Assembly (NCBI GenBank): GCA_902785135.1
Contig: CACZXL010000003.1
Location: forward strand, 1-64,000
DNA length: 64,000 bases
Source: an uncultured Erysipelotrichaceae bacterium
Lineage (GTDB): Bacteria; Bacillota_I; Bacilli_A; RF39; UBA660
Reading direction: 5' to 3'
The position numbers and the translations under genes were made by a program. Shown here one piece after another: positions 1-64,000 of the stretch; positions within the stretch are counted from its first letter, which is position 1; every line of letters starts with the position of its first letter. Below the pieces are notes generated by a model. It searched no databases. It was not told where the DNA came from and saw nothing but the letters and a program-made list of their open reading frames with translations.

Positions 1-204
1 GATCAAGATGGATATGTAGATATATCAGATAGTGTTACTCAATTAAATCATATATTATATATAGAATTAATAGATGATTATAGATTATATGCTGCAGATG
101 TAGATATAGATGAAGAAGCAGAAGAAGATGAAATGATAGATATCTCAGATAACGTAAAACTAGATAAATTTATCTTAGGTGAAATCACTGATTTAAATGA
201 ATAA
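1..204 (+). CDS. C-terminus of dockerin-like repeat protein (5' partial)
   Basis: The frame is open from base 1 to a TAA at 202-204 (67 codons), so only the C-terminus is here. It has two diverged copies of a Ca-loop/helix unit: DGYVDISDSVTQLNHILYI, then after YAADVDID the matching MIDISDNVKLDKFILGEI. Paired DxDGxVDISD...L...L units are the signature of type I dockerin repeats, which fold as paired EF-hand-like segments and usually end extracellular proteins. The second loop is interrupted by an acidic insert (DEEAEEDE), so calcium binding there is doubtful. No cohesin is seen in the window. The family call rests on the repeat pattern alone, and the protein's main function lies upstream of the window. 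Confidence 0.6.
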   Translation, partial: DQDGYVDISDSVTQLNHILYIELIDDYRLYAADVDIDEEAEEDEMIDISDNVKLDKFILGEITDLNE

Positions 205-229
205 AAAGAACTATTAAATAGTTCTTTTT
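205..229 (+). terminator. Rho-independent terminator
   Basis: A 9-bp stem AAAGAACTA/TAGTTCTTT with a TTAAA loop is followed by a T-rich tract, directly after the stop of the dockerin-like gene. Confidence 0.85.
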
Positions 230-288
230 ATTATTTTAGGGGGATTTATTCCTTTCATGGATAATATTATTATTGAAAGGTGGCTTAT

Positions 289-871
289 ATGAATAATACA
301 TTAGTAAAAATAACAGAAGAAGATATAAAAAGTAAAATATATATAATAAGAGGAAAAGAAGTAATGCTTGATAGTGATTTGGCAAAGTTATATGAATGTA
401 AAAATGGTACAAAATCTATTAATCAAGCAGTTAAACGTAATATTAATAAGTTTCCAGAAACGTTTTATTTTCAGTTAACGAAATTAGAATTAGAAGAATT
501 GCAGTCCCAAATTGGGACCGCAAATAAAATGGCAAGAACGATTCCATATGTATTTACAGAACATGGTGTAGCGATGCTGGCGTCAGTTATTAATACACCA
601 ATTGCGGATGAAATATCTGTAAAAATTATTAATGCTTTTGTTTCTATGAGACATATATTACTAAATAGTATAGATTACCAAAAAGAATTATTTATAATTC
701 AAAATAAAATACTTGAACATGACAATAAACTTATTGAACATGATTCAATGTTTAAAAAGTAAGCTTATATTTGAAAGTGAGATATATGATGCATATTCAT
801 TTCTATTAGATATGCTTGAAGATCAAGAATTAGATACTTTAATTTATTATATAAATAGAAGGGTGGTTTAA
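289..871 (+). pseudogene. Decayed ORF6N-domain gene (tandem copy 1)
   Basis: An intact ORF6N DNA-binding domain (motifs VMLDSDLAKLYE, NINKFPETFYFQL, YVFTEHGVAMLASV) begins at ATG 289, chosen because AAAGGTGG sits 5-7 nt upstream; a GTG at 280 is too close to that site. The frame stops at 760-762. The other frame continues from 752 to a stop at 869-871 and still encodes KLIFESEIYDAYSFLLDML and a QELDTLIYYI-type end, matching the intact neighbour at 873. Relative to that neighbour, copy 1 lost a short segment that shifts the frame near 750 and, near 818, the whole C-terminal HDRF domain. A truncated 158-aa ORF6N protein could still be made. ORF6N proteins are commonly found in phages and mobile elements. 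Confidence 0.85.
499..523 (+). repeat. Inverted repeat inside ORF6N copy 1
   Basis: Arms TTGCAGTCCC (499-508) and GGGACCGCAA (514-523) flank AAATT, with one A/C mismatch (503/519). It lies at the same codons as the 13-bp hairpin in copy 2 (1074-1104), between the NINKFP helix and the YVFTEHG helix. Confidence 0.8.
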
Positions 872-872
872 T

Positions 873-1778
873 ATGGTAAATGAAATATCAATAATAACAG
901 AAGAAGATATAAAAAATAAAATATATGTAATTAGAGGAAAAGAAGTGATGCTTGATAGAGATTTAGCAAAATTATATAAATGTACTAATGGAACAAAAGA
1001 TATAAATAAAGCAGTTAAAAGAAATATTAATAAATTTCCTGAAGATTTCTATTTTCAATTAAATGAAGAGGAGTGTTTAAGGTTCCAAAATGGAACCTTA
1101 AACAAAAGTGGCAACTTAAGAGGACAACACATTAAATATTTACCTCATGTATTTACTGAGGAAGGTGTCTCAATGCTTTCATCTGTTTTAAATACTTCAG
1201 TTGCGGATGATGTCTCTGTTAAAATTATGAGAGCATTTGTCACAATGAGGCATATGTTAATAATCAGTATAGAATATCGAAAAGAATTATTTATAATTCA
1301 AAATAAAATTCTTGAACATGACAATAAACTTATTGAACATGATTCAAAATTTGAAAAGATATTTAGTGAATACAGCACAAAAGAATATTTAAAAAGTAAA
1401 CTAATATTTGAAAATGAAATATATGATGCATATTCATTTATATTAGATATATTAAATAAATCTAAAGAAGAAATAATAATTATAGATAATTACTGTGATA
1501 AAAAAGTGTTAGATTTAATTTCTAAGATAGGTGTAAAAGTTATTGTTATTAGTAAGAATATGGATAATGAATTAATAGATAAATATCAAAAACAATATGA
1601 TAATTTAACTGTAATAAATAATGAATCTATTCATGATAGATTCATTATTATAGATAAAAGAGAAGGTTATTATTTAGGATCATCAATAAAAGATATAGGT
1701 AAGAAGTGTTCATATATAGATATGATTGAAGATGAAGAACTAGATAAATTAATTAAATATATTAAAAAAGGTAATTAA
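873..1778 (+). CDS. ORF6N domain protein with HDRF C-terminal domain
   Basis: 301 aa. Residues ~8-130 are an ORF6N (KilA-N/antirepressor-type) DNA-binding domain: ITEEDIKNKIYVIRGKEVML, DLAKLYK, NINKFPEDFYF and YLPHVFTEEGVSML. A helical linker follows (~130-190). The C-terminal domain (~190-301) contains IHDRFIIID and YYLGSSIKDIGKK, resembling the half-site of phospholipase D-like folds often joined to ORF6N; the catalytic role is not established. RBS AAGGGTGG (859-866). The decayed paralogue lies 1 bp upstream, so this is a tandem duplication of which one copy survives. The gene ends in a terminator shared with the converging ABC operon. Phage or mobile-element origin is likely, but no other phage gene is visible. 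Confidence 0.85.
   Translation: MVNEISIITEEDIKNKIYVIRGKEVMLDRDLAKLYKCTNGTKDINKAVKRNINKFPEDFYFQLNEEECLRFQNGTLNKSGNLRGQHIKYLPHVFTEEGVSMLSSVLNTSVADDVSVKIMRAFVTMRHMLIISIEYRKELFIIQNKILEHDNKLIEHDSKFEKIFSEYSTKEYLKSKLIFENEIYDAYSFILDILNKSKEEIIIIDNYCDKKVLDLISKIGVKVIVISKNMDNELIDKYQKQYDNLTVINNESIHDRFIIIDKREGYYLGSSIKDIGKKCSYIDMIEDEELDKLIKYIKKGN
1074..1104 (+). repeat. Perfect 13-bp inverted repeat inside ORF6N copy 2
   Basis: TGTTTAAGGTTCC (1074-1086) and GGAACCTTAAACA (1092-1104) flank AAAAT. It is entirely within coding sequence and aligns codon for codon with the imperfect inverted repeat of copy 1. Confidence 0.9.
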
Positions 1779-1790
1779 ATTACCTTTTTA
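1764..1790. terminator. Bidirectional terminator
   Basis: AAAAAGGTAATT and AATTACCTTTTT form a near-perfect palindrome with A/T tracts on both sides. It serves the + ORF6N gene and the converging - ABC operon; both stop codons lie within it. Confidence 0.85.
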
Positions 1791-2556
1791 TTTTGTTTGA
1801 AATAAGTTCCATTAATAGATAAAGAATAATTGTTAATAGTATTAACAAAGTAATACCTGTTAAAACTAAATTCATATTAAATATTTGTGAACCATAGTTA
1901 ATTAGATATCCTATACCTTGTTTAGATACTAAAAATTCACCCATAATAACTCCTACAAAACACATACTTATATTTACTTTAAAAGAATCTATAATAAAGT
2001 TTAAATTGCTTGGTAAAACAACTCTAAAGAATATATCTTTTTTAGTGCCTCCCATAGTCTTAATAATCTTAATCATATTTGGATCTGTACTATTAAAATA
2101 TGAAACCATATTTAATATACTTATAATACTTGAAATAAGAAGAGCCATAATTATTATGGAGTTCTCATTCGCTCCGACCAGTATTATGATTAATGGTCCT
2201 AGTGCTACCTTAGGTAAACTATTAATAGTAGTTAGATACGGGTCAAGGATTAAACTTAGTTTTTTATTAAACCAAAGTATACTTGATATAATAAATCCTA
2301 TAATATTACCTAGTATAAAACTAATAATTATTTCTTTTAAAGTAGTTAAAACATGTAATAGAATATTATCAGTATTAATAATAGTATTTATTATTTTAGA
2401 TGGAGAAGAGAACATAAAAGTATCTATTACTTTTAATTTAGATAATACTTCCCATAAGAATAAGAATATAACAAGTATCATTATTCTAGAGATAGTAATA
2501 AATAGTTTATCTTTTTTTATATTTTTTAAATATATTTTTCTTTCATCACTAATCAT
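1780..2556 (-). CDS. ABC importer permease (SsuC/TauC type)
   Basis: 258 aa integral membrane protein of the BPD_transp_1 fold. About six hydrophobic segments are visible, the first near residues 20-40. The cytoplasmic coupling loop MGGTKKDIFFRVVLPSNL is the EAA-type motif that docks on the ATPase. It is the last gene of a three-gene operon (binding protein, ATPase, permease) and its start overlaps the ATPase stop by 8 bp, so translation is probably coupled. The family carries sulfonates, nitrate, taurine or thiamine precursors; the substrate cannot be read from sequence. Confidence 0.9.
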   Translation of the reverse strand: MISDERKIYLKNIKKDKLFITISRIMILVIFLFLWEVLSKLKVIDTFMFSSPSKIINTIINTDNILLHVLTTLKEIIISFILGNIIGFIISSILWFNKKLSLILDPYLTTINSLPKVALGPLIIILVGANENSIIIMALLISSIISILNMVSYFNSTDPNMIKIIKTMGGTKKDIFFRVVLPSNLNFIIDSFKVNISMCFVGVIMGEFLVSKQGIGYLINYGSQIFNMNLVLTGITLLILLTIILYLLMELISNKIKR

Positions 2557-3283
2557 TTAGATCTCTCCATATTCTAGAATAGTATTCCATAAATTCTTTA
2601 CTTGTTCTATTTTTAATAATATCATCATCAAAATCATAATCTATTTTATATATAGCTTTTATACTTGATGGAGTATTAGATAGAACAATTACTTTATTAG
2701 ACATATTAATGGCTTCAGATATATCATGAGTAACCATTATTAATGTCTTTTTCTCATTTTTTATTATATTTTTAATATCTTTAGATATATTTAATCTGGT
2801 TTGATAATCAAGAGCGGAGAATGGTTCATCAAGTAGTAATATATCTGGATTTAACGCAAGTGTTCTTATAAGCGCCGCTCTTTGTCTTTGTCCACCAGAT
2901 AAATCATCTGGATAAGAGTATATATAGTCTTCTAGACCATATTTTATTAATAAATCTTTAACTCTTTTTATATTATCTTTTTTGCATTTTTTATTTATCT
3001 TAAGACCTAATAAACAATTATCTAATATAGTTAAATATGGCATTAAATAATCTTTTTGAAGCATATAACCAATAGTTATATCATTCTTTATAATTTTACC
3101 TTTATAATCTTCTAAACCTGCGATAATAGATAGAAGAGTAGATTTACCCGCACCAGAAGGACCTACTATAGATATAAAGTCTCCTTCATTAACTTTAAAA
3201 TTTATATTATGTAAAACAATTATTTCTTTTTCTATAGTTTGGTAGTTTTTATATAAATCTTTTATTTCTAATATAGTATTCAT
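2549..3283 (-). CDS. ABC importer ATP-binding protein (SsuB/TauB type)
   Basis: 244 aa nucleotide-binding subunit. It shows Walker A GPSGAGKST (~42-50), a Q-loop in GYMLQKD, signature LSGGQRQRAALIRTL, Walker B ILLLDEPFSALD and the switch histidine in MVTHDISEA, all in canonical order. It energises the permease encoded by the overlapping downstream gene, and lies 1 bp downstream of the binding-protein gene. Nothing in the sequence looks defective. Confidence 0.93.
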   Translation of the reverse strand: MNTILEIKDLYKNYQTIEKEIIVLHNINFKVNEGDFISIVGPSGAGKSTLLSIIAGLEDYKGKIIKNDITIGYMLQKDYLMPYLTILDNCLLGLKINKKCKKDNIKRVKDLLIKYGLEDYIYSYPDDLSGGQRQRAALIRTLALNPDILLLDEPFSALDYQTRLNISKDIKNIIKNEKKTLIMVTHDISEAINMSNKVIVLSNTPSSIKAIYKIDYDFDDDIIKNRTSKEFMEYYSRIWRDLND

Positions 3284-3284
3284 A

Positions 3285-4277
3285 TTATTTAGAAAAACTA
3301 GTATTTACTAATTTTTTATATGGAACTTTTTTCTTTATAATACCTGCCTCAATTACTATATCTTGCATATGATCAAAATCTCTTTTCTTTAAATAAGTAT
3401 TTTTCATCCATGCATCATTATCTTTATATCTTTTAATCATTTTTTCTAAATCATTAATAGTCATATCTGGAAAGAATTCTACTAGTTCTTTAGCTAGTTT
3501 TTTATTATCAGTTTTATGAACATAATCTAGTCCTTTATCTATTGCTTTTGTAAATCTTTTAATAGTGTCTGGATTCTTTTTAATATAGCTTTTTAGAGCG
3601 TTATAACTAGTATATGGAACAGAACCTCCATATTCACCAACATAACCAACTACATATCCTTTACCTTGTTTTTCTACCATAGTTGCGTTTGGCTCAAATA
3701 GAGTAACATAATCACCAGTACCTGATATAAAAGCTGATGCCATAGATGCGAATTCTACACTTGTATCAATAGTTACATCTTTTATATCAATATTATTTTC
3801 TTTTAGAGTATATTCAAGTGTCATTTCTGGCATGCCACCTTTTCTTCCACCGATTATATATTTTCCTTTTAAGTTTTCTAGCTTAAAATCTTTTTCTTTT
3901 TTTCTAGAAACAATAAAAGACCCATCTCTTTTAGTTAGGGCAGCGAAGTTTACTAAGTAATCTTTTTTACCAGAATTATATACATAGATAGATTGTTCAC
4001 TTCCACAAAAACCAATATCAACGTCTTTAGATAATACTGCTGATGCGACTTTATCTGCCCCTGGAGTAAGTACTATTTCTACATTTAATCCTTCTTCTTT
4101 GAAATATCCTTTTTTAACTGCGACATATTGAGGTGCGTAAAAAATAGAATGCGCAACTTCTGCGACTTTTACATTTTTTAGATCATTCTTTTTAGTTTTA
4201 GTAATATCTTTATTAATAAAGATAATACCTATAACCACTATTACAAATAAAATAATTCCTAATATAATCTTCTTCAT
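3285..4277 (-). CDS. NMT1/SsuA-like substrate-binding protein
   Basis: 330 aa. An N-terminal hydrophobic anchor (~3-21) lacks a lipobox cysteine, so the protein is probably membrane-tethered rather than a lipoprotein, which is less usual for a Gram-positive solute receptor. The mature part carries the NMT1/SsuA pattern: VAEVAHSIFYAPQYVAVKKG, VDIGFCGSEQ, GRKGGMPE and SGTGDYVTLFEP. It would capture the ligand outside the cell for the permease/ATPase pair encoded next. RBS AAAGGAAGATG precedes ATG 4277. The operon diverges from pcrA across 72 bp and no riboswitch is visible there. The ligand is unknown. Confidence 0.88.
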   Translation of the reverse strand: MKKIILGIILFVIVVIGIIFINKDITKTKKNDLKNVKVAEVAHSIFYAPQYVAVKKGYFKEEGLNVEIVLTPGADKVASAVLSKDVDIGFCGSEQSIYVYNSGKKDYLVNFAALTKRDGSFIVSRKKEKDFKLENLKGKYIIGGRKGGMPEMTLEYTLKENNIDIKDVTIDTSVEFASMASAFISGTGDYVTLFEPNATMVEKQGKGYVVGYVGEYGGSVPYTSYNALKSYIKKNPDTIKRFTKAIDKGLDYVHKTDNKKLAKELVEFFPDMTINDLEKMIKRYKDNDAWMKNTYLKKRDFDHMQDIVIEAGIIKKKVPYKKLVNTSFSK

Positions 4278-4323
4278 TTTTTCATCTTCCTTTCAAAGTA
4301 TTATATGAAAAGATGTTAATTTA

Positions 4324-4332
4324 TGATACAAT
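4324..4332 (+). promoter_or_regulatory. Extended -10 promoter of pcrA
   Basis: TGATACAAT fits TGnTAnAAT 17 bp before the pcrA ATG, leaving a 5' UTR of about 11 nt. Confidence 0.55.
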
Positions 4333-4349
4333 TAAATAGGTGATAAAAA

Positions 4350-6440
4350 ATGATAGAAAACTTAAATGATAGACAACTTGAAGCCGCAACTAATCTTGAT
4401 GGACCAATGCTTGTTTTAGCGGGCGCAGGTTCAGGTAAGACTAGAGTTTTAACAACAAAAGTAGCGTATCTTTTAGATCAAAAAGATATATCGCCAAAGA
4501 ACATCTTAGCGATTACTTTTACAAATAAAGCTGCAAAAGAAATGAAAGAAAGAATATTTAATTTAATAGGTAGAGAAGCATTTTTAATACAAATATCTAC
4601 TTTCCATTCTTTTGGTTTAAAGTTATTAAAAGAAAACTATGAATTACTTGGTTATGAAAGTAATTTTACTATATTAGATGCCGATGATTCTTTAACTGTA
4701 ATTAAGAAGATAATGAAAGAACAAGGAATTGATTCAAATAAGTATAATTATAGAGCGATAAGATCAAGTATATCTGATAATAAAAATGAAATGGTATCAG
4801 TCTCTGAATATGAAAAGTTTGTTTATACTGATTATGATAAAGTAGTATATGAAGTATATAAAGAATATGAAAATAGTTTAAAAAGAAGTAATGCGATAGA
4901 TTTTGATGATTTATTACTTCTTCCAATAAAACTATTTAGTGAACATAAAGAAGTACTAGAAAAGTATCAAGAACAATATAAATATGTATTTATAGATGAG
5001 TATCAAGATACTAATAAACCACAGTATTTAATGAGTAAGATGATATCAGCTAAATATAAGAATATAACTGTTGTTGGAGATAATGACCAAGCAATATTTA
5101 CTTGGAGAGGTGCAGATTATAAAAATATACTTAACTTTGAAAAAGATTATCCAGATGCGAAAGTAGTTATTCTAGATGAAAATTATAGATCAACTAAAAC
5201 TATATTAAAGGCTGCGAATAATGTTATTAAGAATAATAAGATTCGTAAAGAAAAGAATTTATGGACTAATAATGAAGAAGGTCCTTTAATAAAATACTAT
5301 AAAGCATTTGATGAAAAAGATGAATCAGGATTTGTTGTTAAAGAGATAAAGAAGTTAATAGATGATGGAATTAATCCAAATGAAATATGCGTTCTTTATA
5401 GAGCGAATGCGCAAAGCAGAAACGTAGAAGAAGCATTCTTACAAAGTAATATTTCATATAGAATAGTTGGTTCTTATGCATTCTATAATAGAAAAGAAAT
5501 AAAAGACTTAATCGCATATTTAAAACTTGTTCATAATGAAAAAGATGATGTATCTCTTTTAAGAGTTATTAATTATCCTAAAAGAGGAATTGGTTCTAAA
5601 TCAATAGAGAATTTAGCAATAGAATCTAAAAATAATAATTGTTCTATGTATGAAGCAATTTCCGGTGGAAAAGAAGAATTTAAAAAGATAATAGAATTAT
5701 TAAAAAAAGAAAAAGATAAAATGTCTTTAACTGACTTTGTAGATTTAGTATTAGATAAAACAGGTATTAAAGAAAGTTTAAAAAATGAACATACTTTAGA
5801 AGCAGATATAAGATTAGAGAACTTAGAAGAATTTAAATCTATTACTAAGAATGTAGAAGAAGCAGATGGTATTGTTAGTTTAGAAGATTTCTTAGATGAA
5901 TTAAGTTTAGTTTCAGATGCATCTGAGAATCAAAAAGAAGATGAAGATAAAGTAACTTTAATGACTATGCATGCCGTTAAAGGGCTAGAATTTGATTATG
6001 TATTTGTAGTAGGTGTAGAAGAAGGTTTATTCCCACATTTAAATAGTATGAATAGTGAAGAAGAACTTGAAGAAGAAAGAAGACTATGTTATGTAGCAAT
6101 AACAAGAGCGAGAAAGAAATTATATATAATTAATTCTAGAAGTAGACTTTTATATGGTAAAGTATCAAGTAATGTACCTAGTAGATTTATCGCAGAAATA
6201 GGTGATGATTTACTTGAACAAGAAAAGAAGGAATCTATATTTACTAAGAAAATAAATAGAGAAGAAATGATTACTAATAATGATTTAAAACCAGGCGATC
6301 TTGTTAAACATGAGAAGTATGGTAATGGTGTAGTACTTAATATAGAAGGTAAAATCGCAACTATTAGTTTTACTAAAAATGGAGTTAAAAAGTTATTAAA
6401 AGATCATAAAGCAATAAAGAAAGTGCAAATGGAGGTATAA
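4350..6440 (+). CDS. pcrA: ATP-dependent DNA helicase PcrA/UvrD
   Basis: 696 aa superfamily 1A 3'-5' helicase used in repair and in clearing recombination and replication intermediates. Motifs in order: Q-motif LNDRQLEA (5-12), Walker A GAGSGKT (25-31), Ia ITFTNKAAKEM, Walker B FIDEYQDTN (215-222), GDNDQAIFTWRGAD, ENYRST, TMHAVKGLEFDYVFVVG and VAITRARKKLY. The C-terminus carries the LKPGDLVKHEKYGNGVV motif of the Gram-positive PcrA tail that contacts RNA polymerase. Length is slightly below the usual 720-740. It is followed without a gap by the nucleotidyltransferase gene, whose SD lies inside the last pcrA codons. Confidence 0.96.
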   Translation: MIENLNDRQLEAATNLDGPMLVLAGAGSGKTRVLTTKVAYLLDQKDISPKNILAITFTNKAAKEMKERIFNLIGREAFLIQISTFHSFGLKLLKENYELLGYESNFTILDADDSLTVIKKIMKEQGIDSNKYNYRAIRSSISDNKNEMVSVSEYEKFVYTDYDKVVYEVYKEYENSLKRSNAIDFDDLLLLPIKLFSEHKEVLEKYQEQYKYVFIDEYQDTNKPQYLMSKMISAKYKNITVVGDNDQAIFTWRGADYKNILNFEKDYPDAKVVILDENYRSTKTILKAANNVIKNNKIRKEKNLWTNNEEGPLIKYYKAFDEKDESGFVVKEIKKLIDDGINPNEICVLYRANAQSRNVEEAFLQSNISYRIVGSYAFYNRKEIKDLIAYLKLVHNEKDDVSLLRVINYPKRGIGSKSIENLAIESKNNNCSMYEAISGGKEEFKKIIELLKKEKDKMSLTDFVDLVLDKTGIKESLKNEHTLEADIRLENLEEFKSITKNVEEADGIVSLEDFLDELSLVSDASENQKEDEDKVTLMTMHAVKGLEFDYVFVVGVEEGLFPHLNSMNSEEELEEERRLCYVAITRARKKLYIINSRSRLLYGKVSSNVPSRFIAEIGDDLLEQEKKESIFTKKINREEMITNNDLKPGDLVKHEKYGNGVVLNIEGKIATISFTKNGVKKLLKDHKAIKKVQMEV

Positions 6441-7331
6441 ATGGAATTATTAATTATGGCTGCGGGAATGGGCAGTAGATTTGGAGGACTTAAACAAATA
6501 GAACCAGTTGGTCCTAATGGAGAATTTATTATAGATTATTCAGTATATGATGCGAAAAAAGCTGGTTTTGATAAAGTAGTATTTATAATAAAAGAAGAAA
6601 ACTATGAATTATTTAAAGAGACTATAGGAAAAAGAGTAGAACCTCATATGGAAGTTGATTATGTTTTTCAAAAGATGGAAGATATTCCTGAATTTGTAAA
6701 TATACCTGAAACTAGAGTAAAACCTTGGGGAACTGCACAAGCAATATATGAAGCGAAAGATAAAATAACTGGACCTTTCTTAGTTATTAACGCAGATGAT
6801 TTTTATGGAAGAGATTCATACTTTGTCGCAAGAGATTTCTTACAAAGTGATGTAGAAGATAAATATTCTACAATAGGATATAAAGCAAAGAATACTATGA
6901 CTAAAAATGGATCTGTTAAAAGAGGAGTTATAAAAGAAGATAATGGTAATTTATTATCTATAACAGAAAGTAAATTAGAATATGTTAGTGATAAGATAAT
7001 TGCGAAAAGTTTAGAAACAGGAAATGAATTTGAAGTAGATAAAGAAGATTTAGTTTCTATGAATATGCTTACTTTTGATCCATCTATATTTCCATTTATT
7101 AAAAAGAGAATGGATATATTCTTTAAAGAAAATGAGAATAATTTAGATTCATGTGAATTTTTAATACCAATAGAAATGGAAAGAGCAATAGAAGAAGGAA
7201 AAAAAGTAAAAGTACTTAATACAAATGCTAACTGGTATGGAATCACTTATAGAGAAGACTTAGAAGAAGTTAAAAACGCAATCAATGAAATGATTGAAAG
7301 AGGTGACTATCCATATAATTTATGGAGTTAA
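6441..7331 (+). CDS. Nucleotidyltransferase (sugar-1-P NTP transferase fold)
   Basis: 296 aa with the Rossmann-like nucleotidyltransferase N-terminus: AAGMGSRFGGLKQ (the GxGxR(x)4-5K pyrophosphorylase loop) and VINADDFYG (metal-binding Asp). It should transfer an NMP from an NTP to a phosphorylated substrate, but which one is not clear. Its ATG abuts the pcrA stop and uses GGAGG within the end of pcrA. The next gene is galU, so the pair probably supplies activated sugars for the envelope. Confidence 0.82.
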   Translation: MELLIMAAGMGSRFGGLKQIEPVGPNGEFIIDYSVYDAKKAGFDKVVFIIKEENYELFKETIGKRVEPHMEVDYVFQKMEDIPEFVNIPETRVKPWGTAQAIYEAKDKITGPFLVINADDFYGRDSYFVARDFLQSDVEDKYSTIGYKAKNTMTKNGSVKRGVIKEDNGNLLSITESKLEYVSDKIIAKSLETGNEFEVDKEDLVSMNMLTFDPSIFPFIKKRMDIFFKENENNLDSCEFLIPIEMERAIEEGKKVKVLNTNANWYGITYREDLEEVKNAINEMIERGDYPYNLWS

Positions 7332-7332
7332 T

Positions 7333-8190
7333 ATGAAAAAAGTTAGAAAATGTGTTATTCCGGTCGCTGGAATGGGTACTAGATTTTTACCTGGTACTAA
7401 ATCTATACCAAAAGAAATGTTTCCAATAATAGATAAACCAGCTATTCAATATATAGTTGAAGAAGCAGTAAATAGTGGTATAGAAGAAATATTATTTATA
7501 ACTAGTCCATATAAAAACTCAGTTATAGATCATTTTGATAGAAGTTATGAACTAGAAAATAGATTAGAAAAAAGTGGTAAAGAAGATAAAGTAGAATTAA
7601 TAAAGAATTTATCTTCGTTAGCGACTTTTACTTATATAAGACAAGGTGAACCATTAGGTTCAGGACATGCAATTAAACTTGCTAAAAACTTTGTTGGAAA
7701 TGAACCATTCGCAGTTATGTATGGTGATGATGTTATGATGTACGATGAAAAACCAGTATTAAAACAATTAATAGATGTTTATGAAGAAAAAGACTGTAAT
7801 GTTATTGGTGTACAAGAAGTACCTAAAAAACTAGTTAATAAATATGGAATAATGATTTATGATAAAGAAAACGAAGGTAAGATTATAGGTCTAGTAGAAA
7901 AACCAAAAATAGAAGAAGCACCATCAAATCATGCAGGATTAGGTAGATATATAGTTAAACCAGAAATATTTGATGAATTAGAGAGCATAAGCGCTGCTTC
8001 TAACGGTGAATACCAGTTTACTGATGCAATGCTAAATCTTATGAAAAAACAAGATTTTTATGCATGTAAATTTGATGGTAAATACTTTGATATAGGTAGT
8101 CAATTTGGTTATCTAAAAGCAAATGTAGAATTTGCTTTAAAAAGAGATGATCTTAAAGATGATATGAAAGAATACTTAGAAAAATTTTAG
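7333..8190 (+). CDS. galU: UTP-glucose-1-phosphate uridylyltransferase
   Basis: 285 aa. It makes UDP-glucose from UTP and glucose-1-phosphate. Signature elements: VIPVAGMGTRFLPGTKSIPKEMFPI, YIVEEAV, FVMYGDD-type metal site (AVMYGDDVM), VEKP and LGRYIV. ATG 7333 is chosen because GGAG (7324-7327) is spaced 5 nt upstream; a longer in-frame start at 7294 would overlap the preceding gene and has no SD. A terminator follows at once. Confidence 0.94.
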   Translation: MKKVRKCVIPVAGMGTRFLPGTKSIPKEMFPIIDKPAIQYIVEEAVNSGIEEILFITSPYKNSVIDHFDRSYELENRLEKSGKEDKVELIKNLSSLATFTYIRQGEPLGSGHAIKLAKNFVGNEPFAVMYGDDVMMYDEKPVLKQLIDVYEEKDCNVIGVQEVPKKLVNKYGIMIYDKENEGKIIGLVEKPKIEEAPSNHAGLGRYIVKPEIFDELESISAASNGEYQFTDAMLNLMKKQDFYACKFDGKYFDIGSQFGYLKANVEFALKRDDLKDDMKEYLEKF

Positions 8191-8209
8191 TGGATACTAA
8201 AATTTTTTT
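8181..8209 (+). terminator. Terminator after galU
   Basis: An 11-bp stem AAAATTTTAGT/ACTAAAATTTT with GGAT loop and T tract; the stop codon lies in the 5' arm. Confidence 0.85.
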
Positions 8210-8237
8210 ATTATAGTTGATAAATATATTAAAAAAA

Positions 8238-8246
8238 TGTTATTAT
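8238..8246 (+). promoter_or_regulatory. Extended -10 element
   Basis: TGTTATTAT fits TGnTATAAT with one mismatch, about 30 bp before ATG 8277. Confidence 0.5.
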
Positions 8247-8276
8247 ATATATAAGAATAATCATAGAGGTGATATT

Positions 8277-9557
8277 ATGAGCATTAATGATTTAACAATT
8301 GAAGAATTAAGCGAAATAATAGAAAATAAAAAAATCCCTGAAGAAGGAATTCTTTTAGAAAATGGATTTCCTGCGACTATAGAAGAATTAGAAAAAAGAT
8401 ATGAAGAATTATTAATGAAACAAAATGAAGAATTATTAAATGAATATATATTAATGGATGAAGAAGAAGTAAAAGAAGAAAAAAAATATAGATTTAAAAA
8501 ATTAATCTCAAAAGTATTACCTGCTGCGGCAATGATGTCTCTCATAGCGATAGGTACAACAGGTATAAATAATACTAATATAATAAGAAATGAAACTAAT
8601 TATGATATTGTTTCAGATGATGTTACTGATATAAGTTTAGAAACAGAAGAAATAGTACCTATTGGAACAAGTGTAGATTTAGAAGTATCTAAATATGATC
8701 TTAATAATATAAAATTTGGTGATAGCATAGAGTTACCAGAAGGTATTAGTTATTATGAATCTACAGATCATGATTTTGGTGGAAAAAATGAATTAAAACA
8801 TATAGGAGATAATTCATTACAAAGTAAAGAATATTTATTAGAAGGAATATCTATTCAAATACCTACAGAAGATGGTAGTTATAGAGTTGGACAAGTTAAA
8901 TGGAAAACTGGTATGACTTTAGATGAAGTAGTAGATGATTATTTATTAAATAATGGTTTAGATGAAAATGATGTTAATATAAGACTTCATTTTAGTAGTC
9001 CAATTTCTGGGTGGGTAAACTATGATGAATTATTAACTTATAAAGATGTTGTTACTATAGAAAATGAAAAAGAAATAAAAGAAACAAAGCATATAGATCA
9101 AAAAGTTGAAGATTTTAATGGTACAGTAACTTTTAAAAATAATGAACAAGAAGTAAGTGTTAAATTAGTAGATGATGAAAATAATTATTTATCTGTTGGA
9201 TCTATTGTTAAAGGATCTGATGGTAAAGATTATAAAATAGATACTCTTAATACTTTAGAAGTTAATAGAGTAGTAGAAAATACTAATGAAGTAGTTAAAG
9301 ATAATATACTTGTTTGGAGTTTAAAAGATATATCTCTTCCAGCTTCAGCGATAATAATGGGATCAACTATTCTAGGAAGTGCAGCTTTATTATTTAAAAA
9401 GAAAAAAGAAATAAATGATGATTATGAAGTTTTTGATGAAGATGAATCTTTAGAATATATGATAGATGCACAAAAGAATATGAGAGATACTTTATTAAAG
9501 ATTCAAAATACGTTAGAACAAATGAAAGAAACTACTGTTAAAAAGAGTTCTTTGTAG
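8277..9557 (+). CDS. Two-TM membrane protein, unknown function
   Basis: 426 aa from ATG 8277, which follows AGAGGTG. Not recognised. Residues 1-70 are acidic and helical and cytoplasmic by charge. A first TM segment is at ~77-95 (ISKVLPAAAMMSLIAIG), a predicted external domain of ~255 residues follows, and a second TM is at ~353-372 (PASAIIMGSTILGSAALLF) with KKKK behind it and a coiled-coil-prone cytoplasmic tail. The external part includes two repeated-looking segments, VKWKTGMTLDEVVDDYLL and ISGWVNYDELLTYKDVV. It is probably co-transcribed with the DUF1292 gene 8 bp downstream. A sensor or envelope scaffold is possible but unsupported. Confidence 0.7.
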   Translation: MSINDLTIEELSEIIENKKIPEEGILLENGFPATIEELEKRYEELLMKQNEELLNEYILMDEEEVKEEKKYRFKKLISKVLPAAAMMSLIAIGTTGINNTNIIRNETNYDIVSDDVTDISLETEEIVPIGTSVDLEVSKYDLNNIKFGDSIELPEGISYYESTDHDFGGKNELKHIGDNSLQSKEYLLEGISIQIPTEDGSYRVGQVKWKTGMTLDEVVDDYLLNNGLDENDVNIRLHFSSPISGWVNYDELLTYKDVVTIENEKEIKETKHIDQKVEDFNGTVTFKNNEQEVSVKLVDDENNYLSVGSIVKGSDGKDYKIDTLNTLEVNRVVENTNEVVKDNILVWSLKDISLPASAIIMGSTILGSAALLFKKKKEINDDYEVFDEDESLEYMIDAQKNMRDTLLKIQNTLEQMKETTVKKSSL

Positions 9558-9565
9558 GAGGTACT

Positions 9566-9815
9566 ATGGAAAATAATAATCCACTTATAATAGAAATGAC
9601 TGATGAAAATGGTCAAAAAGTAAAAGTAGAAATAGTTAATAAATTTGAAGATAATAATAAACAATATGTTATCGCTAATGATTTAAGTAATGATACTGAT
9701 TCTTATATCTTAGAAGTGAGAAAGATAGAAGGTACTGATAATGTAGAATTACTTAGTGTTGAAGATATAGATGAATTTAATAGATTATGTAATTTATTAG
9801 ATCAATATGATGAAT

Positions 9816-9817
<2 letters not shown>
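9566..9817 (+). CDS. DUF1292 family small acidic protein
   Basis: 83 aa, strongly acidic. The pattern NPLIIEMTDENGQKVKVEIV, then KQYVIANDL, then LEVRKIEGTDNVELLSVEDIDEFN matches the DUF1292 (YrzB-like) family of small Bacillota proteins of unknown role. An AGGAGG SD overlaps the stop of the upstream membrane-protein gene, so the two are likely one operon. Terminator directly after. Confidence 0.8.
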
Positions 9818-11882
<2,065 letters not shown>

Positions 11883-11937
11883 TTTTTTAGGGGAATTTCT
11901 TTCTTTATTGGTTAATAAATACAATGAGGGAGGAAAT

Positions 11938-13356
11938 ATGAAAAAGATTTTAAGGATATTACTTATAATATCCACAGTATTTTTAATTGGAATAAAAGGG
12001 GTAAGTGCTGAAAGTGTTAATATTACTCAGCAGTTTGTTGATAATGTTTGGTCATTTCATTATAGAAATGGTAGTGTATGGACATTTGGAAATTTACCAT
12101 ATAATTATGCGAATGGTAAACTAGTATACTGTATACAACCTGATGCTAGAATAACAACTAGTTCTTATAATGTATATAGTGATTTTACTATGTCTGGATA
12201 TAGTAATGATATAAAAAGACAAATGGAATTAATATCATATTATGGATATAAATATCCAGGTCATGAATCTTTAAAGTATTATATGGCTACTCAAGAATTA
12301 ATGTGGCTATTTTCAAATGATGAAAGTATTAAATGGACTACTGGTAATACAGATGATACACCTATGATAGATGTATCTTATGAAAAAAATGAGATACAAA
12401 GATTAATAAATAATCATAATGTAAAACCATCTTTTGCGGAAATAACTTACCATGTAGATGTAGATCAAGGTTTAACTATAGAAGATAAAAATAGATCTTT
12501 AGATAGATATAATATAGTATCAGTTGATAAATTAGAATATAGTATAGAAGGAAATAAAATAAAGATAAAAACACCTAATATAGGTGATTATAATTTTAAA
12601 TTAATACCAAAACAAAACTATAATGGTACAACATATATTTATGATAATTTTTCTACTAGAACTCAAACACTTGCGTCTTTTGGTAAACCTGATTTAAAAG
12701 AATATAAATTTATGGTTAGAGTATATCCTAGAGGAGATATAGAAATAAATAAAACTAATGAAGAAGGAGAAAAACTATCTGGAGTAGAATTTGAAATATT
12801 AGATGAAAATAATAAATTACAAGATACTTTAGTAACAGAAGATGGTTACGCTAAATCTAAATCATTACCAACAGGCAACTATATAGTAAAAGAGAAAAAA
12901 GAATTATATGGATATGAAAAAGATAATAATGAATATAAGGTATCAGTAACAGGAACAGGAGAAAATTATATACATAAAACTTTAGATATAGTTAATAAAA
13001 AGATAAAATGTGAAATAACATATATAACTACTAGTAAAGAAGAAAATATTGACGTCAGTTTTAATATATATAAAGATGGAATAATTGTTTATTCTGGTAA
13101 AACTAAAAATGGTAAAGCTTCTATAGAACTACCTTATGGTGATTTTATTATTAAAGAAATAGAAGTACCAAATGGATATAAACTAAATGATAAAGAGATA
13201 AGTTTTAGTGTTAATGATATAACATGCGCATCTACTCTAAAAGTAGATAATGAAAAGGTAATTATGCCTATAACATCTACAAAAAGAAACTATTGTTATT
13301 TATTATTATTCTTATTTGATATAGGTGGATTAATATATGTTAAAAAGACTGATTAA
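11938..13356 (+). CDS. Sortase-anchored thioester/CnaB surface adhesin
   Basis: 472 aa from ATG 11938 (SD GGGAGG). Signal peptide 1-24 (cut after VSA). Residues ~50-125 resemble a TQXA-type thioester domain: Cys65 in VYCIQPDA and Gln119 in YYMATQELMWLF would form an internal Cys-Gln thioester that binds host surfaces covalently. Two CnaB/SpaA-like folds follow (~264-354 with Lys272, Glu319 and Asn353 as possible isopeptide residues; ~355-440). A sorting signal ends it: MPITS (443-447), hydrophobic stretch, KKTD tail. The motif is a variant of LPxTG. The sortase gene overlaps its 3' end by 20 bp, so this is very probably its substrate. Confidence 0.85.
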   Translation: MKKILRILLIISTVFLIGIKGVSAESVNITQQFVDNVWSFHYRNGSVWTFGNLPYNYANGKLVYCIQPDARITTSSYNVYSDFTMSGYSNDIKRQMELISYYGYKYPGHESLKYYMATQELMWLFSNDESIKWTTGNTDDTPMIDVSYEKNEIQRLINNHNVKPSFAEITYHVDVDQGLTIEDKNRSLDRYNIVSVDKLEYSIEGNKIKIKTPNIGDYNFKLIPKQNYNGTTYIYDNFSTRTQTLASFGKPDLKEYKFMVRVYPRGDIEINKTNEEGEKLSGVEFEILDENNKLQDTLVTEDGYAKSKSLPTGNYIVKEKKELYGYEKDNNEYKVSVTGTGENYIHKTLDIVNKKIKCEITYITTSKEENIDVSFNIYKDGIIVYSGKTKNGKASIELPYGDFIIKEIEVPNGYKLNDKEISFSVNDITCASTLKVDNEKVIMPITSTKRNYCYLLLFLFDIGGLIYVKKTD

Positions 13357-13819
13357 AATAATAATATTTTTATCTTGTTTTATATTTATGATACCAGTAA
13401 CAAAAGATATTAAACTAAAACAAAAAATAGATAATATAATTATAAATAAAGAAAAGAGTATTTATAGAGGTTATATTTATATACCTAAATTTGATTATAA
13501 AAATGTTATAAAAAAAGATAAAAGTGCTTTAGATGAGAATCTAGTAGAAATGACTAATTTTAGTGATGAAATAGGAGGAAGTAATATAGTACTTGCGGGT
13601 CATAATAATAGATATGTTTTTAATAAGATATACTATTTAAAAAATGGAGATGAAATTATAATAACTGATAATTCAAAAGATTATAAATATGTAGTAGATA
13701 AAACAAAATATATAGAAGTAGATGATTATGATTCACTAAATAACAAAGATTCACTAACTTTAATAACATGTACAAATAATAATCAAGAAAGATATATAGT
13801 AATCGCAAAGAGAGTTTAA
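13337..13819 (+). CDS. Sortase (class D-like)
   Basis: 160 aa. N-terminal membrane anchor (~5-22), then a compact sortase fold: YIYIPKFDYKNVI, AGHNN with catalytic His89, TLITCTNNNQER with nucleophile Cys145 and Arg152. It cleaves a sorting motif and joins the substrate to the cell wall or another acceptor. Short length and the TLITC motif suit class D or a related small class; class assignment is inference. The start lies within the adhesin gene (20-bp overlap), so the two are translated as a pair. This dedicated cassette implies a wall or wall-like acceptor. Confidence 0.9.
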   Translation: MLKRLIKIIIFLSCFIFMIPVTKDIKLKQKIDNIIINKEKSIYRGYIYIPKFDYKNVIKKDKSALDENLVEMTNFSDEIGGSNIVLAGHNNRYVFNKIYYLKNGDEIIITDNSKDYKYVVDKTKYIEVDDYDSLNNKDSLTLITCTNNNQERYIVIAKRV

Positions 13820-13830
13820 TCTCTTTTTTT
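13807..13830 (+). terminator. Terminator after sortase
   Basis: AAAGAGA/TCTCTTT stem with GTTTAA loop and T tract, partly within the last codons. Confidence 0.82.
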
Positions 13831-13892
13831 TATTAAATCTTTATGATAAAATATTGTGCAGAAGATTTATATCCAAAAAGGGGAGATAATAA

Positions 13893-14864
13893 ATGTTTAA
13901 AATAGGTAATTTAGAATTAGAAAATAATATTTGTTTGGCACCTATGGCAGGTTTTTGTAATAGTGCATTTAGAAGGATAGCTAGAGAACTAGGAGCAGGT
14001 TTAGTATTTGCGGAAATGGTATCTGATAAAGCACTTTTTTATGGGGATAAAAAAACATTAAATATGCTTACTATGACTGAAGAAGAAAGACCTATTGCAC
14101 AACAAATATTTGGTAGTGATAAAGAAAGTTTTATTATCGCTGCTAAAAAAGTTATGGAAATAATGAAACCAGATATTATTGATATAAATATGGGTTGTCC
14201 TGTCCCTAAAGTAGCAGTTAAATCACAAGCTGGATCAGCTCTATTAAAAAATCCTGAAAAAATAAAAGAAATAGTATCTGCAGTAGTAGAAACAGTTGAT
14301 GTACCAGTAACAGTTAAAATAAGAAGTGGCTGGGATTCTAAATCAATTAATGCTGTAGAAGTAGCTAAAGTAATAGAGGAAGCAGGAGCGTCTGCTATTA
14401 CAGTGCATCCTAGAACCAGATCACAAGGTTATACAGGTAAAGCAGACTGGTCAATAATTAAAAAGGTAAAAGAAGCAGTTAATATACCTGTTATAGGTAA
14501 TGGTGATATTAAAACTCCAGAAGATGCAAAAAGAATGATAGATGAAACTGGTTGTGATGCTGTTATGATAGGTAGAGAAGCACTTGTTAATCCATTTATA
14601 TTTAAAGAAGTAGATCATTATTTTAAAACAGGTGAAATACTTCCTAAAGTATCAGATTTTGAAAAAATAGATTTAGCTATTAAACATTTAAATTATCTAT
14701 TAGAAATAAAGAATGAAAAAGTTGCGGTATTAGAAATGAGAACTATCGCGGCAAACTATATAAAAGGTATACAAGGTAGTACTAAAATAAAACAAAGTAT
14801 ATTTATGTGTAAAACAAAAGAAGAATTAATAAAAATATTAGAAGAATATAGGAAAACATTATAA
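13893..14864 (+). CDS. dus: tRNA-dihydrouridine synthase
   Basis: 323 aa FMN-dependent TIM-barrel enzyme reducing uridines in tRNA D-loops. Seen: [23 protein letters not shown], the active-site Cys102 in [38 protein letters not shown] and IGNGDI with [12 protein letters not shown]. Best fit is the DusB branch. AAGGGGAG precedes the ATG and TGATAAAAT (13844-13852) is a likely extended -10. Located just upstream of lysS, a common Bacillota arrangement. Confidence 0.93.
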
Positions 14865-14868
14865 AATA

Positions 14869-14877
14869 TGATATAAT
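14869..14877 (+). promoter_or_regulatory. Extended -10 promoter of lysS
   Basis: A perfect TGATATAAT lies 25 bp before ATG 14902. Confidence 0.65.
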
Positions 14878-14901
14878 TACTTACGTTTAGAGGTGAAAAC
14901 T

Positions 14902-16371
14902 ATGAGAGAATTAAGTGAACAAGAAGTTATTAGAAGAGAGAAATTAGAAGAAATTAAAAAGGTATGTAATCCATATCCAGCAAAATATGAAAGAACACAT
15001 ACTCTATCAGAAGCTAAAGAATTAGAAGATGGAACTAAAGGTGTTAAAGTATGTGGAAGAATAGCTTTTGCTAGAAAAATGGGTAAATTATCTTTTGTTA
15101 AAATTAGAAATATTGAAGATGCATTTCAATTAGAATTTAGAGTAGATTTATTAGGCGAAGAAAGATATGAATTCTTTAAAAAGTTAATTGACGGCGGAGA
15201 TTTTATAGGAGCAGAAGGAGAAATATTTACAACTCAAACTGGTGAAAAAACCTTAAGAGTAGAAAAGTTTGAATTTTTAGGTAAATCACTTAGACCTCTT
15301 CCTGAAAAATTCCATGGATTAACTGATGTTGAAGCTAAATATAGAGAACGTTATGTTGATTTAATGATGAATGAAGAATCTAGAAAGATATTTGTTGGTA
15401 GAAGTAAATATTATTTCTTTGTAAGAGAATTCTTAAATAGACATGGATTCTTAGAAGTAGAAACTCCAATAGTTCAAACTTCAGTTTCAGGAGCATCAGC
15501 TAAACCTTTCTATACTCATTATAATGCACTTGATCTTGATTGTAATTTAAGAATTGCACCAGAATGTTATTTAAAAGAATGTATAGCTGGTGGATTTGAT
15601 AGAGTATATGAAGTAGCTAAATGTTTTAGAAATGAAGGTATGGATCCACAACATAATCCAGAATTTACTCAAATAGAATGGTACGCTGCTTATTGGGATT
15701 TTGAAGATAATATAAAATTCTTCCAAGATTTAATGAAAGAAAGTATGGAATTCTTAACAGGTTCTTCTGTTATAGAATATCAAGGTAATACAATAGACTT
15801 TGGTAAAGAATGGGAAAGAATTAATTACATAGAAGCAATGAATAAAATATTAGGATTTGATTTCTTATCTGAAACTGATATTAATGAATATAAGAATAAA
15901 GTTGTTGAAAAAGGATTCTTTAGTTTAAAAGATATGGAAGAATATAAATCTATTCCTCAATTAACAGACTTCTTATATAAAAAATTATTAAGAGCAAATA
16001 TAATTGGTCCAGTAGTTATGTATAACTATCCAGCATCATTAAAACCACTTGCTAGAAGAAATGATAATGATTCTAAAGCAGTTGATTGTTTCCAAGTAGT
16101 TATTATGGGTGCTGAAATATGTAATGCATACTCAGAGTTAGTAGATCCAGCTATTCAAAGACAAACATTCGAAGATCAACTTGCACAAAAAGAAGCAGGT
16201 GATGATGAAACTATGGATTTAGATGAAGATTATTTACTAGCTATGGAGCAAGGTATGCCACCAATTTCTGGTTTAGGATTTGGTATTGATAGATTAATGA
16301 TGATTGCATATAATTTAGAAACATTAAGAGATGCAATTTTATTCCCAACTATGAAACCACAAAATCAATAG
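14902..16371 (+). CDS. lysS: Lysyl-tRNA synthetase (class II)
   Basis: 489 aa. OB-fold anticodon domain (~50-145, VCGRIAFARKMGKLSFVKIR), then the class II catalytic core: motif 1 around RHGFLEVETPIVQ, motif 2 FRNEGMDPQHNPEFTQIEWY, motif 3 GLGFGIDRLMM. It charges tRNA-Lys. ATG 14902 is preferred to GTG 14893, which would lie inside the AGAGGTG ribosome-binding site. The GNAT gene starts 9 bp after its stop, with GGAG overlapping the stop. Confidence 0.97.
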   Translation: MRELSEQEVIRREKLEEIKKVCNPYPAKYERTHTLSEAKELEDGTKGVKVCGRIAFARKMGKLSFVKIRNIEDAFQLEFRVDLLGEERYEFFKKLIDGGDFIGAEGEIFTTQTGEKTLRVEKFEFLGKSLRPLPEKFHGLTDVEAKYRERYVDLMMNEESRKIFVGRSKYYFFVREFLNRHGFLEVETPIVQTSVSGASAKPFYTHYNALDLDCNLRIAPECYLKECIAGGFDRVYEVAKCFRNEGMDPQHNPEFTQIEWYAAYWDFEDNIKFFQDLMKESMEFLTGSSVIEYQGNTIDFGKEWERINYIEAMNKILGFDFLSETDINEYKNKVVEKGFFSLKDMEEYKSIPQLTDFLYKKLLRANIIGPVVMYNYPASLKPLARRNDNDSKAVDCFQVVIMGAEICNAYSELVDPAIQRQTFEDQLAQKEAGDDETMDLDEDYLLAMEQGMPPISGLGFGIDRLMMIAYNLETLRDAILFPTMKPQNQ

Positions 16372-16379
16372 GAGATTAA

Positions 16380-16970
16380 ATGCTAATATATCAAAAAGAT
16401 GAAATAAAAGTATCTACTATTGAAGAAAGTGATAAAGATAAAGTATTAGAATACTTTTCAGAAAATGATTTTAATTGTGATTTTGAAACTGGTGCATTAA
16501 GACCAACTAATCATGAATTTATTAAAATAATGGATTCTATTATTAATGATAACAAAGGCACTGATAGTATCTTGGTTCTTAAAAAGAATGATGAAGTAAT
16601 AGGTTATGAGTCAATGTTTATTGAATTTGATAGATTAACAATAGGACATATAGCAGTTAAAAAGAGTGAAAGAAATCAAGGATATGGAGAATTGTTAACA
16701 TCTTTAGCAATTCAAATCGCAGAGAATGATGATAGAGATGTAACTCTATATTGTGATCATTGGAATAAATATTTTAGTAAACTAAAATTTGAATCAAAAG
16801 ATGGAATTCATTATATACATAGAAATGAAGGAATAAAAAATAATACAATTCCAAAATTATTTTTGAGCATTGATGAATATAAAGATTTTGCTGATGAAAA
16901 GAGAAAAAAAGATTTGGAAAAGTTTAATAATTTTATGAAGAAAAATAAAAAAATGTTATTAAAACTATAA
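16380..16970 (+). CDS. GNAT family N-acetyltransferase
   Basis: 196 aa. The acetyl-CoA fold is visible: ILVLKKNDEVIGYESMFIEFDRLTIGHIAVKKSERNQGYGELLTS has the central strands plus the pyrophosphate loop R-N-Q-G-Y-G (Q/RxxGxG/A). A lysine-rich tail follows. The acceptor substrate cannot be told. It is probably transcribed with lysS. Confidence 0.85.
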   Translation: MLIYQKDEIKVSTIEESDKDKVLEYFSENDFNCDFETGALRPTNHEFIKIMDSIINDNKGTDSILVLKKNDEVIGYESMFIEFDRLTIGHIAVKKSERNQGYGELLTSLAIQIAENDDRDVTLYCDHWNKYFSKLKFESKDGIHYIHRNEGIKNNTIPKLFLSIDEYKDFADEKRKKDLEKFNNFMKKNKKMLLKL

Positions 16971-16999
16971 AAATAAAGAATTAATTCTTTATTTTTTTT
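16969..16999 (+). terminator. Terminator after lysS-GNAT
   Basis: A palindromic AAATAAAGAATT/AATTCTTTATTT stem followed by a long T run. Confidence 0.82.
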
Positions 17000-17060
17000 T
17001 GAAAAAAATAGGTTATAACAAGTGATTTTATGTATTTTTCTTTTATTTACAATAAAAATG

Positions 17061-17069
17061 TGCTATAAT
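17061..17069 (+). promoter_or_regulatory. Extended -10 promoter of transporter gene
   Basis: A perfect TGCTATAAT. The mRNA leader to ATG 17147 is about 70 nt, purine-rich, with no clear hairpin or known riboswitch. Confidence 0.7.
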
Positions 17070-17146
17070 TCTACTAGGAGATTAGGAGTGAGTAAAGGAA
17101 AATAGAAATTGAGTACAAGATCAAAAAATTAGGGAGGAATTAAATA

Positions 17147-18913
17147 ATGAGTAAAAAGAAAATATTTAATATAGTAACATTTTCTATATTAGTTTTATCA
17201 ATAATTCTTAGTATAGTACTAAAATCATCTAGTGTTATTAATACTATATTTAGAATTGTTGGTATAATTGATTCTGTAGTTATGGCAGTATATGCAATAG
17301 CTAAATCAGACAGATTATATAAAGTATCACTTGTTATGATTTTATTAACTGTAGCACTTAGTTACTTTATACCACAAACTTCATATCAATATGGAGTATT
17401 ACAAAGAGGAGCAATTAATCCAGTTACATTAGCTGATGTATATGTTTATACAATATATAGTGCAAATGTATTTGTACCTGCATTTACTTATATATTAGCA
17501 ATTGGAGCATTCTATTTTATATTAAAGAAAACAGGAAAATATGAAACATTAATTAATAATGTTGCAGCAACATTCAATAAGAATAAAGGGTTATTTATTG
17601 TACTTACAGTTTTTATTTTAGGACTAGTAACATTCTTTACTGGTGAATTCTATACTTTACTTATTTTTGTACCATTTCTTATCTCTGTGGTTAGAAAGCT
17701 TGGTTATGGAAAAGAAACTGCAGTTTTATCTACAGTAGGAGCAATTCTATTAGGTAACGCAGGTGCTTTATTTACAGAAGATGCTTATAATCAATATTTA
17801 ATGGGAACTAACCCATATGCACAAGTTAGTCGTTCTCAAATAATGGAATTACTAAAGAATGATTTATTCAATAAAGTATTAGTAGTACTTATTGGATTAG
17901 TAGCACTAGTAGCATTTATACTAGTATTCTGTAATAAACCAGCAAATACAGATCTAAAGAAAGAAAAAGATTCAAAACTAGTACCATTACATGTTACTTT
18001 ATGGTCTACATTTGTATTATTAATCTTAGGTTTTGTTAAATGGAGTGGATTATTTGGATTCACTGGATTTGATAAATTCTTAGAAACATTAAGAAAATGG
18101 ACAGTTCAAAAAGTATCTATGTTCAATGCATTTGGTGGTCAAACAGTTGCAGCATTTGGAACATGGCAATTATTTAATGCATCAGTATTATTTATATTAA
18201 TTACTGTAATTATTGCATTAATATATAAAATTAAAGTTAAAGATTTTATTGAATCATATGTTGAAGGATTCAAAAAAGCATTCCCTTATGCAGCATTTGT
18301 AGTATTAGCAATTATTGTTTTAGCAAATGTTGCTTATTCAGGAATCTATTATACATTAATAGTAGATGTAACTAGTAAAACAGTAAATGTATTTACAACA
18401 ACAATTTCAGGAATATTCGCAGCAATATTCTGTCCAGATAGTGTTAATGCAGCTCAATTCACTATTCGTATTTCTTCATTAACAAAAGCTACTGGATTCC
18501 AAAGCGTATTAACAGTTACATATCAAGCAATTTATAACTTATTCTTATTAATCTCTCCAACTAGTATTTTATTACTATTAGGATTAAGATATACAAATAC
18601 AAGTTATAAAGAATGGATTAAATATATCTTCAAATTCTTCATAGTATTATTTGTTACTATTTTAGTTGTAATTACTGTTTGTTATACAGGATTAAAATTA
18701 TCTAGTATAGGCGCAATAGTATTATTAGTAGGTGCTTTAGGATTAATCTCATATTTAAGAATTTCAAAAGTATCTAAAACTGTTGTTAAGAATGAAACTA
18801 AAAAAGAAGAAAAGAAAGAAGAAAAAGTAGAAGTTAAAAAAGCTCCAGCTAAAAAGACTACTACTAAGAAAAGTCCAGCTAAAAAGACTACTAAAAAAAC
18901 AAATAAAAAATAA
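17147..18913 (+). CDS. Membrane transporter (YfcC/DcuC-like) with Lys-rich tail
   Basis: 588 aa, roughly 12 hydrophobic segments up to ~residue 545. Features such as YFIPQ, AFTYILAIGAFYFILKKTGKYETLI and FFTGEFYTLLIFVPFLI resemble the ion-transporter-superfamily carriers YfcC/DcuC (amino acid or dicarboxylate exchange); this is a resemblance, not proof. The last ~45 residues are cytoplasmic: a KKEEKKEEKVEV spacer followed by KKAPAKKTTTKKSPAKKTT-type repeats like histone H1 tails. Strong SD GGGAGG. It is a single-gene unit between terminators. Confidence 0.6.
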   Translation: MSKKKIFNIVTFSILVLSIILSIVLKSSSVINTIFRIVGIIDSVVMAVYAIAKSDRLYKVSLVMILLTVALSYFIPQTSYQYGVLQRGAINPVTLADVYVYTIYSANVFVPAFTYILAIGAFYFILKKTGKYETLINNVAATFNKNKGLFIVLTVFILGLVTFFTGEFYTLLIFVPFLISVVRKLGYGKETAVLSTVGAILLGNAGALFTEDAYNQYLMGTNPYAQVSRSQIMELLKNDLFNKVLVVLIGLVALVAFILVFCNKPANTDLKKEKDSKLVPLHVTLWSTFVLLILGFVKWSGLFGFTGFDKFLETLRKWTVQKVSMFNAFGGQTVAAFGTWQLFNASVLFILITVIIALIYKIKVKDFIESYVEGFKKAFPYAAFVVLAIIVLANVAYSGIYYTLIVDVTSKTVNVFTTTISGIFAAIFCPDSVNAAQFTIRISSLTKATGFQSVLTVTYQAIYNLFLLISPTSILLLLGLRYTNTSYKEWIKYIFKFFIVLFVTILVVITVCYTGLKLSSIGAIVLLVGALGLISYLRISKVSKTVVKNETKKEEKKEEKVEVKKAPAKKTTTKKSPAKKTTKKTNKK

Positions 18914-18935
18914 TTCTTAATTGAATTATTTTTTT
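18905..18935 (+). terminator. Terminator after transporter gene
   Basis: AAATAATTC/GAATTATTT stem with TTAATT loop and T tract. Confidence 0.85.
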
Positions 18936-18936
18936 A

Positions 18937-18965
18937 TTGACTTAATATTTTTCTATATTTATAAT
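18937..18965 (+). promoter_or_regulatory. Consensus sigma-A promoter
   Basis: TTGACT (18937-18942), 17-bp spacer, TATAAT (18960-18965), 21 bp before the small gene at 18987. Confidence 0.85.
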
Positions 18966-18986
18966 AAATATTACGTGAGGTGTATT

Positions 18987-19205
18987 ATGACAGAAGAATT
19001 AAGAGTAATTGATCCAAATTTTGGTGAAACAATAGAATTGTTTAGTAAAAGATTACAAAACTATAAAGGTAGTAATGCAGTAGGTATCTTTAATAATGTT
19101 ATTATTCCAGTGAATATAGAAGAAGATTATTTAGAGTACTACAATAAAAAGATGAATGAAAAATTAATTCAAATGAAAATTATATTAAAACCCACTACAA
19201 AGTAG
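18987..19205 (+). CDS. Small protein, unknown function
   Basis: 72 aa from ATG 18987 (SD GAGGTG). Not recognised. Single domain, mixed charge, no TM or Cys motifs; NAVGIFNNVIIPVNIEEDYLEYY suggests a beta-hairpin followed by a helix. A near-consensus promoter directly upstream and a terminator directly downstream make it a well-defined, probably well-expressed monocistronic gene. Confidence 0.75.
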   Translation: MTEELRVIDPNFGETIELFSKRLQNYKGSNAVGIFNNVIIPVNIEEDYLEYYNKKMNEKLIQMKIILKPTTK

Positions 19206-19216
19206 TGAGTTTTTTT
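19188..19216. terminator. Bidirectional terminator
   Basis: AAACCCACTAC/GTAGTGAGTTT, one mismatch, AAA loop, with T and A tracts; it serves the small + gene and the converging RNHCP gene. Confidence 0.85.
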
Positions 19217-19517
19217 ATTCGTATTTAGATAGTTCAATTATTAAATCATAGTTATCATCATTTGCCATTATATTCTTATGTAGTTCCTTACATTTTTCAC
19301 ATTTATATATAATTTTATAAGTATCTTTATACTTTTCTATAGAGATAGGTTTTAGTAGACCTCTACACTCATTAGCTCTATCTCCAGGGAATATATCAAC
19401 ATGTTTAGAATATAAACAATAAGGACAATGATCTCTAGCGGTATATCCAAGTTTAGTTACTTCTTTTCCACAATTTTCACAAATAAAGTTTTCATCAATC
19501 ATATTAAATCTTTTCAT
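19215..19517 (-). CDS. RNHCP domain zinc-ribbon-like protein
   Basis: 100 aa. Two CxxC pairs near the N-terminus (FICENCG; DHCPYCLYSKHVD) and PGDRANECRGLLKPI match the RNHCP family, here with ARDHCP in place of RNHCP, then YKCEKCKELHKN. The cysteines should bind zinc; the cellular role is unknown. The start at 19517 is supported by the promoter: TATAAT ends 6 nt before the ATG, which places +1 on its A, so the mRNA is predicted to be leaderless. No SD precedes either the first ATG or the internal Met6. Convergent with the small gene at 18987, divergent from scpA. Confidence 0.88.
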   Translation of the reverse strand: MKRFNMIDENFICENCGKEVTKLGYTARDHCPYCLYSKHVDIFPGDRANECRGLLKPISIEKYKDTYKIIYKCEKCKELHKNIMANDDNYDLIIELSKYE

Positions 19518-19523
19518 AATTAA

Positions 19524-19552
19524 ATTATAGTTTATAAACGTATATTTATCAA
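19524..19552 (-). promoter_or_regulatory. Consensus promoter of leaderless RNHCP gene
   Basis: On the minus strand: TTGATA (19552-19547), 17-bp spacer, TATAAT (19529-19524), then 6 bases to ATG 19517. The expected +1 is the A of the start codon. Confidence 0.85.
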
Positions 19553-19560
19553 GAAAAATA

Positions 19561-19569
19561 TGTTATAAT
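19561..19569 (+). promoter_or_regulatory. Extended -10 promoter of scpA operon
   Basis: A perfect TGTTATAAT, 25 bp before ATG 19595, back to back with the RNHCP -35. Confidence 0.75.
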
Positions 19570-19594
19570 GTATATGTTAAGGTAGGTGAAAAAA

Positions 19595-20317
19595 ATGGAA
19601 ACTAATTTTATTATTAACGATTTTGAAGGACCATTGGATTTACTTTTACACTTAATTAAGACTTCTAAGATGGATATATATGATATATCTGTTGAAGAAA
19701 TAACAAAACAATATATAGATTTTATTAATAGTCAAAAAGAAATGAATCTAACAATCGCCTCAGAATATTTAGTAATGGCGTCAGAGTTAATTGAATTAAA
19801 ATCTAGAATGTTACTTCCAAGAACAGAAGAAGAAGAGGAAGAAGATCCTAGAGAAGATTTAGTAAACAGATTATTAGAATATCAAAAATATAAAGACATG
19901 ATTGATTCATTCAAAGAATTAGAAAAGAATAGAAAAGATATATTTACTAAAGATCCAATTAATTTTAATGAATATAGTGATACAAATATAGAAAATGATG
20001 GAAGTATAACATTAGATGATTTAGTAAATGCATTAAATAAATTTTTAGAAAGAAAAGAATTAGAAAAACCTATTTCTACTAAAATTACTAAAAAGGAAAT
20101 ATCTGTTCAAGATAGAACTAGAGATATTAGAAATATATTAAGTAAAAAGAAGAAAGTATCTTTCTTTGATTTATTTGAAGTAAAGACTAGAGAATATGTT
20201 GTTGTTACATTTTTATCTATTCTTGAAATGGCTAAGTTTGGTGAAATAGAAATAATACAAGAAGATAATTTTAACAATATTATAATTAACAAAAAAGAAG
20301 GTGTAAAACATGACTAG
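19595..20317 (+). CDS. scpA: Segregation and condensation protein A
   Basis: 240 aa kleisin of the SMC-ScpAB condensin. The N-terminal SMC-neck-binding part FEGPLDLLLHLIKTSKMDIYDISVEEITKQY is highly typical, with SELIELKSRMLLP next and a C-terminal winged helix (VSFFDLFEVKTREYVVVTFLSILEMAKFGEIEI). ATG 19595 is preferred over GTG 19586, which is part of the GGTAGGTG ribosome-binding site. The gene overlaps scpB by 8 bp. It heads an operon scpA-scpB-nucleosidase-lipoprotein. Confidence 0.95.
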   Translation: METNFIINDFEGPLDLLLHLIKTSKMDIYDISVEEITKQYIDFINSQKEMNLTIASEYLVMASELIELKSRMLLPRTEEEEEEDPREDLVNRLLEYQKYKDMIDSFKELEKNRKDIFTKDPINFNEYSDTNIENDGSITLDDLVNALNKFLERKELEKPISTKITKKEISVQDRTRDIRNILSKKKKVSFFDLFEVKTREYVVVTFLSILEMAKFGEIEIIQEDNFNNIIINKKEGVKHD

Positions 20318-20864
20318 TACCATAGAAGCATTATTATTTGCGGTAGGTAGTGAAGGATTAAGTTTAGAAGATTTAACAAATATACTAGATAAAGACGCAG
20401 ATGTAATAATAAAAGAACTTGATAAACTTAATGAAAAATATAGTAGTGAAGAATCAGGAATAGAATTAAAGTTATTAGGAAATTGTTATAAATTAACTAC
20501 TAAAGAAAAAGAAAAAGAATACTTAAAAAAACTTGCGACTGAAACTAGTAATAATTTATCAGAAGCAGCATTAGAAACACTTGCGATAATTGCGTATAAT
20601 GAACCTATTACTAGAATGGCTATAGATGAAATAAGAGGAATTAATTCTTCTCAAATGATACGTAATTTAATCGCTAAAGGATTAATAGAAAATGTTGGTA
20701 AAAGTGATCTTCCTGGAAGACCTAATTTATATAAGACAACAGACTTTTTCTTAGATTATTTTAATTTATCTAATATAGATGAATTACCAGAACTTGAAGA
20801 AGAAGTAGAAGTACTAGAAGATGACGATTTATATAAATCTAAGTATAGTGAGGAAAGTGTATGA
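20310..20864 (+). CDS. scpB: Segregation and condensation protein B
   Basis: 184 aa. It binds the ScpA kleisin as a dimer and consists of two winged helices: IEALLFAVGSEGLSLEDL and LSEAALETLAIIAYNEPITRMAIDEIRGINSSQMIRNLI, followed by GRPNLYKTTDFFLDYF and an acidic tail. All hallmark segments are present. It overlaps scpA at its start and shares ATGA with the nucleosidase gene. Confidence 0.96.
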   Translation: MTSTIEALLFAVGSEGLSLEDLTNILDKDADVIIKELDKLNEKYSSEESGIELKLLGNCYKLTTKEKEKEYLKKLATETSNNLSEAALETLAIIAYNEPITRMAIDEIRGINSSQMIRNLIAKGLIENVGKSDLPGRPNLYKTTDFFLDYFNLSNIDELPELEEEVEVLEDDDLYKSKYSEESV

Positions 20865-21511
20865 TAGGAATAGTAGTTACATCCAAAATAGATTGGGATG
20901 CATTATTAAAAGTATATGATATTGATGAAGAATTTACCGAAAAATATCCATATGGAGAATATTATAGAACTACAATATATGATAAAGAAGTTATTCTTTT
21001 TAGAACATTAGGTAGAAAGGTATTATCTTCTGGAGCGGTTCAATATATGATAGATAAATTTTCTTTTACAAAAATAGTTCATGTTGGTACTGCTTCTGCA
21101 GTATGTGATTATGTAGATTATGGTGATATATTTATACCTAGTTCTTGTGCTGAATATGATATTACTATTAGAGAATTAGAACCATTAATAAAAGAAAATG
21201 CAATTCTAGAGTTAGATAAAGTTAAAGTAACTATGAAATATTTTGATGGTTTATTAGGAACTAGTGATAAATCGTTAGTTACTAATAGAGATTATCAAAT
21301 GGTTAGAGAAACAGATATGGTTGCGTCTGATACTGAAGGATATGCTATCGCAAGAGTATGTAAAATGAATAATGTTAAAGTTACAATTATTAAAGGAATT
21401 AGTGATAGACCTATAGATAATAAATATGAAGAACAATATGAAGTATATGAGGAAAATGCACCTAAAGTAATAAGAGAAATAGTAGAAAATTATTTAACTG
21501 AGGTTATATAA
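20861..21511 (+). CDS. 5'-methylthioadenosine/SAH nucleosidase-like protein
   Basis: 216 aa of the nucleoside phosphorylase fold. Seen: GIVVTSKIDWDALL at the N-terminus, KIVHVGTASAVCDYVDYGDIFIPSSC in place of the usual VNxGxAGG, DTEGYAIARVCKMNNVKVTIIKGISDRP (usual D/E-M-E-G-xAxA ... RxISD). The catalytic Asp region GISD is kept. It would cleave MTA/SAH or a related nucleoside, but the loosened glycine loop leaves the substrate open. Start overlaps scpB (ATGA); the end overlaps the lipoprotein ATG by one base. Confidence 0.78.
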   Translation: MIGIVVTSKIDWDALLKVYDIDEEFTEKYPYGEYYRTTIYDKEVILFRTLGRKVLSSGAVQYMIDKFSFTKIVHVGTASAVCDYVDYGDIFIPSSCAEYDITIRELEPLIKENAILELDKVKVTMKYFDGLLGTSDKSLVTNRDYQMVRETDMVASDTEGYAIARVCKMNNVKVTIIKGISDRPIDNKYEEQYEVYEENAPKVIREIVENYLTEVI

Positions 21512-21978
21512 TGAAAAGAATATTAATAGTATTTTTAGTATTAATATTATTTTTAACAGGGTGTACTACTAATGATATATCTAAAGAAAAAGATACATAT
21601 TTAACATATATAAAAGAATTAAGAAATATAAATAAAAGTACAAAAGAAGTACCTTTTAATATAGAAGTAAGATTTGATAAAATAACTGATGATGAAATAA
21701 GATATCAAGTTGTAATTGACGAAGTTAAAGAAGATATAACTGATGTAGAAGCAATTGCGATTCATGATAAACAAACTGATGATGTTTTCCCAAGTATAGG
21801 TATATTTGATAAAAAACAAAGATTAGAAGTAGGTAAAAAACCTAGTGGAATAATATTAGTAGGTTATATAGATTATCTAGGTAAAGTAGAAAAATTCAAA
21901 TGTAATTTAAAAATATTAATAAAGTACAATACAAATGATAGAAAGAGTCATACAGTATATTATGTGACAAAAAAATAG
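21511..21978 (+). CDS. Lipoprotein, unknown function
   Basis: 155 aa. Signal peptide with lipobox LTGC (Cys18), so it is exported, lipidated and membrane-anchored. The mature part is a ~115-residue beta-rich domain with alternating hydrophobics (FNIEVRFDKITDDEIRYQVVID; SGIILVGYIDYLG), similar in feel to Ig-like or cystatin-like folds. No family recognised. Last gene of the scpAB operon. Confidence 0.8.
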   Translation: MKRILIVFLVLILFLTGCTTNDISKEKDTYLTYIKELRNINKSTKEVPFNIEVRFDKITDDEIRYQVVIDEVKEDITDVEAIAIHDKQTDDVFPSIGIFDKKQRLEVGKKPSGIILVGYIDYLGKVEKFKCNLKILIKYNTNDRKSHTVYYVTKK

Positions 21979-22011
21979 ATATATAATTGTTATCATAAAA
22001 TGGGTGATAAC

Positions 22012-22179
22012 ATGAAAGTTAAAATATTTGATGAAAGTCATGAAAAAGATTTAGAAGAAAAAATAAATGACTTTTTAAAAGAACATAAGAATATTATTGA
22101 TATAAAATATCAAGTTAGTATTAGTATGTTTTCAGAAGAACAAATCTATTGTTTTTCGGCTTTAATTATGTATAAATAA
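22012..22179 (+). CDS. Cse60-like small protein
   Basis: 55 aa, easily missed because of its size. The sequence MKVKIFDESHEKDLEEKIND and the end YQVSISMFSEEQIYCFSALI strongly resemble Bacillus Cse60, a small protein transcribed under SigE during sporulation, although Cse60-like proteins also occur in non-sporulating Bacillota. SD GGGTG 6 nt upstream, and a TATAAT (21982-21987) before it. It ends 9 bp before the flippase gene, probably co-transcribed. The function is unknown. Confidence 0.8.
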   Translation: MKVKIFDESHEKDLEEKINDFLKEHKNIIDIKYQVSISMFSEEQIYCFSALIMYK

Positions 22180-22188
22180 GAGGTGTTT

Positions 22189-23826
22189 ATGAAAAAGAAT
22201 TCATTTATGCAAGGTGCGATGGTCGCAACTATTGCCATAATATTTACTAAAGTAATTGGTATATTATATGTCATTCCTTTTTATAATATTATAGGAGATA
22301 AGGGTGGAGCATTATATGGATATGCATATACAATTTATTCTACATTCTTATCTGTATCAACAGTAGGAATACCACTTGCTATATCAAAACTTGTTAGTGA
22401 ATATAATGCATTGGGCTATTATCATGCAAGAGAAAGAGTATATAAACAAGGTAAAAGAGCTATAACAGCTTTTGCATTATTAGTATTTATATTATTAGTT
22501 GTATTTGCAGAACCAATAGCTAAAGCTATATTAGGTGATATAAAAGGTGGAAATACAATACAAGATATAACATTTGTTATTAGAGTAATAGCAACTGCTT
22601 TATTAGTTATACCTTCTTTATCTATATCAAGAGGTTACTTACAAGGAAATAAATTTATAACTTCTCCTTCAATAAGTCAGGTAGTTGAACAATTATTTAG
22701 AGTTATTGTAGTAGTAGTAGGAAGTTATGTGATGCTTAAGATTACAGGTAATGTAACACATGCTGTTTCAGTTGCGTGTTTTGGTGCGACTATCGGTGGA
22801 TTAATCGCATATTTCTATTTAAAATATAAAATAGTAAAGAATAAAAAAGAGTTTATTCCTAAAACAAAAGAAACAGAAGAAGAAAAGAAAATCACTACTA
22901 AAGAAATATGGACTAAGATATTTAAATATGCATTCCCATTTGTAATGATTGATGTAGTAGGTAATGCATGTATGTTAATTAATATGTTTACTGTTGTTAA
23001 AATACTAGTTAATTATTGTAATTTTAGTGTAACTGATGCAGAAACTGTTATGAGTTCTTTAACAACATGGGGTAGTAAATTATGTATGATAGTTAGTGCT
23101 ATAGCAACAGGATTAGTTGTTAGTTTACTTCCAAATATAACTGATAGTTATGTTAGAAAAGATAAAAAGACAGTAACAAAATATATTAATAATTCTTATG
23201 AAATGCTTCTTTATTTAGCTATTCCTATGACTTTAGGTTTATCATTTTTAGCTAAACCAGTATGGGAAATATTTTATAGTAATCATGGTCTTGCAGCAGA
23301 AGTATTTACCATTTTTATATTTAATGGTTTAACATCTAGTTTATATACAGTTACATTAACTATAATGCAATCTATTGATAAATATAAGGTTGTATTTGTA
23401 TGTTTATTTATAGAAGTTTTAACTAAGTTAGTACTTCAATATCCGTTGATGATACTTGCATATAAATTAGGAATAGGTGCATACTGCGGTAACATTGCCG
23501 CAACTTTAATTGCGACTATGTCTACAGTAATAATTTCTATTATCTATATGAAAACTAAGATGAAAATAAGTTTAAGAATATCATTTGTTAGTACTTTAAA
23601 AATAACAATTGCGTCATTATTAATGTATTTAGCGTTAATGGTTTTAAATGAATTTGTACCTGTTGTAGTAGATGGTAGATTAAATGCTATATTAATTGTG
23701 GCATTATATACATTTGTTGGTGGATTATTATATTTTGTTATTACTTATAAATCTTTATTTAAAAATATATTTGGAGAAGAAATAATTAATAAAATATTTA
23801 AAAAGTTTAAGAAAAACAATTCCTAA
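22189..23826 (+). CDS. MOP-superfamily lipid/polysaccharide flippase (SpoVB/YtgP type)
   Basis: 545 aa with about 14 TM helices. QGAMVATIAIIFTKVIGILYVIPFYNIIGDKGGALYGYAYTIY and SVSTVGIPLAISKLVSEYNALG are the N-terminal signatures of the SpoVB/YtgP/MurJ-like branch that moves lipid-linked wall precursors across the membrane. ATG 22189 is preferred to GTG 22183, which lies in the AGAGGTG SD. With PopT-like DUF368 (58227) and the VanX-like peptidase (43011) it supports a peptidoglycan-making cell. Lipid II is the likely but unproven cargo. Confidence 0.87.
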   Translation: MKKNSFMQGAMVATIAIIFTKVIGILYVIPFYNIIGDKGGALYGYAYTIYSTFLSVSTVGIPLAISKLVSEYNALGYYHARERVYKQGKRAITAFALLVFILLVVFAEPIAKAILGDIKGGNTIQDITFVIRVIATALLVIPSLSISRGYLQGNKFITSPSISQVVEQLFRVIVVVVGSYVMLKITGNVTHAVSVACFGATIGGLIAYFYLKYKIVKNKKEFIPKTKETEEEKKITTKEIWTKIFKYAFPFVMIDVVGNACMLINMFTVVKILVNYCNFSVTDAETVMSSLTTWGSKLCMIVSAIATGLVVSLLPNITDSYVRKDKKTVTKYINNSYEMLLYLAIPMTLGLSFLAKPVWEIFYSNHGLAAEVFTIFIFNGLTSSLYTVTLTIMQSIDKYKVVFVCLFIEVLTKLVLQYPLMILAYKLGIGAYCGNIAATLIATMSTVIISIIYMKTKMKISLRISFVSTLKITIASLLMYLALMVLNEFVPVVVDGRLNAILIVALYTFVGGLLYFVITYKSLFKNIFGEEIINKIFKKFKKNNS

Positions 23827-23841
23827 TGGAATTGTTTTTTA
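23813..23841. terminator. Bidirectional terminator
   Basis: AAAACAATTCC/GGAATTGTTTT with TAAT loop, T tract on both strands; shared with the converging small - gene. Confidence 0.87.
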
Positions 23842-24075
23842 TAACATTGAGTTTTGATAAGATCTATTATAAGAATTATAATCAATCGCTTGAGGATACA
23901 TATTTCCTTCTAATTTAGATAATCTAGCTTGTAAATTATTAACTTCGTTTTCTAACTTTGTAATTCTATTATCGTTATTTAATGAACATTGATTGTTATT
24001 ATAATATGGATACATCATAGGAACATTAGGTGTAAAATTCATCATATTATAACTTTCAAAACCTGGGGTGTTCAT
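23839..24075 (-). CDS. Small Asn/Met-rich protein with coiled coil
   Basis: 78 aa from the ATG at 24075. A second ATG at 24081 sits only 1 nt from AGGAGG, whereas 24075 has a 7-nt spacing. The first ~40 residues are low-complexity, rich in N, M, P and Y (MMYPYYNNNQ); residues ~40-60 form a heptad coiled coil (ITKLENEVNNLQARLSKLE); the tail is Tyr/Asn-rich. No TM or signal peptide. Composition recalls small coat-like or scaffold proteins, but there is no family match. Monocistronic on the minority strand. Confidence 0.7.
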   Translation of the reverse strand: MNTPGFESYNMMNFTPNVPMMYPYYNNNQCSLNNDNRITKLENEVNNLQARLSKLEGNMYPQAIDYNSYNRSYQNSML

Positions 24076-24171
24076 TTTCATTCCTCCTTTTTTCTTTCTA
24101 AATTAATATATGCATTTGACTTATATGTGTTACTAATATATAATACATTTCATCGAAAAAAGGTGAATTAT

Positions 24172-24861
24172 ATGGAATATTTAAACTGTGGGATGAATGA
24201 GAAGACAGACTATGAATTTGCTAAGCCAATAGAGTGTTCTATTACTGATAAAGATAAACTTGAGAAATATGGTTGGTTATTTTTAAAACTACAGTTATAT
24301 ACTATGTATAGAGATAAGTTTTTTGTGCCATTTGGTATTAGAAGAGAATATTCAAATATTAGATATGATGAAGAAAGTAAGAATAATGTTTATATAGATG
24401 AAAATATAAATATAGTATTTAAATTATTATCAGATATAATCAGCGCAAGTAATAATAAAGAAGAAAAAAGAATAAAAAAAGAATTAACAAGTAAAAAAAG
24501 ATTTCATAAATGCCATGAGGCATCTATGAATTTTGCTTTGAAAGATGACTCCGATTCAGTTTTTGTTCTTACAGGTTATGTTCCATCTATTGATGAAGAA
24601 TTATTACATTCAGTTGTAGAAATAGATATACTTAATAAAAAATATATAATAGATTATACTCAAAATATTGTTATGAAAAAAGAAGATTACTTTGAAATAA
24701 ATCAATTTAGACAAATATCTAAAGTATCTAGTAAGACTATAAAAGAGGATGCCAAAATTATAGATGAGTTACAAATACCGCATCCATATTATTTATTATT
24801 TAGAGATGAAATAATGAAAGATTTAAATAAGAATAAAAAGTCATTAAAACTAGAAGACTAG
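24172..24861 (+). CDS. Transglutaminase-like cysteine protease candidate
   Basis: 229 aa from ATG 24172 (SD AAAGGTG). Not a family I recognise by name. The centre has the order expected of a papain/transglutaminase core: Cys114 at a helix start (FHKCHEASMNFAL), then VFVLTGYVP, His146 in LLHSVVEID and Asp161 in YIIDYTQN. That spacing mirrors the Cys-His-Asp core of transglutaminase-like proteins. No signal peptide or TM, so cytoplasmic. Monocistronic: a promoter-like TAATATATAATAC region upstream and a terminator overlapping its stop. Confidence 0.6.
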   Translation: MEYLNCGMNEKTDYEFAKPIECSITDKDKLEKYGWLFLKLQLYTMYRDKFFVPFGIRREYSNIRYDEESKNNVYIDENINIVFKLLSDIISASNNKEEKRIKKELTSKKRFHKCHEASMNFALKDDSDSVFVLTGYVPSIDEELLHSVVEIDILNKKYIIDYTQNIVMKKEDYFEINQFRQISKVSSKTIKEDAKIIDELQIPHPYYLLFRDEIMKDLNKNKKSLKLED

Positions 24862-24870
24862 TTTTTCTTT
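24846..24870 (+). terminator. Terminator
   Basis: AAAACTAG/CTAGTTTT stem with AAGA loop and T tract; the stop codon is in the 3' arm. Confidence 0.8.
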
Positions 24871-24881
24871 TTGTTTTATAT

Positions 24882-24887
24882 TATAAT
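24882..24887 (+). promoter_or_regulatory. -10 element of trmB
   Basis: TATAAT, 15 bp before the trmB ATG, right behind the terminator. Confidence 0.6.
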
Positions 24888-24902
24888 TAAGAAGGTGAAA
24901 TT

Positions 24903-25532
24903 ATGAGATTAAGAAATAATAAAAACGCTAAGGGTATTTTAGAAGAATCAAAATACGTTATTAAAAATCCAGAAGAAAATAAAGGAAAATGGAATAAAGT
25001 TTTTGGTAATAATAATCCTATAAGAGTAGAAATAGGCTGTGGAAAAGGTAATTTTATTATTCAAAATGCATTAACATATCCTGATATTAATTTTATTGGA
25101 ATTGAAATGTATGATACTGTTTTAATGTATGCGGTTAATAAGATAGAACAAGATATACCTAATCTTAGATTTATTAGAATAGATGCAAGATTAGTAGAAG
25201 ATATATTTGATAAAGAGATAGATTTAGTTTTTCTTAATTTTTCAGATCCTTGGCCAAAGAATAGAAACGCAAAAAGAAGATTAACTCATGAAAGATTTTT
25301 ATCAAGATATGATAATATCTTCAAAGGAGAAAAAACTATATTTTTAAAAACAGATAATGTTGGGTTATTTGAGTTCTCTATAGAATCATTATCTTGTTAT
25401 GGATATAAGTTAAAAAATATATCACTAGATTTAGTGAATAGTGGCATAGAAGATAATATTATGACTGAGTATGAAAAGAAATTTACAGATATGGGTATTA
25501 AAATAAATAGATTAGAAGCTTATAAAGATTAA
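24903..25532 (+). CDS. trmB: tRNA (guanine-N7-)-methyltransferase
   Basis: 209 aa, usual length. It makes m7G46 in tRNA from SAM. Seen: MRLRNNKNAKGIL start, SAM loop VEIGCGKGNFI, FIGIEMYDTVL, LRFIRIDAR, NFSDPWPKNRNAKRRLT (catalytic/tRNA-binding) and the C-terminal MTEYEKKF. SD AAGGTG. Monocistronic between two terminators. Confidence 0.96.
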   Translation: MRLRNNKNAKGILEESKYVIKNPEENKGKWNKVFGNNNPIRVEIGCGKGNFIIQNALTYPDINFIGIEMYDTVLMYAVNKIEQDIPNLRFIRIDARLVEDIFDKEIDLVFLNFSDPWPKNRNAKRRLTHERFLSRYDNIFKGEKTIFLKTDNVGLFEFSIESLSCYGYKLKNISLDLVNSGIEDNIMTEYEKKFTDMGIKINRLEAYKD

Positions 25533-25537
25533 TTTAT

Positions 25538-25567
25538 AAAAAACACTTTAATTTAGTGTTTTTTTTT
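25538..25567 (+). terminator. Terminator after trmB
   Basis: AAAAAACACT/AGTGTTTTTT with a 7-nt loop and T tract, immediately followed by TGATATAAT (25567-25575), the likely promoter of the lipoprotein operon. Confidence 0.87.
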
Positions 25568-25599
25568 GATATAATATAAAAGATAAAGTAGGTGTTTTA

Positions 25600-26280
25600 A
25601 TGAAATTACGTAAAGTGTTAGTATTAATACTTACTGTTGTTGCTTTAACAGGGTGTACAATCAGTAATATTAACACAAATGATTACATGAAAAATATAAA
25701 TACAATTTTATCAAGAAAGAGTAAATATACTAATAAGAACGCTATTGGTTATCAATTTTATTTACCTGATGGTGTAGTAGTAACAGAAGTAAATGATTTT
25801 AATCAAAGACTTATGTCTAAAGGTGATATTTATTATCTTTATGCAGATATAGTTAGTTACTATCATAACATTCAAGCTAAATATACTATTAATAAAAAAG
25901 CATATTTATCTAAAAAACTTAACAAAGGTGATAAATATGGATATGTTGAAGTTAATGAACAAGGTGATTATTATTATGTTGAAATGATGTATAATTATGC
26001 GAAAATAGAAAGTTATGTTAAGAAAAGTAATCTTAAAGAAGCTTTAGGAAATATGGCATATATACTATCAAGTGTTAAATATAATGATGATATTGTTGAA
26101 AACTTATTAGGTGAAGAAAAATATAATTTAAGTGAAAATGAAACTTATAATATATTTAAAACTAAAAAAGGTAATAATGATAATTTCTTAAAGTATGTTG
26201 ATGAATTTGATAATTATGAAGGCGAAGATGCAGCTGATCTAATAGAAAAGAAAAAAATAGACCGAAACAGGGACAATTAG
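25600..26280 (+). CDS. Lipoprotein, unknown function
   Basis: 226 aa. Lipobox LTGC at Cys19 after a short signal peptide. The mature domain has NAIGYQFYLPDGVVV and a repeating YYxY/EMxYNYAKIE pattern, mostly beta with a helical end; the tail is acidic and then basic. First gene of a four-gene envelope operon with the acidic protein at 26291 and the YtxG/YtxH-like pair. No family recognised. Confidence 0.8.
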   Translation: MKLRKVLVLILTVVALTGCTISNINTNDYMKNINTILSRKSKYTNKNAIGYQFYLPDGVVVTEVNDFNQRLMSKGDIYYLYADIVSYYHNIQAKYTINKKAYLSKKLNKGDKYGYVEVNEQGDYYYVEMMYNYAKIESYVKKSNLKEALGNMAYILSSVKYNDDIVENLLGEEKYNLSENETYNIFKTKKGNNDNFLKYVDEFDNYEGEDAADLIEKKKIDRNRDN

Positions 26281-26290
26281 AGGTGATCAT

Positions 26291-27286
26291 ATGAGTTTTA
26301 TAAATAAAGTTAAGAATTTCTTTTATGAAGATATAGAAGAAGATGATGAAGAATTTGAATCTAGAGAAGCTTTAAAAAGAGAAGAAAGACTTAGAAAAAA
26401 GGAAGAAAAAGAAAGAAGAAGATTTGAAGAACAACAAGAAAAGAAACCAATTGTTCAACAAGCTAATAATGATCTATCAGAAAGAGAATTATTTAAAAGT
26501 GAAAGAACATTTAATTTTCCAATGGATTTGGGTGATGATATATTTGATATAACTGAAACTATGCCATTAGACCTAGATGAAGAAAAAGAAGAAAGCAGAA
26601 GTCAAATTAAAGAAGAAAAGAATTTATATGCAAGACCAACTAGAACAGTAACACCAACAACTACAAGACCAGTATACGCTAGTGAACAAAAGACTGAAGA
26701 ACAAAAGAAATTCCGTCCTTCACCAGTCGTATCACCAGTTTATGGTATCTTAGATAAAGATTATACTGTAGAAGATGTTGTTGAAAAAACACTTAGTAAA
26801 ACAAAAGAATTCTCATTAGAAAAAAAGAGTGTAGATTTTGATACAGTAAGAAATAGAGCGTATAAAGAATTAGATGAAGAAATAGAAAAAACTTTGACTG
26901 GTCAAAAAGATATATTTTATAATTTAGAAGAAGAAGTAAAAGAAGAAAATACAGGTGAAATTGAAGATTATATAGAAGATTCATATGATAAAAATGAGAA
27001 TAAAGAAGATGATGTAATTATTACATATGAAGGTACAGAAGAATTTAAAGAAGAAAAGAAAGAATTTGAAGAACCTTCAAAAGAAGAAATATCTGAACCT
27101 GAAGAAGATGAAGAAGAATCATTCACACCTGATGTAGCGATTCCTACCGTTGAAAAAAAAGAAAAGAAAACTAGAAGAAGTAAAAAAGTAGATGACGAAG
27201 AAGAATACGATGAAGAAAAAGAAGATTTATTTAATTTAATAGATAATATGTATAATGATGAAGATGAAGAGGAGGAAGAAGATTAA
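26291..27286 (+). CDS. Acidic, largely disordered protein
   Basis: 331 aa. The first ~12 residues (SFINKVKNFFYED) could form an amphipathic membrane-binding helix as in SepF-type proteins. Residues ~20-60 are K/E/R-rich helix. A conserved-looking island RPSPVVSPVYGILDKDYTVEDVV (~140-165) is the only globular or binding-motif candidate. The rest is E/D/K low complexity ending in a poly-acidic tail. Its TAA overlaps the next ATG (TAATG). A scaffold or divisome-linked role is possible but unproven. Confidence 0.75.
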   Translation: MSFINKVKNFFYEDIEEDDEEFESREALKREERLRKKEEKERRRFEEQQEKKPIVQQANNDLSERELFKSERTFNFPMDLGDDIFDITETMPLDLDEEKEESRSQIKEEKNLYARPTRTVTPTTTRPVYASEQKTEEQKKFRPSPVVSPVYGILDKDYTVEDVVEKTLSKTKEFSLEKKSVDFDTVRNRAYKELDEEIEKTLTGQKDIFYNLEEEVKEENTGEIEDYIEDSYDKNENKEDDVIITYEGTEEFKEEKKEFEEPSKEEISEPEEDEEESFTPDVAIPTVEKKEKKTRRSKKVDDEEEYDEEKEDLFNLIDNMYNDEDEEEEED

Positions 27287-27633
27287 TGGAATATTTAAGC
27301 GAACTTTTACCTATAATAATATATATACTATTAATAGTATTAATTATATTATTAATCATTATAGCAGTAAAATCGATTAAAGCATTAAATAAAGTACAAG
27401 AGGTTGTAGATAATGTTGATAAGAAAGTTAAAACATTAGATGGAATATTTGATGTTATAGATGTTGCAACTGATAAATTATCAATATTAAGTGATAAAAT
27501 AATAAATATAATAGCGGGAGCATTAGAAAAAGTATTTAAAACTAAAAAAACTAAAGTAACAAAAAAAGAAACTAAAGAAATAAAGAAAGATTCAAAAAAA
27601 GAAAAAGTTACTAAAAAGAAGGAGGAAGAGTAA
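27286..27633 (+). CDS. DUF948/YtxG-like membrane protein
   Basis: 115 aa. One strongly hydrophobic N-terminal TM (~8-28), then a helical amphipathic stretch (VQEVVDNVDKKVKTLDGIFDVIDVATDKL) like DUF948 proteins, then a Lys-rich cytoplasmic tail. Bacillus ytxG (DUF948) precedes ytxH, and the same order occurs here, which supports the call. Start overlaps the preceding stop by one base. Confidence 0.75.
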   Translation: MEYLSELLPIIIYILLIVLIILLIIIAVKSIKALNKVQEVVDNVDKKVKTLDGIFDVIDVATDKLSILSDKIINIIAGALEKVFKTKKTKVTKKETKEIKKDSKKEKVTKKKEEE

Positions 27634-27634
27634 T

Positions 27635-28030
27635 ATGGGAAAAAGAGGCACAGGAAAATTTCTTATAGGTGGAGCTATAGGTGCTGGAATAGCATTACTT
27701 TTCACAACTAAAAAGGGTGAAGAATTAAGAAAAGACTTAGCTGATAAATTTTCTGATTTAATAGAAAAAGCTAAGGAAATTGATTCAAAAGAAGTTAAGG
27801 AAAATATTGAAAAGAAAGTTAATGAAATTAAAGCTGATTTAAAAGATTTAGATAAAGAAAAAGCTAAAAAAATCGCTGCTAAAAAAGCAGAAGCAATTAA
27901 AAATAAAGCAGAAGATTTAGTTATTTATGCTAAAGAAAAGGGAACACCAGTTTTAGAAAAGAGTGCTAAATCTCTTAAGAGAAAAGCTGCTAGTGTTACT
28001 AGAGAAGTATTAGCAAAATTAGAAGATTAA
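27635..28030 (+). CDS. YtxH-like protein
   Basis: 131 aa. KFLIGGAIGAGIALLFTTKKGEELRKDL is the hallmark YtxH N-terminus: a short glycine-rich TM followed by KKGEELR. The rest is a long charged helix. YtxH is a stress-linked membrane protein in Bacillus; its biochemical role is unknown. One base after the YtxG-like stop, with SD GGAGGAAG, and followed by a terminator. Confidence 0.85.
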   Translation: MGKRGTGKFLIGGAIGAGIALLFTTKKGEELRKDLADKFSDLIEKAKEIDSKEVKENIEKKVNEIKADLKDLDKEKAKKIAAKKAEAIKNKAEDLVIYAKEKGTPVLEKSAKSLKRKAASVTREVLAKLED

Positions 28031-28050
28031 TATAATAGTCTTCTTTTTTT
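28021..28050 (+). terminator. Terminator of the envelope operon
   Basis: AGAAGATTA/TAGTCTTCT (one G-U) and a T run; the 5' arm is the last codons. Confidence 0.8.
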
Positions 28051-28080
28051 TGAAATTTATTACATGTAGGAGGTGTATTT

Positions 28081-28710
28081 ATGTGTAAGATTAATACCGC
28101 GAACTATAAAAATTGTCAGACAGAAAATGGAATCTCTATCTCAGGTGATAGAGGAGCAGAAGTAAATTTTAAAGGAAGCAGATATTTACCTATGCTGGCA
28201 CCAAAAATATGGATTGATAGAGATGAAAAAATACCAGAAGAAGAAATGATCAGATACAATATGACTGAATATTTTAAACAATGTTTAAGTAAATTAGATC
28301 CTGAAGAAGTATTTAACTTAATTCCAGATGGTTCAATATTATTATGTTCTGGTGATAATGACCAGCTAAGTCATAGACAGTTATTTGCATTTTGGATAGA
28401 ATTATTTTTAGGAGAAAGAACTTCTGAAGTATATGAGAATCCTCAAAGAGAAACTCTTCGTAAATTAGATAGACCTGAATATTTAAAAGATATGTTTGAA
28501 GAAATTATCAAAGAAGAATATGATATGCATTGCTTTGATACTATTAAAGAAGCATATGAATATAATAAGAAATATAATATAAAAGAAATTGAAGAAAAAA
28601 GAAGATATAAAGAAGAATTAATTGAAAAGGGATTATATGGCATTATTATGCCAGAAAAAACTAATGAAAAAAATAATATAAAAACACTTGGTTTAAAATT
28701 GACTTCTTAA
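28081..28710 (+). CDS. DUF488-like protein
   Basis: 209 aa, strong SD AGGAGGTG. The middle reads LPMLAPKIWIDRDEKIPEEEM, YFKQCLSKLDPEEVFNLI and SILLCSGDNDQLSHRQLFAFWI. This matches the DUF488 layout, where LLCxE...CHR precedes an amphipathic helix, but here C(xx)C-H-R is replaced by CSGDNDQLSHRQ. Function unknown. C-terminal 60 residues are helical and charged. The promoter of the following T-box operon starts inside its last codons. Confidence 0.55.
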   Translation: MCKINTANYKNCQTENGISISGDRGAEVNFKGSRYLPMLAPKIWIDRDEKIPEEEMIRYNMTEYFKQCLSKLDPEEVFNLIPDGSILLCSGDNDQLSHRQLFAFWIELFLGERTSEVYENPQRETLRKLDRPEYLKDMFEEIIKEEYDMHCFDTIKEAYEYNKKYNIKEIEEKRRYKEELIEKGLYGIIMPEKTNEKNNIKTLGLKLTS

Positions 28711-28727
28711 TAAATATATATTAAAAT
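28699..28727 (+). promoter_or_regulatory. Promoter of tyrS T-box operon
   Basis: TTGACT (28699-28704), 17-bp spacer, TAAAAT (28722-28727). The hexamers are identical to those of the serS T-box and the 60735 leader. Confidence 0.85.
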
Positions 28728-28734
28728 GTAATTG

Positions 28735-28932
28735 TTAATGTTGATTGGCAAAAGAGTAATTAATTAAATGAAAAGTAGAGATTTAAGTGGTTGGTGAAAA
28801 CTTAAACATATAATTAATGAATATACATTGCTTTGAGTTAAATCGTTAATCGCGTTAAGATAATGAGGTAGATTAATTCTATGAAGTAAGGTGGTACAAC
28901 GGTAATACGTCCTTACATCATAGGATTTTTTT
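28735..28932 (+). promoter_or_regulatory. T-box leader (tyrosine)
   Basis: The T-box core AAGGTGGTACAACGG (28888-28902) with 3' partner CGTCCTTAC (28908-28916) is clear. Upstream, the specifier region reads GAATATACATT: GAA, then TAT (28822-28824), then A, which is a Tyr codon in the same context as the Ser codon in the serS leader. Uncharged tRNA-Tyr would bind and allow read-through into the HAD-tyrS genes. The downstream T tract (28926-28932) follows a hairpin that encloses the T-box (see findings), so the switch geometry is unusual. Transcription should start near 28734. Confidence 0.9.
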
Positions 28933-28950
28933 GTTTTTTAGGAGGTATCC

Positions 28951-29583
28951 ATGATAAAAAGAATTATATTTGATCAAGATAATACTTTAGTTGAATGGAA
29001 AGATGAATATGATAAAACATATAATTATGCTTTAGATGAATTAGGTATATCTTATACTGATCAAGACTTAAAAGAATTAATTCATGCGGTTGATACATAT
29101 GAATTATCTTATGATATATTTAAAAAAGAATATATAGTAGAACAAATAAATAAGCATACTAGTTTAAATGTACCAGATAATTTTATAGATGTATGGGAAA
29201 AGTATTTATGTGATTGTTATTCTGATACAGATAAAGTTATTATCCCAACTCTAGAATACTTATCTAAAAAATATGAATTAGTAGTATTATCAAATTGGTT
29301 TACTTATAATCAAGTAGAAAGATTAAAGAGTTTAGGAATGGATAAATATTTTACTGAAATAATATGTACTGATACTGTTAAAAATAAACCTAATAAAGAA
29401 GCATTTATTAAAGCTTGTGGAACACATAAACCTGAAGAATGTTTAATGGTGGGAGATAGTATGAATACTGACATAAATGGTGCGATTAATGCTGGACTAG
29501 AAGCAATTCTTCTAGATCCTAAAGGAATGTATGAATATAAAAATAAAATTAAAAGTATAAAAGAATTGGAGGAATTATTATGA
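28951..29583 (+). CDS. HAD-superfamily hydrolase
   Basis: 210 aa. Motif I FDQDNTLVE (nucleophile Asp8, acid/base Asp10), cap helices (~20-85), motif II VVLSNW, motif III Lys in VKNKPNKEAF and motif IV MVGDSMNTDINGAINAG. It is a phosphatase of the small-molecule type; substrate unknown. SD AGGAGGT. It overlaps tyrS (ATGA) and shares its T-box, so the enzyme is made when charged tRNA-Tyr is scarce, which is an unexpected pairing. Confidence 0.9.
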   Translation: MIKRIIFDQDNTLVEWKDEYDKTYNYALDELGISYTDQDLKELIHAVDTYELSYDIFKKEYIVEQINKHTSLNVPDNFIDVWEKYLCDCYSDTDKVIIPTLEYLSKKYELVVLSNWFTYNQVERLKSLGMDKYFTEIICTDTVKNKPNKEAFIKACGTHKPEECLMVGDSMNTDINGAINAGLEAILLDPKGMYEYKNKIKSIKELEELL

Positions 29584-30812
29584 AATTTTATGATGAGTTA
29601 AAATGGAGAGGATTAATTAAAGACGAAGCAGGAGAAGATTTAGAAAAGGTTATTAATGAATGTAACGCTACATTTTATTGGGGTACTGATCCAACTGCAG
29701 ATTCATTACATATTGGTCACTTTTCTAGTTTAGTTACTGCGAAAAGACTTGCGAAAGCAGGATTTAAACCAGTTTTATTAATTGGTGGTGCAACAGGTAT
29801 GATAGGTGATCCAAGACCAACTGCGGAAAGAGAAATTATTGATAAAGAAGTAGTTTTAAGTAATGTTGAATCTATTAAAAAACAAGTTACTAATATTTTT
29901 AATGGAAATGTAGAAGTAGTTAATAACTATGATTGGACTAAAGATATTAATGTTTTAGATTTCTTAAGAGATACAGGAAAGTATATTAATGTTAATTATA
30001 TGCTTGCGAAAGATATTATTAATAGAAGATTAGAAACAGGTATTACTTTCGCAGAATTTACTTATACATTACTTCAAGGTTATGACTTTATGCATTTATA
30101 CCAAACTAAAGGAGTAACAATGCAAGTTGCGGGTTCTGATCAATGGGGTAATATAACAACAGGTATAGAATTAATAAATAAAAAACTAGGTAAAACTGCG
30201 TATGCATTTACAATGCCATTAATCCTAGATAGTACTGGTAAAAAATTTGGTAAGAGTGAAGGAAATGCTTTATGGCTAGATAAAGAAAAAACTTCTCCAT
30301 ATCAAATATATCAATATTTTATTAATTCTACAGATGATAAAGTAGAAGAATACTTAAAAGTATTTACATTCTTATCTAAAGAAGAAATAGAAGAAGTTAT
30401 GAGAATTCATAATGAAAAACCAGAATTAAGACACGCTCAAAAAGTACTTGCGTCAGAAGTAATTAAAGATCTTCATGGTGAAGAAGAATGTGAAAAAGCA
30501 ATTAAAATTACAGAAGCTTTATTTAGTGGAAATATAAAAGATTTATCTGAAGATGAATTAAAAGATTCTATGAGTGGTGTTGATACATATGAAATAGATG
30601 AAGAAAAGAATATAGTAGATATGCTTGTAGATACTGGTATACTATCTAGTAAAAGAGAAGCTAGAGAATTTGTTACTAACGGATCTATAAGTGTAAATGG
30701 AGAAAAGGTAACAGACTTAGAAATGCTTGTAAATAAAGATGCTTCGTTATATAATAAATATATAGTAGTTAGAAGAGGTAAGAAAAAGTACTATTTAGTT
30801 ATTATTAAATAA
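29580..30812 (+). CDS. tyrS: Tyrosyl-tRNA synthetase
   Basis: 410 aa class I synthetase. HIGH motif SLHIGHFSSL, tyrosine-binding YTLLQGYDFMHLY, GSDQWGNITTG, KMSKS-type KFGKSEGNALWL and a C-terminal S4 RNA-binding domain (DTGILSSKREAREFVTNGSISVNGEKV). Complete. Translation is coupled to the HAD gene through ATGA, and transcription is controlled by the tyrosine T-box upstream of that gene. Confidence 0.97.
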   Translation: MKFYDELKWRGLIKDEAGEDLEKVINECNATFYWGTDPTADSLHIGHFSSLVTAKRLAKAGFKPVLLIGGATGMIGDPRPTAEREIIDKEVVLSNVESIKKQVTNIFNGNVEVVNNYDWTKDINVLDFLRDTGKYINVNYMLAKDIINRRLETGITFAEFTYTLLQGYDFMHLYQTKGVTMQVAGSDQWGNITTGIELINKKLGKTAYAFTMPLILDSTGKKFGKSEGNALWLDKEKTSPYQIYQYFINSTDDKVEEYLKVFTFLSKEEIEEVMRIHNEKPELRHAQKVLASEVIKDLHGEEECEKAIKITEALFSGNIKDLSEDELKDSMSGVDTYEIDEEKNIVDMLVDTGILSSKREAREFVTNGSISVNGEKVTDLEMLVNKDASLYNKYIVVRRGKKKYYLVIIK

Positions 30813-30823
30813 GGAGGATTAAT

Positions 30824-31195
30824 ATGAAATATTTTTCTAAAGAAAAGGATACATTTTTAAAAGTAGTTAACGCAGTTATAATTATGGGATTTGTTTTATC
30901 AGTAATAATTTTAGTCGCTACTGGTATACAAATAATTAATAAAGAACCAGTTTTATCTTATAAAGAATACGCTAAAAATGTATGTACTATTGATAAGCTT
31001 GAATATGAATGTACAGATGATTCTTGTATTAAAGAATTAGATACTGAAAGAAAGAAAACATGTACTACTTATTATTTAGAATATAAGAAGGAACAAAAAA
31101 GAGTTAATAAAAGAAATACTAATAATTTCTTTATTTCACTTGCGAGTTCAGTATTATTATTTATAATGTTACATTTATTAAATAAAAAGATATAG
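30824..31195 (+). CDS. Small two-TM membrane protein, unknown
   Basis: 123 aa, SD AAGGAGG. TM1 ~14-37 (VVNAVIIMGFVLSVIILVATG), an external loop of ~65 residues with four cysteines (VCTIDKLEYECTDDSCIKEL ... TCTT) that could form two disulfides, then TM2 ~102-118. Not recognised. It is 11 bp after tyrS and probably in the T-box operon; a terminator covers its stop. Confidence 0.75.
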   Translation: MKYFSKEKDTFLKVVNAVIIMGFVLSVIILVATGIQIINKEPVLSYKEYAKNVCTIDKLEYECTDDSCIKELDTERKKTCTTYYLEYKKEQKRVNKRNTNNFFISLASSVLLFIMLHLLNKKI

Positions 31196-31211
31196 AAATA
31201 TATCTTTTTTT
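31185..31211 (+). terminator. Terminator of tyrS operon
   Basis: AAAAGATATA/TATATCTTTT with GAAA loop and T tract. Confidence 0.88.
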
Positions 31212-31219
31212 GTTATAAT
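31211..31219 (+). promoter_or_regulatory. Extended -10 promoter
   Basis: A perfect TGTTATAAT abuts the upstream terminator; ATG 31235 follows 16 bp later. Confidence 0.75.
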
Positions 31220-31234
31220 TAAGTAGGTGATTAT

Positions 31235-31747
31235 ATGAAAGTATTATTTATATCTGATATACATGGATTAGATACTAATTTACATATTATAGAAGATGAA
31301 ATTATTAATAAAAAAATAGATAAATTAGTATGCTTAGGAGATTTATATTCAAGTACTGGTAAAGAAAAAGTAAGAGATTTCTTAAATAAATATAAAGATA
31401 TTCTAATATGTATGGAAGGTAATTGTGATTCACCATATGATATAGAAGAATCAGATTTTCCTATATATCCAGGTATTATTTCTTTAAATATTGATGATAA
31501 AAAAATATATATAACTCATGGCAACAAATATAATATAGATAGAAGAAATGGATTTGATGGAGATATATTAGTGTATGGACATAAACATATTCCTTATATA
31601 AAAAAAGATAATAATCAAATATTTATATGTGTAGGATCTATATCTTATCCTAGGGATGAAAAAGGTTGTTCATACATGATATATGATAATAAAGAATTTT
31701 TAATATATGATTTAGATAAAAATGTAATTGACGGTATAAAGATATAG
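31235..31747 (+). CDS. YfcE/MJ0936-type metallophosphoesterase
   Basis: 170 aa. All calcineurin-like metal motifs appear: VLFISDIHG (D-x-H), LVCLGDLY (GD), MEGNCDSP (GNCD), YITHGNKY (GH-like) and LVYGHKHIP (GHTH-type). It is a small cytoplasmic phosphodiesterase of unknown substrate. Monocistronic, with a terminator over the stop. Confidence 0.92.
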   Translation: MKVLFISDIHGLDTNLHIIEDEIINKKIDKLVCLGDLYSSTGKEKVRDFLNKYKDILICMEGNCDSPYDIEESDFPIYPGIISLNIDDKKIYITHGNKYNIDRRNGFDGDILVYGHKHIPYIKKDNNQIFICVGSISYPRDEKGCSYMIYDNKEFLIYDLDKNVIDGIKI

Positions 31748-31764
31748 TATTCTATATCTTTTCT
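31738..31764 (+). terminator. Terminator
   Basis: A perfect 10-bp AAAGATATAG/CTATATCTTT with TATT loop and T-rich tail. Confidence 0.85.
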
Positions 31765-31772
31765 TTTATTTA

Positions 31773-31781
31773 TGATAAAAT
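31773..31781 (+). promoter_or_regulatory. Extended -10 promoter of the rimM-trmD operon
   Basis: TGATAAAAT, 15 bp before ATG 31797. Confidence 0.6.
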
Positions 31782-31796
31782 ATAAGTGGTGGTTTT

Positions 31797-32432
31797 ATGC
31801 AGATAGAGATTGACGGAATAATATATGATGTTATTATAGAAAAGAAAAATAATAAGAATACATATTTAAGAGTAAAAGAAGATTTAAATATATATGTAAC
31901 AACATCATATTTAACACCTAATTTTGCGATAAAGAAGTTTGTTAATTCTAATATTCCATTTATTAAAAAACAAATAGAAAAGATGGAAAAAAGAATAGAA
32001 AAGAAGCTAGATTATTATTATCTAGGAGAAATAATAAATGTTGTTATTATAGATAATATTAAAAAGACTAGTTTTGAAAATAATACTTTATATGTAAAGA
32101 ATAAATCAGAAATAGATAAATGGTATAAAAAACAAATGAAGATAGTTTTTAAAGAGCATTTAGATATGATATATGATAGATTCACAGAACATGTTCCATA
32201 TCCTAATTTAGTAATTAGAAAAATGTCTACTAGATGGGGAGTATGCAATAAGAATTTAAAAAAAGTTACTTTAAATAGTGAATTAATATATAAAGATACT
32301 AAATTCTTAGATTATGTAATAGTACATGAGTTATCTCATTTTATACATTTTGATCATAGTAAAGCTTTTTGGGAGTTAGTAGGAGAAAATGAACCTAACT
32401 ATAAAAGATTAAGAAAGGAGTTACAAGAATGA
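31797..32432 (+). CDS. YgjP-like metal-dependent hydrolase (DUF45)
   Basis: 211 aa. The zinc site HELSH (177-181) with the third ligand His187 (FDHSKAFW), and the preceding MSTRWGVCNKNLKKVTLNSELI, define the DUF45/YgjP family of cytoplasmic M48-like peptidases. The substrate is unknown. First gene of a long operon running through rRNA methyltransferase, rimM, trmD, trpS, a glycosyltransferase and plsC; shares ATGA with the next gene. Confidence 0.92.
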   Translation: MQIEIDGIIYDVIIEKKNNKNTYLRVKEDLNIYVTTSYLTPNFAIKKFVNSNIPFIKKQIEKMEKRIEKKLDYYYLGEIINVVIIDNIKKTSFENNTLYVKNKSEIDKWYKKQMKIVFKEHLDMIYDRFTEHVPYPNLVIRKMSTRWGVCNKNLKKVTLNSELIYKDTKFLDYVIVHELSHFIHFDHSKAFWELVGENEPNYKRLRKELQE

Positions 32433-33151
32433 TAGAGTCAGTTGATAATAGTAGAATTAAAGAAATTAGAAAATTAAAAGAAAAAAAATATAGAGATCAA
32501 GAAAAGTTATTTTTAGTAGAAGGAGAACATCTTGTTCTAGAAGCATATAAATCTAAATTATTAAAAACAGTTATATTATGTAATAGAGATATAGATTTAG
32601 ATATTGAAAAAATAGAAGTATCAGAAAAAGTAATGAATACTATTAGTGATATGCCTTCTAAAGTAGATATAGTTGGTGTATGTGAAATAGTTGATAATAA
32701 AATTAGTTTAGATAGTAATGTTTTAATACTTGATGGAATTCAAGATCCTGGTAATCTAGGTACTATTATTAGATCAGCGGTCGCATTTAATATTAAAAAT
32801 ATAGTTTTAAGTAAAAATACTGTTGATATATATAATCCTAAAGTATTAAGAGGATGCCAAGGTATGAATTTTCATCTTAATATAATTAGAGATAATATAT
32901 TAGAAATAATAGATGATTTAAAGGATAATAATTATATAATATATGGTACAGATGTTGTAAATGGACTTGACATAAAAGATGTTAAAAAGACTGGGAAATA
33001 TGCTATAATAATGGGGAATGAAGGAAATGGAATAAGTCCTGAAGTAAAAGAAATAGTTGATAAAAATATATACATAAATATGAATGAAAAATGTGAAAGT
33101 TTAAATGTAGGAGTATCCGCATCAATTATTTTATATGAATTAAGTAAGTAG
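32429..33151 (+). CDS. TrmH/SpoU-family rRNA 2'-O-methyltransferase
   Basis: 240 aa. N-terminal substrate-binding domain (NSRIKEIRKLKEKKYRDQEKLFLVEG) and a SPOUT knot: ILDGIQDPGNLGTIIRSAVAFNI, YGTDVVNG, AIIMGNEGNGIS, ESLNVGVSASIILYEL. It methylates a 2'-OH in 23S rRNA or tRNA using SAM; the exact site cannot be told (RlmB/YsgA-like). Confidence 0.93.
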   Translation: MIESVDNSRIKEIRKLKEKKYRDQEKLFLVEGEHLVLEAYKSKLLKTVILCNRDIDLDIEKIEVSEKVMNTISDMPSKVDIVGVCEIVDNKISLDSNVLILDGIQDPGNLGTIIRSAVAFNIKNIVLSKNTVDIYNPKVLRGCQGMNFHLNIIRDNILEIIDDLKDNNYIIYGTDVVNGLDIKDVKKTGKYAIIMGNEGNGISPEVKEIVDKNIYINMNEKCESLNVGVSASIILYELSK

Positions 33152-33159
33152 GTGATTAT

Positions 33160-33636
33160 ATGGAATTTATAAGAATAGGTAAAATTGTTAATACTCATGG
33201 TATAAAAGGAGAACTTAGAATATTATCTGATTTTAGACATAAAGATAAAGTATTTAAAGTTGGAATGAAGTTTTATGTAGGTAAGGATAAAGAAGAGTTT
33301 ACTGTTAATAGTTATAGATTCCATAAGATATTTGATATGGTTACCTTTAATGGTTTTAATAATATAAATGATGTTTTATATTTAAAAGGTAGACCAGTTT
33401 ATATTAATAAAGAAGATTTAGTTTTAGATGATGGAGAAGTTTATATAGAAGATTTAGTTGGATATGATGTTATTATTGGTGAAAAAGTACTAGGAAAAGT
33501 TACTGGAGTAATGTATAATAGTAAGGCAAATGATATTTTAAAGGTTGGAGATACTCTTGTTCCTTATGTTAAAGATTTAATTATTAAAATAGAGGATAAT
33601 AAGATATACTACAAAGAAATCGGGGGATTACTATGA
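33160..33636 (+). CDS. rimM: Ribosome maturation factor RimM
   Basis: 158 aa, normal length. RIGKIVNTHGIKGELRI and FRHKDKVFKVG mark the N-terminal domain; GRPVYINKEDL and the PRC-barrel DLVGYDVIIGEKVLGKVTGVM follow, then DTLVPYVKDLIIKI. It assists 30S head assembly with S19. It overlaps trmD by ATGA-type 4 bp, the classical rimM-trmD pairing. Confidence 0.95.
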   Translation: MEFIRIGKIVNTHGIKGELRILSDFRHKDKVFKVGMKFYVGKDKEEFTVNSYRFHKIFDMVTFNGFNNINDVLYLKGRPVYINKEDLVLDDGEVYIEDLVGYDVIIGEKVLGKVTGVMYNSKANDILKVGDTLVPYVKDLIIKIEDNKIYYKEIGGLL

Positions 33637-34733
33637 AAATAAATATATTAACTTTATTTCCAAATATGTTTGATGGATTTTTAACTGAATCAATTATTAA
33701 ACGTGCGGTTGATAATAAAAAAGTAGATATTAATATTAAGAATTTAAGAGATTATTCTAAAAACAAACATAAACAAGTAGATGATACCCCATATGGTGGA
33801 GGCGCAGGAATGGTTCTTATGTGTGAACCAGTATTTGATGCAGTAGAAGATATAAAAAAGAAAAATACTAAAGTAATTATGATGACTCCACAAGGAAAAC
33901 AATATGATCAAAAGATGGCAGAAAAATTATCAAAGGAAAAAGATTTATTAATTATATGTGGTCATTATGAAGGATTTGATGAAAGAATATCATCAATTGT
34001 TGATGAAGAAATTAGTATAGGTGATTATGTATTAACTGGTGGAGAAATACCTGCGATGGTATTAACTGATTCAATAACAAGATTACTTCCAGGAGTAATA
34101 GAAGAAGAATCTAAAGATAATGACTCATTCACAGATAACTTATTAGATTATCCGACTTATACTAAACCTAGAGAATATAGAGGTATGAAAGTACCTGATG
34201 TATTATTATCTGGTGATCATAAAAAGATAGATGAATGGCGTAAAGAAGAACAAATTAAAAAAACAAAAGAAAAAAGACCAGATTTAATTAATAATAGAAA
34301 AAGAAAAACTATTGGAAAATATTCATTAATAGAAGATACTAGTAAAAAACAAATAGTTAATTTAAATATGGATAATGCATATAAATTTTCTCCTAAGAAG
34401 AAAGGAGTATTTGATGTAAATAAGGTAATGATAGTAGAACCTACATTTATATCAAAAGTTGCTAAAAAGAATCTTCAAAAGAAATTAGGAAGTTTATTAA
34501 ATCAAGTTCAAATAGTATTAAATGATGAAACTGATGATGAAGGAGCTAGTTATGTTCTTGGAGAATTAGATAGAATGAAAGCATTAATAATTTCATTATA
34601 TGCTAAATACTTAGATCAAGAGTATTTATCTTTATTAATGATAAAACTAGATGCTTTAAAAAATGAAGTTGCTCTAAAAGAAATGGAAAAAATAGAAACA
34701 GTAAATTATAATAAAAAGGGAAGGAGTAGATAA
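33633..34733 (+). CDS. trmD: tRNA (guanine-N1-)-methyltransferase TrmD with C-terminal extension
   Basis: 366 aa, against ~225-250 usual. Residues 1-219 are a complete TrmD: MKINILTLFPNMFDGFL, VDDTPYGGGAGMV, IICGHYEGFDERI, the trefoil knot SIGDYVLTGGEIPAMVLTD and EYRGMKVPDVLLSGDHKKIDEWR. It makes m1G37 in tRNA. Residues ~220-366 are extra: a basic linker (NRKRKT), a beta-like block (VMIVEPTFISKVAKKNLQKK) and a helical block (YVLGELDRMKALIISLYAKYL, LSLLMIKLDALKNEVALKEM), ending KKGRSR. The reading frame continues without interruption, so this looks like a true fusion. Confidence 0.95.
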   Translation: MKINILTLFPNMFDGFLTESIIKRAVDNKKVDINIKNLRDYSKNKHKQVDDTPYGGGAGMVLMCEPVFDAVEDIKKKNTKVIMMTPQGKQYDQKMAEKLSKEKDLLIICGHYEGFDERISSIVDEEISIGDYVLTGGEIPAMVLTDSITRLLPGVIEEESKDNDSFTDNLLDYPTYTKPREYRGMKVPDVLLSGDHKKIDEWRKEEQIKKTKEKRPDLINNRKRKTIGKYSLIEDTSKKQIVNLNMDNAYKFSPKKKGVFDVNKVMIVEPTFISKVAKKNLQKKLGSLLNQVQIVLNDETDDEGASYVLGELDRMKALIISLYAKYLDQEYLSLLMIKLDALKNEVALKEMEKIETVNYNKKGRSR

Positions 34734-34734
34734 T

Positions 34735-35775
34735 ATGGGTAATATTATTTTAACAGGAGATAGACCAACAGGTAGATTACATTTAGGTCATTATGTTGGA
34801 TCACTTAGAAACAGAGTTAAGTTACAAAATGAAGGAAATTATGATGAAATGTATGTTATGATTGCGGATTCGCAAGCATTAACAGATAATTTCGATAATC
34901 CCAAAAAAATACAAGATAACTTACATGAAGTTATATTAGATTATTTAAGTGTTGGATTAAATCCAGAAAAAGTTACTTTCTTTATTCAATCAGAAGTTAA
35001 TGCATTAACAACTTTAACATACTATTATATGAATTTAGTAACTGTATCAAGATTACAAAGAAATCCAACTATAAAAACTGAAATAAAATTAAGAGGATTT
35101 GATGAAAGTGTTCCTGCAGGATTCCTTAGTTATCCAGTAAGCCAAGCTGCTGATATAACAGGATTTAATGCTAATATTATTCCAGTAGGTGATGATCAAT
35201 TACCATTACTTGAACAAACTAATGAAATAGTAAGATCATTTAATAGAATATATGGTGAAACATTAAGAGAATGTGAAGCATATCTAGAAAAAGATGAAAA
35301 AGCTCAAAGACTTCCTGGAATAGATGGAAATGCTAAGATGAGTAAAAGTTTAGGAAATGGTATTTATCTAGCAGATACTCCTGAAGAAGTATATAAAAAA
35401 GTAATGAGTATGTATACTGATCCAGATCATATTAAAATAGAAGATCCTGGAAAAGTAGAAGGTAATATGGTATTTACTTATTTAGATGTGTTTGCGACTG
35501 ATGAACAAATAAGTAAATATTCTGATTTTAGTTCATTAGAAGAGATGAAAAATCAATATAGATCTGGTGGACTAGGAGATGTAAAAATTAAAAAAGTATT
35601 ATATGAAGTATTAGAAGAATTACTAGAACCAATTAGAGAAAAAAGAAAATATTATGAAGAACATATGGATGAAGTAGAAAAGATATTAAAAGAGGGTACA
35701 GAAAAAGCAATTAGTAAGGCTAATGAAACATTAGCAAATGTTAAAAAGGCAATAGGAATAGATTATTTTGAATAA
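34735..35775 (+). CDS. trpS: Tryptophanyl-tRNA synthetase
   Basis: 346 aa class I synthetase. TGDRPTGRLHLGHYVGSL contains the HIGH-type motif; VMIADSQALTDN, PVSQAADITGFNA and PVGDDQLPLLEQTNEI are tryptophan-site motifs; KMSKS is NAKMSKSLGN. One base after trmD, SD GGAAGGAG. It overlaps the glycosyltransferase start by 8 bp. Confidence 0.97.
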   Translation: MGNIILTGDRPTGRLHLGHYVGSLRNRVKLQNEGNYDEMYVMIADSQALTDNFDNPKKIQDNLHEVILDYLSVGLNPEKVTFFIQSEVNALTTLTYYYMNLVTVSRLQRNPTIKTEIKLRGFDESVPAGFLSYPVSQAADITGFNANIIPVGDDQLPLLEQTNEIVRSFNRIYGETLRECEAYLEKDEKAQRLPGIDGNAKMSKSLGNGIYLADTPEEVYKKVMSMYTDPDHIKIEDPGKVEGNMVFTYLDVFATDEQISKYSDFSSLEEMKNQYRSGGLGDVKIKKVLYEVLEELLEPIREKRKYYEEHMDEVEKILKEGTEKAISKANETLANVKKAIGIDYFE

Positions 35776-36808
35776 AAAAGTAAGTATAATTGTACCTGTC
35801 TATAATGCTGAAAAGTATCTTGATCGTTCTATCAAATCATTGTTAGAACAAACATATGATAATTTAGAAATAATATTAATTGATGATTGTTCAACTGATA
35901 ATTCAAAAAAAGTAATTCAAAAATATGCTTCATCAGATAACAGAATTAGACCATTTTATAGTGAAATAAATAATGGTGTTAGTAGATCTAGAAATATAGG
36001 TTTAAAATCCTTTACTGGAGATTATGTATTCTTCATGGATGCAGATGATTACATTACTAATACTGCTATTGAAAAAATGGTGAAAGCTTCAGAAAAATAT
36101 AATGCTGATGTAGTAGATAATTATCATTTAATTATCTACACTAATAAGAATAAGAATTATTATTTTACAGAAAACAAAATACCAAAAGATATACTTGTTA
36201 TGGGCAATTTAAAAAATAATATAGATGTATTAACAAAAGCCACTTATATAACAGGTAAGATTATTAAAAAAGAATTAGTTGAAGGTATGACTTTTGATGA
36301 AAGTCTAAGAAGATATGAAGATTTAGTTTTTGAACATCAATTAAAAGTAAAGATAAATAATATGATATTTTTAAATGAGCCTTGTTACTATTATTATCAA
36401 GTATCAGATTCATTAATTAATACATTAGGAGAAAAACATATTGCGTATTTAGATGCTGCTAAAAAAGTAATAGATGTTTATAAAGATAATACAGAAGAAA
36501 TTAAACAAAGAATAGAAGCTTTATTATTTACTAATGCCTTTTTAACAGGTGTTTCTAAAGTAGTTAAAAATGATAAAAGTTTAGAAGATAATACTTCGAT
36601 TTTAAAAGAATATATAAATCAATTTGATTCGTTATTTTTAACATGGAGAACAAATAAGTATATAAATAATATAATAAGAAAATATGTAATTAAATTAATT
36701 AATAATGATAAAAAAATATATAATTTAATTAAAAGAACTAGAAATATTGATTTTATAAAATTATATTTTAAATTCTTATCAATTAGATATAGTTATAAAA
36801 TTAAATAA
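35768..36808 (+). CDS. Family 2 glycosyltransferase
   Basis: 346 aa, TTG start at 35768 inside the end of trpS; no ATG lies near, and GGAA stands 8 nt before. The GT-A core is clear: VSIIVPVYNAEKYLDRSIKSLLEQTYDNLEIILIDDCSTDNS, GVSRSRNIGLKSFTGDYVFFMDADDYI (DxD metal site). The C-terminal third is helical. It should transfer a sugar to an envelope polymer or lipid. No TM helices seen. Confidence 0.92.
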   Translation: MNKKVSIIVPVYNAEKYLDRSIKSLLEQTYDNLEIILIDDCSTDNSKKVIQKYASSDNRIRPFYSEINNGVSRSRNIGLKSFTGDYVFFMDADDYITNTAIEKMVKASEKYNADVVDNYHLIIYTNKNKNYYFTENKIPKDILVMGNLKNNIDVLTKATYITGKIIKKELVEGMTFDESLRRYEDLVFEHQLKVKINNMIFLNEPCYYYYQVSDSLINTLGEKHIAYLDAAKKVIDVYKDNTEEIKQRIEALLFTNAFLTGVSKVVKNDKSLEDNTSILKEYINQFDSLFLTWRTNKYINNIIRKYVIKLINNDKKIYNLIKRTRNIDFIKLYFKFLSIRYSYKIK

Positions 36809-36831
36809 TTTGTACAAAGGGGGTGTACAAA
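36809..36831 (+). promoter_or_regulatory. Hairpin presenting the plsC SD site
   Basis: TTTGTACA (36809-36816) and TGTACAAA (36824-36831) are a perfect 8-bp inverted repeat. The loop is AAGGGGG, the plsC Shine-Dalgarno, and the ATG starts at the next base. It could be an RNA hairpin controlling initiation, or a DNA operator. Confidence 0.7.
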
Positions 36832-37533
36832 ATGGCATATGTTAATTCATTGTATTTTACATTAAATGCAATAAGAATATTTAATCATTATAAAAAGTAT
36901 TTAAATGATGATATGAATAATAATTATAGAATATGTCAAATACTAAGTGAAGATATTATAAGAAGTGCTAAGATTAATTATATTGTTGAAGGAAAAGATA
37001 ATGTGTCTTTAGATGAACCATTTTTAGTTGCTTCAAATCACGTAGGTTTTTTTGATATAGCTGCGTTATGTTGTGCAGTTGATAAACCTATGCCATTTGC
37101 GGCTGCTAAGGAATTGATGGAAAACAAAATAATTAATAAGTATATTGAATCTATTCACTCTGTTTTAATAGATAGAGAAACAGAAGATGTAAAAGCTATG
37201 AAAGATCAATTAGAATTAATGGAAAAAGCTATAAGTACAACAGGATTATTATTATTTCCTGAAGGAGAATGTAGTTATGGTGAAGGAGATATAAAAGAAT
37301 TTAAAAAAGGTGGATTTATAGCGGCAAGAAAAAATGATATTTCAATAGTTCCAACTTATATAGATTATAAAAAGTTTAAAAGAATGGGTAGATTAATTGT
37401 TCCTCAAGAAGAAGTAAAAGTAATATTTGATAAACCATTTAAACCAAGTGATTTATCAGAAAAAAGAAAAAGTGCACTAGAATTAGCGCAAATAACAAGA
37501 AAAAAAGTGTTAGATTTAAGAAATAAATATTAA
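36832..37533 (+). CDS. plsC: 1-acyl-glycerol-3-phosphate acyltransferase
   Basis: 233 aa from ATG 36832; a GTG at 36823 is part of the SD. Acyltransferase blocks: NHVGFFD (NHxxxxD catalytic pair), a region with DRETEDVKAM, and FPEGECSYG (FPEG-type acyl-acceptor site), then IVPTYIDY. It makes phosphatidic acid for membrane phospholipids. It is downstream of the glycosyltransferase and has its own hairpin-borne ribosome-binding site. Confidence 0.9.
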   Translation: MAYVNSLYFTLNAIRIFNHYKKYLNDDMNNNYRICQILSEDIIRSAKINYIVEGKDNVSLDEPFLVASNHVGFFDIAALCCAVDKPMPFAAAKELMENKIINKYIESIHSVLIDRETEDVKAMKDQLELMEKAISTTGLLLFPEGECSYGEGDIKEFKKGGFIAARKNDISIVPTYIDYKKFKRMGRLIVPQEEVKVIFDKPFKPSDLSEKRKSALELAQITRKKVLDLRNKY

Positions 37534-37537
37534 ATTA

Positions 37538-37566
37538 TTGCATTTTTAATAAATTTATGTTAGTAT
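37538..37566 (+). promoter_or_regulatory. Probable promoter of rplS
   Basis: TTGCAT (37538-37543), 17 bp, TAGTAT (37561-37566); places +1 just before the L19 leader hairpin. Confidence 0.6.
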
Positions 37567-37577
37567 TGTTTATGTTT

Positions 37578-37635
37578 GAAAAGCAATCCGCTTACCAGGT
37601 TAATGATTGCTGGTTATAAATATATAGAGAAAGGA
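37578..37635 (+). promoter_or_regulatory. L19 (rplS) ribosomal-protein leader candidate
   Basis: Between promoter and rplS: AGCAATC (37582-37588) can pair with GATTGCT (37605-37611), and ACCAG (37594-37598) in the loop can pair with CTGGT (37610-37614), overlapping that stem. The GC-rich island TCCGCTTACCAGG stands out in AT-rich surroundings. Firmicutes are known to carry an L19 autoregulatory leader at this place; assignment here is by position and pattern. Confidence 0.6.
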
Positions 37636-37644
37636 AGTACGAAA

Positions 37645-38004
37645 ATGGATATTATAAGAGAAATAACACAAAAACAAATTAATCCTAATGTACCTGAATT
37701 TAGAGTAGGAGATACTTTAAGAGTAGACGTTAGAATTATTGAAGGAAATAAAGAAAGAATCCAAGCATTTGAAGGTGTATGTACTGAAAGAAAAGGTGGA
37801 GGAGTTTCTGAAACTTTCACAGTAAGAAAAAAATCTTCAGGAATTGGTGTTGAAAGAATATTTCCTGTTAATTCACCAAAGATTGACAAAATTACAGTTG
37901 TTAGAAAAGGTAAAGTTAGAAGAGCTAAGTTAAGATTCTTAAGAGATAAGATCGCTAACTACAGAATACCTGAAAGAAACAAAAATGTAAAAGAAACAAA
38001 ATAA
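37645..38004 (+). CDS. rplS: 50S ribosomal protein L19
   Basis: 119 aa, usual length. [62 protein letters not shown] and [10 protein letters not shown] are diagnostic. It sits at the 30S-50S interface. ATG 37645 (SD AAAGGAAG) is the true start; an upstream in-frame ATG falls in the leader hairpin. Own promoter, leader and terminator. Confidence 0.97.
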
Positions 38005-38020
38005 TGTTTCTTTTTTCTTT
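37990..38020 (+). terminator. Terminator after rplS
   Basis: AAAGAAACA/TGTTTCTTT with AAATAA loop and T-rich tail; the 5' arm is coding. Confidence 0.85.
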
Positions 38021-38037
38021 TATTTAAAATGGTTAAG

Positions 38038-38046
38038 TGTTATAAT
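38038..38046 (+). promoter_or_regulatory. Extended -10 promoter of lepB
   Basis: A perfect TGTTATAAT, 24 bp before ATG 38071. Confidence 0.75.
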
Positions 38047-38070
38047 TTATATGTAAATAGGAGAAAAAAT

Positions 38071-38595
38071 ATGAATGATAAGACTAAAAATATAATTAAA
38101 GATATATCTAGTTATGTAATAGTAATATTAATAGTAGTAATTATAAGAGTATTTATATTTGATCCAGTAAGAGTAGATGGTCCATCTATGGATACTACTT
38201 TAGCGAACGGACAAATATTAATATTAGATAAAATGTCTTATAGAAAAAAGGATATAAAGAGATTTGATATTGTTGTTATTAAATTAGATAATAAAAAAAT
38301 AATAAAAAGAGTTATAGGTTTACCAAATGAAGTAGTAGAAGTAAAAGATAATACTATCTATGTAAATGGAAAAGAAATAAATGATCCATATGCATCTACT
38401 GATACAGATGATTTTGATATGGGTAAAATTGGTTTAATTAAAATACCAGGTGATTCATATTTAGTAATGGGTGATAATAGAGAAGTATCACTAGATAGTA
38501 GATATGCAGAAGTTGGTACTATAAAAAGAGAAAAAATATTAGGAAAAGCAACTTTAAGAGTATGGCCATTTACTAAAATAGGAAAGGTTAAATAA
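38071..38595 (+). CDS. lepB: Signal peptidase I
   Basis: 174 aa from ATG 38071 (SD TAGGAG). One N-terminal TM (~12-32) then the catalytic domain outside: VRVDGPSMDTTL with the nucleophile Ser, KKIIKRVIGLP with the general-base Lys, and YLVMGDNREVSLDSRYAEVGTI (box D/E). It removes signal peptides from exported proteins such as the sortase substrate. The CutA gene follows 1 bp later. Confidence 0.96.
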   Translation: MNDKTKNIIKDISSYVIVILIVVIIRVFIFDPVRVDGPSMDTTLANGQILILDKMSYRKKDIKRFDIVVIKLDNKKIIKRVIGLPNEVVEVKDNTIYVNGKEINDPYASTDTDDFDMGKIGLIKIPGDSYLVMGDNREVSLDSRYAEVGTIKREKILGKATLRVWPFTKIGKVK

Positions 38596-38596
38596 T

Positions 38597-38911
38597 ATGA
38601 AAGAATATATTATAGTAACAACTTTATGTAATAAAAGAGAAGTTGCGGATAAAATAATAAATAATTTATTAGAAAAGAATTTAGTCGCTGGTTCACATCT
38701 ATATGAAGTAGAATCTAAATACTGGTGGGAAAATAAAATAGAAACTGAAAAAGAATATAAAATAGATTTTAGAACTAAAAGAGAACATTTTAAAGAAATA
38801 GAATATGAAATTAAAAAGATACATGATTATTATGTAGCGGAAATATCTGCGGTTAAAATAGAAACTGCTAGTAAAGAATTTTTAGATTGGATAGATGAAA
38901 CTGTAAGATAA
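38597..38911 (+). CDS. cutA: CutA-like protein
   Basis: 104 aa. CNKREVADKIINNLLEKNLVAGSHLYEVESKYWW, EYKIDFRTKREHF and YYVAEISAVKI follow the CutA trimer pattern (CPxxxxAxxIAxxLLxxxLAACV...W.GKI), but the usual CVN cysteine is replaced by GSH. CutA is linked with divalent-cation tolerance; molecular role unclear. In an operon with lepB. Confidence 0.85.
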   Translation: MKEYIIVTTLCNKREVADKIINNLLEKNLVAGSHLYEVESKYWWENKIETEKEYKIDFRTKREHFKEIEYEIKKIHDYYVAEISAVKIETASKEFLDWIDETVR

Positions 38912-38937
38912 CATATTGATTATGTTATCTTTTTTTG
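38905..38937 (+). terminator. Terminator after cutA
   Basis: 11-bp AAGATAACATA/TATGTTATCTT with TTGAT loop and T run. Confidence 0.9.
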
Positions 38938-38963
38938 TTAATATATTAAGCTGAGGTGTAAAA

Positions 38964-40277
38964 ATGACAGAAGCAAGTACAGTTAATGCATTATTTTTAT
39001 TAACAAATAAATTAAAAGATCAAGTAAAAAGAAAAGGTTGGCACGATAGAAAAATTAATAGACATAGAGTAGAAAGTGTTGCGGATCATATATATGGATG
39101 TCAAATGCTTGCGTATGCAATGAACTCTGAATTTGATTACGATATAGATATTGAAAAAGTAATATTAATGCTTTCAATTCATGAAATAGGTGAAACTATT
39201 ATAGGAGATGTAGCGCCTTATGATATGCCAAGCAAAGAAAAATCAGAAATAGAAAAAGCTGCAGTTAAAGAATTATGTTCTATGATTCCTAATGGAGATT
39301 TTATATTAGATTTATTTAATGAATTTGAAGGAAAAGGAACTCCAGAAGCACAATTTTGTTATTTTGTAGATAAAGCAGAATGTGATTTACAAGCTAAATT
39401 GTATTCTCAAGAAGGATGCTTTGATCATATGGGTGATAGAAATGAATTTGTTAAAAACTTTTTAGGATATGATATGAAAAAAAGAGGTTTTGATAGTAAT
39501 TTCTATTCTGTATTAGAATATGCATCAAATAATAACATGGTTATAAAAGAACATCAAGATAATAATCCTATTCAAAATGTTATTAGTTTCTATACTTTAA
39601 CTAATTCATTAAAGGATAAAAAGAGAAAAGGGGAAGAAATCTGGAAGATTAAAAAAGAAAATTATGGAAGTGTTGGAGAACATATTTTTAGTACTCAAAT
39701 GCTTGCGATTTTCACATACTTAGTATATCAAAGAGATATTGATATAAAACATACTATATCATTATTAAGTACACATGAATTAGGAGAAAATATAACAGAT
39801 GATATATGTGCATTATTAAAAACAGATATAGATAGAAAAAATGAATTAGAAGCTGTTAAGAAAGTGGCTAGTATTCTTACCAAAGGAGATTTATTAGTAA
39901 AACAATATAAAGAATTTGAAGGTATACCTGAAAAAGAAATAGTAAATGAAAAAAAGGAAAAAGTTGTAAGAACAAAAGAATCTATTTATTCTAAATACTG
40001 TGATAAACTTGCGCCAGATATTATTAGTAAAATATATGATCAAAAAAATTTAATAGATCTAGATAATCAAGAAGGCAACCCAACATTAAAAGATGAAACA
40101 GTTAAAAGACATCTAGATTCTGGAAAATCATTCTCAGATATGTGGATATTATATGGACAAGAAAAATATAAGTATGAAGAGCCATTTATGACTATATCTA
40201 ATCATGCATTAAATAATAGGTTAGATGAACCATATACACTTAAGTTAAAACAAAAAGGATTTTCTAGTTTAAGCTAA
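38964..40277 (+). CDS. Tandem HD-domain (YfbR/HDDC2-like) phosphohydrolase
   Basis: 437 aa with two HD domains in a row. Domain 1 (~1-195): SVADH (His42), LSIHEIGETIIGDV (His73-Glu74) and YFVDKAECDLQ (Asp136). Domain 2 (~200-437): SVGEH (His240), LSTHELGENITDD (His271-Glu272) and YSKYCDKLAPDI. The layout is that of YfbR/HDDC2 5'-deoxynucleotidases, but the central HD pair is HE in both copies. It would act on nucleotides; the HE change may alter metal use. Monocistronic. Confidence 0.82.
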   Translation: MTEASTVNALFLLTNKLKDQVKRKGWHDRKINRHRVESVADHIYGCQMLAYAMNSEFDYDIDIEKVILMLSIHEIGETIIGDVAPYDMPSKEKSEIEKAAVKELCSMIPNGDFILDLFNEFEGKGTPEAQFCYFVDKAECDLQAKLYSQEGCFDHMGDRNEFVKNFLGYDMKKRGFDSNFYSVLEYASNNNMVIKEHQDNNPIQNVISFYTLTNSLKDKKRKGEEIWKIKKENYGSVGEHIFSTQMLAIFTYLVYQRDIDIKHTISLLSTHELGENITDDICALLKTDIDRKNELEAVKKVASILTKGDLLVKQYKEFEGIPEKEIVNEKKEKVVRTKESIYSKYCDKLAPDIISKIYDQKNLIDLDNQEGNPTLKDETVKRHLDSGKSFSDMWILYGQEKYKYEEPFMTISNHALNNRLDEPYTLKLKQKGFSSLS

Positions 40278-40332
40278 AAAACTATTTACAAAATTAAATA
40301 GATTTGTTATTATCATTTTAGCGGACGAATTA

Positions 40333-40361
40333 TTGACACATTTTTGTATGATTTATAAAAT
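40333..40361 (+). promoter_or_regulatory. Consensus promoter of ABC-2 exporter operon
   Basis: TTGACA (40333-40338), 17 bp, TAAAAT (40356-40361). The whole promoter lies inside the terminator hairpin of the upstream gene. Confidence 0.8.
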
Positions 40362-40380
40362 CGAGAAAAATGTGTTTTTT
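40336..40380 (+). terminator. Hairpin with T tract overlapping a promoter
   Basis: ACACATTTTT (40336-40345) pairs perfectly with AAAAATGTGT (40366-40375), followed by TTTTTT. The 20-nt loop holds the -10 of the next operon. Confidence 0.7.
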
Positions 40381-40403
40381 GCGTGTGCTAGAAAGGAGTG
40401 TAA

Positions 40404-41384
40404 ATGTCATACATCGTTGTTGATGGCATAAGTAAAACCTTTAAAGTAAGTAAACGTTCTAGTGGAATGAAAGCTGCTTTAAAGTCATTTTTCAAAAGAA
40501 ATTATGTATATGTTGATGCTGTTAAAGACATATCATTTTCTATTGAAAAGGGTGAAATTGTTGGTTATATAGGTCCAAATGGTGCAGGAAAAAGTACTAC
40601 TATCAAGATGCTTAGTGGAATTTTATTACCAACCGCTGGAAACATAAAAGTAAATGGTTTTAATCCATTTAAAGATAGAAAAAAATATGTTTCTAATATA
40701 GGTGTTGTTTTCGGGCAAAGAAGTCAATTAGCTTGGGATATACCTGCGGAGGATACATTTGATCTACTTAGGGATATCTATAAGTTAGATGATAAAAAGT
40801 ATCAAAAGAATAAAGAGGAACTAGTTAAACTATTAAATATTGAAGAAATAATAAAAAAACCAGTTAGAACACTTAGTTTAGGTGAAAGAATGAGATGTGA
40901 AATATGCGCATCATTACTTCATGAACCTAAAATATTATTTCTTGATGAACCGACAATTGGTTTAGATGCTGTGAGTAAAAAAATAGTTAGAGATTTTATA
41001 CTTAAAATCAATAAAGAAAAGAAAGTAACTGTTATTTTAACTACTCACGATATGATGGATATTGATACTCTTGCTAAAAGAATTATATTAATAGGTAAGG
41101 GTAAAATATTATATGACGGCTCACTTAAAAAACTAAAAACAGAATATGGAAGTTATAAAAATATCATAGTAAAAACAGATGATACTATTAAAGAAATCAA
41201 ATTAAAAGGAATTATAAGTAAGAAGAAAATAGATGGAGGATATAACTTAATAATTGATTCTAATTTAGTTACTGTATCTAAAGTAGTTAATTATTTATCT
41301 AAATATCATATAACTGATTTAGATATAGATAATGAACAAATAGATGATATTATTTTAAAACTATACGAAGATTATAAAATATGA
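40404..41384 (+). CDS. ABC-2 exporter ATP-binding subunit
   Basis: 326 aa. A long N-terminal strand/linker (SKRSSGMKAALKSFFKRNYVYVDAVKDISF), Walker A GPNGAGKST, Q-loop VVFGQRSQLAWD, signature LSLGERMRCEICASLL, Walker B ILFLDEPTIGLD, switch LTTHDM and a C-terminal regulatory domain (~235-326). The FGQRSQLxWD and LSLGERM variants are typical of the COG4586 group that pairs with COG4587 and COG3694 permeases, exactly the next two genes. SD AAAGGAG; 4-bp overlap with permease 1. Cargo unknown. Confidence 0.92.
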   Translation: MSYIVVDGISKTFKVSKRSSGMKAALKSFFKRNYVYVDAVKDISFSIEKGEIVGYIGPNGAGKSTTIKMLSGILLPTAGNIKVNGFNPFKDRKKYVSNIGVVFGQRSQLAWDIPAEDTFDLLRDIYKLDDKKYQKNKEELVKLLNIEEIIKKPVRTLSLGERMRCEICASLLHEPKILFLDEPTIGLDAVSKKIVRDFILKINKEKKVTVILTTHDMMDIDTLAKRIILIGKGKILYDGSLKKLKTEYGSYKNIIVKTDDTIKEIKLKGIISKKKIDGGYNLIIDSNLVTVSKVVNYLSKYHITDLDIDNEQIDDIILKLYEDYKI

Positions 41385-42187
41385 AATCTTACTTAAACTT
41401 TTTTAAATTAAGAATTATAACTAATTTACAGTATAGAGCAGCTGCTCTTGCAGGAATATCTACACAGCTATTCTTTGGTTTTGTTTATATAATGGTTTAT
41501 TTAGCGTTATATGAATCAAATAAAGGTGTAACTCCTCCAATGAATTTATCTTCTATAGTTACATATTTATGGTTACAACAAGCTTTCTTTGCTTTAACTT
41601 TTCCATATACTAAAGATCAGGAATTATTAAACATGATCAAAAATGGTAATCTAGCATACGAATTAATAAGACCTCAAAACTTTTATTTTAAATTTTATAT
41701 TAAATTAATCGCAAATAGAATGGTCGCAGCGTTTTTAAGATCTATTCCTATATTATTAATAGGATTCTTATTACCAGAACCATATAAATTATCTATGCCT
41801 AGTAATATTACTAGTTTAATTATATTTATAATAGCGTTATTATTTGCGTGTTTACTTGTAACTGCGTTATCTATGATTATGCATTTATTAACTATGTATT
41901 TTCTAGATGCTAGAGGAGTGTCTAGTGCGTATAATGTTATAGCGGATTTATTTATGGGTGGAATAGTACCATTACCGTTCTTTCCTAAATTCTTACAAAA
42001 TATCGCATATAAATTACCTTTTAGATATATAAGTGATTTTCCATATAGAGTATATTCAGGAGATATAACTATTATAGTAGGTAAGAATATGTTGATAGGT
42101 AGTTTTATATGGATAATTATAATAATAGTAATAGGTTTAATAATATCTAAACATGCCTTAAAAAAGGCGGTGATTCAAGGTGGTTAA
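41381..42187 (+). CDS. ABC-2 exporter permease 1 (COG4587-like)
   Basis: 268 aa with about six TM helices. YLWLQQAFFALTFPYTKDQELLNMIKNGNLAYELIRPQNFYFKFY is characteristic (…IrxGdlaydLlRP.dly…) of one half of this two-permease ABC-2 type exporter. Overlaps both the ATPase and permease 2 genes, so the three are translated as one unit. Confidence 0.88.
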   Translation: MKSYLNFFKLRIITNLQYRAAALAGISTQLFFGFVYIMVYLALYESNKGVTPPMNLSSIVTYLWLQQAFFALTFPYTKDQELLNMIKNGNLAYELIRPQNFYFKFYIKLIANRMVAAFLRSIPILLIGFLLPEPYKLSMPSNITSLIIFIIALLFACLLVTALSMIMHLLTMYFLDARGVSSAYNVIADLFMGGIVPLPFFPKFLQNIAYKLPFRYISDFPYRVYSGDITIIVGKNMLIGSFIWIIIIIVIGLIISKHALKKAVIQGG

Positions 42188-42959
42188 ACTATTTATACAA
42201 AGTATTAAATTAAGTATTAAAAGTCAAATAGAATATAAAGGTTCATTTATATTAAATGGTATAAGTCAATTATTTATATTCTTTACTTATTATTTTATGA
42301 TAGTTGCGTTATTTAGTAAGTTTAATAATATAAAAGGATTTACTGTTTATGAAGTATTGTTATGTTTTTCAATAATACAATTTGGTTATTCAATAACAGA
42401 AACATTTTTTAGAGGTATAGATAAATTTGAAGATCTAATTATAGATGGTAGTTTAGATAGATTCTTAGTTAGACCAAGGGGAATATTATTTCAAACTTTA
42501 TGTAGTGATGTAGATTTTATTAAAATATTTAGAGTTATTCAATCAGTAATAGTTCTTATAATTTCTTTGATTAATTTAGATATAGTATGGAATATTAATA
42601 AAGTAATAGTACTGATATTATGTTTAATATCATCAATTCTAATATTCTTTGGATTATTTGTTCTTACTTCTTCTTATTGTTTTATAACACTTCAAGGATT
42701 AGAAGTAAAAAATGTATTTACTGATGGAGGTAAATATATGGCACAGTATCCAATAGGAATTTATAGAAAAGGAATAGTATTTATATTTACTTTTATAATT
42801 CCATATGCATTTATAAATTATTATCCATTATTATATTTCTTAGATAAAACAAATAACACCTTATATATGTTTTCACCATTACTAGTACTAATATTTTTAG
42901 TACCTTGCTTATGGTCATTTAAAATAGGTTTAAAGCACTATAATAGTGCGGGTTCTTAA
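42180..42959 (+). CDS. ABC-2 exporter permease 2 (COG3694-like)
   Basis: 259 aa with about six TM helices. GIDKFEDLIIDGSLDRFLVRPRGILFQTLCSD is the partner version of the FxxxIxxGxLDxxLxRP motif. It starts with GTG inside permease 1 (8-bp overlap). Forms the second half of the transmembrane channel. A 15-bp palindrome GCACTAT-A-ATAGTGC near its 3' end (42935-42949) is coding. Confidence 0.88.
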   Translation: MVKLFIQSIKLSIKSQIEYKGSFILNGISQLFIFFTYYFMIVALFSKFNNIKGFTVYEVLLCFSIIQFGYSITETFFRGIDKFEDLIIDGSLDRFLVRPRGILFQTLCSDVDFIKIFRVIQSVIVLIISLINLDIVWNINKVIVLILCLISSILIFFGLFVLTSSYCFITLQGLEVKNVFTDGGKYMAQYPIGIYRKGIVFIFTFIIPYAFINYYPLLYFLDKTNNTLYMFSPLLVLIFLVPCLWSFKIGLKHYNSAGS

Positions 42960-42983
42960 AGCAGATTAATTTCTGCTTTTTTT
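42958..42983 (+). terminator. Terminator of ABC-2 operon
   Basis: AAAGCAGA/TCTGCTTT, TTAATT loop, T run. Confidence 0.87.
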
Positions 42984-42984
42984 G

Positions 42985-42993
42985 TGGTATAAT
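42985..42993 (+). promoter_or_regulatory. Extended -10 promoter
   Basis: A perfect TGGTATAAT, 17 bp before ATG 43011. Confidence 0.75.
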
Positions 42994-43010
42994 TAAATAG
43001 AGGTGTTATT

Positions 43011-43712
43011 ATGCTAGATAAAATACCAAACAATTTATTATTAGAAGATTATTTAGATAATGATTATATAGATTCTAAATTTGTTACTATTCCTAAAGAA
43101 TCAGGAATAATAGTAGAGATGAAATATCCATTATTAGAAATGGAAAATTCTATTAATGAATGCTTAATAAGAAAAGAAGTATTAGATCTTTTATTAGAAG
43201 CTAAAAAGAATTTACCAGAAAATATTACTTTTAAAATATGGGATGCTTATAGACCATATAAACTTCAAGAAGAAATATTTTTAAAGTATAAAGATATGAT
43301 TATAAAAGACTTTAATCTACATGATTTACCGATTGATAAACAAAATAAAATAATAAATAATTATGTTTCATATCCAAATAAAGATGAAGTTTTATGTCCT
43401 CTTCATACAACAGGTGGCGCAATAGATTTAACACTTTTTAATACAGAAACAAATGAGAATCTAGATATGGGTATAGAATTTGATGAATTTTCAGATCTAA
43501 CAAATACAAATGCATTTGAAAATGAAGGAATGGATGAAACAATAAGAAATAATAGAAGAATGCTTTATAACGCAATGACTAGCGTTGGTTTTACAAATTT
43601 ACCAACCGAAGTATGGCATTATGATTTTGGTGATAGAGCGTGGGCTTATTATAATCATAAATATGCATTATATAAAGGTATTCTTAATAAAGAAGACGTA
43701 ATAAAGGAGTGA
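43011..43712 (+). CDS. VanX-like D-Ala-D-Ala dipeptidase (M15D)
   Basis: 233 aa. Zinc ligands His132 (LHTTGGAIDLTL), Asp139 and His203, catalytic Glu200 (EVWHYDFGD), and the transition-state Arg81 (DAYRPYKLQ) all match VanX/DdpX. It hydrolyses D-alanyl-D-alanine. No signal peptide, so cytoplasmic. No vanHA or vanRS genes nearby, so housekeeping recycling of wall dipeptide is more likely than glycopeptide resistance. Followed 4 bp later by an HD-domain gene. Confidence 0.92.
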   Translation: MLDKIPNNLLLEDYLDNDYIDSKFVTIPKESGIIVEMKYPLLEMENSINECLIRKEVLDLLLEAKKNLPENITFKIWDAYRPYKLQEEIFLKYKDMIIKDFNLHDLPIDKQNKIINNYVSYPNKDEVLCPLHTTGGAIDLTLFNTETNENLDMGIEFDEFSDLTNTNAFENEGMDETIRNNRRMLYNAMTSVGFTNLPTEVWHYDFGDRAWAYYNHKYALYKGILNKEDVIKE

Positions 43713-43716
43713 TAAC

Positions 43717-44304
43717 ATGTCAATTGAAGAATTAATATATATTTTAAAAACTAGAAGTCCTAGCACAATAATTAGGGAAAGTGAAGAAGAAGTATTTGAA
43801 TTAATTCCTGAATTAAAAGAATGTAAAGGCTTTGATCAACATAACGAAGAATGGCATCCATATGATGTTTATGAACACATATTAAGAGTAGTTGATAATG
43901 TAGAAAATGATGAAGTATTAAGAATGAGTGCTTTATTTCATGATTTAGGAAAACCACAAACATTTGAATTAGATAAATATGGTATAGGACACTTCCGTGA
44001 TCACTGGTTTATATCAAAAGATATATTTGAAGATTTTGCGGAAAAACATTCGTATGATAAAACTAAAGCAAAAGAAATATCTAATATTATTAGATTTCAT
44101 GATTTAAATCTAGGAAAAGTTGATGGAAAACTTAAAGAAGAAGTTATCAATTCATTTGATAAAGAAGGAATAATAAAATTATTTAAATTAAAAAGAGCAG
44201 ATCTACTTGCGCAAAGTAAAGAAAAAAGGAAACTATTAAAGGATTATGATAAACAGGAAAAAGCTTTTAAGTTGATTTATGAAAGGAGAAATAAAAATGA
44301 ATAA
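43717..44304 (+). CDS. HD-domain phosphohydrolase
   Basis: 195 aa. NEEWHPYDVYEHILRVVDNV (His), LFHDLGKPQTF (HD) and GHFRDHW... with IIRFHDLNL form an HD domain closely resembling the C-terminal HD part of bacterial CCA-adding enzymes, here standing alone without a polymerase head. Probably a 2',3'-phosphoesterase or nucleotidase. Its end overlaps the SD of the next small gene. Confidence 0.87.
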   Translation: MSIEELIYILKTRSPSTIIRESEEEVFELIPELKECKGFDQHNEEWHPYDVYEHILRVVDNVENDEVLRMSALFHDLGKPQTFELDKYGIGHFRDHWFISKDIFEDFAEKHSYDKTKAKEISNIIRFHDLNLGKVDGKLKEEVINSFDKEGIIKLFKLKRADLLAQSKEKRKLLKDYDKQEKAFKLIYERRNKNE

Positions 44305-44584
44305 TCATATTATAAAAGTAACAAGATTAAAGAAAGTATTTGGTTTTGCAATACCATTCACTTTATTTATTGATGATAAAGAGATAGGATCTTTATCAAA
44401 TGGAAAGACATTTGAATGTGAAGTATCAGAAGGTACTCATAAAGTAGTTATTAAATCTTTAGAAAAAGATTTTAAAGAAGAATTAACTCTAGATGAAGAA
44501 CATAAAAATGTAGAAATAACAGTAGTAGCAGCTATGGGATTAGTAGCGGCTAGACCAAAATTAAAAGAAATAAAATATTATTAG
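44297..44584 (+). CDS. Small beta-rich protein, unknown
   Basis: 95 aa from ATG 44297 (SD GAAAGGAG). Strand pattern KVTRLKKVFGFAIPFTLFIDDKEIGSLSNGKTFECEVSEGTHKVVIKSL resembles PEGA-like or carboxypeptidase-regulatory-like beta sandwiches. No TM or signal peptide. Located between an HD-domain gene and cdd in one operon. Function unknown. Confidence 0.7.
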   Translation: MNNHIIKVTRLKKVFGFAIPFTLFIDDKEIGSLSNGKTFECEVSEGTHKVVIKSLEKDFKEELTLDEEHKNVEITVVAAMGLVAARPKLKEIKYY

Positions 44585-44592
44585 GAGAATAT

Positions 44593-44985
44593 ATGTATAA
44601 AGAAGATATTGAACTAGCTAAAAAAGCTAGATTAAATGCTTGTTCACCATATAGTAATTTTGAGGTAGGGACAGCACTTAGAACTAAATCAGGTAAAGTA
44701 TATACAGGTTGTAATATAGAAAACCATGGTATACAAGGAATATGCGGTGAAAGAACAGCATTTGCTAAAGCTTTATCTGAAGGAGAAAGAGAATTTAAAT
44801 CTATTACTATAGTAGGAGCGAAAAAGAACGAAGAACCAAAAGGTAAATGTATGCCTTGTGGTTATTGTAGACAATTTATGAGTGAATATGTAGATAAAGA
44901 TTTTAAAATAGTTGTAGTTAATGAAGATGATTCAGTAGAAGAATACACTATTGAAGACTTACTTCCACATAGTTTTGATTTTTAA
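44593..44985 (+). CDS. cdd: Cytidine deaminase
   Basis: 130 aa homotetrameric type. SPYSNFEVGTALRTKSGKVYTGCNIEN, HGIQGICGERTAFAKAL (zinc Cys and catalytic Glu) and PCGYCRQFMSEY (two zinc Cys) are all present. It converts cytidine and deoxycytidine to uridine forms for pyrimidine salvage. SD TAGGAG 8 bp after the preceding gene. Confidence 0.96.
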   Translation: MYKEDIELAKKARLNACSPYSNFEVGTALRTKSGKVYTGCNIENHGIQGICGERTAFAKALSEGEREFKSITIVGAKKNEEPKGKCMPCGYCRQFMSEYVDKDFKIVVVNEDDSVEEYTIEDLLPHSFDF

Positions 44986-44997
44986 TAAAAAAAATAT

Positions 44998-45031
44998 GTA
45001 TTATAACAATTGATATGTTATAATACTTTTT
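44998..45031. terminator. 11-bp inverted repeat: terminator with opposed -10 boxes
   Basis: GTATTATAACA (44998-45008) and TGTTATAATAC (45016-45026) pair perfectly around ATTGATA and are followed by TTTTT. The right arm contains a perfect TGTTATAAT toward the next gene, and the left arm is the same on the minus strand toward cdd. Confidence 0.75.
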
Positions 45032-45050
45032 AATTGAAAGAAGGAAGAGA

Positions 45051-45749
45051 ATGGAAGATTTCAAAACAAGAAAAGCAGAATATTTAAAGAAATTAAGAAA
45101 TAATCCTAAAATAGCAAGTGAAATTATTAAAAATTTAGATGATAGTGAAAGTGATCAAAAAACAATTGGAATAGTAATTGCTCCTGCAAATGATAAAGAA
45201 CTAGCATTTGCAGATTATCTTTTTTCATTTATGAGTGAAAGTGATTCGTTAGAGAAAGATATATTTAATGATGAAATTGAAAAAATACCAAATGAAGAAA
45301 ATGAGAGTATAGAATTATTTTCTGATATAATTAATGTTACAAAAAATGGTGAAGAATTTTCATCAATAGCGTTATCAAATCCTGAATATTTGGCTAAAGT
45401 ATTGTATCAATTTTATGTATCTTATATTTCTGATACAGAGAACTTTAGGGATGCAGTTGCACAAAAAACAGGATTTAATTTAGATAATAAAATAGAAGCA
45501 ACAATGTTTTTAATATATTTTGATAAGGCAGTAGAAATTTTAAAAAAACAATTTGATACTAAACAAGATATTATGAATTCTACAAGTGAGGATATAGAAG
45601 AATCAAATAGATTACTAAATGAATTTAAAAGATTACATAAAGAAGGTAAAAAAGAATGCACTATTGATTCACCAGAAGCATTTGTTAAAAAACTTACTAA
45701 TTTATTATGTGATGTTATATATAATTTAGAAAACGATAACGGTGACTAA
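45051..45749 (+). CDS. Acidic helical protein, unknown
   Basis: 232 aa. Not recognised. Mostly helical and acidic, no TM or signal peptide. Segments NPKIASEIIKNLDDSES, IGIVIAPANDKELAFADYLFSFM and ALSNPEYLAKVLYQFYVSYI are the most regular. It shares a 15-bp 5' leader (TTAATTGAAAGAAGG) with the NADAR gene downstream, suggesting joint control. Possible partner of that gene; no evidence of toxin or antitoxin motifs. Confidence 0.7.
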   Translation: MEDFKTRKAEYLKKLRNNPKIASEIIKNLDDSESDQKTIGIVIAPANDKELAFADYLFSFMSESDSLEKDIFNDEIEKIPNEENESIELFSDIINVTKNGEEFSSIALSNPEYLAKVLYQFYVSYISDTENFRDAVAQKTGFNLDNKIEATMFLIYFDKAVEILKKQFDTKQDIMNSTSEDIEESNRLLNEFKRLHKEGKKECTIDSPEAFVKKLTNLLCDVIYNLENDNGD

Positions 45750-45802
45750 GACGATTAAACTATATAATATAATAAAAATTATTAATTGAAAGAAGGTATA
45801 AA

Positions 45803-46684
45803 ATGATAGTTATTTATGATAAAGATATGAATGAAGTAGAATACAACGATTATGATGATCAATGGTTTAGACATGTATTTCCATTAGATAATTTTTCTAA
45901 TGTACCAGTACCAATGTATGGTGAATATTTTAAAACTGCTGAACATGCTTTTCAATATACAAAATTTATGGATACAAACGAAAAGGTTGCGTATGCAATT
46001 TTAAATGCTAGTACACCTGAAGATGCTAGAAATATTGCGCATTATTTTAAATCAGAAAGAGTACCTAATTGGTCTAAAATAAAATATGATGTTATGGAAA
46101 AAGTATTAAAGACTAAAGTAGAAAAAAATGAGTTCGTAAAAAGAATACTATTAGATACAAAGGATTATATAATCACAGAACAATGTATTGATGAAGATAC
46201 TGATTGGGGATTAGATAATAATAATCAAGGTGAAAATCATTTAGGAAAAATTTGGATGAAAATAAGACAAGAATTAATTGATAATAATGATATATATCCT
46301 TATGTATTAGGTTTTGATTGTGATGGAAGAGAAATCGAAGAATATATGATTTTAAAAGCTATATGGTCAAATGATTTTGACTTGGAAGAGTTACCAGAAG
46401 CAGATCCTAGATATTACTGCGCTATATATGGAGGAGATGGTAATGCATATGCGATAAGTGTATATCATGATTATACAAGAAAGCTAATTATGGAAAGAGA
46501 AAACATTCCTAAAAATAGAAGTATTCCAACAATAGTTAAACCAATAAGTGAAATGGAAAATTATGAAATAGGAATAGTTAATGAACATGATTATTTCTAT
46601 TATGATAGAAATAGAGAAGATTTAAAGAAAGCATTAAATAAATATTTAAAAAAGAAAAATAATGTAAAAAAGTTAGTGCCATAG
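45803..46684 (+). CDS. NADAR-family protein with C-terminal extension
   Basis: 293 aa. Residues ~20-165 match NADAR/YbiA: LDNFSNVPVPMYGEYFKTAEHAFQYTKF, ARNIAHYF with WSKIKYDVMEKVLKTKVEKN, LLDTKDYIITEQCIDEDTDWG and NHLGKIWMKIRQEL. Family members are N-glycosidases acting on ADP-ribosyl or NAD-derived groups; some reverse ADP-ribosylation. Residues ~166-293 are an extra domain (YPYVLGFDCDGREIEEYMILKAIW, YYCAIYGGDGNAYAISVYHDY) not known to me. The target cannot be told. Gene 45051 is its neighbour and possible partner. Confidence 0.8.
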   Translation: MIVIYDKDMNEVEYNDYDDQWFRHVFPLDNFSNVPVPMYGEYFKTAEHAFQYTKFMDTNEKVAYAILNASTPEDARNIAHYFKSERVPNWSKIKYDVMEKVLKTKVEKNEFVKRILLDTKDYIITEQCIDEDTDWGLDNNNQGENHLGKIWMKIRQELIDNNDIYPYVLGFDCDGREIEEYMILKAIWSNDFDLEELPEADPRYYCAIYGGDGNAYAISVYHDYTRKLIMERENIPKNRSIPTIVKPISEMENYEIGIVNEHDYFYYDRNREDLKKALNKYLKKKNNVKKLVP

Positions 46685-46752
46685 ATAATATGTAAAAGAC
46701 TTTTGACAGACAGATTGATTGTTATTTGTTAAATTTATATTGGAGGTGCAAA

Positions 46753-47325
46753 ATGAATATTGGAAAAAGAATTAAAGAATTTAGAGAGAAGATAAATATT
46801 TCACAAGAAGAACTAGCAGATAAAATATATACTTCTCGTCAAACAATATCTAATTGGGAAAATGATAAAACATATCCAGATATTAATAGTTTAAAATTAT
46901 TAAGTAATATTTTTGATGTATCTCTAGATAGTCTAGTGGAAGGAGATATAGATTTAATGAAAAAGACAATTAATGAAGTAGAAAGAAAGGAATTTAAGGC
47001 ATTATCAAATATTTATGCTATTGAACTTATTATAATGATATTAAGTGCTTATCCATTATTAAAGTTAGGTATAATAGGTATTATAATTTGGGGATTAATA
47101 GTAGTTATTACAATTGCTACAGCTTTTATAGTAGAAAAAAAGAAAAAAGAATATAATATTCAATCTTATAAAGAAATAGTAGCGTTTTATGAAAACAAGT
47201 CTTTAACACATGAAGAAAAAATACAAGAAAAAGCTAAAAGTTCTTATCAAAAGATTATTTATGCATTTGTAACTGCAGCATTAGCGTTTATTATTTTTCT
47301 TTTATTAAGTCATTTTATAGGGTAA
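46753..47325 (+). CDS. XRE-family HTH membrane regulator
   Basis: 190 aa from ATG 46753 (SD TTGGAGGTG). N-terminal HTH_3 (IGKRIKEFREKINISQEELADKIYTSRQTISNWENDKTYPDINSL), then a linker and three hydrophobic segments (~88-105, ~108-128 and ~170-188), so the DNA-binding domain faces the cytoplasm on a membrane anchor. Membrane-tethered XRE regulators are common in Bacillota; target genes unknown. Terminator directly after. Confidence 0.88.
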   Translation: MNIGKRIKEFREKINISQEELADKIYTSRQTISNWENDKTYPDINSLKLLSNIFDVSLDSLVEGDIDLMKKTINEVERKEFKALSNIYAIELIIMILSAYPLLKLGIIGIIIWGLIVVITIATAFIVEKKKKEYNIQSYKEIVAFYENKSLTHEEKIQEKAKSSYQKIIYAFVTAALAFIIFLLLSHFIG

Positions 47326-47326
47326 T

Positions 47327-47353
47327 AAAGTAGGAGTAAAATCCTACTTTTTA
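47327..47353 (+). terminator. Terminator
   Basis: AAAGTAGGA/TCCTACTTT with GTAAAA loop, T tract running into TGTTATAAT (47354-47362), the next gene's extended -10. Confidence 0.87.
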
Positions 47354-47362
47354 TGTTATAAT
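47354..47362 (+). promoter_or_regulatory. Extended -10 promoter
   Basis: A perfect TGTTATAAT, 15 bp before ATG 47378. Confidence 0.75.
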
Positions 47363-47377
47363 TAAATTGGTGATATT

Positions 47378-47788
47378 ATGAAAAAAGATTTATTAAAAAC
47401 AAATTGTTTTGATACTCAAGAAACAATGATAATAGTAGGAAGTTGTTTAGACAGAATGCAACCAGAAGCTTATAAAGAACTAGAAAAAATATCTAGTAAT
47501 ATTTATGATGTTTGTTTAGAAAAAGAACATTTAAATATGGTAGTTACTAAAATTATAGGTATGGTCGCAAGAGGAAAAATTAAGAAGTTAGTATTCGCTA
47601 CAGTTGATAAATCTCCTCATTGTGTACAACTTCATTATGTTATAAAAGAATTAGAAAACGCTATTGATATAAGTAATTTAGAAATAATTAATTATGTAGC
47701 GGTAGATAATAAATTAATAGAAATATCTTTAGAAACTATTTCTTTATCTAAAAATTTAAAAGAATTACAAGAAAAAGGAAATAGATAA
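47378..47788 (+). CDS. Conserved-looking protein, unknown
   Basis: 136 aa. Not recognised. ETMIIVGSCLDRMQPEAYKELEKI and IIGMVARGKIKKLVFATVDKSPHCVQLHYVIKELE suggest a Rossmann-like alpha/beta fold with a Cys in each half (Cys23 and the Cys of SPHC). No TM. It overlaps functionally with the Nudix gene 1 bp downstream, so the two may act on the same nucleotide. Confidence 0.75.
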   Translation: MKKDLLKTNCFDTQETMIIVGSCLDRMQPEAYKELEKISSNIYDVCLEKEHLNMVVTKIIGMVARGKIKKLVFATVDKSPHCVQLHYVIKELENAIDISNLEIINYVAVDNKLIEISLETISLSKNLKELQEKGNR

Positions 47789-47789
47789 A

Positions 47790-48224
47790 ATGGATAGATA
47801 TAAAATATATTGTGCAGTTCATTTAATTATGATTAAAGATAATAAAATACTTTTACAAAGAAGAAATAATCCAAATAAATATGGTTATGGAATGCTTGGT
47901 ATGCCCGCAGGACATTTAGAAGAAAATGAAAATGTATATGATGCTTTAAAAAGAGAAATGAAAGAAGAATTAGATATAGATATAACTAATAGTAAAATAG
48001 TACAAGTAATGAACTTAAAAGGTGAAACAGATACATATGATGCATATTTCTTTAATTGTGATTTTAATGGAGAAATAAAGAATATGGAAGAAGATAATTC
48101 TAAATCATTAGAGTGGATTGATATTAATTCTGATTTAAAAGATTTAATTCCATATGAAAAATATGCACTTGAAAAATACTTAGAAAGTGAAGATAATAAA
48201 TTTACTATTTATGGATGGGATTAA
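47790..48224 (+). CDS. Nudix hydrolase
   Basis: 144 aa. The Nudix box is complete: GHLEENENVYDALKREMKEEL fits Gx5Ex7REUxEExGU with LDI at the end. Preceding AVHLIMIKDNKILLQRRNN and GMPAGHLE are typical of ADP-ribose/8-oxo-dGTP/NTP hydrolases; substrate not determinable. Operon with 47378. Confidence 0.92.
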   Translation: MDRYKIYCAVHLIMIKDNKILLQRRNNPNKYGYGMLGMPAGHLEENENVYDALKREMKEELDIDITNSKIVQVMNLKGETDTYDAYFFNCDFNGEIKNMEEDNSKSLEWIDINSDLKDLIPYEKYALEKYLESEDNKFTIYGWD

Positions 48225-48240
48225 CAAATAATAATTGATA

Positions 48241-48263
48241 AAAGTAGGGTTAACCTACTTTTT
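48241..48263 (+). terminator. Terminator
   Basis: AAAGTAGG/CCTACTTT, GTTAA loop, T tract running into TGCTATAAT (48265-48273). Very similar to the 47327 cassette. Confidence 0.85.
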
Positions 48264-48264
48264 A

Positions 48265-48273
48265 TGCTATAAT
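48265..48273 (+). promoter_or_regulatory. Extended -10 promoter of rbgA
   Basis: A perfect TGCTATAAT, 23 bp before ATG 48297. Confidence 0.75.
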
Positions 48274-48296
48274 TGAATAGAAATGGAGTGATTCCT

Positions 48297-49157
48297 ATGG
48301 ATAATAAAACTAATATAAACTTTTTCCCTGGTCATATGGCAAAGACTAGAAGAGAAATAGGAGAAAAATTAAAATTAATAGATATAGTTTATGAAGTAGT
48401 AGATGCAAGAATACCTAATTCATCTAGAATTATAGATATAGATGATTTAATTAAAGATAAACCTAAAGTTATTATAATGACTAAGAAGGATTTATGTGAT
48501 ATAGAAAAGACTAATAAATGGATTAGTTATTATGAAAGTTTAGGATATAAAGTATTTTTAGTAGATTTAATTAATGATAAAAGTTTAGGTAAGTTATTTG
48601 ATTTGACTGATGATGTATTATTTGGCTTAAATGAGAAAAGAGAAGAAAAAGGTTTACTTCAAAGAAAATATAGAGCGTTAATTATGGGAGTGCCTAATGT
48701 TGGTAAAAGTACATTAATAAATAAGATTACTGGTAAGAAAGTTACTTCTGTAGGAGATAGACCTGGAGTTACTAAGAATATAAGTTGGATAAGAATTAAT
48801 GATAAGTTAGAATTAATGGATACTCCCGGTATATTATGGCCTAAATTAGAAGACCAAATTATTGCGTATAATTTAGCGACATTTTCTTCTATTAAAGATG
48901 AAATACTTCCTATAGATGAAGTTGCATGTTATATATTAAAGTATATGTATGAAAATTATCCAGATAGATTAATAGATAGATATGGACTTGATTATTTAGA
49001 TGAAGATGATTATACTGATGCTTATGAATTAATTGGTAGAAAAAGAGGATGTATAATTAGAGGTAATGAAGTAGATTACAATAAAGTATCTAATTTAATA
49101 ATAAGAGATTTAAGAGAAGGATATTTAGGTAAGGTAACATTTGATGAGAGAGTATGA
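48297..49157 (+). CDS. rbgA: Ribosome biogenesis GTPase RbgA/YlqF
   Basis: 286 aa. Circularly permuted GTPase: N-terminal FFPGHMAKTRREIGEKL, G4 IMTKKDLCD before G1 MGVPNVGKSTLINKI, G3 DTPGILWPK, then a C-terminal RNA-binding helical domain. It is needed for late 50S assembly. ATG 48297 is preferred over upstream TTG 48273 because GGAGTG lies 8 nt before it. rnhB starts inside its 3' end, the usual rbgA-rnhB pair. Confidence 0.96.
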   Translation: MDNKTNINFFPGHMAKTRREIGEKLKLIDIVYEVVDARIPNSSRIIDIDDLIKDKPKVIIMTKKDLCDIEKTNKWISYYESLGYKVFLVDLINDKSLGKLFDLTDDVLFGLNEKREEKGLLQRKYRALIMGVPNVGKSTLINKITGKKVTSVGDRPGVTKNISWIRINDKLELMDTPGILWPKLEDQIIAYNLATFSSIKDEILPIDEVACYILKYMYENYPDRLIDRYGLDYLDEDDYTDAYELIGRKRGCIIRGNEVDYNKVSNLIIRDLREGYLGKVTFDERV

Positions 49158-49761
49158 GAATAAATATATAGAGCAAGGGTTTAATGTAATTGCGGGTACT
49201 GATGAAGCAGGTAGAGGACCATTAGTTGGTCCTGTTGTTTGCGCTTGCGTAGTACTTCCAAATGATTATAATAACGATGAAATAAATGATTCTAAGAAAT
49301 TAACTGAGAAAAAAAGAGAAAAGTTATATGATATAATTATGAAAGATGCTTTAGCAGTAGGAGTATCTATAATATCTGCAAAAGAAATAGATGAGATAAA
49401 TATATTAGAAGCTTCTAGAAAAGGTATGATTGAAAGTTATAAAGAAGCAAATAAAAAGATAAAGATAGATGTGTTGTTGACAGATGCAATGAAAATTGAT
49501 ACACTTGATATTCCGGTGGAAAAGATTATCAAGGGTGATGCTAAAAGTATCAGTATAGCAGCGGCATCTATTATCGCAAAAGTAACAAGAGATAGATTAT
49601 TATTTGAACTTGATAAAAAATATCCAGAGTATGGTTTTAAAGATCATAAAGGATATCCTACAAAAAAACACTTGGAAGCAATCGAAAAATATGGTATATT
49701 TGATGAGTACAGAAAAACTTATGGTCCTGTTAAAAAAATAATTGAAAAACAGGGGAATTAA
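49144..49761 (+). CDS. rnhB: Ribonuclease HII
   Basis: 205 aa. Removes ribonucleotides and RNA from DNA. Catalytic acids in GTDEAGRGPLVGPVV (Asp, Glu), a third Asp in LLTDAMKID and DRLLFELDKKYPEYGFKDHKGYPTKKHLEA. ATG 49144 is used rather than TTG 49141. It overlaps rbgA by 14 bp and is followed by topA. Confidence 0.96.
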   Translation: MREYENKYIEQGFNVIAGTDEAGRGPLVGPVVCACVVLPNDYNNDEINDSKKLTEKKREKLYDIIMKDALAVGVSIISAKEIDEINILEASRKGMIESYKEANKKIKIDVLLTDAMKIDTLDIPVEKIIKGDAKSISIAAASIIAKVTRDRLLFELDKKYPEYGFKDHKGYPTKKHLEAIEKYGIFDEYRKTYGPVKKIIEKQGN

Positions 49762-49799
49762 TTAATAAAAAGTACAATAATATATATAGGAGGAAAATT

Positions 49800-51836
49800 A
49801 TGAGTAAGAATTTAGTTATAGTAGAATCTCCAGCTAAAAGTAAAACTATAGAAAAATATTTAGGTAGTGATTTTAAAGTATTATCTTCTAAAGGACATAT
49901 TAGAGATTTAGCTACTACTGGTAAATTTGGTTTAGGAGTAGATATAGAAAATGGATTTACACCAAACTATGTGGCTATTAAAGGTAAATCTAAAGATATT
50001 AGTGCTTTAAAGAAAGAAGCTAAAGCTGCAGATAAAGTATATCTAGCTACCGACCCAGACCGTGAAGGAGAAGCTATTTCTTGGCATTTAAAAGATGAAT
50101 TGGGACTAAAAGACAAAGATTACGATAGAATAGTATTTAATGAAATTACTAAGGGTGCAGTAACAGATTCATTTAATCATGCTAGAAAAATAGATGATTT
50201 AATGGTACGTAGTCAAGAAACAAGAAGAATACTAGATAGAATTATTGGTTTTAGATTAAGTAAGTTAATGCAATCTAAAACTGGTGGAAAAAGTGCAGGT
50301 AGAGTACAATCAGTTGCATTAAAATTAATTTGTGATAGAGAAGATGAAATAAATAAATTTGTTACAGAAGAATATTGGACTATTGATGCATTATTCCCAT
50401 CATTTACTGCGTCATTATTTAAATATAAAGATGATAAGATTGAAATTAAAAATGAATTAGAAGCTAGAAAGATTGAAAATGAATTATCAAATTCTTACAA
50501 AATAGAAAGTGTTGAAGAAAAGAGTAAAAAGAAACAATCTAAACCTCCATATATAACTAGTACTCTTCAACAAGATGCAATTGTTAAATTAAATTTTAAT
50601 TCTAAAAAGACTATGAGTATAGCGCAAAAACTATATGAAGGTATTAATATAGGTACTGAAACAGTAGGTCTTATTACTTATATGAGAACTGATTCTATTA
50701 GATTATCTAATGATTTTATTAGTGAGACATATAAGTTTATAGAAAATGAATATGGTAAAGAATATGTAGGTGCGGTTAAGAAGAGTAAGAAAACAGAAAA
50801 TGTTCAAGATGCACATGAAGCTATTAGACCATCTAGTATTCTTAGAACACCAGAAAAATTAAAAGAATATTTAACAAAAGATGAATATAAATTATATAAT
50901 TTAATTTACTATAGAGCACTTGCTTCATTAATGAAGGAAGCAACTCAAAAAGTAACAACATTAATATTAGATAATAATAATTATAAATTTAAAGCAACTG
51001 GTACAGTAACAACTTTTGATGGTTATTTAAAGGCATATAAAGCATTTGAAAATTCTGAAGATAAGGAACTTCCAGATGTTGCTAATTATAAGAGTGATGT
51101 TTTAGTAACCGATGATGTAGAATTAAAACAACACTTTACTGAGCCACCAGCAAGATATACAGAAGCCAAGTTAATTAAAGAGATGGAAGATCTAGGTATA
51201 GGTAGACCATCTACATATGCTGCAACTATGTCTACAATTGTAGATAGAGGATATGTTGAATTAAAAGAAAAGAAATTCTATCCAACAGAGATTGGTATAG
51301 AAACAAATAAAAAATTACAAGAATTCTTTAGTGATTTAATAAATGTTAAATATACAGCTAAAATGGAAGATGATTTAGATAATATTGCTAATGGAGAAGT
51401 AGTATGGAATGAATTACTAGATAAATTCTTTAGGAGGTTTGAACCAATGGTTGAAAATGCATTTGATAATATGGAAAAGAAAGAAGCAGAAAAAACTGGA
51501 GAAGTATGTCCAGAATGTGGACATGATTTAGTAATTAGAAAAGGTAGATATGGTGAATTTGTCGCTTGTTCTAATTACCCAACTTGTAAATATATAAAGA
51601 AAGAAGAAAAAGAAAAAGCTCCTGCAGTAGAAGTATGTGACTGTATTAAATGTGGAAGTAAGATAGTAGAAAGAACTACTAGAAAAGGTAAAGTATTCTA
51701 TGGATGCTCTAACTTCCCTAAATGTAAAGAAGCATATTGGGATAAACCAGTAGGTGAAAAATGTCCAGAATGTAACAGTATGCTTGTAGAAAAAGATGGT
51801 GCTATTAAATGCTCATCTTGTGATTATGAAAAATAG
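49800..51836 (+). CDS. topA: DNA topoisomerase I
   Basis: 678 aa type IA enzyme that relaxes negative supercoils. TOPRIM (NLVIVESPAKSKTIEKYLG; TDPDREGEAISWHL), nucleophile Tyr in GLITYMRTDSIRLS, and GIGRPSTYAATMSTI. The C-terminus has three zinc-ribbon-like motifs (CPECG...CSNYPTC; CIKCG...CSNFPKC; CPEC...CSSC). SD AGGAGG. The serS T-box promoter starts 2 bp after its stop, with no terminator between. Confidence 0.97.
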   Translation: MSKNLVIVESPAKSKTIEKYLGSDFKVLSSKGHIRDLATTGKFGLGVDIENGFTPNYVAIKGKSKDISALKKEAKAADKVYLATDPDREGEAISWHLKDELGLKDKDYDRIVFNEITKGAVTDSFNHARKIDDLMVRSQETRRILDRIIGFRLSKLMQSKTGGKSAGRVQSVALKLICDREDEINKFVTEEYWTIDALFPSFTASLFKYKDDKIEIKNELEARKIENELSNSYKIESVEEKSKKKQSKPPYITSTLQQDAIVKLNFNSKKTMSIAQKLYEGINIGTETVGLITYMRTDSIRLSNDFISETYKFIENEYGKEYVGAVKKSKKTENVQDAHEAIRPSSILRTPEKLKEYLTKDEYKLYNLIYYRALASLMKEATQKVTTLILDNNNYKFKATGTVTTFDGYLKAYKAFENSEDKELPDVANYKSDVLVTDDVELKQHFTEPPARYTEAKLIKEMEDLGIGRPSTYAATMSTIVDRGYVELKEKKFYPTEIGIETNKKLQEFFSDLINVKYTAKMEDDLDNIANGEVVWNELLDKFFRRFEPMVENAFDNMEKKEAEKTGEVCPECGHDLVIRKGRYGEFVACSNYPTCKYIKKEEKEKAPAVEVCDCIKCGSKIVERTTRKGKVFYGCSNFPKCKEAYWDKPVGEKCPECNSMLVEKDGAIKCSSCDYEK

Positions 51837-51838
51837 TA

Positions 51839-51867
51839 TTGACTATAAATTAGTTTTGTAATAAAAT
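51839..51867 (+). promoter_or_regulatory. Promoter of serS T-box operon
   Basis: TTGACT (51839-51844), 17 bp, TAAAAT (51862-51867), identical hexamers to the tyrS T-box promoter. Confidence 0.85.
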
Positions 51868-51873
51868 TTATTT

Positions 51874-52066
51874 AAAGCGAAAATATAGGACTAGTAATAA
51901 AATAATTTATTAGTAGAGAGTTAGCGGATGGTGAAAGCTATCATAAATATTTTATGAATCTACCTATTAGCGGCACTAATACTGCCCGGTTAAAACCGTT
52001 ATTAAATTAAGTTAAATAAAGGATGGTACCGTCATTAGACTCCTTGTCTAGGTATCATCCTTTTTT
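51874..52066 (+). promoter_or_regulatory. T-box leader (serine)
   Basis: Stem I shows AGAGAGTTAGCGGATGGTGAAAGCTATC-type distal elements (51914 onward). The specifier context GAA-TCT-A (51956-51962) gives UCU, serine. The T-box AAGGATGGTACCG (52019-52031) can pair AAGGA with TCCTT (52041-52045) as antiterminator. The competing terminator is GGATGGTACC (52021-52030) with GGTATCATCC (52051-52060) and TTTTTT. Uncharged tRNA-Ser should favour read-through to the DUF1653 and serS genes. Confidence 0.93.
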
Positions 52067-52086
52067 ATTATTTAAGGAGGAATAAT

Positions 52087-52392
52087 ATGGAAGAAAGAAA
52101 ATTTGAAATAGGGGATATAGTTCAGCATTTTAAGAGAGAGACTGTCTCGGAAGAAAGATTACAAGATGATCCAAATGTTTATTTATATGAGATTATTGGT
52201 ACATCTAGACACACTGAAACAAAAGAAGAGTTAATGATATATAAACCATTATATGAAACAGATTGTGTTGATGGAGTTGATTATGCTGCTAGACCACTAG
52301 ATATGTTTATGTCAGAAGTTGATCATGAAAAATATCCGGATATTAAACAAAAATATAGATTTGAATTATTTAATAAAGAGATGGAGGAATAA
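52087..52392 (+). CDS. DUF1653 protein
   Basis: 101 aa. FEIGDIVQHFKRE, YLYEIIGTSRHTETKEELMIYKPLY and ARPLDMFMSEVDHEKYPDIKQKYRFE match DUF1653 (usual HFKGxxY...AxHSETxE...YxxLY...RPxxMF). Function unknown. First gene behind the serine T-box and 2 bp before serS, so its dose follows serine charging. Confidence 0.88.
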   Translation: MEERKFEIGDIVQHFKRETVSEERLQDDPNVYLYEIIGTSRHTETKEELMIYKPLYETDCVDGVDYAARPLDMFMSEVDHEKYPDIKQKYRFELFNKEMEE

Positions 52393-52394
52393 TT

Positions 52395-53687
52395 ATGTTA
52401 GATATTAAATTTGTAAGAGAAAATCCTGATAAGGTAAAAGAAAATATTAAAAAGAAATTTCAAGATAAGAAATTAGAATTAGTTGATAAAGTTATTAAGT
52501 TAGATGAAGAATATAGAGAAATAAAAGTTAAAGCTGATAACTATAGAAAAGAAAGAAATGAAATAAGTGATAATATTGGTGCTTTAATGAGAGAAGGTAA
52601 GAAAGAAGAAGGCCTTGCCTTAAAAGATAAAGTAACTAAGATTAATGATGAATTAAAAGGTTTAGAAGAAAAAGAAGAAACATTAAGTAAAGAAATAAAA
52701 GAAATAATGTTCTTAATACCAAATATAGTCGCAGATGATGTACCTATTGGAGAAGATGACAGTAAGAATGTTGATATAGAACATATTGGTGAACCAGTAG
52801 TTCCTGATTTTGAAGTTCCATATCACGCAGATATCATGGCAAGTTTTAGTGGACTTGATAAAGAAGCTGCTGCAAGAGTATCTGGAAATGGTTTTTATTA
52901 TTTAGTTGGTGATATCGCAAGATTACATAGTGCTGTTTTAAGTTATGCTAGAGACTTTATGATTAATAAGGGATTCACATACTGTATTCCACCTTTTATG
53001 ATTAGAAGCGATGCGGTTGATGGAGTTATGTCTTTTGAAGAAAAAGAAGCTATGATGTATAAAGTTGAAGGTGAAGATTTATACTTGATTGGTACTTCAG
53101 AACACTCTATGATTGCGAAATTTAAAGATCAAATATTAAAAGAAGAAGAACTTCCTATAACTATGACTAGTTATTCACCATGTTTTAGAAAAGAAGTTGG
53201 TGCGCATGGTATAGAAGAAAGAGGAGTTTATAGAATTCATCAATTTGAAAAACAAGAAATGATTGTTATTTGTAAACCAGAAGATAGTGAAGCTTGGTAT
53301 GAAAAAATGCTTAATTATACAGTAGAATTATTTAGAACACTAGATATTCCAGTTAGAAAATTAGTATGCTGTACTGGAGATCTTGCTGATCTTAAATATA
53401 GATCATGTGATGTTGAAGCATGGAGCCCAAGACAAAAAACATATTTTGAAGTTGGATCATGTTCTAACTTAACTGATGCTCAAGCTAGAAGACTTGGTAT
53501 TAGATATAAAGATAAAGATGGTAATAAGACTTTAGCGCATACTTTAAATAATACAGTTATCGCTCCACCTAGAATGTTAATTGCGTTCTTAGAAAATAAC
53601 TTACAAGCAGATGGAACAGTTAAAATACCAGAAGCTTTAAGACCTTATATGGGTGGAGTAGAAAAGTTAGTGCCAAATAATAAATAA
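52395..53687 (+). CDS. serS: Seryl-tRNA synthetase
   Basis: 430 aa class II synthetase. N-terminal coiled-coil arm (~25-105) contacts tRNA-Ser; the catalytic core shows GNGFYYLVGDIARLHSAVLSYARDFM, TSEHSMIAKF, FRKEVGAHG, RIHQFEKQEM (motif 2), YRSCDVEAWSPRQ and motif 3 NNTVIAPPRMLIAFLENN. Complete. Controlled by the serine T-box upstream. Confidence 0.97.
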   Translation: MLDIKFVRENPDKVKENIKKKFQDKKLELVDKVIKLDEEYREIKVKADNYRKERNEISDNIGALMREGKKEEGLALKDKVTKINDELKGLEEKEETLSKEIKEIMFLIPNIVADDVPIGEDDSKNVDIEHIGEPVVPDFEVPYHADIMASFSGLDKEAAARVSGNGFYYLVGDIARLHSAVLSYARDFMINKGFTYCIPPFMIRSDAVDGVMSFEEKEAMMYKVEGEDLYLIGTSEHSMIAKFKDQILKEEELPITMTSYSPCFRKEVGAHGIEERGVYRIHQFEKQEMIVICKPEDSEAWYEKMLNYTVELFRTLDIPVRKLVCCTGDLADLKYRSCDVEAWSPRQKTYFEVGSCSNLTDAQARRLGIRYKDKDGNKTLAHTLNNTVIAPPRMLIAFLENNLQADGTVKIPEALRPYMGGVEKLVPNNK

Positions 53688-53716
53688 GAAGATTGATTTT
53701 AATCTTCTTTTTTTTT
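53686..53716 (+). terminator. Terminator of serS operon
   Basis: AAGAAGATT/AATCTTCTT, GATTTT loop, long T run, followed at once by TATAAT (53716-53721). Confidence 0.88.
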
Positions 53717-53738
53717 ATAATTTATATAGGTGATTAAA

Positions 53739-54449
53739 TTGAAAAAGAAAAAATGGATATTTATAGTTATAGGAATTTTATTAATAATAAGTATATTCTT
53801 TATATTAGGTCATATAAAGAAACAAAAAGAAAGAAATGAAGTTTTATCTAAAAGTAGAAACGAAATGATAAAAAAATTAAAAACCTTTTCTTATAATGGA
53901 ATTGTAAGTATAGATTTAGTTGGATATAAGTTTGATACTAATTTAGATTGTAAAGAAGACTTAAATAATAGATTGGGTTATTGTAATATAACAAATAAAC
54001 TAGTAGATATAGAAGAATATTTAGATTATAAGAATAATGTTACTTATACTAAAACTGATATTATTTCAAATGATAGTACCGACAAGTGGAGAAAATCAAA
54101 AGAAAAAGATATTGGTGAGGTAACACCTATGTTTAAGATGTTTGATGGTATAAAAATTTCTAAGGAAGAAAAAACTGATAAAGGTACTATTTATATTGGA
54201 GAAATAAATGGTAGATCTTTAAGAGGAATACTAAATTCTGCGAATAAAGGAACAAGTAGAAAGTTTAATTTAACAAAATTATTTAAAAGAAAAGTACCAG
54301 TAAGAATATTTGTTAATAATGATAATTATGTAGAAAGTATTGAATCTAATTTTAAGTTTTTAGGAATAGGTTTTGATATAGATATTAAATATACTGATTT
54401 TAATAATACACCATCAATAAGTTTACCAGGTGAAGTAAATGAATTATAA
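53739..54449 (+). CDS. Single-TM secreted-domain protein, unknown
   Basis: 236 aa. TTG 53739 is chosen as start: AGGTG at 53728-53732 gives it the right spacing, while the in-frame GTG at 53730 is part of that SD. A KKKKW basic cap precedes a TM anchor (~5-24), then an external domain of ~210 residues with a Cys pair (LDCKEDLNNRLGYCN) and alternating strands (VSIDLVGYKFDTN; GTIYIGEINGRSLRG). No family recognised. The next gene starts inside its 3' end. Confidence 0.7.
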   Translation: MKKKKWIFIVIGILLIISIFFILGHIKKQKERNEVLSKSRNEMIKKLKTFSYNGIVSIDLVGYKFDTNLDCKEDLNNRLGYCNITNKLVDIEEYLDYKNNVTYTKTDIISNDSTDKWRKSKEKDIGEVTPMFKMFDGIKISKEEKTDKGTIYIGEINGRSLRGILNSANKGTSRKFNLTKLFKRKVPVRIFVNNDNYVESIESNFKFLGIGFDIDIKYTDFNNTPSISLPGEVNEL

Positions 54450-55026
54450 AATAGATAATAATAAATTGATTTTATTTGTTAATAAAGATAATATTGATAA
54501 GACAATAAGTAAAACTAAAAAGTTAATTAGATTATGTGATAAAAAGAATTTAGAACTAGTTATAGAATATGATGGTGTTAAAAGTGAAGATTTAGATATG
54601 ATTAAAACTGCCATAAATATTAAAAATAGAGAAGATAGATATAATTATATTTATGATACAGTATGTAAAATATTAGATGATAGAATATGTAATGAAAACT
54701 ATTGTGAATTTGAAAATGATGTATGTATTCGTTTTAGAAAAGAAAATCCAAATCATAAAAATGGATGTTGTGAATGGAAAGGTAGAGGAAAATGTAAGTA
54801 TTTAATAGATAGTGTATGCACTATGAAAACATGTATGGCTTGCAAATTATTTACTTGTCCATTTCTATATAAAGAAAAAGGTATAAGACAAAGAATAAAT
54901 GATTATGTTTTAATAAAGTATTTCTTTAATAAAAATCAAAAATATATATTAGAGTGTAGTTTTTGGACTCCTAAAGAAATTGTTATGAAAAGATTACTTG
55001 CGAATAATTTTAATATAAAGGAATGA
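54439..55026 (+). CDS. Cys-rich protein, probable metal-binding
   Basis: 195 aa. Residues ~75-145 hold thirteen cysteines: KILDDRICNENYCEFENDVC, NGCCEWKGRGKCKYL, SVCTMKTCMACKLFTC. Such a cluster usually binds zinc or an Fe-S centre in the cytoplasm (no signal peptide). The N-terminal half is a plain alpha/beta segment. I cannot name a family. Starts within the end of the upstream gene and is followed by folD. Confidence 0.72.
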   Translation: MNYKIDNNKLILFVNKDNIDKTISKTKKLIRLCDKKNLELVIEYDGVKSEDLDMIKTAINIKNREDRYNYIYDTVCKILDDRICNENYCEFENDVCIRFRKENPNHKNGCCEWKGRGKCKYLIDSVCTMKTCMACKLFTCPFLYKEKGIRQRINDYVLIKYFFNKNQKYILECSFWTPKEIVMKRLLANNFNIKE

Positions 55027-55030
55027 TATT

Positions 55031-55861
55031 ATGTATAAGATACTTGATGGTAAATTAGTTTCTAATAAAATAGAAGAAGAATTAAAAAAGAAGATAAAAG
55101 ATCAATTAAAACTAGTTATTATTAAAGCAAGTGATTCAAAAGAATCTGATAAATATATTTATCAGAAAGTAAAAAAATGTATAGATCTAGGAATAGAAGT
55201 AGAACTAAAAGAATATAAAGAAAGTATAACTAATGAAAAGATAATTAAAGATATAGAAAAGTTTAATAAAGATAAATTAGTAAATGGAATAATAGTAGAA
55301 CTACCATTATATAATCATTTAGATGATGATATGATATTAAATTCTATTTCTGAATATAAAGATGTGGATGGTTTAACAGATAAGAATATGTCTAAATTAA
55401 TAAATAATGAAGATTGTTTTATTCCAGGTACTGTAAGAGGTATACTTAGTTTGCTATCTTATTATGATATAGATTATAAAGATAAAAAAGTAACTATTAT
55501 TAATAGAAGTAGATTAATAGGTAAACCATTATATTATTATTTAACTAATAAAGGTATAGATGTTAATATGGTAGGAAGTACTACCAAAGATATTAAAAAG
55601 ATATGTAAAAATAGTCATATATTAATCACAGGTATTGGTAAAAGAGAAGTAATTGATAAAAGTTATGTAAAAAATAATGCGGTAGTAGTTGATGCAGGTA
55701 TTTGTGTAGATTGTGGTCAAATATTTGGTGATGTATACTTTGAAGATGTTAAAAGTAAATGTGATTATATAAGTAAAGTTCCAGGCGGAGTAGGACCAAT
55801 GACAGTAATATCTTTATTTGAAAACTTATATGATGCATATCTAATGCAAAATAAGAAATAA
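55031..55861 (+). CDS. folD: Methylene-THF dehydrogenase/cyclohydrolase
   Basis: 276 aa. Catalytic Tyr-Lys in SDKYIYQKVKKCIDLGI, YKDVDGLTDKNMSKL, PGTVRGILSLLSYYDIDYKDKKVTIINRSRLIGKPLYYYL, then PGGVGPMTVISLFENL. The NADP-binding GRSxxVGxP is NRSRLIGKP, a slightly drifted form, and the protein is a little short, but both activities look intact. It supplies 10-formyl-THF. Confidence 0.93.
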   Translation: MYKILDGKLVSNKIEEELKKKIKDQLKLVIIKASDSKESDKYIYQKVKKCIDLGIEVELKEYKESITNEKIIKDIEKFNKDKLVNGIIVELPLYNHLDDDMILNSISEYKDVDGLTDKNMSKLINNEDCFIPGTVRGILSLLSYYDIDYKDKKVTIINRSRLIGKPLYYYLTNKGIDVNMVGSTTKDIKKICKNSHILITGIGKREVIDKSYVKNNAVVVDAGICVDCGQIFGDVYFEDVKSKCDYISKVPGGVGPMTVISLFENLYDAYLMQNKK

Positions 55862-55885
55862 CTTATTTATTAAGTTATTTTTTTA
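55856..55885 (+). terminator. Terminator after folD
   Basis: 10-bp AAATAACTTA/TAAGTTATTT, TTTAT loop, T run, abutting TGTTATAAT (55886-55894). Confidence 0.9.
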
Positions 55886-55894
55886 TGTTATAAT
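55886..55894 (+). promoter_or_regulatory. Extended -10 promoter of miaB
   Basis: A perfect TGTTATAAT, 22 bp before ATG 55917. Confidence 0.75.
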
Positions 55895-55916
55895 ACCATT
55901 TGTTTGGAGGTATACT

Positions 55917-57344
55917 ATGGAAAAAAATAAACCCTCTTATTCTGAAGCTAGAAAAAGAACAAAAGAAGAAGTTAAAGTAATCACAGATGCATATATTATG
56001 GATAATGATTTAAGTAAGTTAGGTATTGGTAAAACATATCATATTATTACTTATGGTTGTCAAGCTAATGTTAGAGATAGTGAAACTATTAAAGCTATAT
56101 TAGAAGATATGTCATTTACTGAAACTAGTGATATGGAAAAAGCTGATCTTATTTTACTTAATACTTGTGCAATTAGAGAAAACGCTCATAACAAAGTATT
56201 TGGTATGATAGGTAGAGTACAACATATGAAAGAAAAAAGACCAGATATTATCTTAGCTATCGGTGGATGTATGGCACAAGAAGTATCTATTGTTAATGAG
56301 TTAGAAAGAAAGAAAAAATATGTTGATGTAGTATTTGGTACTCATAATATTCATAACTTACCAAAATTAATAAGTGAAGCAATAGATAAAAATGAACAAG
56401 TAGTAGAAGTATTCTCTAAAGAAGGAGATATTATAGAAAACTTACCTGTAAAAAGAGATAGTATGTATAAAGCATTTGTTAATATTATGTATGGTTGTGA
56501 TAAATTCTGTACATACTGCATTGTACCTTTTACTAGAGGGAAACAAAGAAGTAGAAGAAAAGAAGATATATTAAAAGAAATAGATGATTTAATTAAACTT
56601 GGTTACAAAGAAGTAACTCTTTTAGGACAAAATGTTAATGCTTATGGAAAAGATTTAAATGAAAATATTACTATGGCAGAACTCTTAGAGGAAGTTGCGA
56701 AAACCGGTATAGAAAGAATTAGATTTGTAACATCTCATCCATGGGACTTTAATGATAATATGATAGATGTAATTGCGAAGTACCCTAATGTAATGCCATA
56801 TATTCATTTACCAGTACAATCTGGATCAAATAGAATACTAAAATTAATGGGTAGACGTTATACTAAAGAAAGTTATTTAGAATTATTTTATAAGATTAAA
56901 GATAAAGTTAAAAACGCAACTATTACTACTGATATAATTGTAGGTTTCCCTGGAGAAACAGAAGAAGATTTTGAAGAAACTTTAGAAGTAGTTAATGAAT
57001 GCAAATATGATGGTGCATATACATTTATATATTCACCTAGAGAAAATACACCAGCAGCATCTATGGAAGACAATGTTCCTTTAGAAGAAAAAGAAAAAAG
57101 ACTTGCGAGATTAAATGAATTAATTAATAAATATTATAAAGAAAGCAATGAAAAAGTAGTTAATACAGTTGTACCAGTTCTTATAGAAGGTGTTTCTGAA
57201 AAAAATGAAGAAATGTGCGCAGGTTATACTGATACTATGAAACTTGTTAATGTAAAATGTTCTAAAGATTATATTGGTAAAATAGTAAATGTAAAAATTA
57301 CTGAAGCTAAAACATGGAGTTTAGATGGAGTTCTAGATGAATAA
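55917..57344 (+). CDS. miaB: tRNA-2-methylthio-N6-dimethylallyladenosine synthase
   Basis: 475 aa radical SAM methylthiotransferase modifying A37 of tRNAs reading UNN. UPF0004 domain with three Fe-S Cys (TYGCQANVRDSE, NTCAIRENA, GGCMAQE), radical SAM YGCDKFCTYCIVPFTRGKQRSR and a C-terminal TRAM domain. It overlaps ymcA by 8 bp, the arrangement seen in Bacillus. Confidence 0.96.
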   Translation: MEKNKPSYSEARKRTKEEVKVITDAYIMDNDLSKLGIGKTYHIITYGCQANVRDSETIKAILEDMSFTETSDMEKADLILLNTCAIRENAHNKVFGMIGRVQHMKEKRPDIILAIGGCMAQEVSIVNELERKKKYVDVVFGTHNIHNLPKLISEAIDKNEQVVEVFSKEGDIIENLPVKRDSMYKAFVNIMYGCDKFCTYCIVPFTRGKQRSRRKEDILKEIDDLIKLGYKEVTLLGQNVNAYGKDLNENITMAELLEEVAKTGIERIRFVTSHPWDFNDNMIDVIAKYPNVMPYIHLPVQSGSNRILKLMGRRYTKESYLELFYKIKDKVKNATITTDIIVGFPGETEEDFEETLEVVNECKYDGAYTFIYSPRENTPAASMEDNVPLEEKEKRLARLNELINKYYKESNEKVVNTVVPVLIEGVSEKNEEMCAGYTDTMKLVNVKCSKDYIGKIVNVKITEAKTWSLDGVLDE

Positions 57345-57672
57345 TATACTTAATAAAGTAGAAGAATTAAAAGAGTTAATAATTGATACTGATGAATATA
57401 AGAACTATAAATTTTATTTAAGTAAAATAGAAAAAAATAAAGATATAAAAGAATTAATTAATATAATTACTAAAAAACAAAAAGAATTAGTAAGAATAGA
57501 GAATAATGGTTCTAATATAGATAATGAATCAAAAGAACTAGATAATTTATTTAATAAATTATATGAATATGATGATTATAAAAATTATATAGAATATTCA
57601 AAAAAATTAAATATAATAATTACAGATATTCAAAATAATTTTCAAGAATACTTTGACAATTTAGTTAGCTAA
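57337..57672 (+). CDS. ymcA: YlbF/YmcA family protein
   Basis: 111 aa, wholly helical. VEELKELIIDTDEYKNYKFYLSKIEKNKDIKELINIITKKQKEL and YEYDDYKNYIEYSKKLNIIITDIQNNF follow the YmcA/YlbF pattern. In Bacillus, YmcA acts with YlbF and YaaT in an RNase Y specificity complex and lies directly behind miaB, as here; context makes YmcA the best choice. Confidence 0.83.
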   Translation: MNNILNKVEELKELIIDTDEYKNYKFYLSKIEKNKDIKELINIITKKQKELVRIENNGSNIDNESKELDNLFNKLYEYDDYKNYIEYSKKLNIIITDIQNNFQEYFDNLVS

Positions 57673-57686
57673 AGTATTCTTTTTTA
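57644..57686 (+). terminator. Terminator after ymcA
   Basis: AAGAATACTTT (57644-57654) and AAAGTATTCTT (57671-57681) with T run; the loop carries the last ymcA codons. Confidence 0.8.
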
Positions 57687-57739
57687 TTGTATTCTTTTTT
57701 TAAAAGTGTTATCCTATTATTAGAGTAGGAGGAGTATTG

Positions 57740-58213
57740 ATGAAAAGTCTTAAAAAAGTATTAACAGTAATGGTGTTATTTATAAGTGTTTTTGTTTTAA
57801 CAGGTTGTGGTAAAAAAGAACCTATTACTTATGGAACATTTCATTCAAAATTATCAGATAAAGGATTTAGAGTAGTAGATGTAGGAGAACAATTTGAAAA
57901 CTATAGTTCAATAAAAAAAGCTTATGTAGCTCAATCAAAAGATGCAACTTATCAAATAGAATATTATGAGTTAGTAGATAATGATGCGGCTCAAGCATTC
58001 TTTGATAATAATAAAAATATATTTTTAGAATCAATTGGAAATGTATCAAAAAGTAAATTAGATATTACTAAAAAAGAATATGCAAGATTTCATGTAACTA
58101 GTAAAGGATATTATTTCTTCTTATCAAGAAATAAAAATACTGTAATATACGCTAGAGTTACAGAATCACATAAATCAGATGTAGTTTCAATAACAAAAGA
58201 ATTAGGATATTAA
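57740..58213 (+). CDS. Lipoprotein, unknown function
   Basis: 157 aa from ATG 57740 (AGGAGGAG 5 nt upstream; TTG 57737 rejected). Lipobox LTGC at residue ~23. The mature domain is ~130 residues with FHSKLSDKGFRVVDVGEQF, ATYQIEYYELVDNDAAQAFFDNNK and YYFFLSRNKNTVIYARV, an alpha/beta layout recurring in Bacillota lipoproteins of unknown role. Converges on the DUF368 gene with a shared terminator. Confidence 0.8.
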   Translation: MKSLKKVLTVMVLFISVFVLTGCGKKEPITYGTFHSKLSDKGFRVVDVGEQFENYSSIKKAYVAQSKDATYQIEYYELVDNDAAQAFFDNNKNIFLESIGNVSKSKLDITKKEYARFHVTSKGYYFFLSRNKNTVIYARVTESHKSDVVSITKELGY

Positions 58214-58248
58214 AAAAGAATTCAGATTATTTATCTGAATTCTTTTTT
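58212..58248. terminator. Bidirectional terminator
   Basis: 14-bp AAAAGAATTCAGAT/ATCTGAATTCTTTT around TATTT, with A/T tracts on both sides; the strongest terminator here. Confidence 0.92.
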
Positions 58249-59228
58249 TCTAATTTATCTAAGTAATAAATTACTACGCCACCTAATATAAAACTAACTA
58301 TTAATCCACAAACTTTCTCAGTTGTAAATGTAATAGGTGTTTCTAGATTTAATGGTAATATTAATGCACTTGCTATTATAAAACCTAAAATTAAACTTAT
58401 AGTTTTACCTTTATGTTTAGTTAATAATGAAGATAATATTTTAGCACTAAATACTATACCAGCAACTGCTCCTAAACCAAATATACCAAGTTTAATAAAT
58501 ATATTAACATCTAAAGTAGTTACTTGATCTATATAACTTCTAACCATTTCATATTTACCTAATACAAGCATAACCATTGATCCAGAAATACCTGGGAATA
58601 TCATTGATATACCTCCAATAACTCCTAAACCAAATAGTATTAAATAACCTATAATACCAGCTTCTTCATTTAAGCTATTATTAACACCTTTTAAATTAAA
58701 GTATTCTAATACTCCAATAAGTATTATTCCTATTAAGAAATATATAACATTAAACTTTTCATTTTTCATTTCTTTCTTAATAACTATAGGAATACTAAAT
58801 AATATTAATCCCATAAACCAGAATATTGTTTCTGCTTCTATATGATTTAAAGTAAATCCTAATATTTTAGCAAAAGCTACAATACCAATTCCAGCTCCTA
58901 CTAACACTTTTAATAAGAATAATATACTTTGTTTTCTTGTAGTAGTTTTTCTTTTAAAAACATCACTTACTGCATTAGTAAGTCTTTCAAATAAATCAAA
59001 TATAACTAACATAGTTCCACCAGATACTCCAGGGATTATGTTTGCGATACCAACACCAATTCCTCCAAAGAATGGTTTTAAATCATATTTTGATTCACTA
59101 TTGATTTTTTCAATCTTTTTTAATTCCTTTTCTTCTTTTTTCTTAATTCTTAATTTTTCTTTTTTTCTTTTTGATAAATGTTTTTTCTTTTCTTTAGGTT
59201 CTTTTTCTTTTTTACTAAATAACTTCAT
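58227..59228 (-). CDS. DUF368 (PopT-type) undecaprenyl-phosphate flippase
   Basis: 333 aa from ATG 59228. The upstream ATG (59234) abuts GGAGG and would have no spacer. A Lys/Glu-rich cytoplasmic extension (~1-50, repeated KKEKE/RKKKE) is followed by ~8 TM helices with DUF368 hallmarks: GIGVGIANIIPGVSGGTMLVIF, FGLGVIGGISMIFPGISGSMVM and a matching second half. PopT/DUF368 proteins move undecaprenyl phosphate back across the membrane for reuse in wall synthesis. The charged N-terminus is an addition. TGTTATAAT at 59254-59246 (-) is its promoter. Confidence 0.9.
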   Translation of the reverse strand: MKLFSKKEKEPKEKKKHLSKRKKEKLRIKKKEEKELKKIEKINSESKYDLKPFFGGIGVGIANIIPGVSGGTMLVIFDLFERLTNAVSDVFKRKTTTRKQSILFLLKVLVGAGIGIVAFAKILGFTLNHIEAETIFWFMGLILFSIPIVIKKEMKNEKFNVIYFLIGIILIGVLEYFNLKGVNNSLNEEAGIIGYLILFGLGVIGGISMIFPGISGSMVMLVLGKYEMVRSYIDQVTTLDVNIFIKLGIFGLGAVAGIVFSAKILSSLLTKHKGKTISLILGFIIASALILPLNLETPITFTTEKVCGLIVSFILGGVVIYYLDKLEKKNSDK

Positions 59229-59245
59229 ATCCATCCTCCAATAAA

Positions 59246-59307
59246 ATTATAACATATATATAATAAAATGTATTCAATTTTACAAATATTCTAATTTATG
59301 TTATATT
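59246..59307. promoter_or_regulatory. Divergent extended -10 promoters
   Basis: Minus strand: TGTTATAAT (59254-59246) for the DUF368 gene. Plus strand: TGTTATATT (59299-59307) for the transglutaminase-like gene, 28 bp before its ATG. Confidence 0.65.
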
Positions 59308-59334
59308 AGACCCTGTTAAAAGGGAGGTGCCATT

Positions 59335-60720
59335 ATGAAAAAGAGAGAATATGTAATGAAAAAAATATGTGTTTTTGTGTTATCTACTTTTTTATCTGGA
59401 TCTATATATGCCATAAAAAAAGGTGCAGATTTAACTGAAAAAGTGGCTACTGTTCCTTTAGATATACGTAATGAATTATATTATGATAATATTCTAGATA
59501 GTGATAAATATTTAGAATACTATGGTAGAGAATTATCAGATGGTACATATATTAATAAAGCTACTAATACTAATAAATTAGTTGATAGATATGTTACTTA
59601 TGAAAAATTAGAAAAACTAGAAGAAGCAGATATTCATATGAATATAACAAAAGATATGTCTTTTTTAGAAAAATGTCCTAATTTAAAAACTTTAAATATA
59701 TTTAATTCAGAATTATTAACAGATGAAGATATAGAATTAATAAATAATTCTAATTTAGATAAAATTGTATTATCATTTGATTATAAAAATATAAGAAATA
59801 ATAGAGAAAATAAATTTGACATCAGTAGATTTAAAAAAGATGTAGTTATTAATAATAGTCTTTATTCATTTTTAGATGATTTAGATCAATTAGTATTTTA
59901 TAATTATTTTGTTAATAAAAATGATGATATCTTTATTGATAAAAATAATCTTGAATCTATAAAATCTATGGATAATTATTTAAATGAAGTTATAGATGAA
60001 TATGATATAAAAAACGCAAAAGATGATAAAGAAAAAGTTTTATTAATATCTGATTATATATGTAGTACTTTAAGTTATGACAAAGAAGTAAGTGATAGTA
60101 TAAGAGAATATACTAATAATTTAATAGAACAAGAAAAGAATACATATGAACCTACTGAAAAAAGTGAAGAATATAATTATAATTCTATTTCTTCAATTGT
60201 TAATCAAGATTCAGAAAAGAAAGACGGAATTTGTATAAATTATGCATCTTTATTTGATATTATGTGTTATAAAACAGGTGTTAAATCTAGAAAAGTAGAA
60301 GGAATAGATACTAGTGTTAATATAGGTCATGCATGGAATATAGTATATATAGATGGAAAGAAAGAATTTGTTGATCTAACATTTTTTGATAATGATTATA
60401 GAGAAGAAATGTTAAAAAAATATAATAAGTATAAATCTGAAGATGATTATAATTATTTAACATTTATGTTATTTCAAGATATAGATGATAGTTATACTGA
60501 TTTTAATATTATCCCATCACTAGATTCATTAGATAAAAAAATTGAAAAAGAAAATGTATATGTAGTTAATAACACTTTAGACGGTTTAAACCTAATAAAT
60601 GAAACTCCATCATTATCAAAACTAGCGTTAATATCAGTTTTAGGTGGATTATCTACTACAATATTAGAAGAAATTTTATATAGAAGAAAGAAAAAGAAAA
60701 AAGTATTAAAAACTAGTTAA
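59335..60720 (+). CDS. Membrane-anchored transglutaminase-like protein
   Basis: 461 aa, SD GGGAGGTG. N-terminal signal/anchor (~10-27), an LRR-like stretch (~95-150; LEKCPNLKTLNIFNSELL) and a transglutaminase-like core: KDGICINYASLFDIMCYKTGV (Cys300), NIGHAWNIVYIDGKKEFVDLTFFD (His332, Asp347). A C-terminal TM (~432-448) with RRKKKKK ends it. It may cut or cross-link surface proteins or peptidoglycan; a purely structural role cannot be excluded. The triad is intact. Terminator directly after. Confidence 0.82.
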   Translation: MKKREYVMKKICVFVLSTFLSGSIYAIKKGADLTEKVATVPLDIRNELYYDNILDSDKYLEYYGRELSDGTYINKATNTNKLVDRYVTYEKLEKLEEADIHMNITKDMSFLEKCPNLKTLNIFNSELLTDEDIELINNSNLDKIVLSFDYKNIRNNRENKFDISRFKKDVVINNSLYSFLDDLDQLVFYNYFVNKNDDIFIDKNNLESIKSMDNYLNEVIDEYDIKNAKDDKEKVLLISDYICSTLSYDKEVSDSIREYTNNLIEQEKNTYEPTEKSEEYNYNSISSIVNQDSEKKDGICINYASLFDIMCYKTGVKSRKVEGIDTSVNIGHAWNIVYIDGKKEFVDLTFFDNDYREEMLKKYNKYKSEDDYNYLTFMLFQDIDDSYTDFNIIPSLDSLDKKIEKENVYVVNNTLDGLNLINETPSLSKLALISVLGGLSTTILEEILYRRKKKKKVLKTS

Positions 60721-60733
60721 TCTAGTTTTTTTT
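60708..60733 (+). terminator. Terminator
   Basis: AAAAACTAG/CTAGTTTTT, TTAAT loop, T run. Confidence 0.85.
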
Positions 60734-60734
60734 C

Positions 60735-60763
60735 TTGACTTTGATAATTATAATTGTTAAAAT
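60735..60763 (+). promoter_or_regulatory. Promoter of leader-peptide/ABC exporter unit
   Basis: TTGACT (60735-60740), 17 bp, TAAAAT (60758-60763); same hexamers and spacing as both T-box promoters. Confidence 0.85.
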
Positions 60764-60783
60764 TAACATGAATTTAAAGAGAA

Positions 60784-60870
60784 AGGAGTGAAAACATGAA
60801 GATAGTTTTATATTTATTTTATTTGTTTATAGTTAGTAAGAAGAATAAGAGTGAATATGTTTTTACTCCT
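60784..60870 (+). promoter_or_regulatory. Long-range hairpin sequestering leader SD and AUG
   Basis: AGGAGTGAAAACATG (60784-60798) can pair with TATGTTTTTACTCCT (60856-60870): about 15 bp with two G-U pairs, closing over the leader ORF. It would hide the SD and start codon when no ribosome is moving through the ORF. Confidence 0.75.
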
Positions 60871-60885
60871 GTTTTTGCTTGCTAA
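60796..60885 (+). CDS. 29-aa leader peptide (attenuator ORF)
   Basis: 29 codons, ATG 60796, stop TAA 60883-60885, with a strong SD AAAGGAGTG 5 nt upstream. The peptide is hydrophobic at the start (MKIVLYLFYLFIVS), then basic (KKNK), then SEYVFTPVFAC. The stop codon overlaps the first bases of the terminator stem at 60884-60903, so a ribosome at or near the end would block terminator formation. The ABC exporter follows at 60931. The layout is that of ribosome-mediated attenuators such as Bacillus bmrB-bmrCD; a type I toxin-like peptide is a less likely alternative. Confidence 0.75.
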   Translation: MKIVLYLFYLFIVSKKNKSEYVFTPVFAC

Positions 60886-60908
60886 CTACTAGAAATAGTA
60901 GTTTTTTT
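60884..60908 (+). terminator. Attenuator terminator before ABC exporter
   Basis: 8-bp AACTACTA/TAGTAGTT around GAAA, followed by a T run; its 5' arm includes the stop of the leader peptide. Confidence 0.85.
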
Positions 60909-60930
60909 AATGGAAAAAAGAGGTGATTAT

Positions 60931-62661
60931 ATGAAAAACTTTAAAGAATTTAAACCAATTCTTAATTTATTAAAAGAAGAAAAAAAGAAATTTATATTCT
61001 TTTGTATATTATTATTAATTGTTGAATCAACATCTATTTTTTCTGGATATTTAAATGGTGCGGCAGTAGAAGAAATAACTAATTTAAATTTAGATAGATC
61101 ATTATTCTATTTATTTATATATTTCTTATATTCTTCATTCTTTAGTGGAGCATTAATGATTTATGCTTCTAATGGACTTGTTAAACTAGAAAGTAGATTA
61201 ACAAGAAGAATAGGATATGAAGCTTATTCTAAAGCACTTAGTTTACCGGCATATGCATATGAAAAAATGGCATCTGGTGAAATAATAAATAGAATAACAA
61301 CAGATTCTGATGCATTATCATTTACTTTAAGAAGATTAATATCTGCTTTTGGTGAAATAATCGCTGCGTTCATATTAATATTTTATATATTCTATAATTC
61401 TTGGATTATAGGAGTAGAAATAATAATTATAATGGCAGTATTATTTGTTATTATGCATTATTTTAATCCAAAAATGAAAGACGCACATTCAAAAAGAAAG
61501 AAAGAACAAGATAAGTTTACTTCTTTAGTAACAGAATCAGTTAGAGGAATTAGAGAAATTAAGACACTTGGTATTAGAAATAATCTATTAACTGAAATGA
61601 AAGAAATAATAGAATTATTATATAAAAAGTCTGTTGATGAAACTAATTTAGATATTAAATTTAATATAATAACAAGAATATTAAGAGTAACTATGGAAGT
61701 AGGAGTATTCGCAACATGCGCAGTACTTTTATATCAAAAATCAGTATCTCTAACATTCTTTATCGCAATGACATATTATATTTATAGATATATGTATATG
61801 ATTGATAATATAGCAGATTTAAATCAAACATATCAAAAAGTAACAGTTGCGCTTGGAAGAATAAATGAAATTGTTTTAAATAAGAAATTTGAAGATGAAA
61901 AATATGGTGATATATCTCTTAAAAAAGTAGAAGGTATAGTAGAATTTAAAAATGTTACATTTGGATATCCTGATGAAGGAGATATTCTTAAGAACTTTAA
62001 TCTTAAATTAGAACCACATAAAAAGATAGCGGTAGTAGGTAGATCAGGTCAAGGTAAATCTACATTATTTAATCTTTTAACAAGAGTTTTTGATGTTAAA
62101 AAAGGTTCTATAACATTAGATGGAGTAGATATTAAAGATTTAGATGAAACCACTTTAAGAAAGAATATATCAATAATTAGACAAGAACCATTTATATTTA
62201 ATAGAACTATTAAAAATAATTTTAAAATTATTAATAAAAAGATAACATTAAATGATATTAAAAAGTATAATGAAATGGCATACTTAGATGATTATATTTC
62301 ATCTTTACCAAAAGGATATAATACATTATTAGGGGAAGGCGGAGTGAACCTTTCTGGTGGTCAAAAACAAAGATTATCAATTGCAAGAACTTTAACAAAA
62401 GATACAAAGGTAATTCTATTTGATGAAGCTACTTCTGCACTTGATAACAATTCGCAAGAATTTATAAAAAAGACTATTGATAACTTAGTAAAAGATCATA
62501 CAGTTGTTATAGTCGCACATAGACTATCAACTATTATAGATGCAGATATTATATATGTAGTAGAAGGTGGAAAAATAGTTGGAGAAGGAACACACGAAGA
62601 ATTATTAAAAACAAATAAAATTTATAAAAACTTATATCAAACTGAATCTTTAAATTCATAA
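60931..62661 (+). CDS. ABC exporter, fused TMD-NBD
   Basis: 576 aa from ATG 60931 (SD AGAGGTG); ATG 60910 has none. Six TM helices (~20-300; e.g. FIFFCILLLIVESTSIFSGYL) then an ATPase: Walker A GRSGQGKST, Q-loop IIRQEPFIF, signature LSGGQKQRLSIARTL, Walker B VILFDEATSALD, switch VAHRLST. A half transporter that would act as a homodimer, of the multidrug/lipid/peptide exporter type. Placed behind a leader-peptide attenuator, which favours a drug- or ribosome-stress-induced exporter. Confidence 0.93.
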   Translation: MKNFKEFKPILNLLKEEKKKFIFFCILLLIVESTSIFSGYLNGAAVEEITNLNLDRSLFYLFIYFLYSSFFSGALMIYASNGLVKLESRLTRRIGYEAYSKALSLPAYAYEKMASGEIINRITTDSDALSFTLRRLISAFGEIIAAFILIFYIFYNSWIIGVEIIIIMAVLFVIMHYFNPKMKDAHSKRKKEQDKFTSLVTESVRGIREIKTLGIRNNLLTEMKEIIELLYKKSVDETNLDIKFNIITRILRVTMEVGVFATCAVLLYQKSVSLTFFIAMTYYIYRYMYMIDNIADLNQTYQKVTVALGRINEIVLNKKFEDEKYGDISLKKVEGIVEFKNVTFGYPDEGDILKNFNLKLEPHKKIAVVGRSGQGKSTLFNLLTRVFDVKKGSITLDGVDIKDLDETTLRKNISIIRQEPFIFNRTIKNNFKIINKKITLNDIKKYNEMAYLDDYISSLPKGYNTLLGEGGVNLSGGQKQRLSIARTLTKDTKVILFDEATSALDNNSQEFIKKTIDNLVKDHTVVIVAHRLSTIIDADIIYVVEGGKIVGEGTHEELLKTNKIYKNLYQTESLNS

Positions 62662-62690
62662 GATAGCAATTTTATTGCTATCTTTTTTAT
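62660..62690 (+). terminator. Terminator after ABC exporter
   Basis: 10-bp AAGATAGCAA/TTGCTATCTT, TTTTA loop, T run; followed by TGATATAAT (62697-62705) for mscL. Confidence 0.9.
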
Positions 62691-62724
62691 TTTTAGTGAT
62701 ATAATACACTTAAGGAGGAATACT

Positions 62725-63162
62725 ATGAAAAAGATAAATACTGAAAAACTAAAGGGAGCTAAAGAAAAGAGTAAAGGTTTCTTTGGAGAATTTAAGACAT
62801 TTGTTCTAAGAGGAAATGTAATGGATATGGCTATAGGTGTTATTATAGGTACTGCATTTGCATCTATAGTAACTGCTTTAACAGAAGATTTTATTAATCC
62901 ATTAATTAATTCTATCGGTGGAGCAGAAGTTCAAGGAAAAGTAAAGATTTGGGGTGGACAAGCTCTTAACTGGGGTCATTTTGTAACAGCAATTATTAAT
63001 TTCTTAATTATGGCATTAGTATTATTCTTAATGCTTAAAGCTGTTAATAAATTAATGACAGTTGGTAAAAAGAAAAAAGAAGAAGAAACTCCTGAAGTAG
63101 TTAAATCTGATGAAGTAGTTCTTTTAGAAGAAATTAGAGATTTACTTAAGAAAAGAAAATAA
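62725..63162 (+). CDS. mscL: Large-conductance mechanosensitive channel
   Basis: 145 aa. A charged N-terminal extension of ~20 residues precedes GEFKTFVLRGNVMDMAIGVIIGTAFASIVTALTEDFINPLI (TM1), then NWGHFVTAIINFLIMALVLFLMLKAVNKLM (TM2) and the C-terminal helix EEIRDLLKKR. It opens under membrane tension as a pentamer. SD AAGGAGG. Monocistronic. Confidence 0.95.
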   Translation: MKKINTEKLKGAKEKSKGFFGEFKTFVLRGNVMDMAIGVIIGTAFASIVTALTEDFINPLINSIGGAEVQGKVKIWGGQALNWGHFVTAIINFLIMALVLFLMLKAVNKLMTVGKKKKEEETPEVVKSDEVVLLEEIRDLLKKRK

Positions 63163-63165
63163 TTA

Positions 63166-63200
63166 AAAAATATACAAAATACTTGTATATTTTTTTTTAT
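63166..63200 (+). terminator. Terminator after mscL
   Basis: 12-bp AAAAATATACAA/TTGTATATTTTT, AATAC loop, T run; its 3' arm starts with the -35 of the tRNA promoter. Confidence 0.88.
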
Positions 63201-63211
63201 TTTGTTATAAT
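63183..63211 (+). promoter_or_regulatory. Promoter of tRNA-Met inside terminator arm
   Basis: TTGTAT (63183-63188), 17 bp, TATAAT (63206-63211), 18 bp before the tRNA 5' end. Confidence 0.8.
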
Positions 63212-63229
63212 CTTTTATGTAATTTTCAT

Positions 63230-63306
63230 GGCGATGTAGCTCAGTTGGCTAGAGCGTTCGGTTCATACCCGAAAGGTCGTGGGTTCGACCCCCTCCGTCG
63301 CTACCA
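63230..63306 (+). tRNA. tRNA-Met (CAT), elongator type
   Basis: 77 nt with CCA encoded. Acceptor GGCGATG/CGTCGCT (two G-U pairs), D-arm GCTC...GAGC, anticodon stem TTCGG/CCGAA with loop TTCATAC (CAT), variable AGGTC, T-arm GTGGG/CCCTC around TTCGACC, A73. Paired position 1 and the absence of the GGG/CCC anticodon stem exclude the initiator. It closely follows the Bacillus elongator tRNA-Met pattern. The second T-stem pair (50-64) is T-T where Bacillus has G-U. tRNA-Ile2 (CAT, lysidine) is less likely. Confidence 0.92.
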
Positions 63307-63319
63307 AGAGGAATTCTGC

Positions 63320-63343
63320 TCGAACTTTTATAGTAGTTTCGAG
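63320..63343 (+). other. Hairpin downstream of tRNA-Met
   Basis: CTCGAACT and AGTTTCGAG can pair with one bulged T over a TTTATAGT loop, between the tRNA and its terminator. It may aid 3' processing; no small-RNA evidence beyond that. Confidence 0.5.
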
Positions 63344-63353
63344 TTTGATAAAT

Positions 63354-63382
63354 AACTAATTCAAAAATGGATTAGTTTTTTT
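63354..63382 (+). terminator. Terminator after tRNA-Met
   Basis: AACTAATTC/GGATTAGTT (one G-U), AAAAAT loop, T run. Confidence 0.85.
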
Positions 63383-63450
63383 GTGTTTACAAAAGCTAAG
63401 ATGATTTTGAAAGATAATTAGTAAAATAATGGTTCAAATAGAAAAAAGTA

Positions 63451-63459
63451 TGATATAAT
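63451..63459 (+). promoter_or_regulatory. Extended -10 promoter of last gene
   Basis: A perfect TGATATAAT, 28 bp before ATG 63488. Confidence 0.7.
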
Positions 63460-63487
63460 AACTGACTAGACAAAGGGAGGTTTTGTA

Positions 63488-64000
63488 ATGACTATTGCAC
63501 AAGCAGAAAGATTTTATGAACAAGACACAAAAGATTATGAAATAGAAAAAAATAAAGATTTTTTAAATTGGTTAAAAGCCTCAATAAAAGATGGTTATCA
63601 TTGTTTTATAGAAACAGAAGAATTACAAGAATTAATTAACAATATTGTTAATTGGTATGAAATCAAGTACCCAGAAAGAGAATTAGAATATTTTGAAGGA
63701 ACTAGACATATGAACTTTCAAGATATTAAGAAAATTTCTGATGTAATGAATATTGGACAATTACTATATAGATTACCACATAATCAATTATGTTTAATGA
63801 AATGTGGATATAGAGCAAAAGGTTGGGGACAACATCCAATTTTTAAAAATGGTAAAGAAGTTGACTGGAAAGTTCAAATATTTATGAAAATAGAAAGAAA
63901 AAATGAAGAAGAATGTAATCCATGGAAAGCATCATATTTTTTACTTCATGCTGATCATATGACTGGTGAAGTATCAAAATACTATGAGTTAGAAGAATAC
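63488..64000 (+). CDS. Unknown protein (3' partial)
   Basis: 171 codons are open to the window end. SD AAAGGGAGG. Not recognised. Begins MTIAQAERFYEQDTKDYEIEK and continues with NWLKASIKDGYHC, NIVNWYEIKYPERELEYFEG, IGQLLYRLPHNQL and CGYRAKGWGQHPIFKNGKEVDW, a soluble mixed alpha/beta sequence without signal peptide. It has its own promoter behind the tRNA terminator. Confidence 0.75.
   Translation, partial: MTIAQAERFYEQDTKDYEIEKNKDFLNWLKASIKDGYHCFIETEELQELINNIVNWYEIKYPERELEYFEGTRHMNFQDIKKISDVMNIGQLLYRLPHNQLCLMKCGYRAKGWGQHPIFKNGKEVDWKVQIFMKIERKNEEECNPWKASYFLLHADHMTGEVSKYYELEEY

Follow-up and report, generated by a model that had tools for sequence, protein, structure and literature searches.

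The ABC exporter gene at 60931-62661 is preceded by a leader which quite probably acts as a ribosome-mediated transcription attenuator of the exporter, built of three mutually exclusive helices and reading the position of the ribosome, not the peptide. The window, i.e. the whole stretch of 64,000 nucleotides analysed, belongs to a 1.09-Mb genome in 27 contigs. The helices are named P1 (anti-antiterminator), P2 (antiterminator) and T (terminator), and the features of the locus are as follows.

59335-60720, + strand: upstream neighbour of 461 aa with a transglutaminase-core domain, PF01841 (domain match)
60709-60733, + strand: putative terminator of the upstream gene, AAAACTAG TTAAT CTAGTTTT followed by T's (from sequence)
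60735-60763, + strand: sigma-A-type promoter TTGACT-N17-TAAAAT with TG before the -10 (sequence and promoter call)
60770-60781, + strand: conserved RNA 5' end GAATTTAAAGAG (comparison of leaders)
60782-60790, + strand: Shine-Dalgarno (SD) of the leader ORF, AAAGGAGTG (sequence; strongly kept in relatives)
60784-60798, + strand: 5' arm of P1, SD through AUG, the anti-antiterminator or SD lock (pairing, covariation)
60796-60885, + strand: leader ORF of 29 codons, MKIVLYLFYLFIVSKKNKSEYVFTPVFAC (frame conserved, peptide not)
60830-60847 and 60849-60855, + strand: 5' side of the antiterminator P2, outer part (core UAGUUAGUAA) and inner part (folding, partner swap)
60856-60870, + strand: 3' arm of P1, leader-ORF codons 21-25 (pairing, covariation)
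60862-60888, + strand: 3' side of the antiterminator P2, overlapping the P1 3' arm and the T 5' arm (folding, partner swap)
60884-60908, + strand: intrinsic terminator T, 60884-60891/60896-60903 and then a U-run (hairpin search)
60931-62661, + strand: ABC exporter of about 576 aa from ATG 60931 (ABC_membrane and ABC_tran domains)

The initial annotation of this DNA had named four of these elements, the promoter, the 29-codon ORF, P1 and a terminator with the stop codon in its 5' arm, and all four were recovered in place. The occlusion of the SD and AUG by the 3' end of the ORF was found exactly as drawn, with P1 forming 15 continuous pairs. Its helices P1 and T were correct, while the antiterminator P2 at 60830-60888 had been missed. 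The 5' arm of T begins within the leader stop codon UAA (60883-60885), and the 5' end of the leader RNA is predicted from the promoter at about 60770. The terminator-like hairpin of the upstream gene sits directly 5' of the leader promoter. The segment GAATTTAAAGAG, with which the leader RNA is predicted to begin, is present in most leaders (L001-L059) and belongs to none of the helices P1, P2 and T; a standby site, 5'-end stability and polymerase pausing are its possible roles.

The exporter was placed in the ABCB/MsbA type by sequence comparison and shows Walker A GRSGQGKST, LSGGQ and Walker B VILFDE motifs. Its start is probably ATG 60931 and not ATG 60910 (583 aa), because the SD GAGGTGAT precedes ATG 60931. 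It stands as a single gene with mscL next downstream, and the two-gene BmrC/BmrD pair is absent at the locus. The nearest named relatives of the exporter come from uncultured Bacilli whose genomes were assembled from the gut of cattle, sheep and rabbit, the 'Lapin' isolates being presumed rabbit-derived from their name alone. The exporter probably pumps drugs or toxic compounds. Exporter frames with an early or internal TAA were observed in L003 and L007 (1480-1512), and in L007 the TAA lies within a poly-A stretch, about 11 codons past the first ATG; in these two cases either translation starts further on or the gene is decaying.

To follow the leader in relatives, exporter orthologs were collected by protein search in 60 relatives, 291 genomes of the family, 288 genomes of the order and named MAGs. 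The full architecture was found upstream of 42 of the 88 orthologous exporters with readable upstream regions, within one family of uncultured gut Bacilli. The upstream regions of the other 46 fail the architecture rule, and as a few of them resemble diverged leaders, 42/88 is a lower bound. On held-out orthologs the unchanged rule recovered the architecture in 7 of 36 (3/3 in the nearest clade), while it appeared in none of 720 shuffled held-out loci and nowhere on the antisense strand. Among 34 short SD-preceded ORFs in the window, P1 and T are both present at the leader ORF alone, which together with the 0/720 shuffled loci argues that the leader is not a chance arrangement. The attenuator with a leader ORF, proposed from the single sequence as the control of the ABC exporter, gained support from the 42 orthologs. 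On the exporter tree, leader presence required 5 changes vs 11.8 with shuffled labels, so the leader appears to be inherited with the exporter, with several losses or gains. The source genome has a single copy of the 5'UTR block GAATTTAAAGAGAAAGGAGTG, every match with two or fewer mismatches lies upstream of an orthologous exporter, and outside its own family the block was absent from 247 genomes drawn from the class. A dedicated promoter is a common feature of the leaders, with TTGAC at the -35 in 41/42 and a distance of 24-36 nt, mostly 32-33, from the end of the -10 to the ORF. A hairpin followed by U's is present in 39/42. A scan of the window at Rfam 15 gathering scores returned one tRNA only and left the leader unmatched; matches by E-value to microRNA families and others were rejected as they fell far below the gathering scores.

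The pairing of the helices was analyzed next to their conservation. P1 has a duplex energy of -19.8 kcal/mol, and P2 ranks first in significance among the local folds (-26.9 kcal/mol, z -6.2, 0 shuffles as good). Since the 3' side of P2 is common to the P1 3' arm and the T 5' arm, the three helices are alternatives, and P1 and P2, which are crossed helices, were handled as mutually exclusive. In a partner-swap test the SD region of each leader was paired with the 3' region of every other leader, and P2 was treated likewise. The summed energy of P1 was -770.8 for native partners vs -528.6 (sd 16.6) for swapped ones, and that of P2 was -308.8 vs -224.5 (sd 10.1). In both cases 0 of 20,000 permutations reached the native value, so that the covariation which the initial annotation had suggested looking for in orthologs was indeed found. 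The test is conservative because swapped partners include close relatives and receive the same register optimisation. The end of the leader ORF pairs with its own SD in 42/42 leaders, e.g. GAGUGGGAAA with UUUCCUGUUC in L031, GAGUGAGAAA with UUUCUCAC in L008, GAGUGAAAAC with GUUUUUACUC in L001 and GAGUGUUAUAG with UGUAACACUC in L107. P2 is formed by GAUAAUGAC/GUCAUUAU in L016, AGUGGCUAU/AUAGUCAC in L014 and GGUAGUU/AACUACC in L031.

A block alignment of 29 leaders gave a P1 covariation score of 0.607, compared with 0.271 after shuffling and 0.10-0.21 after sliding, and both partners vary at 12/16 pairs; the P1 registers of this alignment were chosen for pairing, and therefore the swap test carries the weight. 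RNAalifold on the MAFFT whole-leader alignment recovered T only and not P1 or P2. The MAFFT alignment misplaces the P1 3' arm by 4-5 columns, and for this reason the block alignment and swap test were used and no covariance model. The pair count in one ungapped register was rejected as a poor discriminator, 77% of the non-native combinations reaching 12/16, because a purine-rich SD meets U-rich RNA and G-U pairs are allowed.

The frame of the leader ORF is kept among relatives while its peptide is not. In 17 leaders chosen by the 5'UTR with no ORF requirement, codons 2-19 of the leader frame contain 0 stops in 17/17, against 39 and 64 stops in the other two frames; shuffled sequence remains open in 9%. 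Eight pairs of relatives gave a pN/pS of 1.6 overall and 3.05 in codons 2-10, which sit upstream of P2 and of the P1 3' arm, and the substitutions at codon positions 1/2/3 were 51/34/52. As the substitution numbers are small, the claim made here is limited to an absence of purifying selection. ORF length varies from 22 to 41 codons across the family. The 42 leader peptides have no residue or motif in common, and a conserved arrest peptide of the ErmCL or TnaC kind was not found in the leaders. An open frame with a free peptide therefore suggests that the ORF is most likely translated, but as a track that would report ribosome position, the peptide sequence not being the sensor. Selection on the frame but not on the peptide would also separate ribosome-position sensing from nascent-peptide arrest.

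The ending FTPVFAC, for which the initial annotation had expected conservation, is similar in the nearest relatives only (L001, L002, L006, L007 and L011), where the P1 and P2 RNA arms dictate the residues; it is not a conserved peptide motif, and C-termini elsewhere are unrelated (HFPVL, LYSHDF, FHDFNIG). The FTPVFAC end is thus most likely the coding face of two RNA arms. With a pN/pS of 1.6 and no conserved residues outside the closest clade, the idea of the peptide as sensor was not borne out. The ORF is not conserved at the codon level, an outcome the annotation had listed as speaking against it; this removes the peptide-sensing version and not the attenuator.

Two further readings of the ORF bear on the same peptide data. 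If the peptide were the cargo of the exporter, as a signal peptide or bacteriocin, the hairpin would be a mere intercistronic terminator. A small hydrophobic ORF directly 5' of an ABCB-type exporter would suit this, and the family matches include NHLP and bacteriocin exporters. However, the sequence is unconserved, the N-terminal hydrophobicity and C-terminal Cys are not common to the leaders, the exporter has no peptidase domain and the ORF end pairs with its own SD in every leader, which makes this reading very improbable. Equally improbable is an amino-acid-starvation attenuator of the trp/ilv type, which would sense a run of codons for a given amino acid. Its helix logic does match that of trp-type attenuators, but the 42 leaders have no residue in common and no amino acid is enriched at the control position, where K, N, F, I and L occur as AT-rich sequence would lead one to expect. 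Its target would also be a biosynthetic operon, whereas here an exporter is controlled.

The attenuator read from the arrangement of the helices would operate through ribosome position. P1 would join the SD and AUG of the leader ORF to the ORF end, and P2 the mid-ORF sequence (about codons 12-17) to the 5' side of the terminator. With no ribosome at the start, P1 is predicted to form, exclude P2 and lock further initiation, leading to T and the OFF state. A freely moving ribosome in the ORF would cover the P2 5' arm, and T would again form (OFF). If instead a ribosome were held at the start or within the first few codons (1 to about 5), P1 would stay open and the P2 5' arm accessible, and P2, formed before T is complete, would let RNA polymerase through to the exporter (ON). 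With the ORF's own SD/AUG as an anti-antiterminator arm, read-through would therefore be restricted to RNA on which a ribosome has stalled during initiation or in the first codons; termination in vivo is presumably brought about by T.

This logic was simulated by folding the leaders with a 31-nt ribosome footprint moved along the ORF, where equilibrium folding and the footprint size are simplifications. In the source leader the probability of T was 0.82 without a ribosome, 0.10-0.15 with the ribosome at codons 1-3, 0.44 at codon 5, 0.88 at codon 8, and 0.96 at codons 9-19 (0.94-0.96 over codons 9-20). A ribosome at codons 1-5 abolishes P1 and increases P2 in the folding. Leaders were called switch-like when T was high without a ribosome and with one in mid-ORF, and low with one at codons 1-5; 41% of 39 leaders were switch-like vs 1% of 468 shuffled controls. 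At the point when the T 5' arm has just emerged, its engagement with the ORF was 0.67 with the ribosome at codon 3 (controls 0.23) and 0.03 at codon 14. Between about a quarter and a third of the 39 leaders retain T with a ribosome at the start in the nested equilibrium fold, and these would therefore need kinetic trapping of P2 or work otherwise. In L006, L007, L074 and L084, T is not strongly favoured without a ribosome. In the source leader P1 plus T is close in energy to P2, hence the uninduced state may be leaky.

Stalling at codons 21-29, proposed initially as the trigger, was not supported. In the simulation the source leader keeps T at 0.60-0.95 with the ribosome at codons 21-25, and T is clearly lowered at codons 1 to about 5. 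The related possibility is that nascent-peptide arrest near the C-terminal codons 21-29 (SEYVFTPVFAC) turns on the exporter in an ErmCL- or TnaC-like manner. The stop codon does lie within the T 5' arm in the source leader and its nearest relatives, T falls to 0 at codons 27-30 of the source leader as the ribosome covers T itself, and the FTPVFAC end is similar in the five leaders named above. The lowering of T at the extreme C-terminal codons is confined to the L001 subgroup, where T overlaps the stop codon and a ribosome slow to leave the stop would therefore also block it. Against arrest stand the peptide free of purifying selection, the unrelated C-termini elsewhere and the fact that the residues in common are those encoded by the P1 and P2 arms. 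The start of T also ranges from -18 to +33 nt relative to the leader stop, out of reach of a ribosome there in many members; most relatives have T downstream of the stop codon, frequently at a distance of at least 10 nt. The 5' arm of P2 begins at a median of 37 nt past the AUG, just outside the footprint of a start-held ribosome. Both distances point to the start of the ORF and not its end as the sensing site, and C-terminal arrest is accordingly judged unlikely.

For the position-reading attenuator, the signal is likely an inhibited initiation or early elongation, e.g. by ribosome-targeting antibiotics, and the inducing stalls are predicted from the start to about codon 5. It is possible, at somewhat less than even chance, that the family consists of peptide-agnostic sensors of ribosome dwell at the start codon which answer any early-acting translation inhibitor. 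If so, empty RNA and RNA with a moving ribosome would both terminate and the peptide context would be irrelevant. The same RNA switch might instead read any slowing of translation, whether through starvation, (p)ppGpp or low initiation, with the exporter in a stress or housekeeping role. The lack of a drug-specific codon context in codons 2-9 (Ala 0.3%, Thr 2.1%) and the presence of the macrolide motif [KR]x[KR] in only 12/42 leaders would fit this, and (p)ppGpp also influences vmlR (PMC9226507). But the ribosome-free switch is predicted to be OFF, so a plain lack of initiation would not induce, and the exporter as the sole target found fits drug-resistance leaders; this wider signal is considered rather improbable. 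The conserved exporter family would be a candidate for intrinsic antibiotic tolerance in the host bacteria.

The logic is best read as that of known ribosome-mediated attenuators of the vmlR/bmrB/rli53 kind. At the sequence level a short ORF with SD and AUG lies between promoter and terminator; covariation and folding point to the terminator, an antiterminator on its 5' arm and a ribosome-displaceable anti-antiterminator. In bmrB-bmrCD of B. subtilis, lincomycin-inducible expression needs leader translation (Reilman et al. 2014, PMC4191407). Nucleotides 60-162 of bmrB contain the three structures, and what the anti-antiterminator does was left open (PMC4191407). The parallel drawn with it in the initial annotation is sound, as in both cases an ABC exporter is preceded by a leader ORF together with an anti-antiterminator, an antiterminator and a terminator. 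The present leader differs in that the anti-antiterminator is formed with the ORF's own SD/AUG, AbrB control is not seen and one exporter gene replaces the bmrCD pair. In vmlR of B. subtilis, a ribosome stalled at the uORF prevents the anti-antiterminator (AAT) and frees the antiterminator (AT) (PMC9226507), the same AAT/AT/T logic. However, the vmlR uORF has three codons (MIN) and lies in the AAT bulge, whereas here the ORF has 22-41 codons and its SD/AUG forms one AAT arm; the second, translational layer of vmlR on the main SD is not seen here. The cplR leader of C. difficile and lmo0919/rli53 of Listeria have three-codon uORFs and ABC-F type targets (PMC10201436, PMC8079631). Both share antitermination upon ribosome stalling, and cplR also shares a 5' hairpin which sequesters the uORF in the repressed state, while the present family is set apart by its long ORF, which is unconstrained in sequence, and by a membrane exporter as target. 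Like vmlR and bmrB, the ribosome-mediated attenuators rli80-hflXr and rli53-lmo0919 are tested precedents of the logic, and a further one, rli59-lmo1652, controls a gene also described as an ABC transporter.

Start-codon stalling has precedents as well. In toiL-topAI of E. coli, tetracycline or retapamulin stalls the ribosome at the toiL start codon (PMC12121999), so that this uORF too responds to ribosomes held at the start; it differs in governing downstream SD access leading to Rho termination, without an intrinsic terminator switch. Termination in the DUF1127 leader of Sinorhizobium meliloti is relieved when tetracycline stalls ribosomes at the start codon (PMC12218461). Its uORF of 29 aa with an RBS paired to its own codons is similar to the present leader, but termination is probably Rho-dependent, the RBS pairing leads to ON and not OFF, and an antiterminator/terminator pair is lacking. 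Compared with the open-access literature, the family-wide use of the ORF's own SD/AUG as an anti-antiterminator arm, and a long ORF conserved in frame without its peptide, are new as judged from comparative sequence evidence. The result is a family of leaders that Rfam lacks and in which two alternative helices covary strongly; its hosts are uncultured gut Bacilli, represented here by metagenome-assembled genomes only.

Some orthologs depart from the pattern. The absence of the ORF or helices from orthologous loci, which the initial annotation would have counted against the attenuator, does occur in some orthologs, few of them in the closest clade. L003, a close ortholog with 67% identity, has no leader and shows a plain promoter-like stretch before the exporter. 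L039, L042 and L107 possess P1 and the ORF with no terminator detected, and L040 has the ORF and the SD-occluding helix with a doubtful hairpin only as terminator. The leader stop of L107 is about 17 nt 5' of the exporter start, hence translational coupling may have replaced attenuation there. L074 and L084 carry a differing 5'UTR, GTTTTAGGAGGGATA, with P1/P2/T logic alike, and their leaders are either far diverged or convergent.
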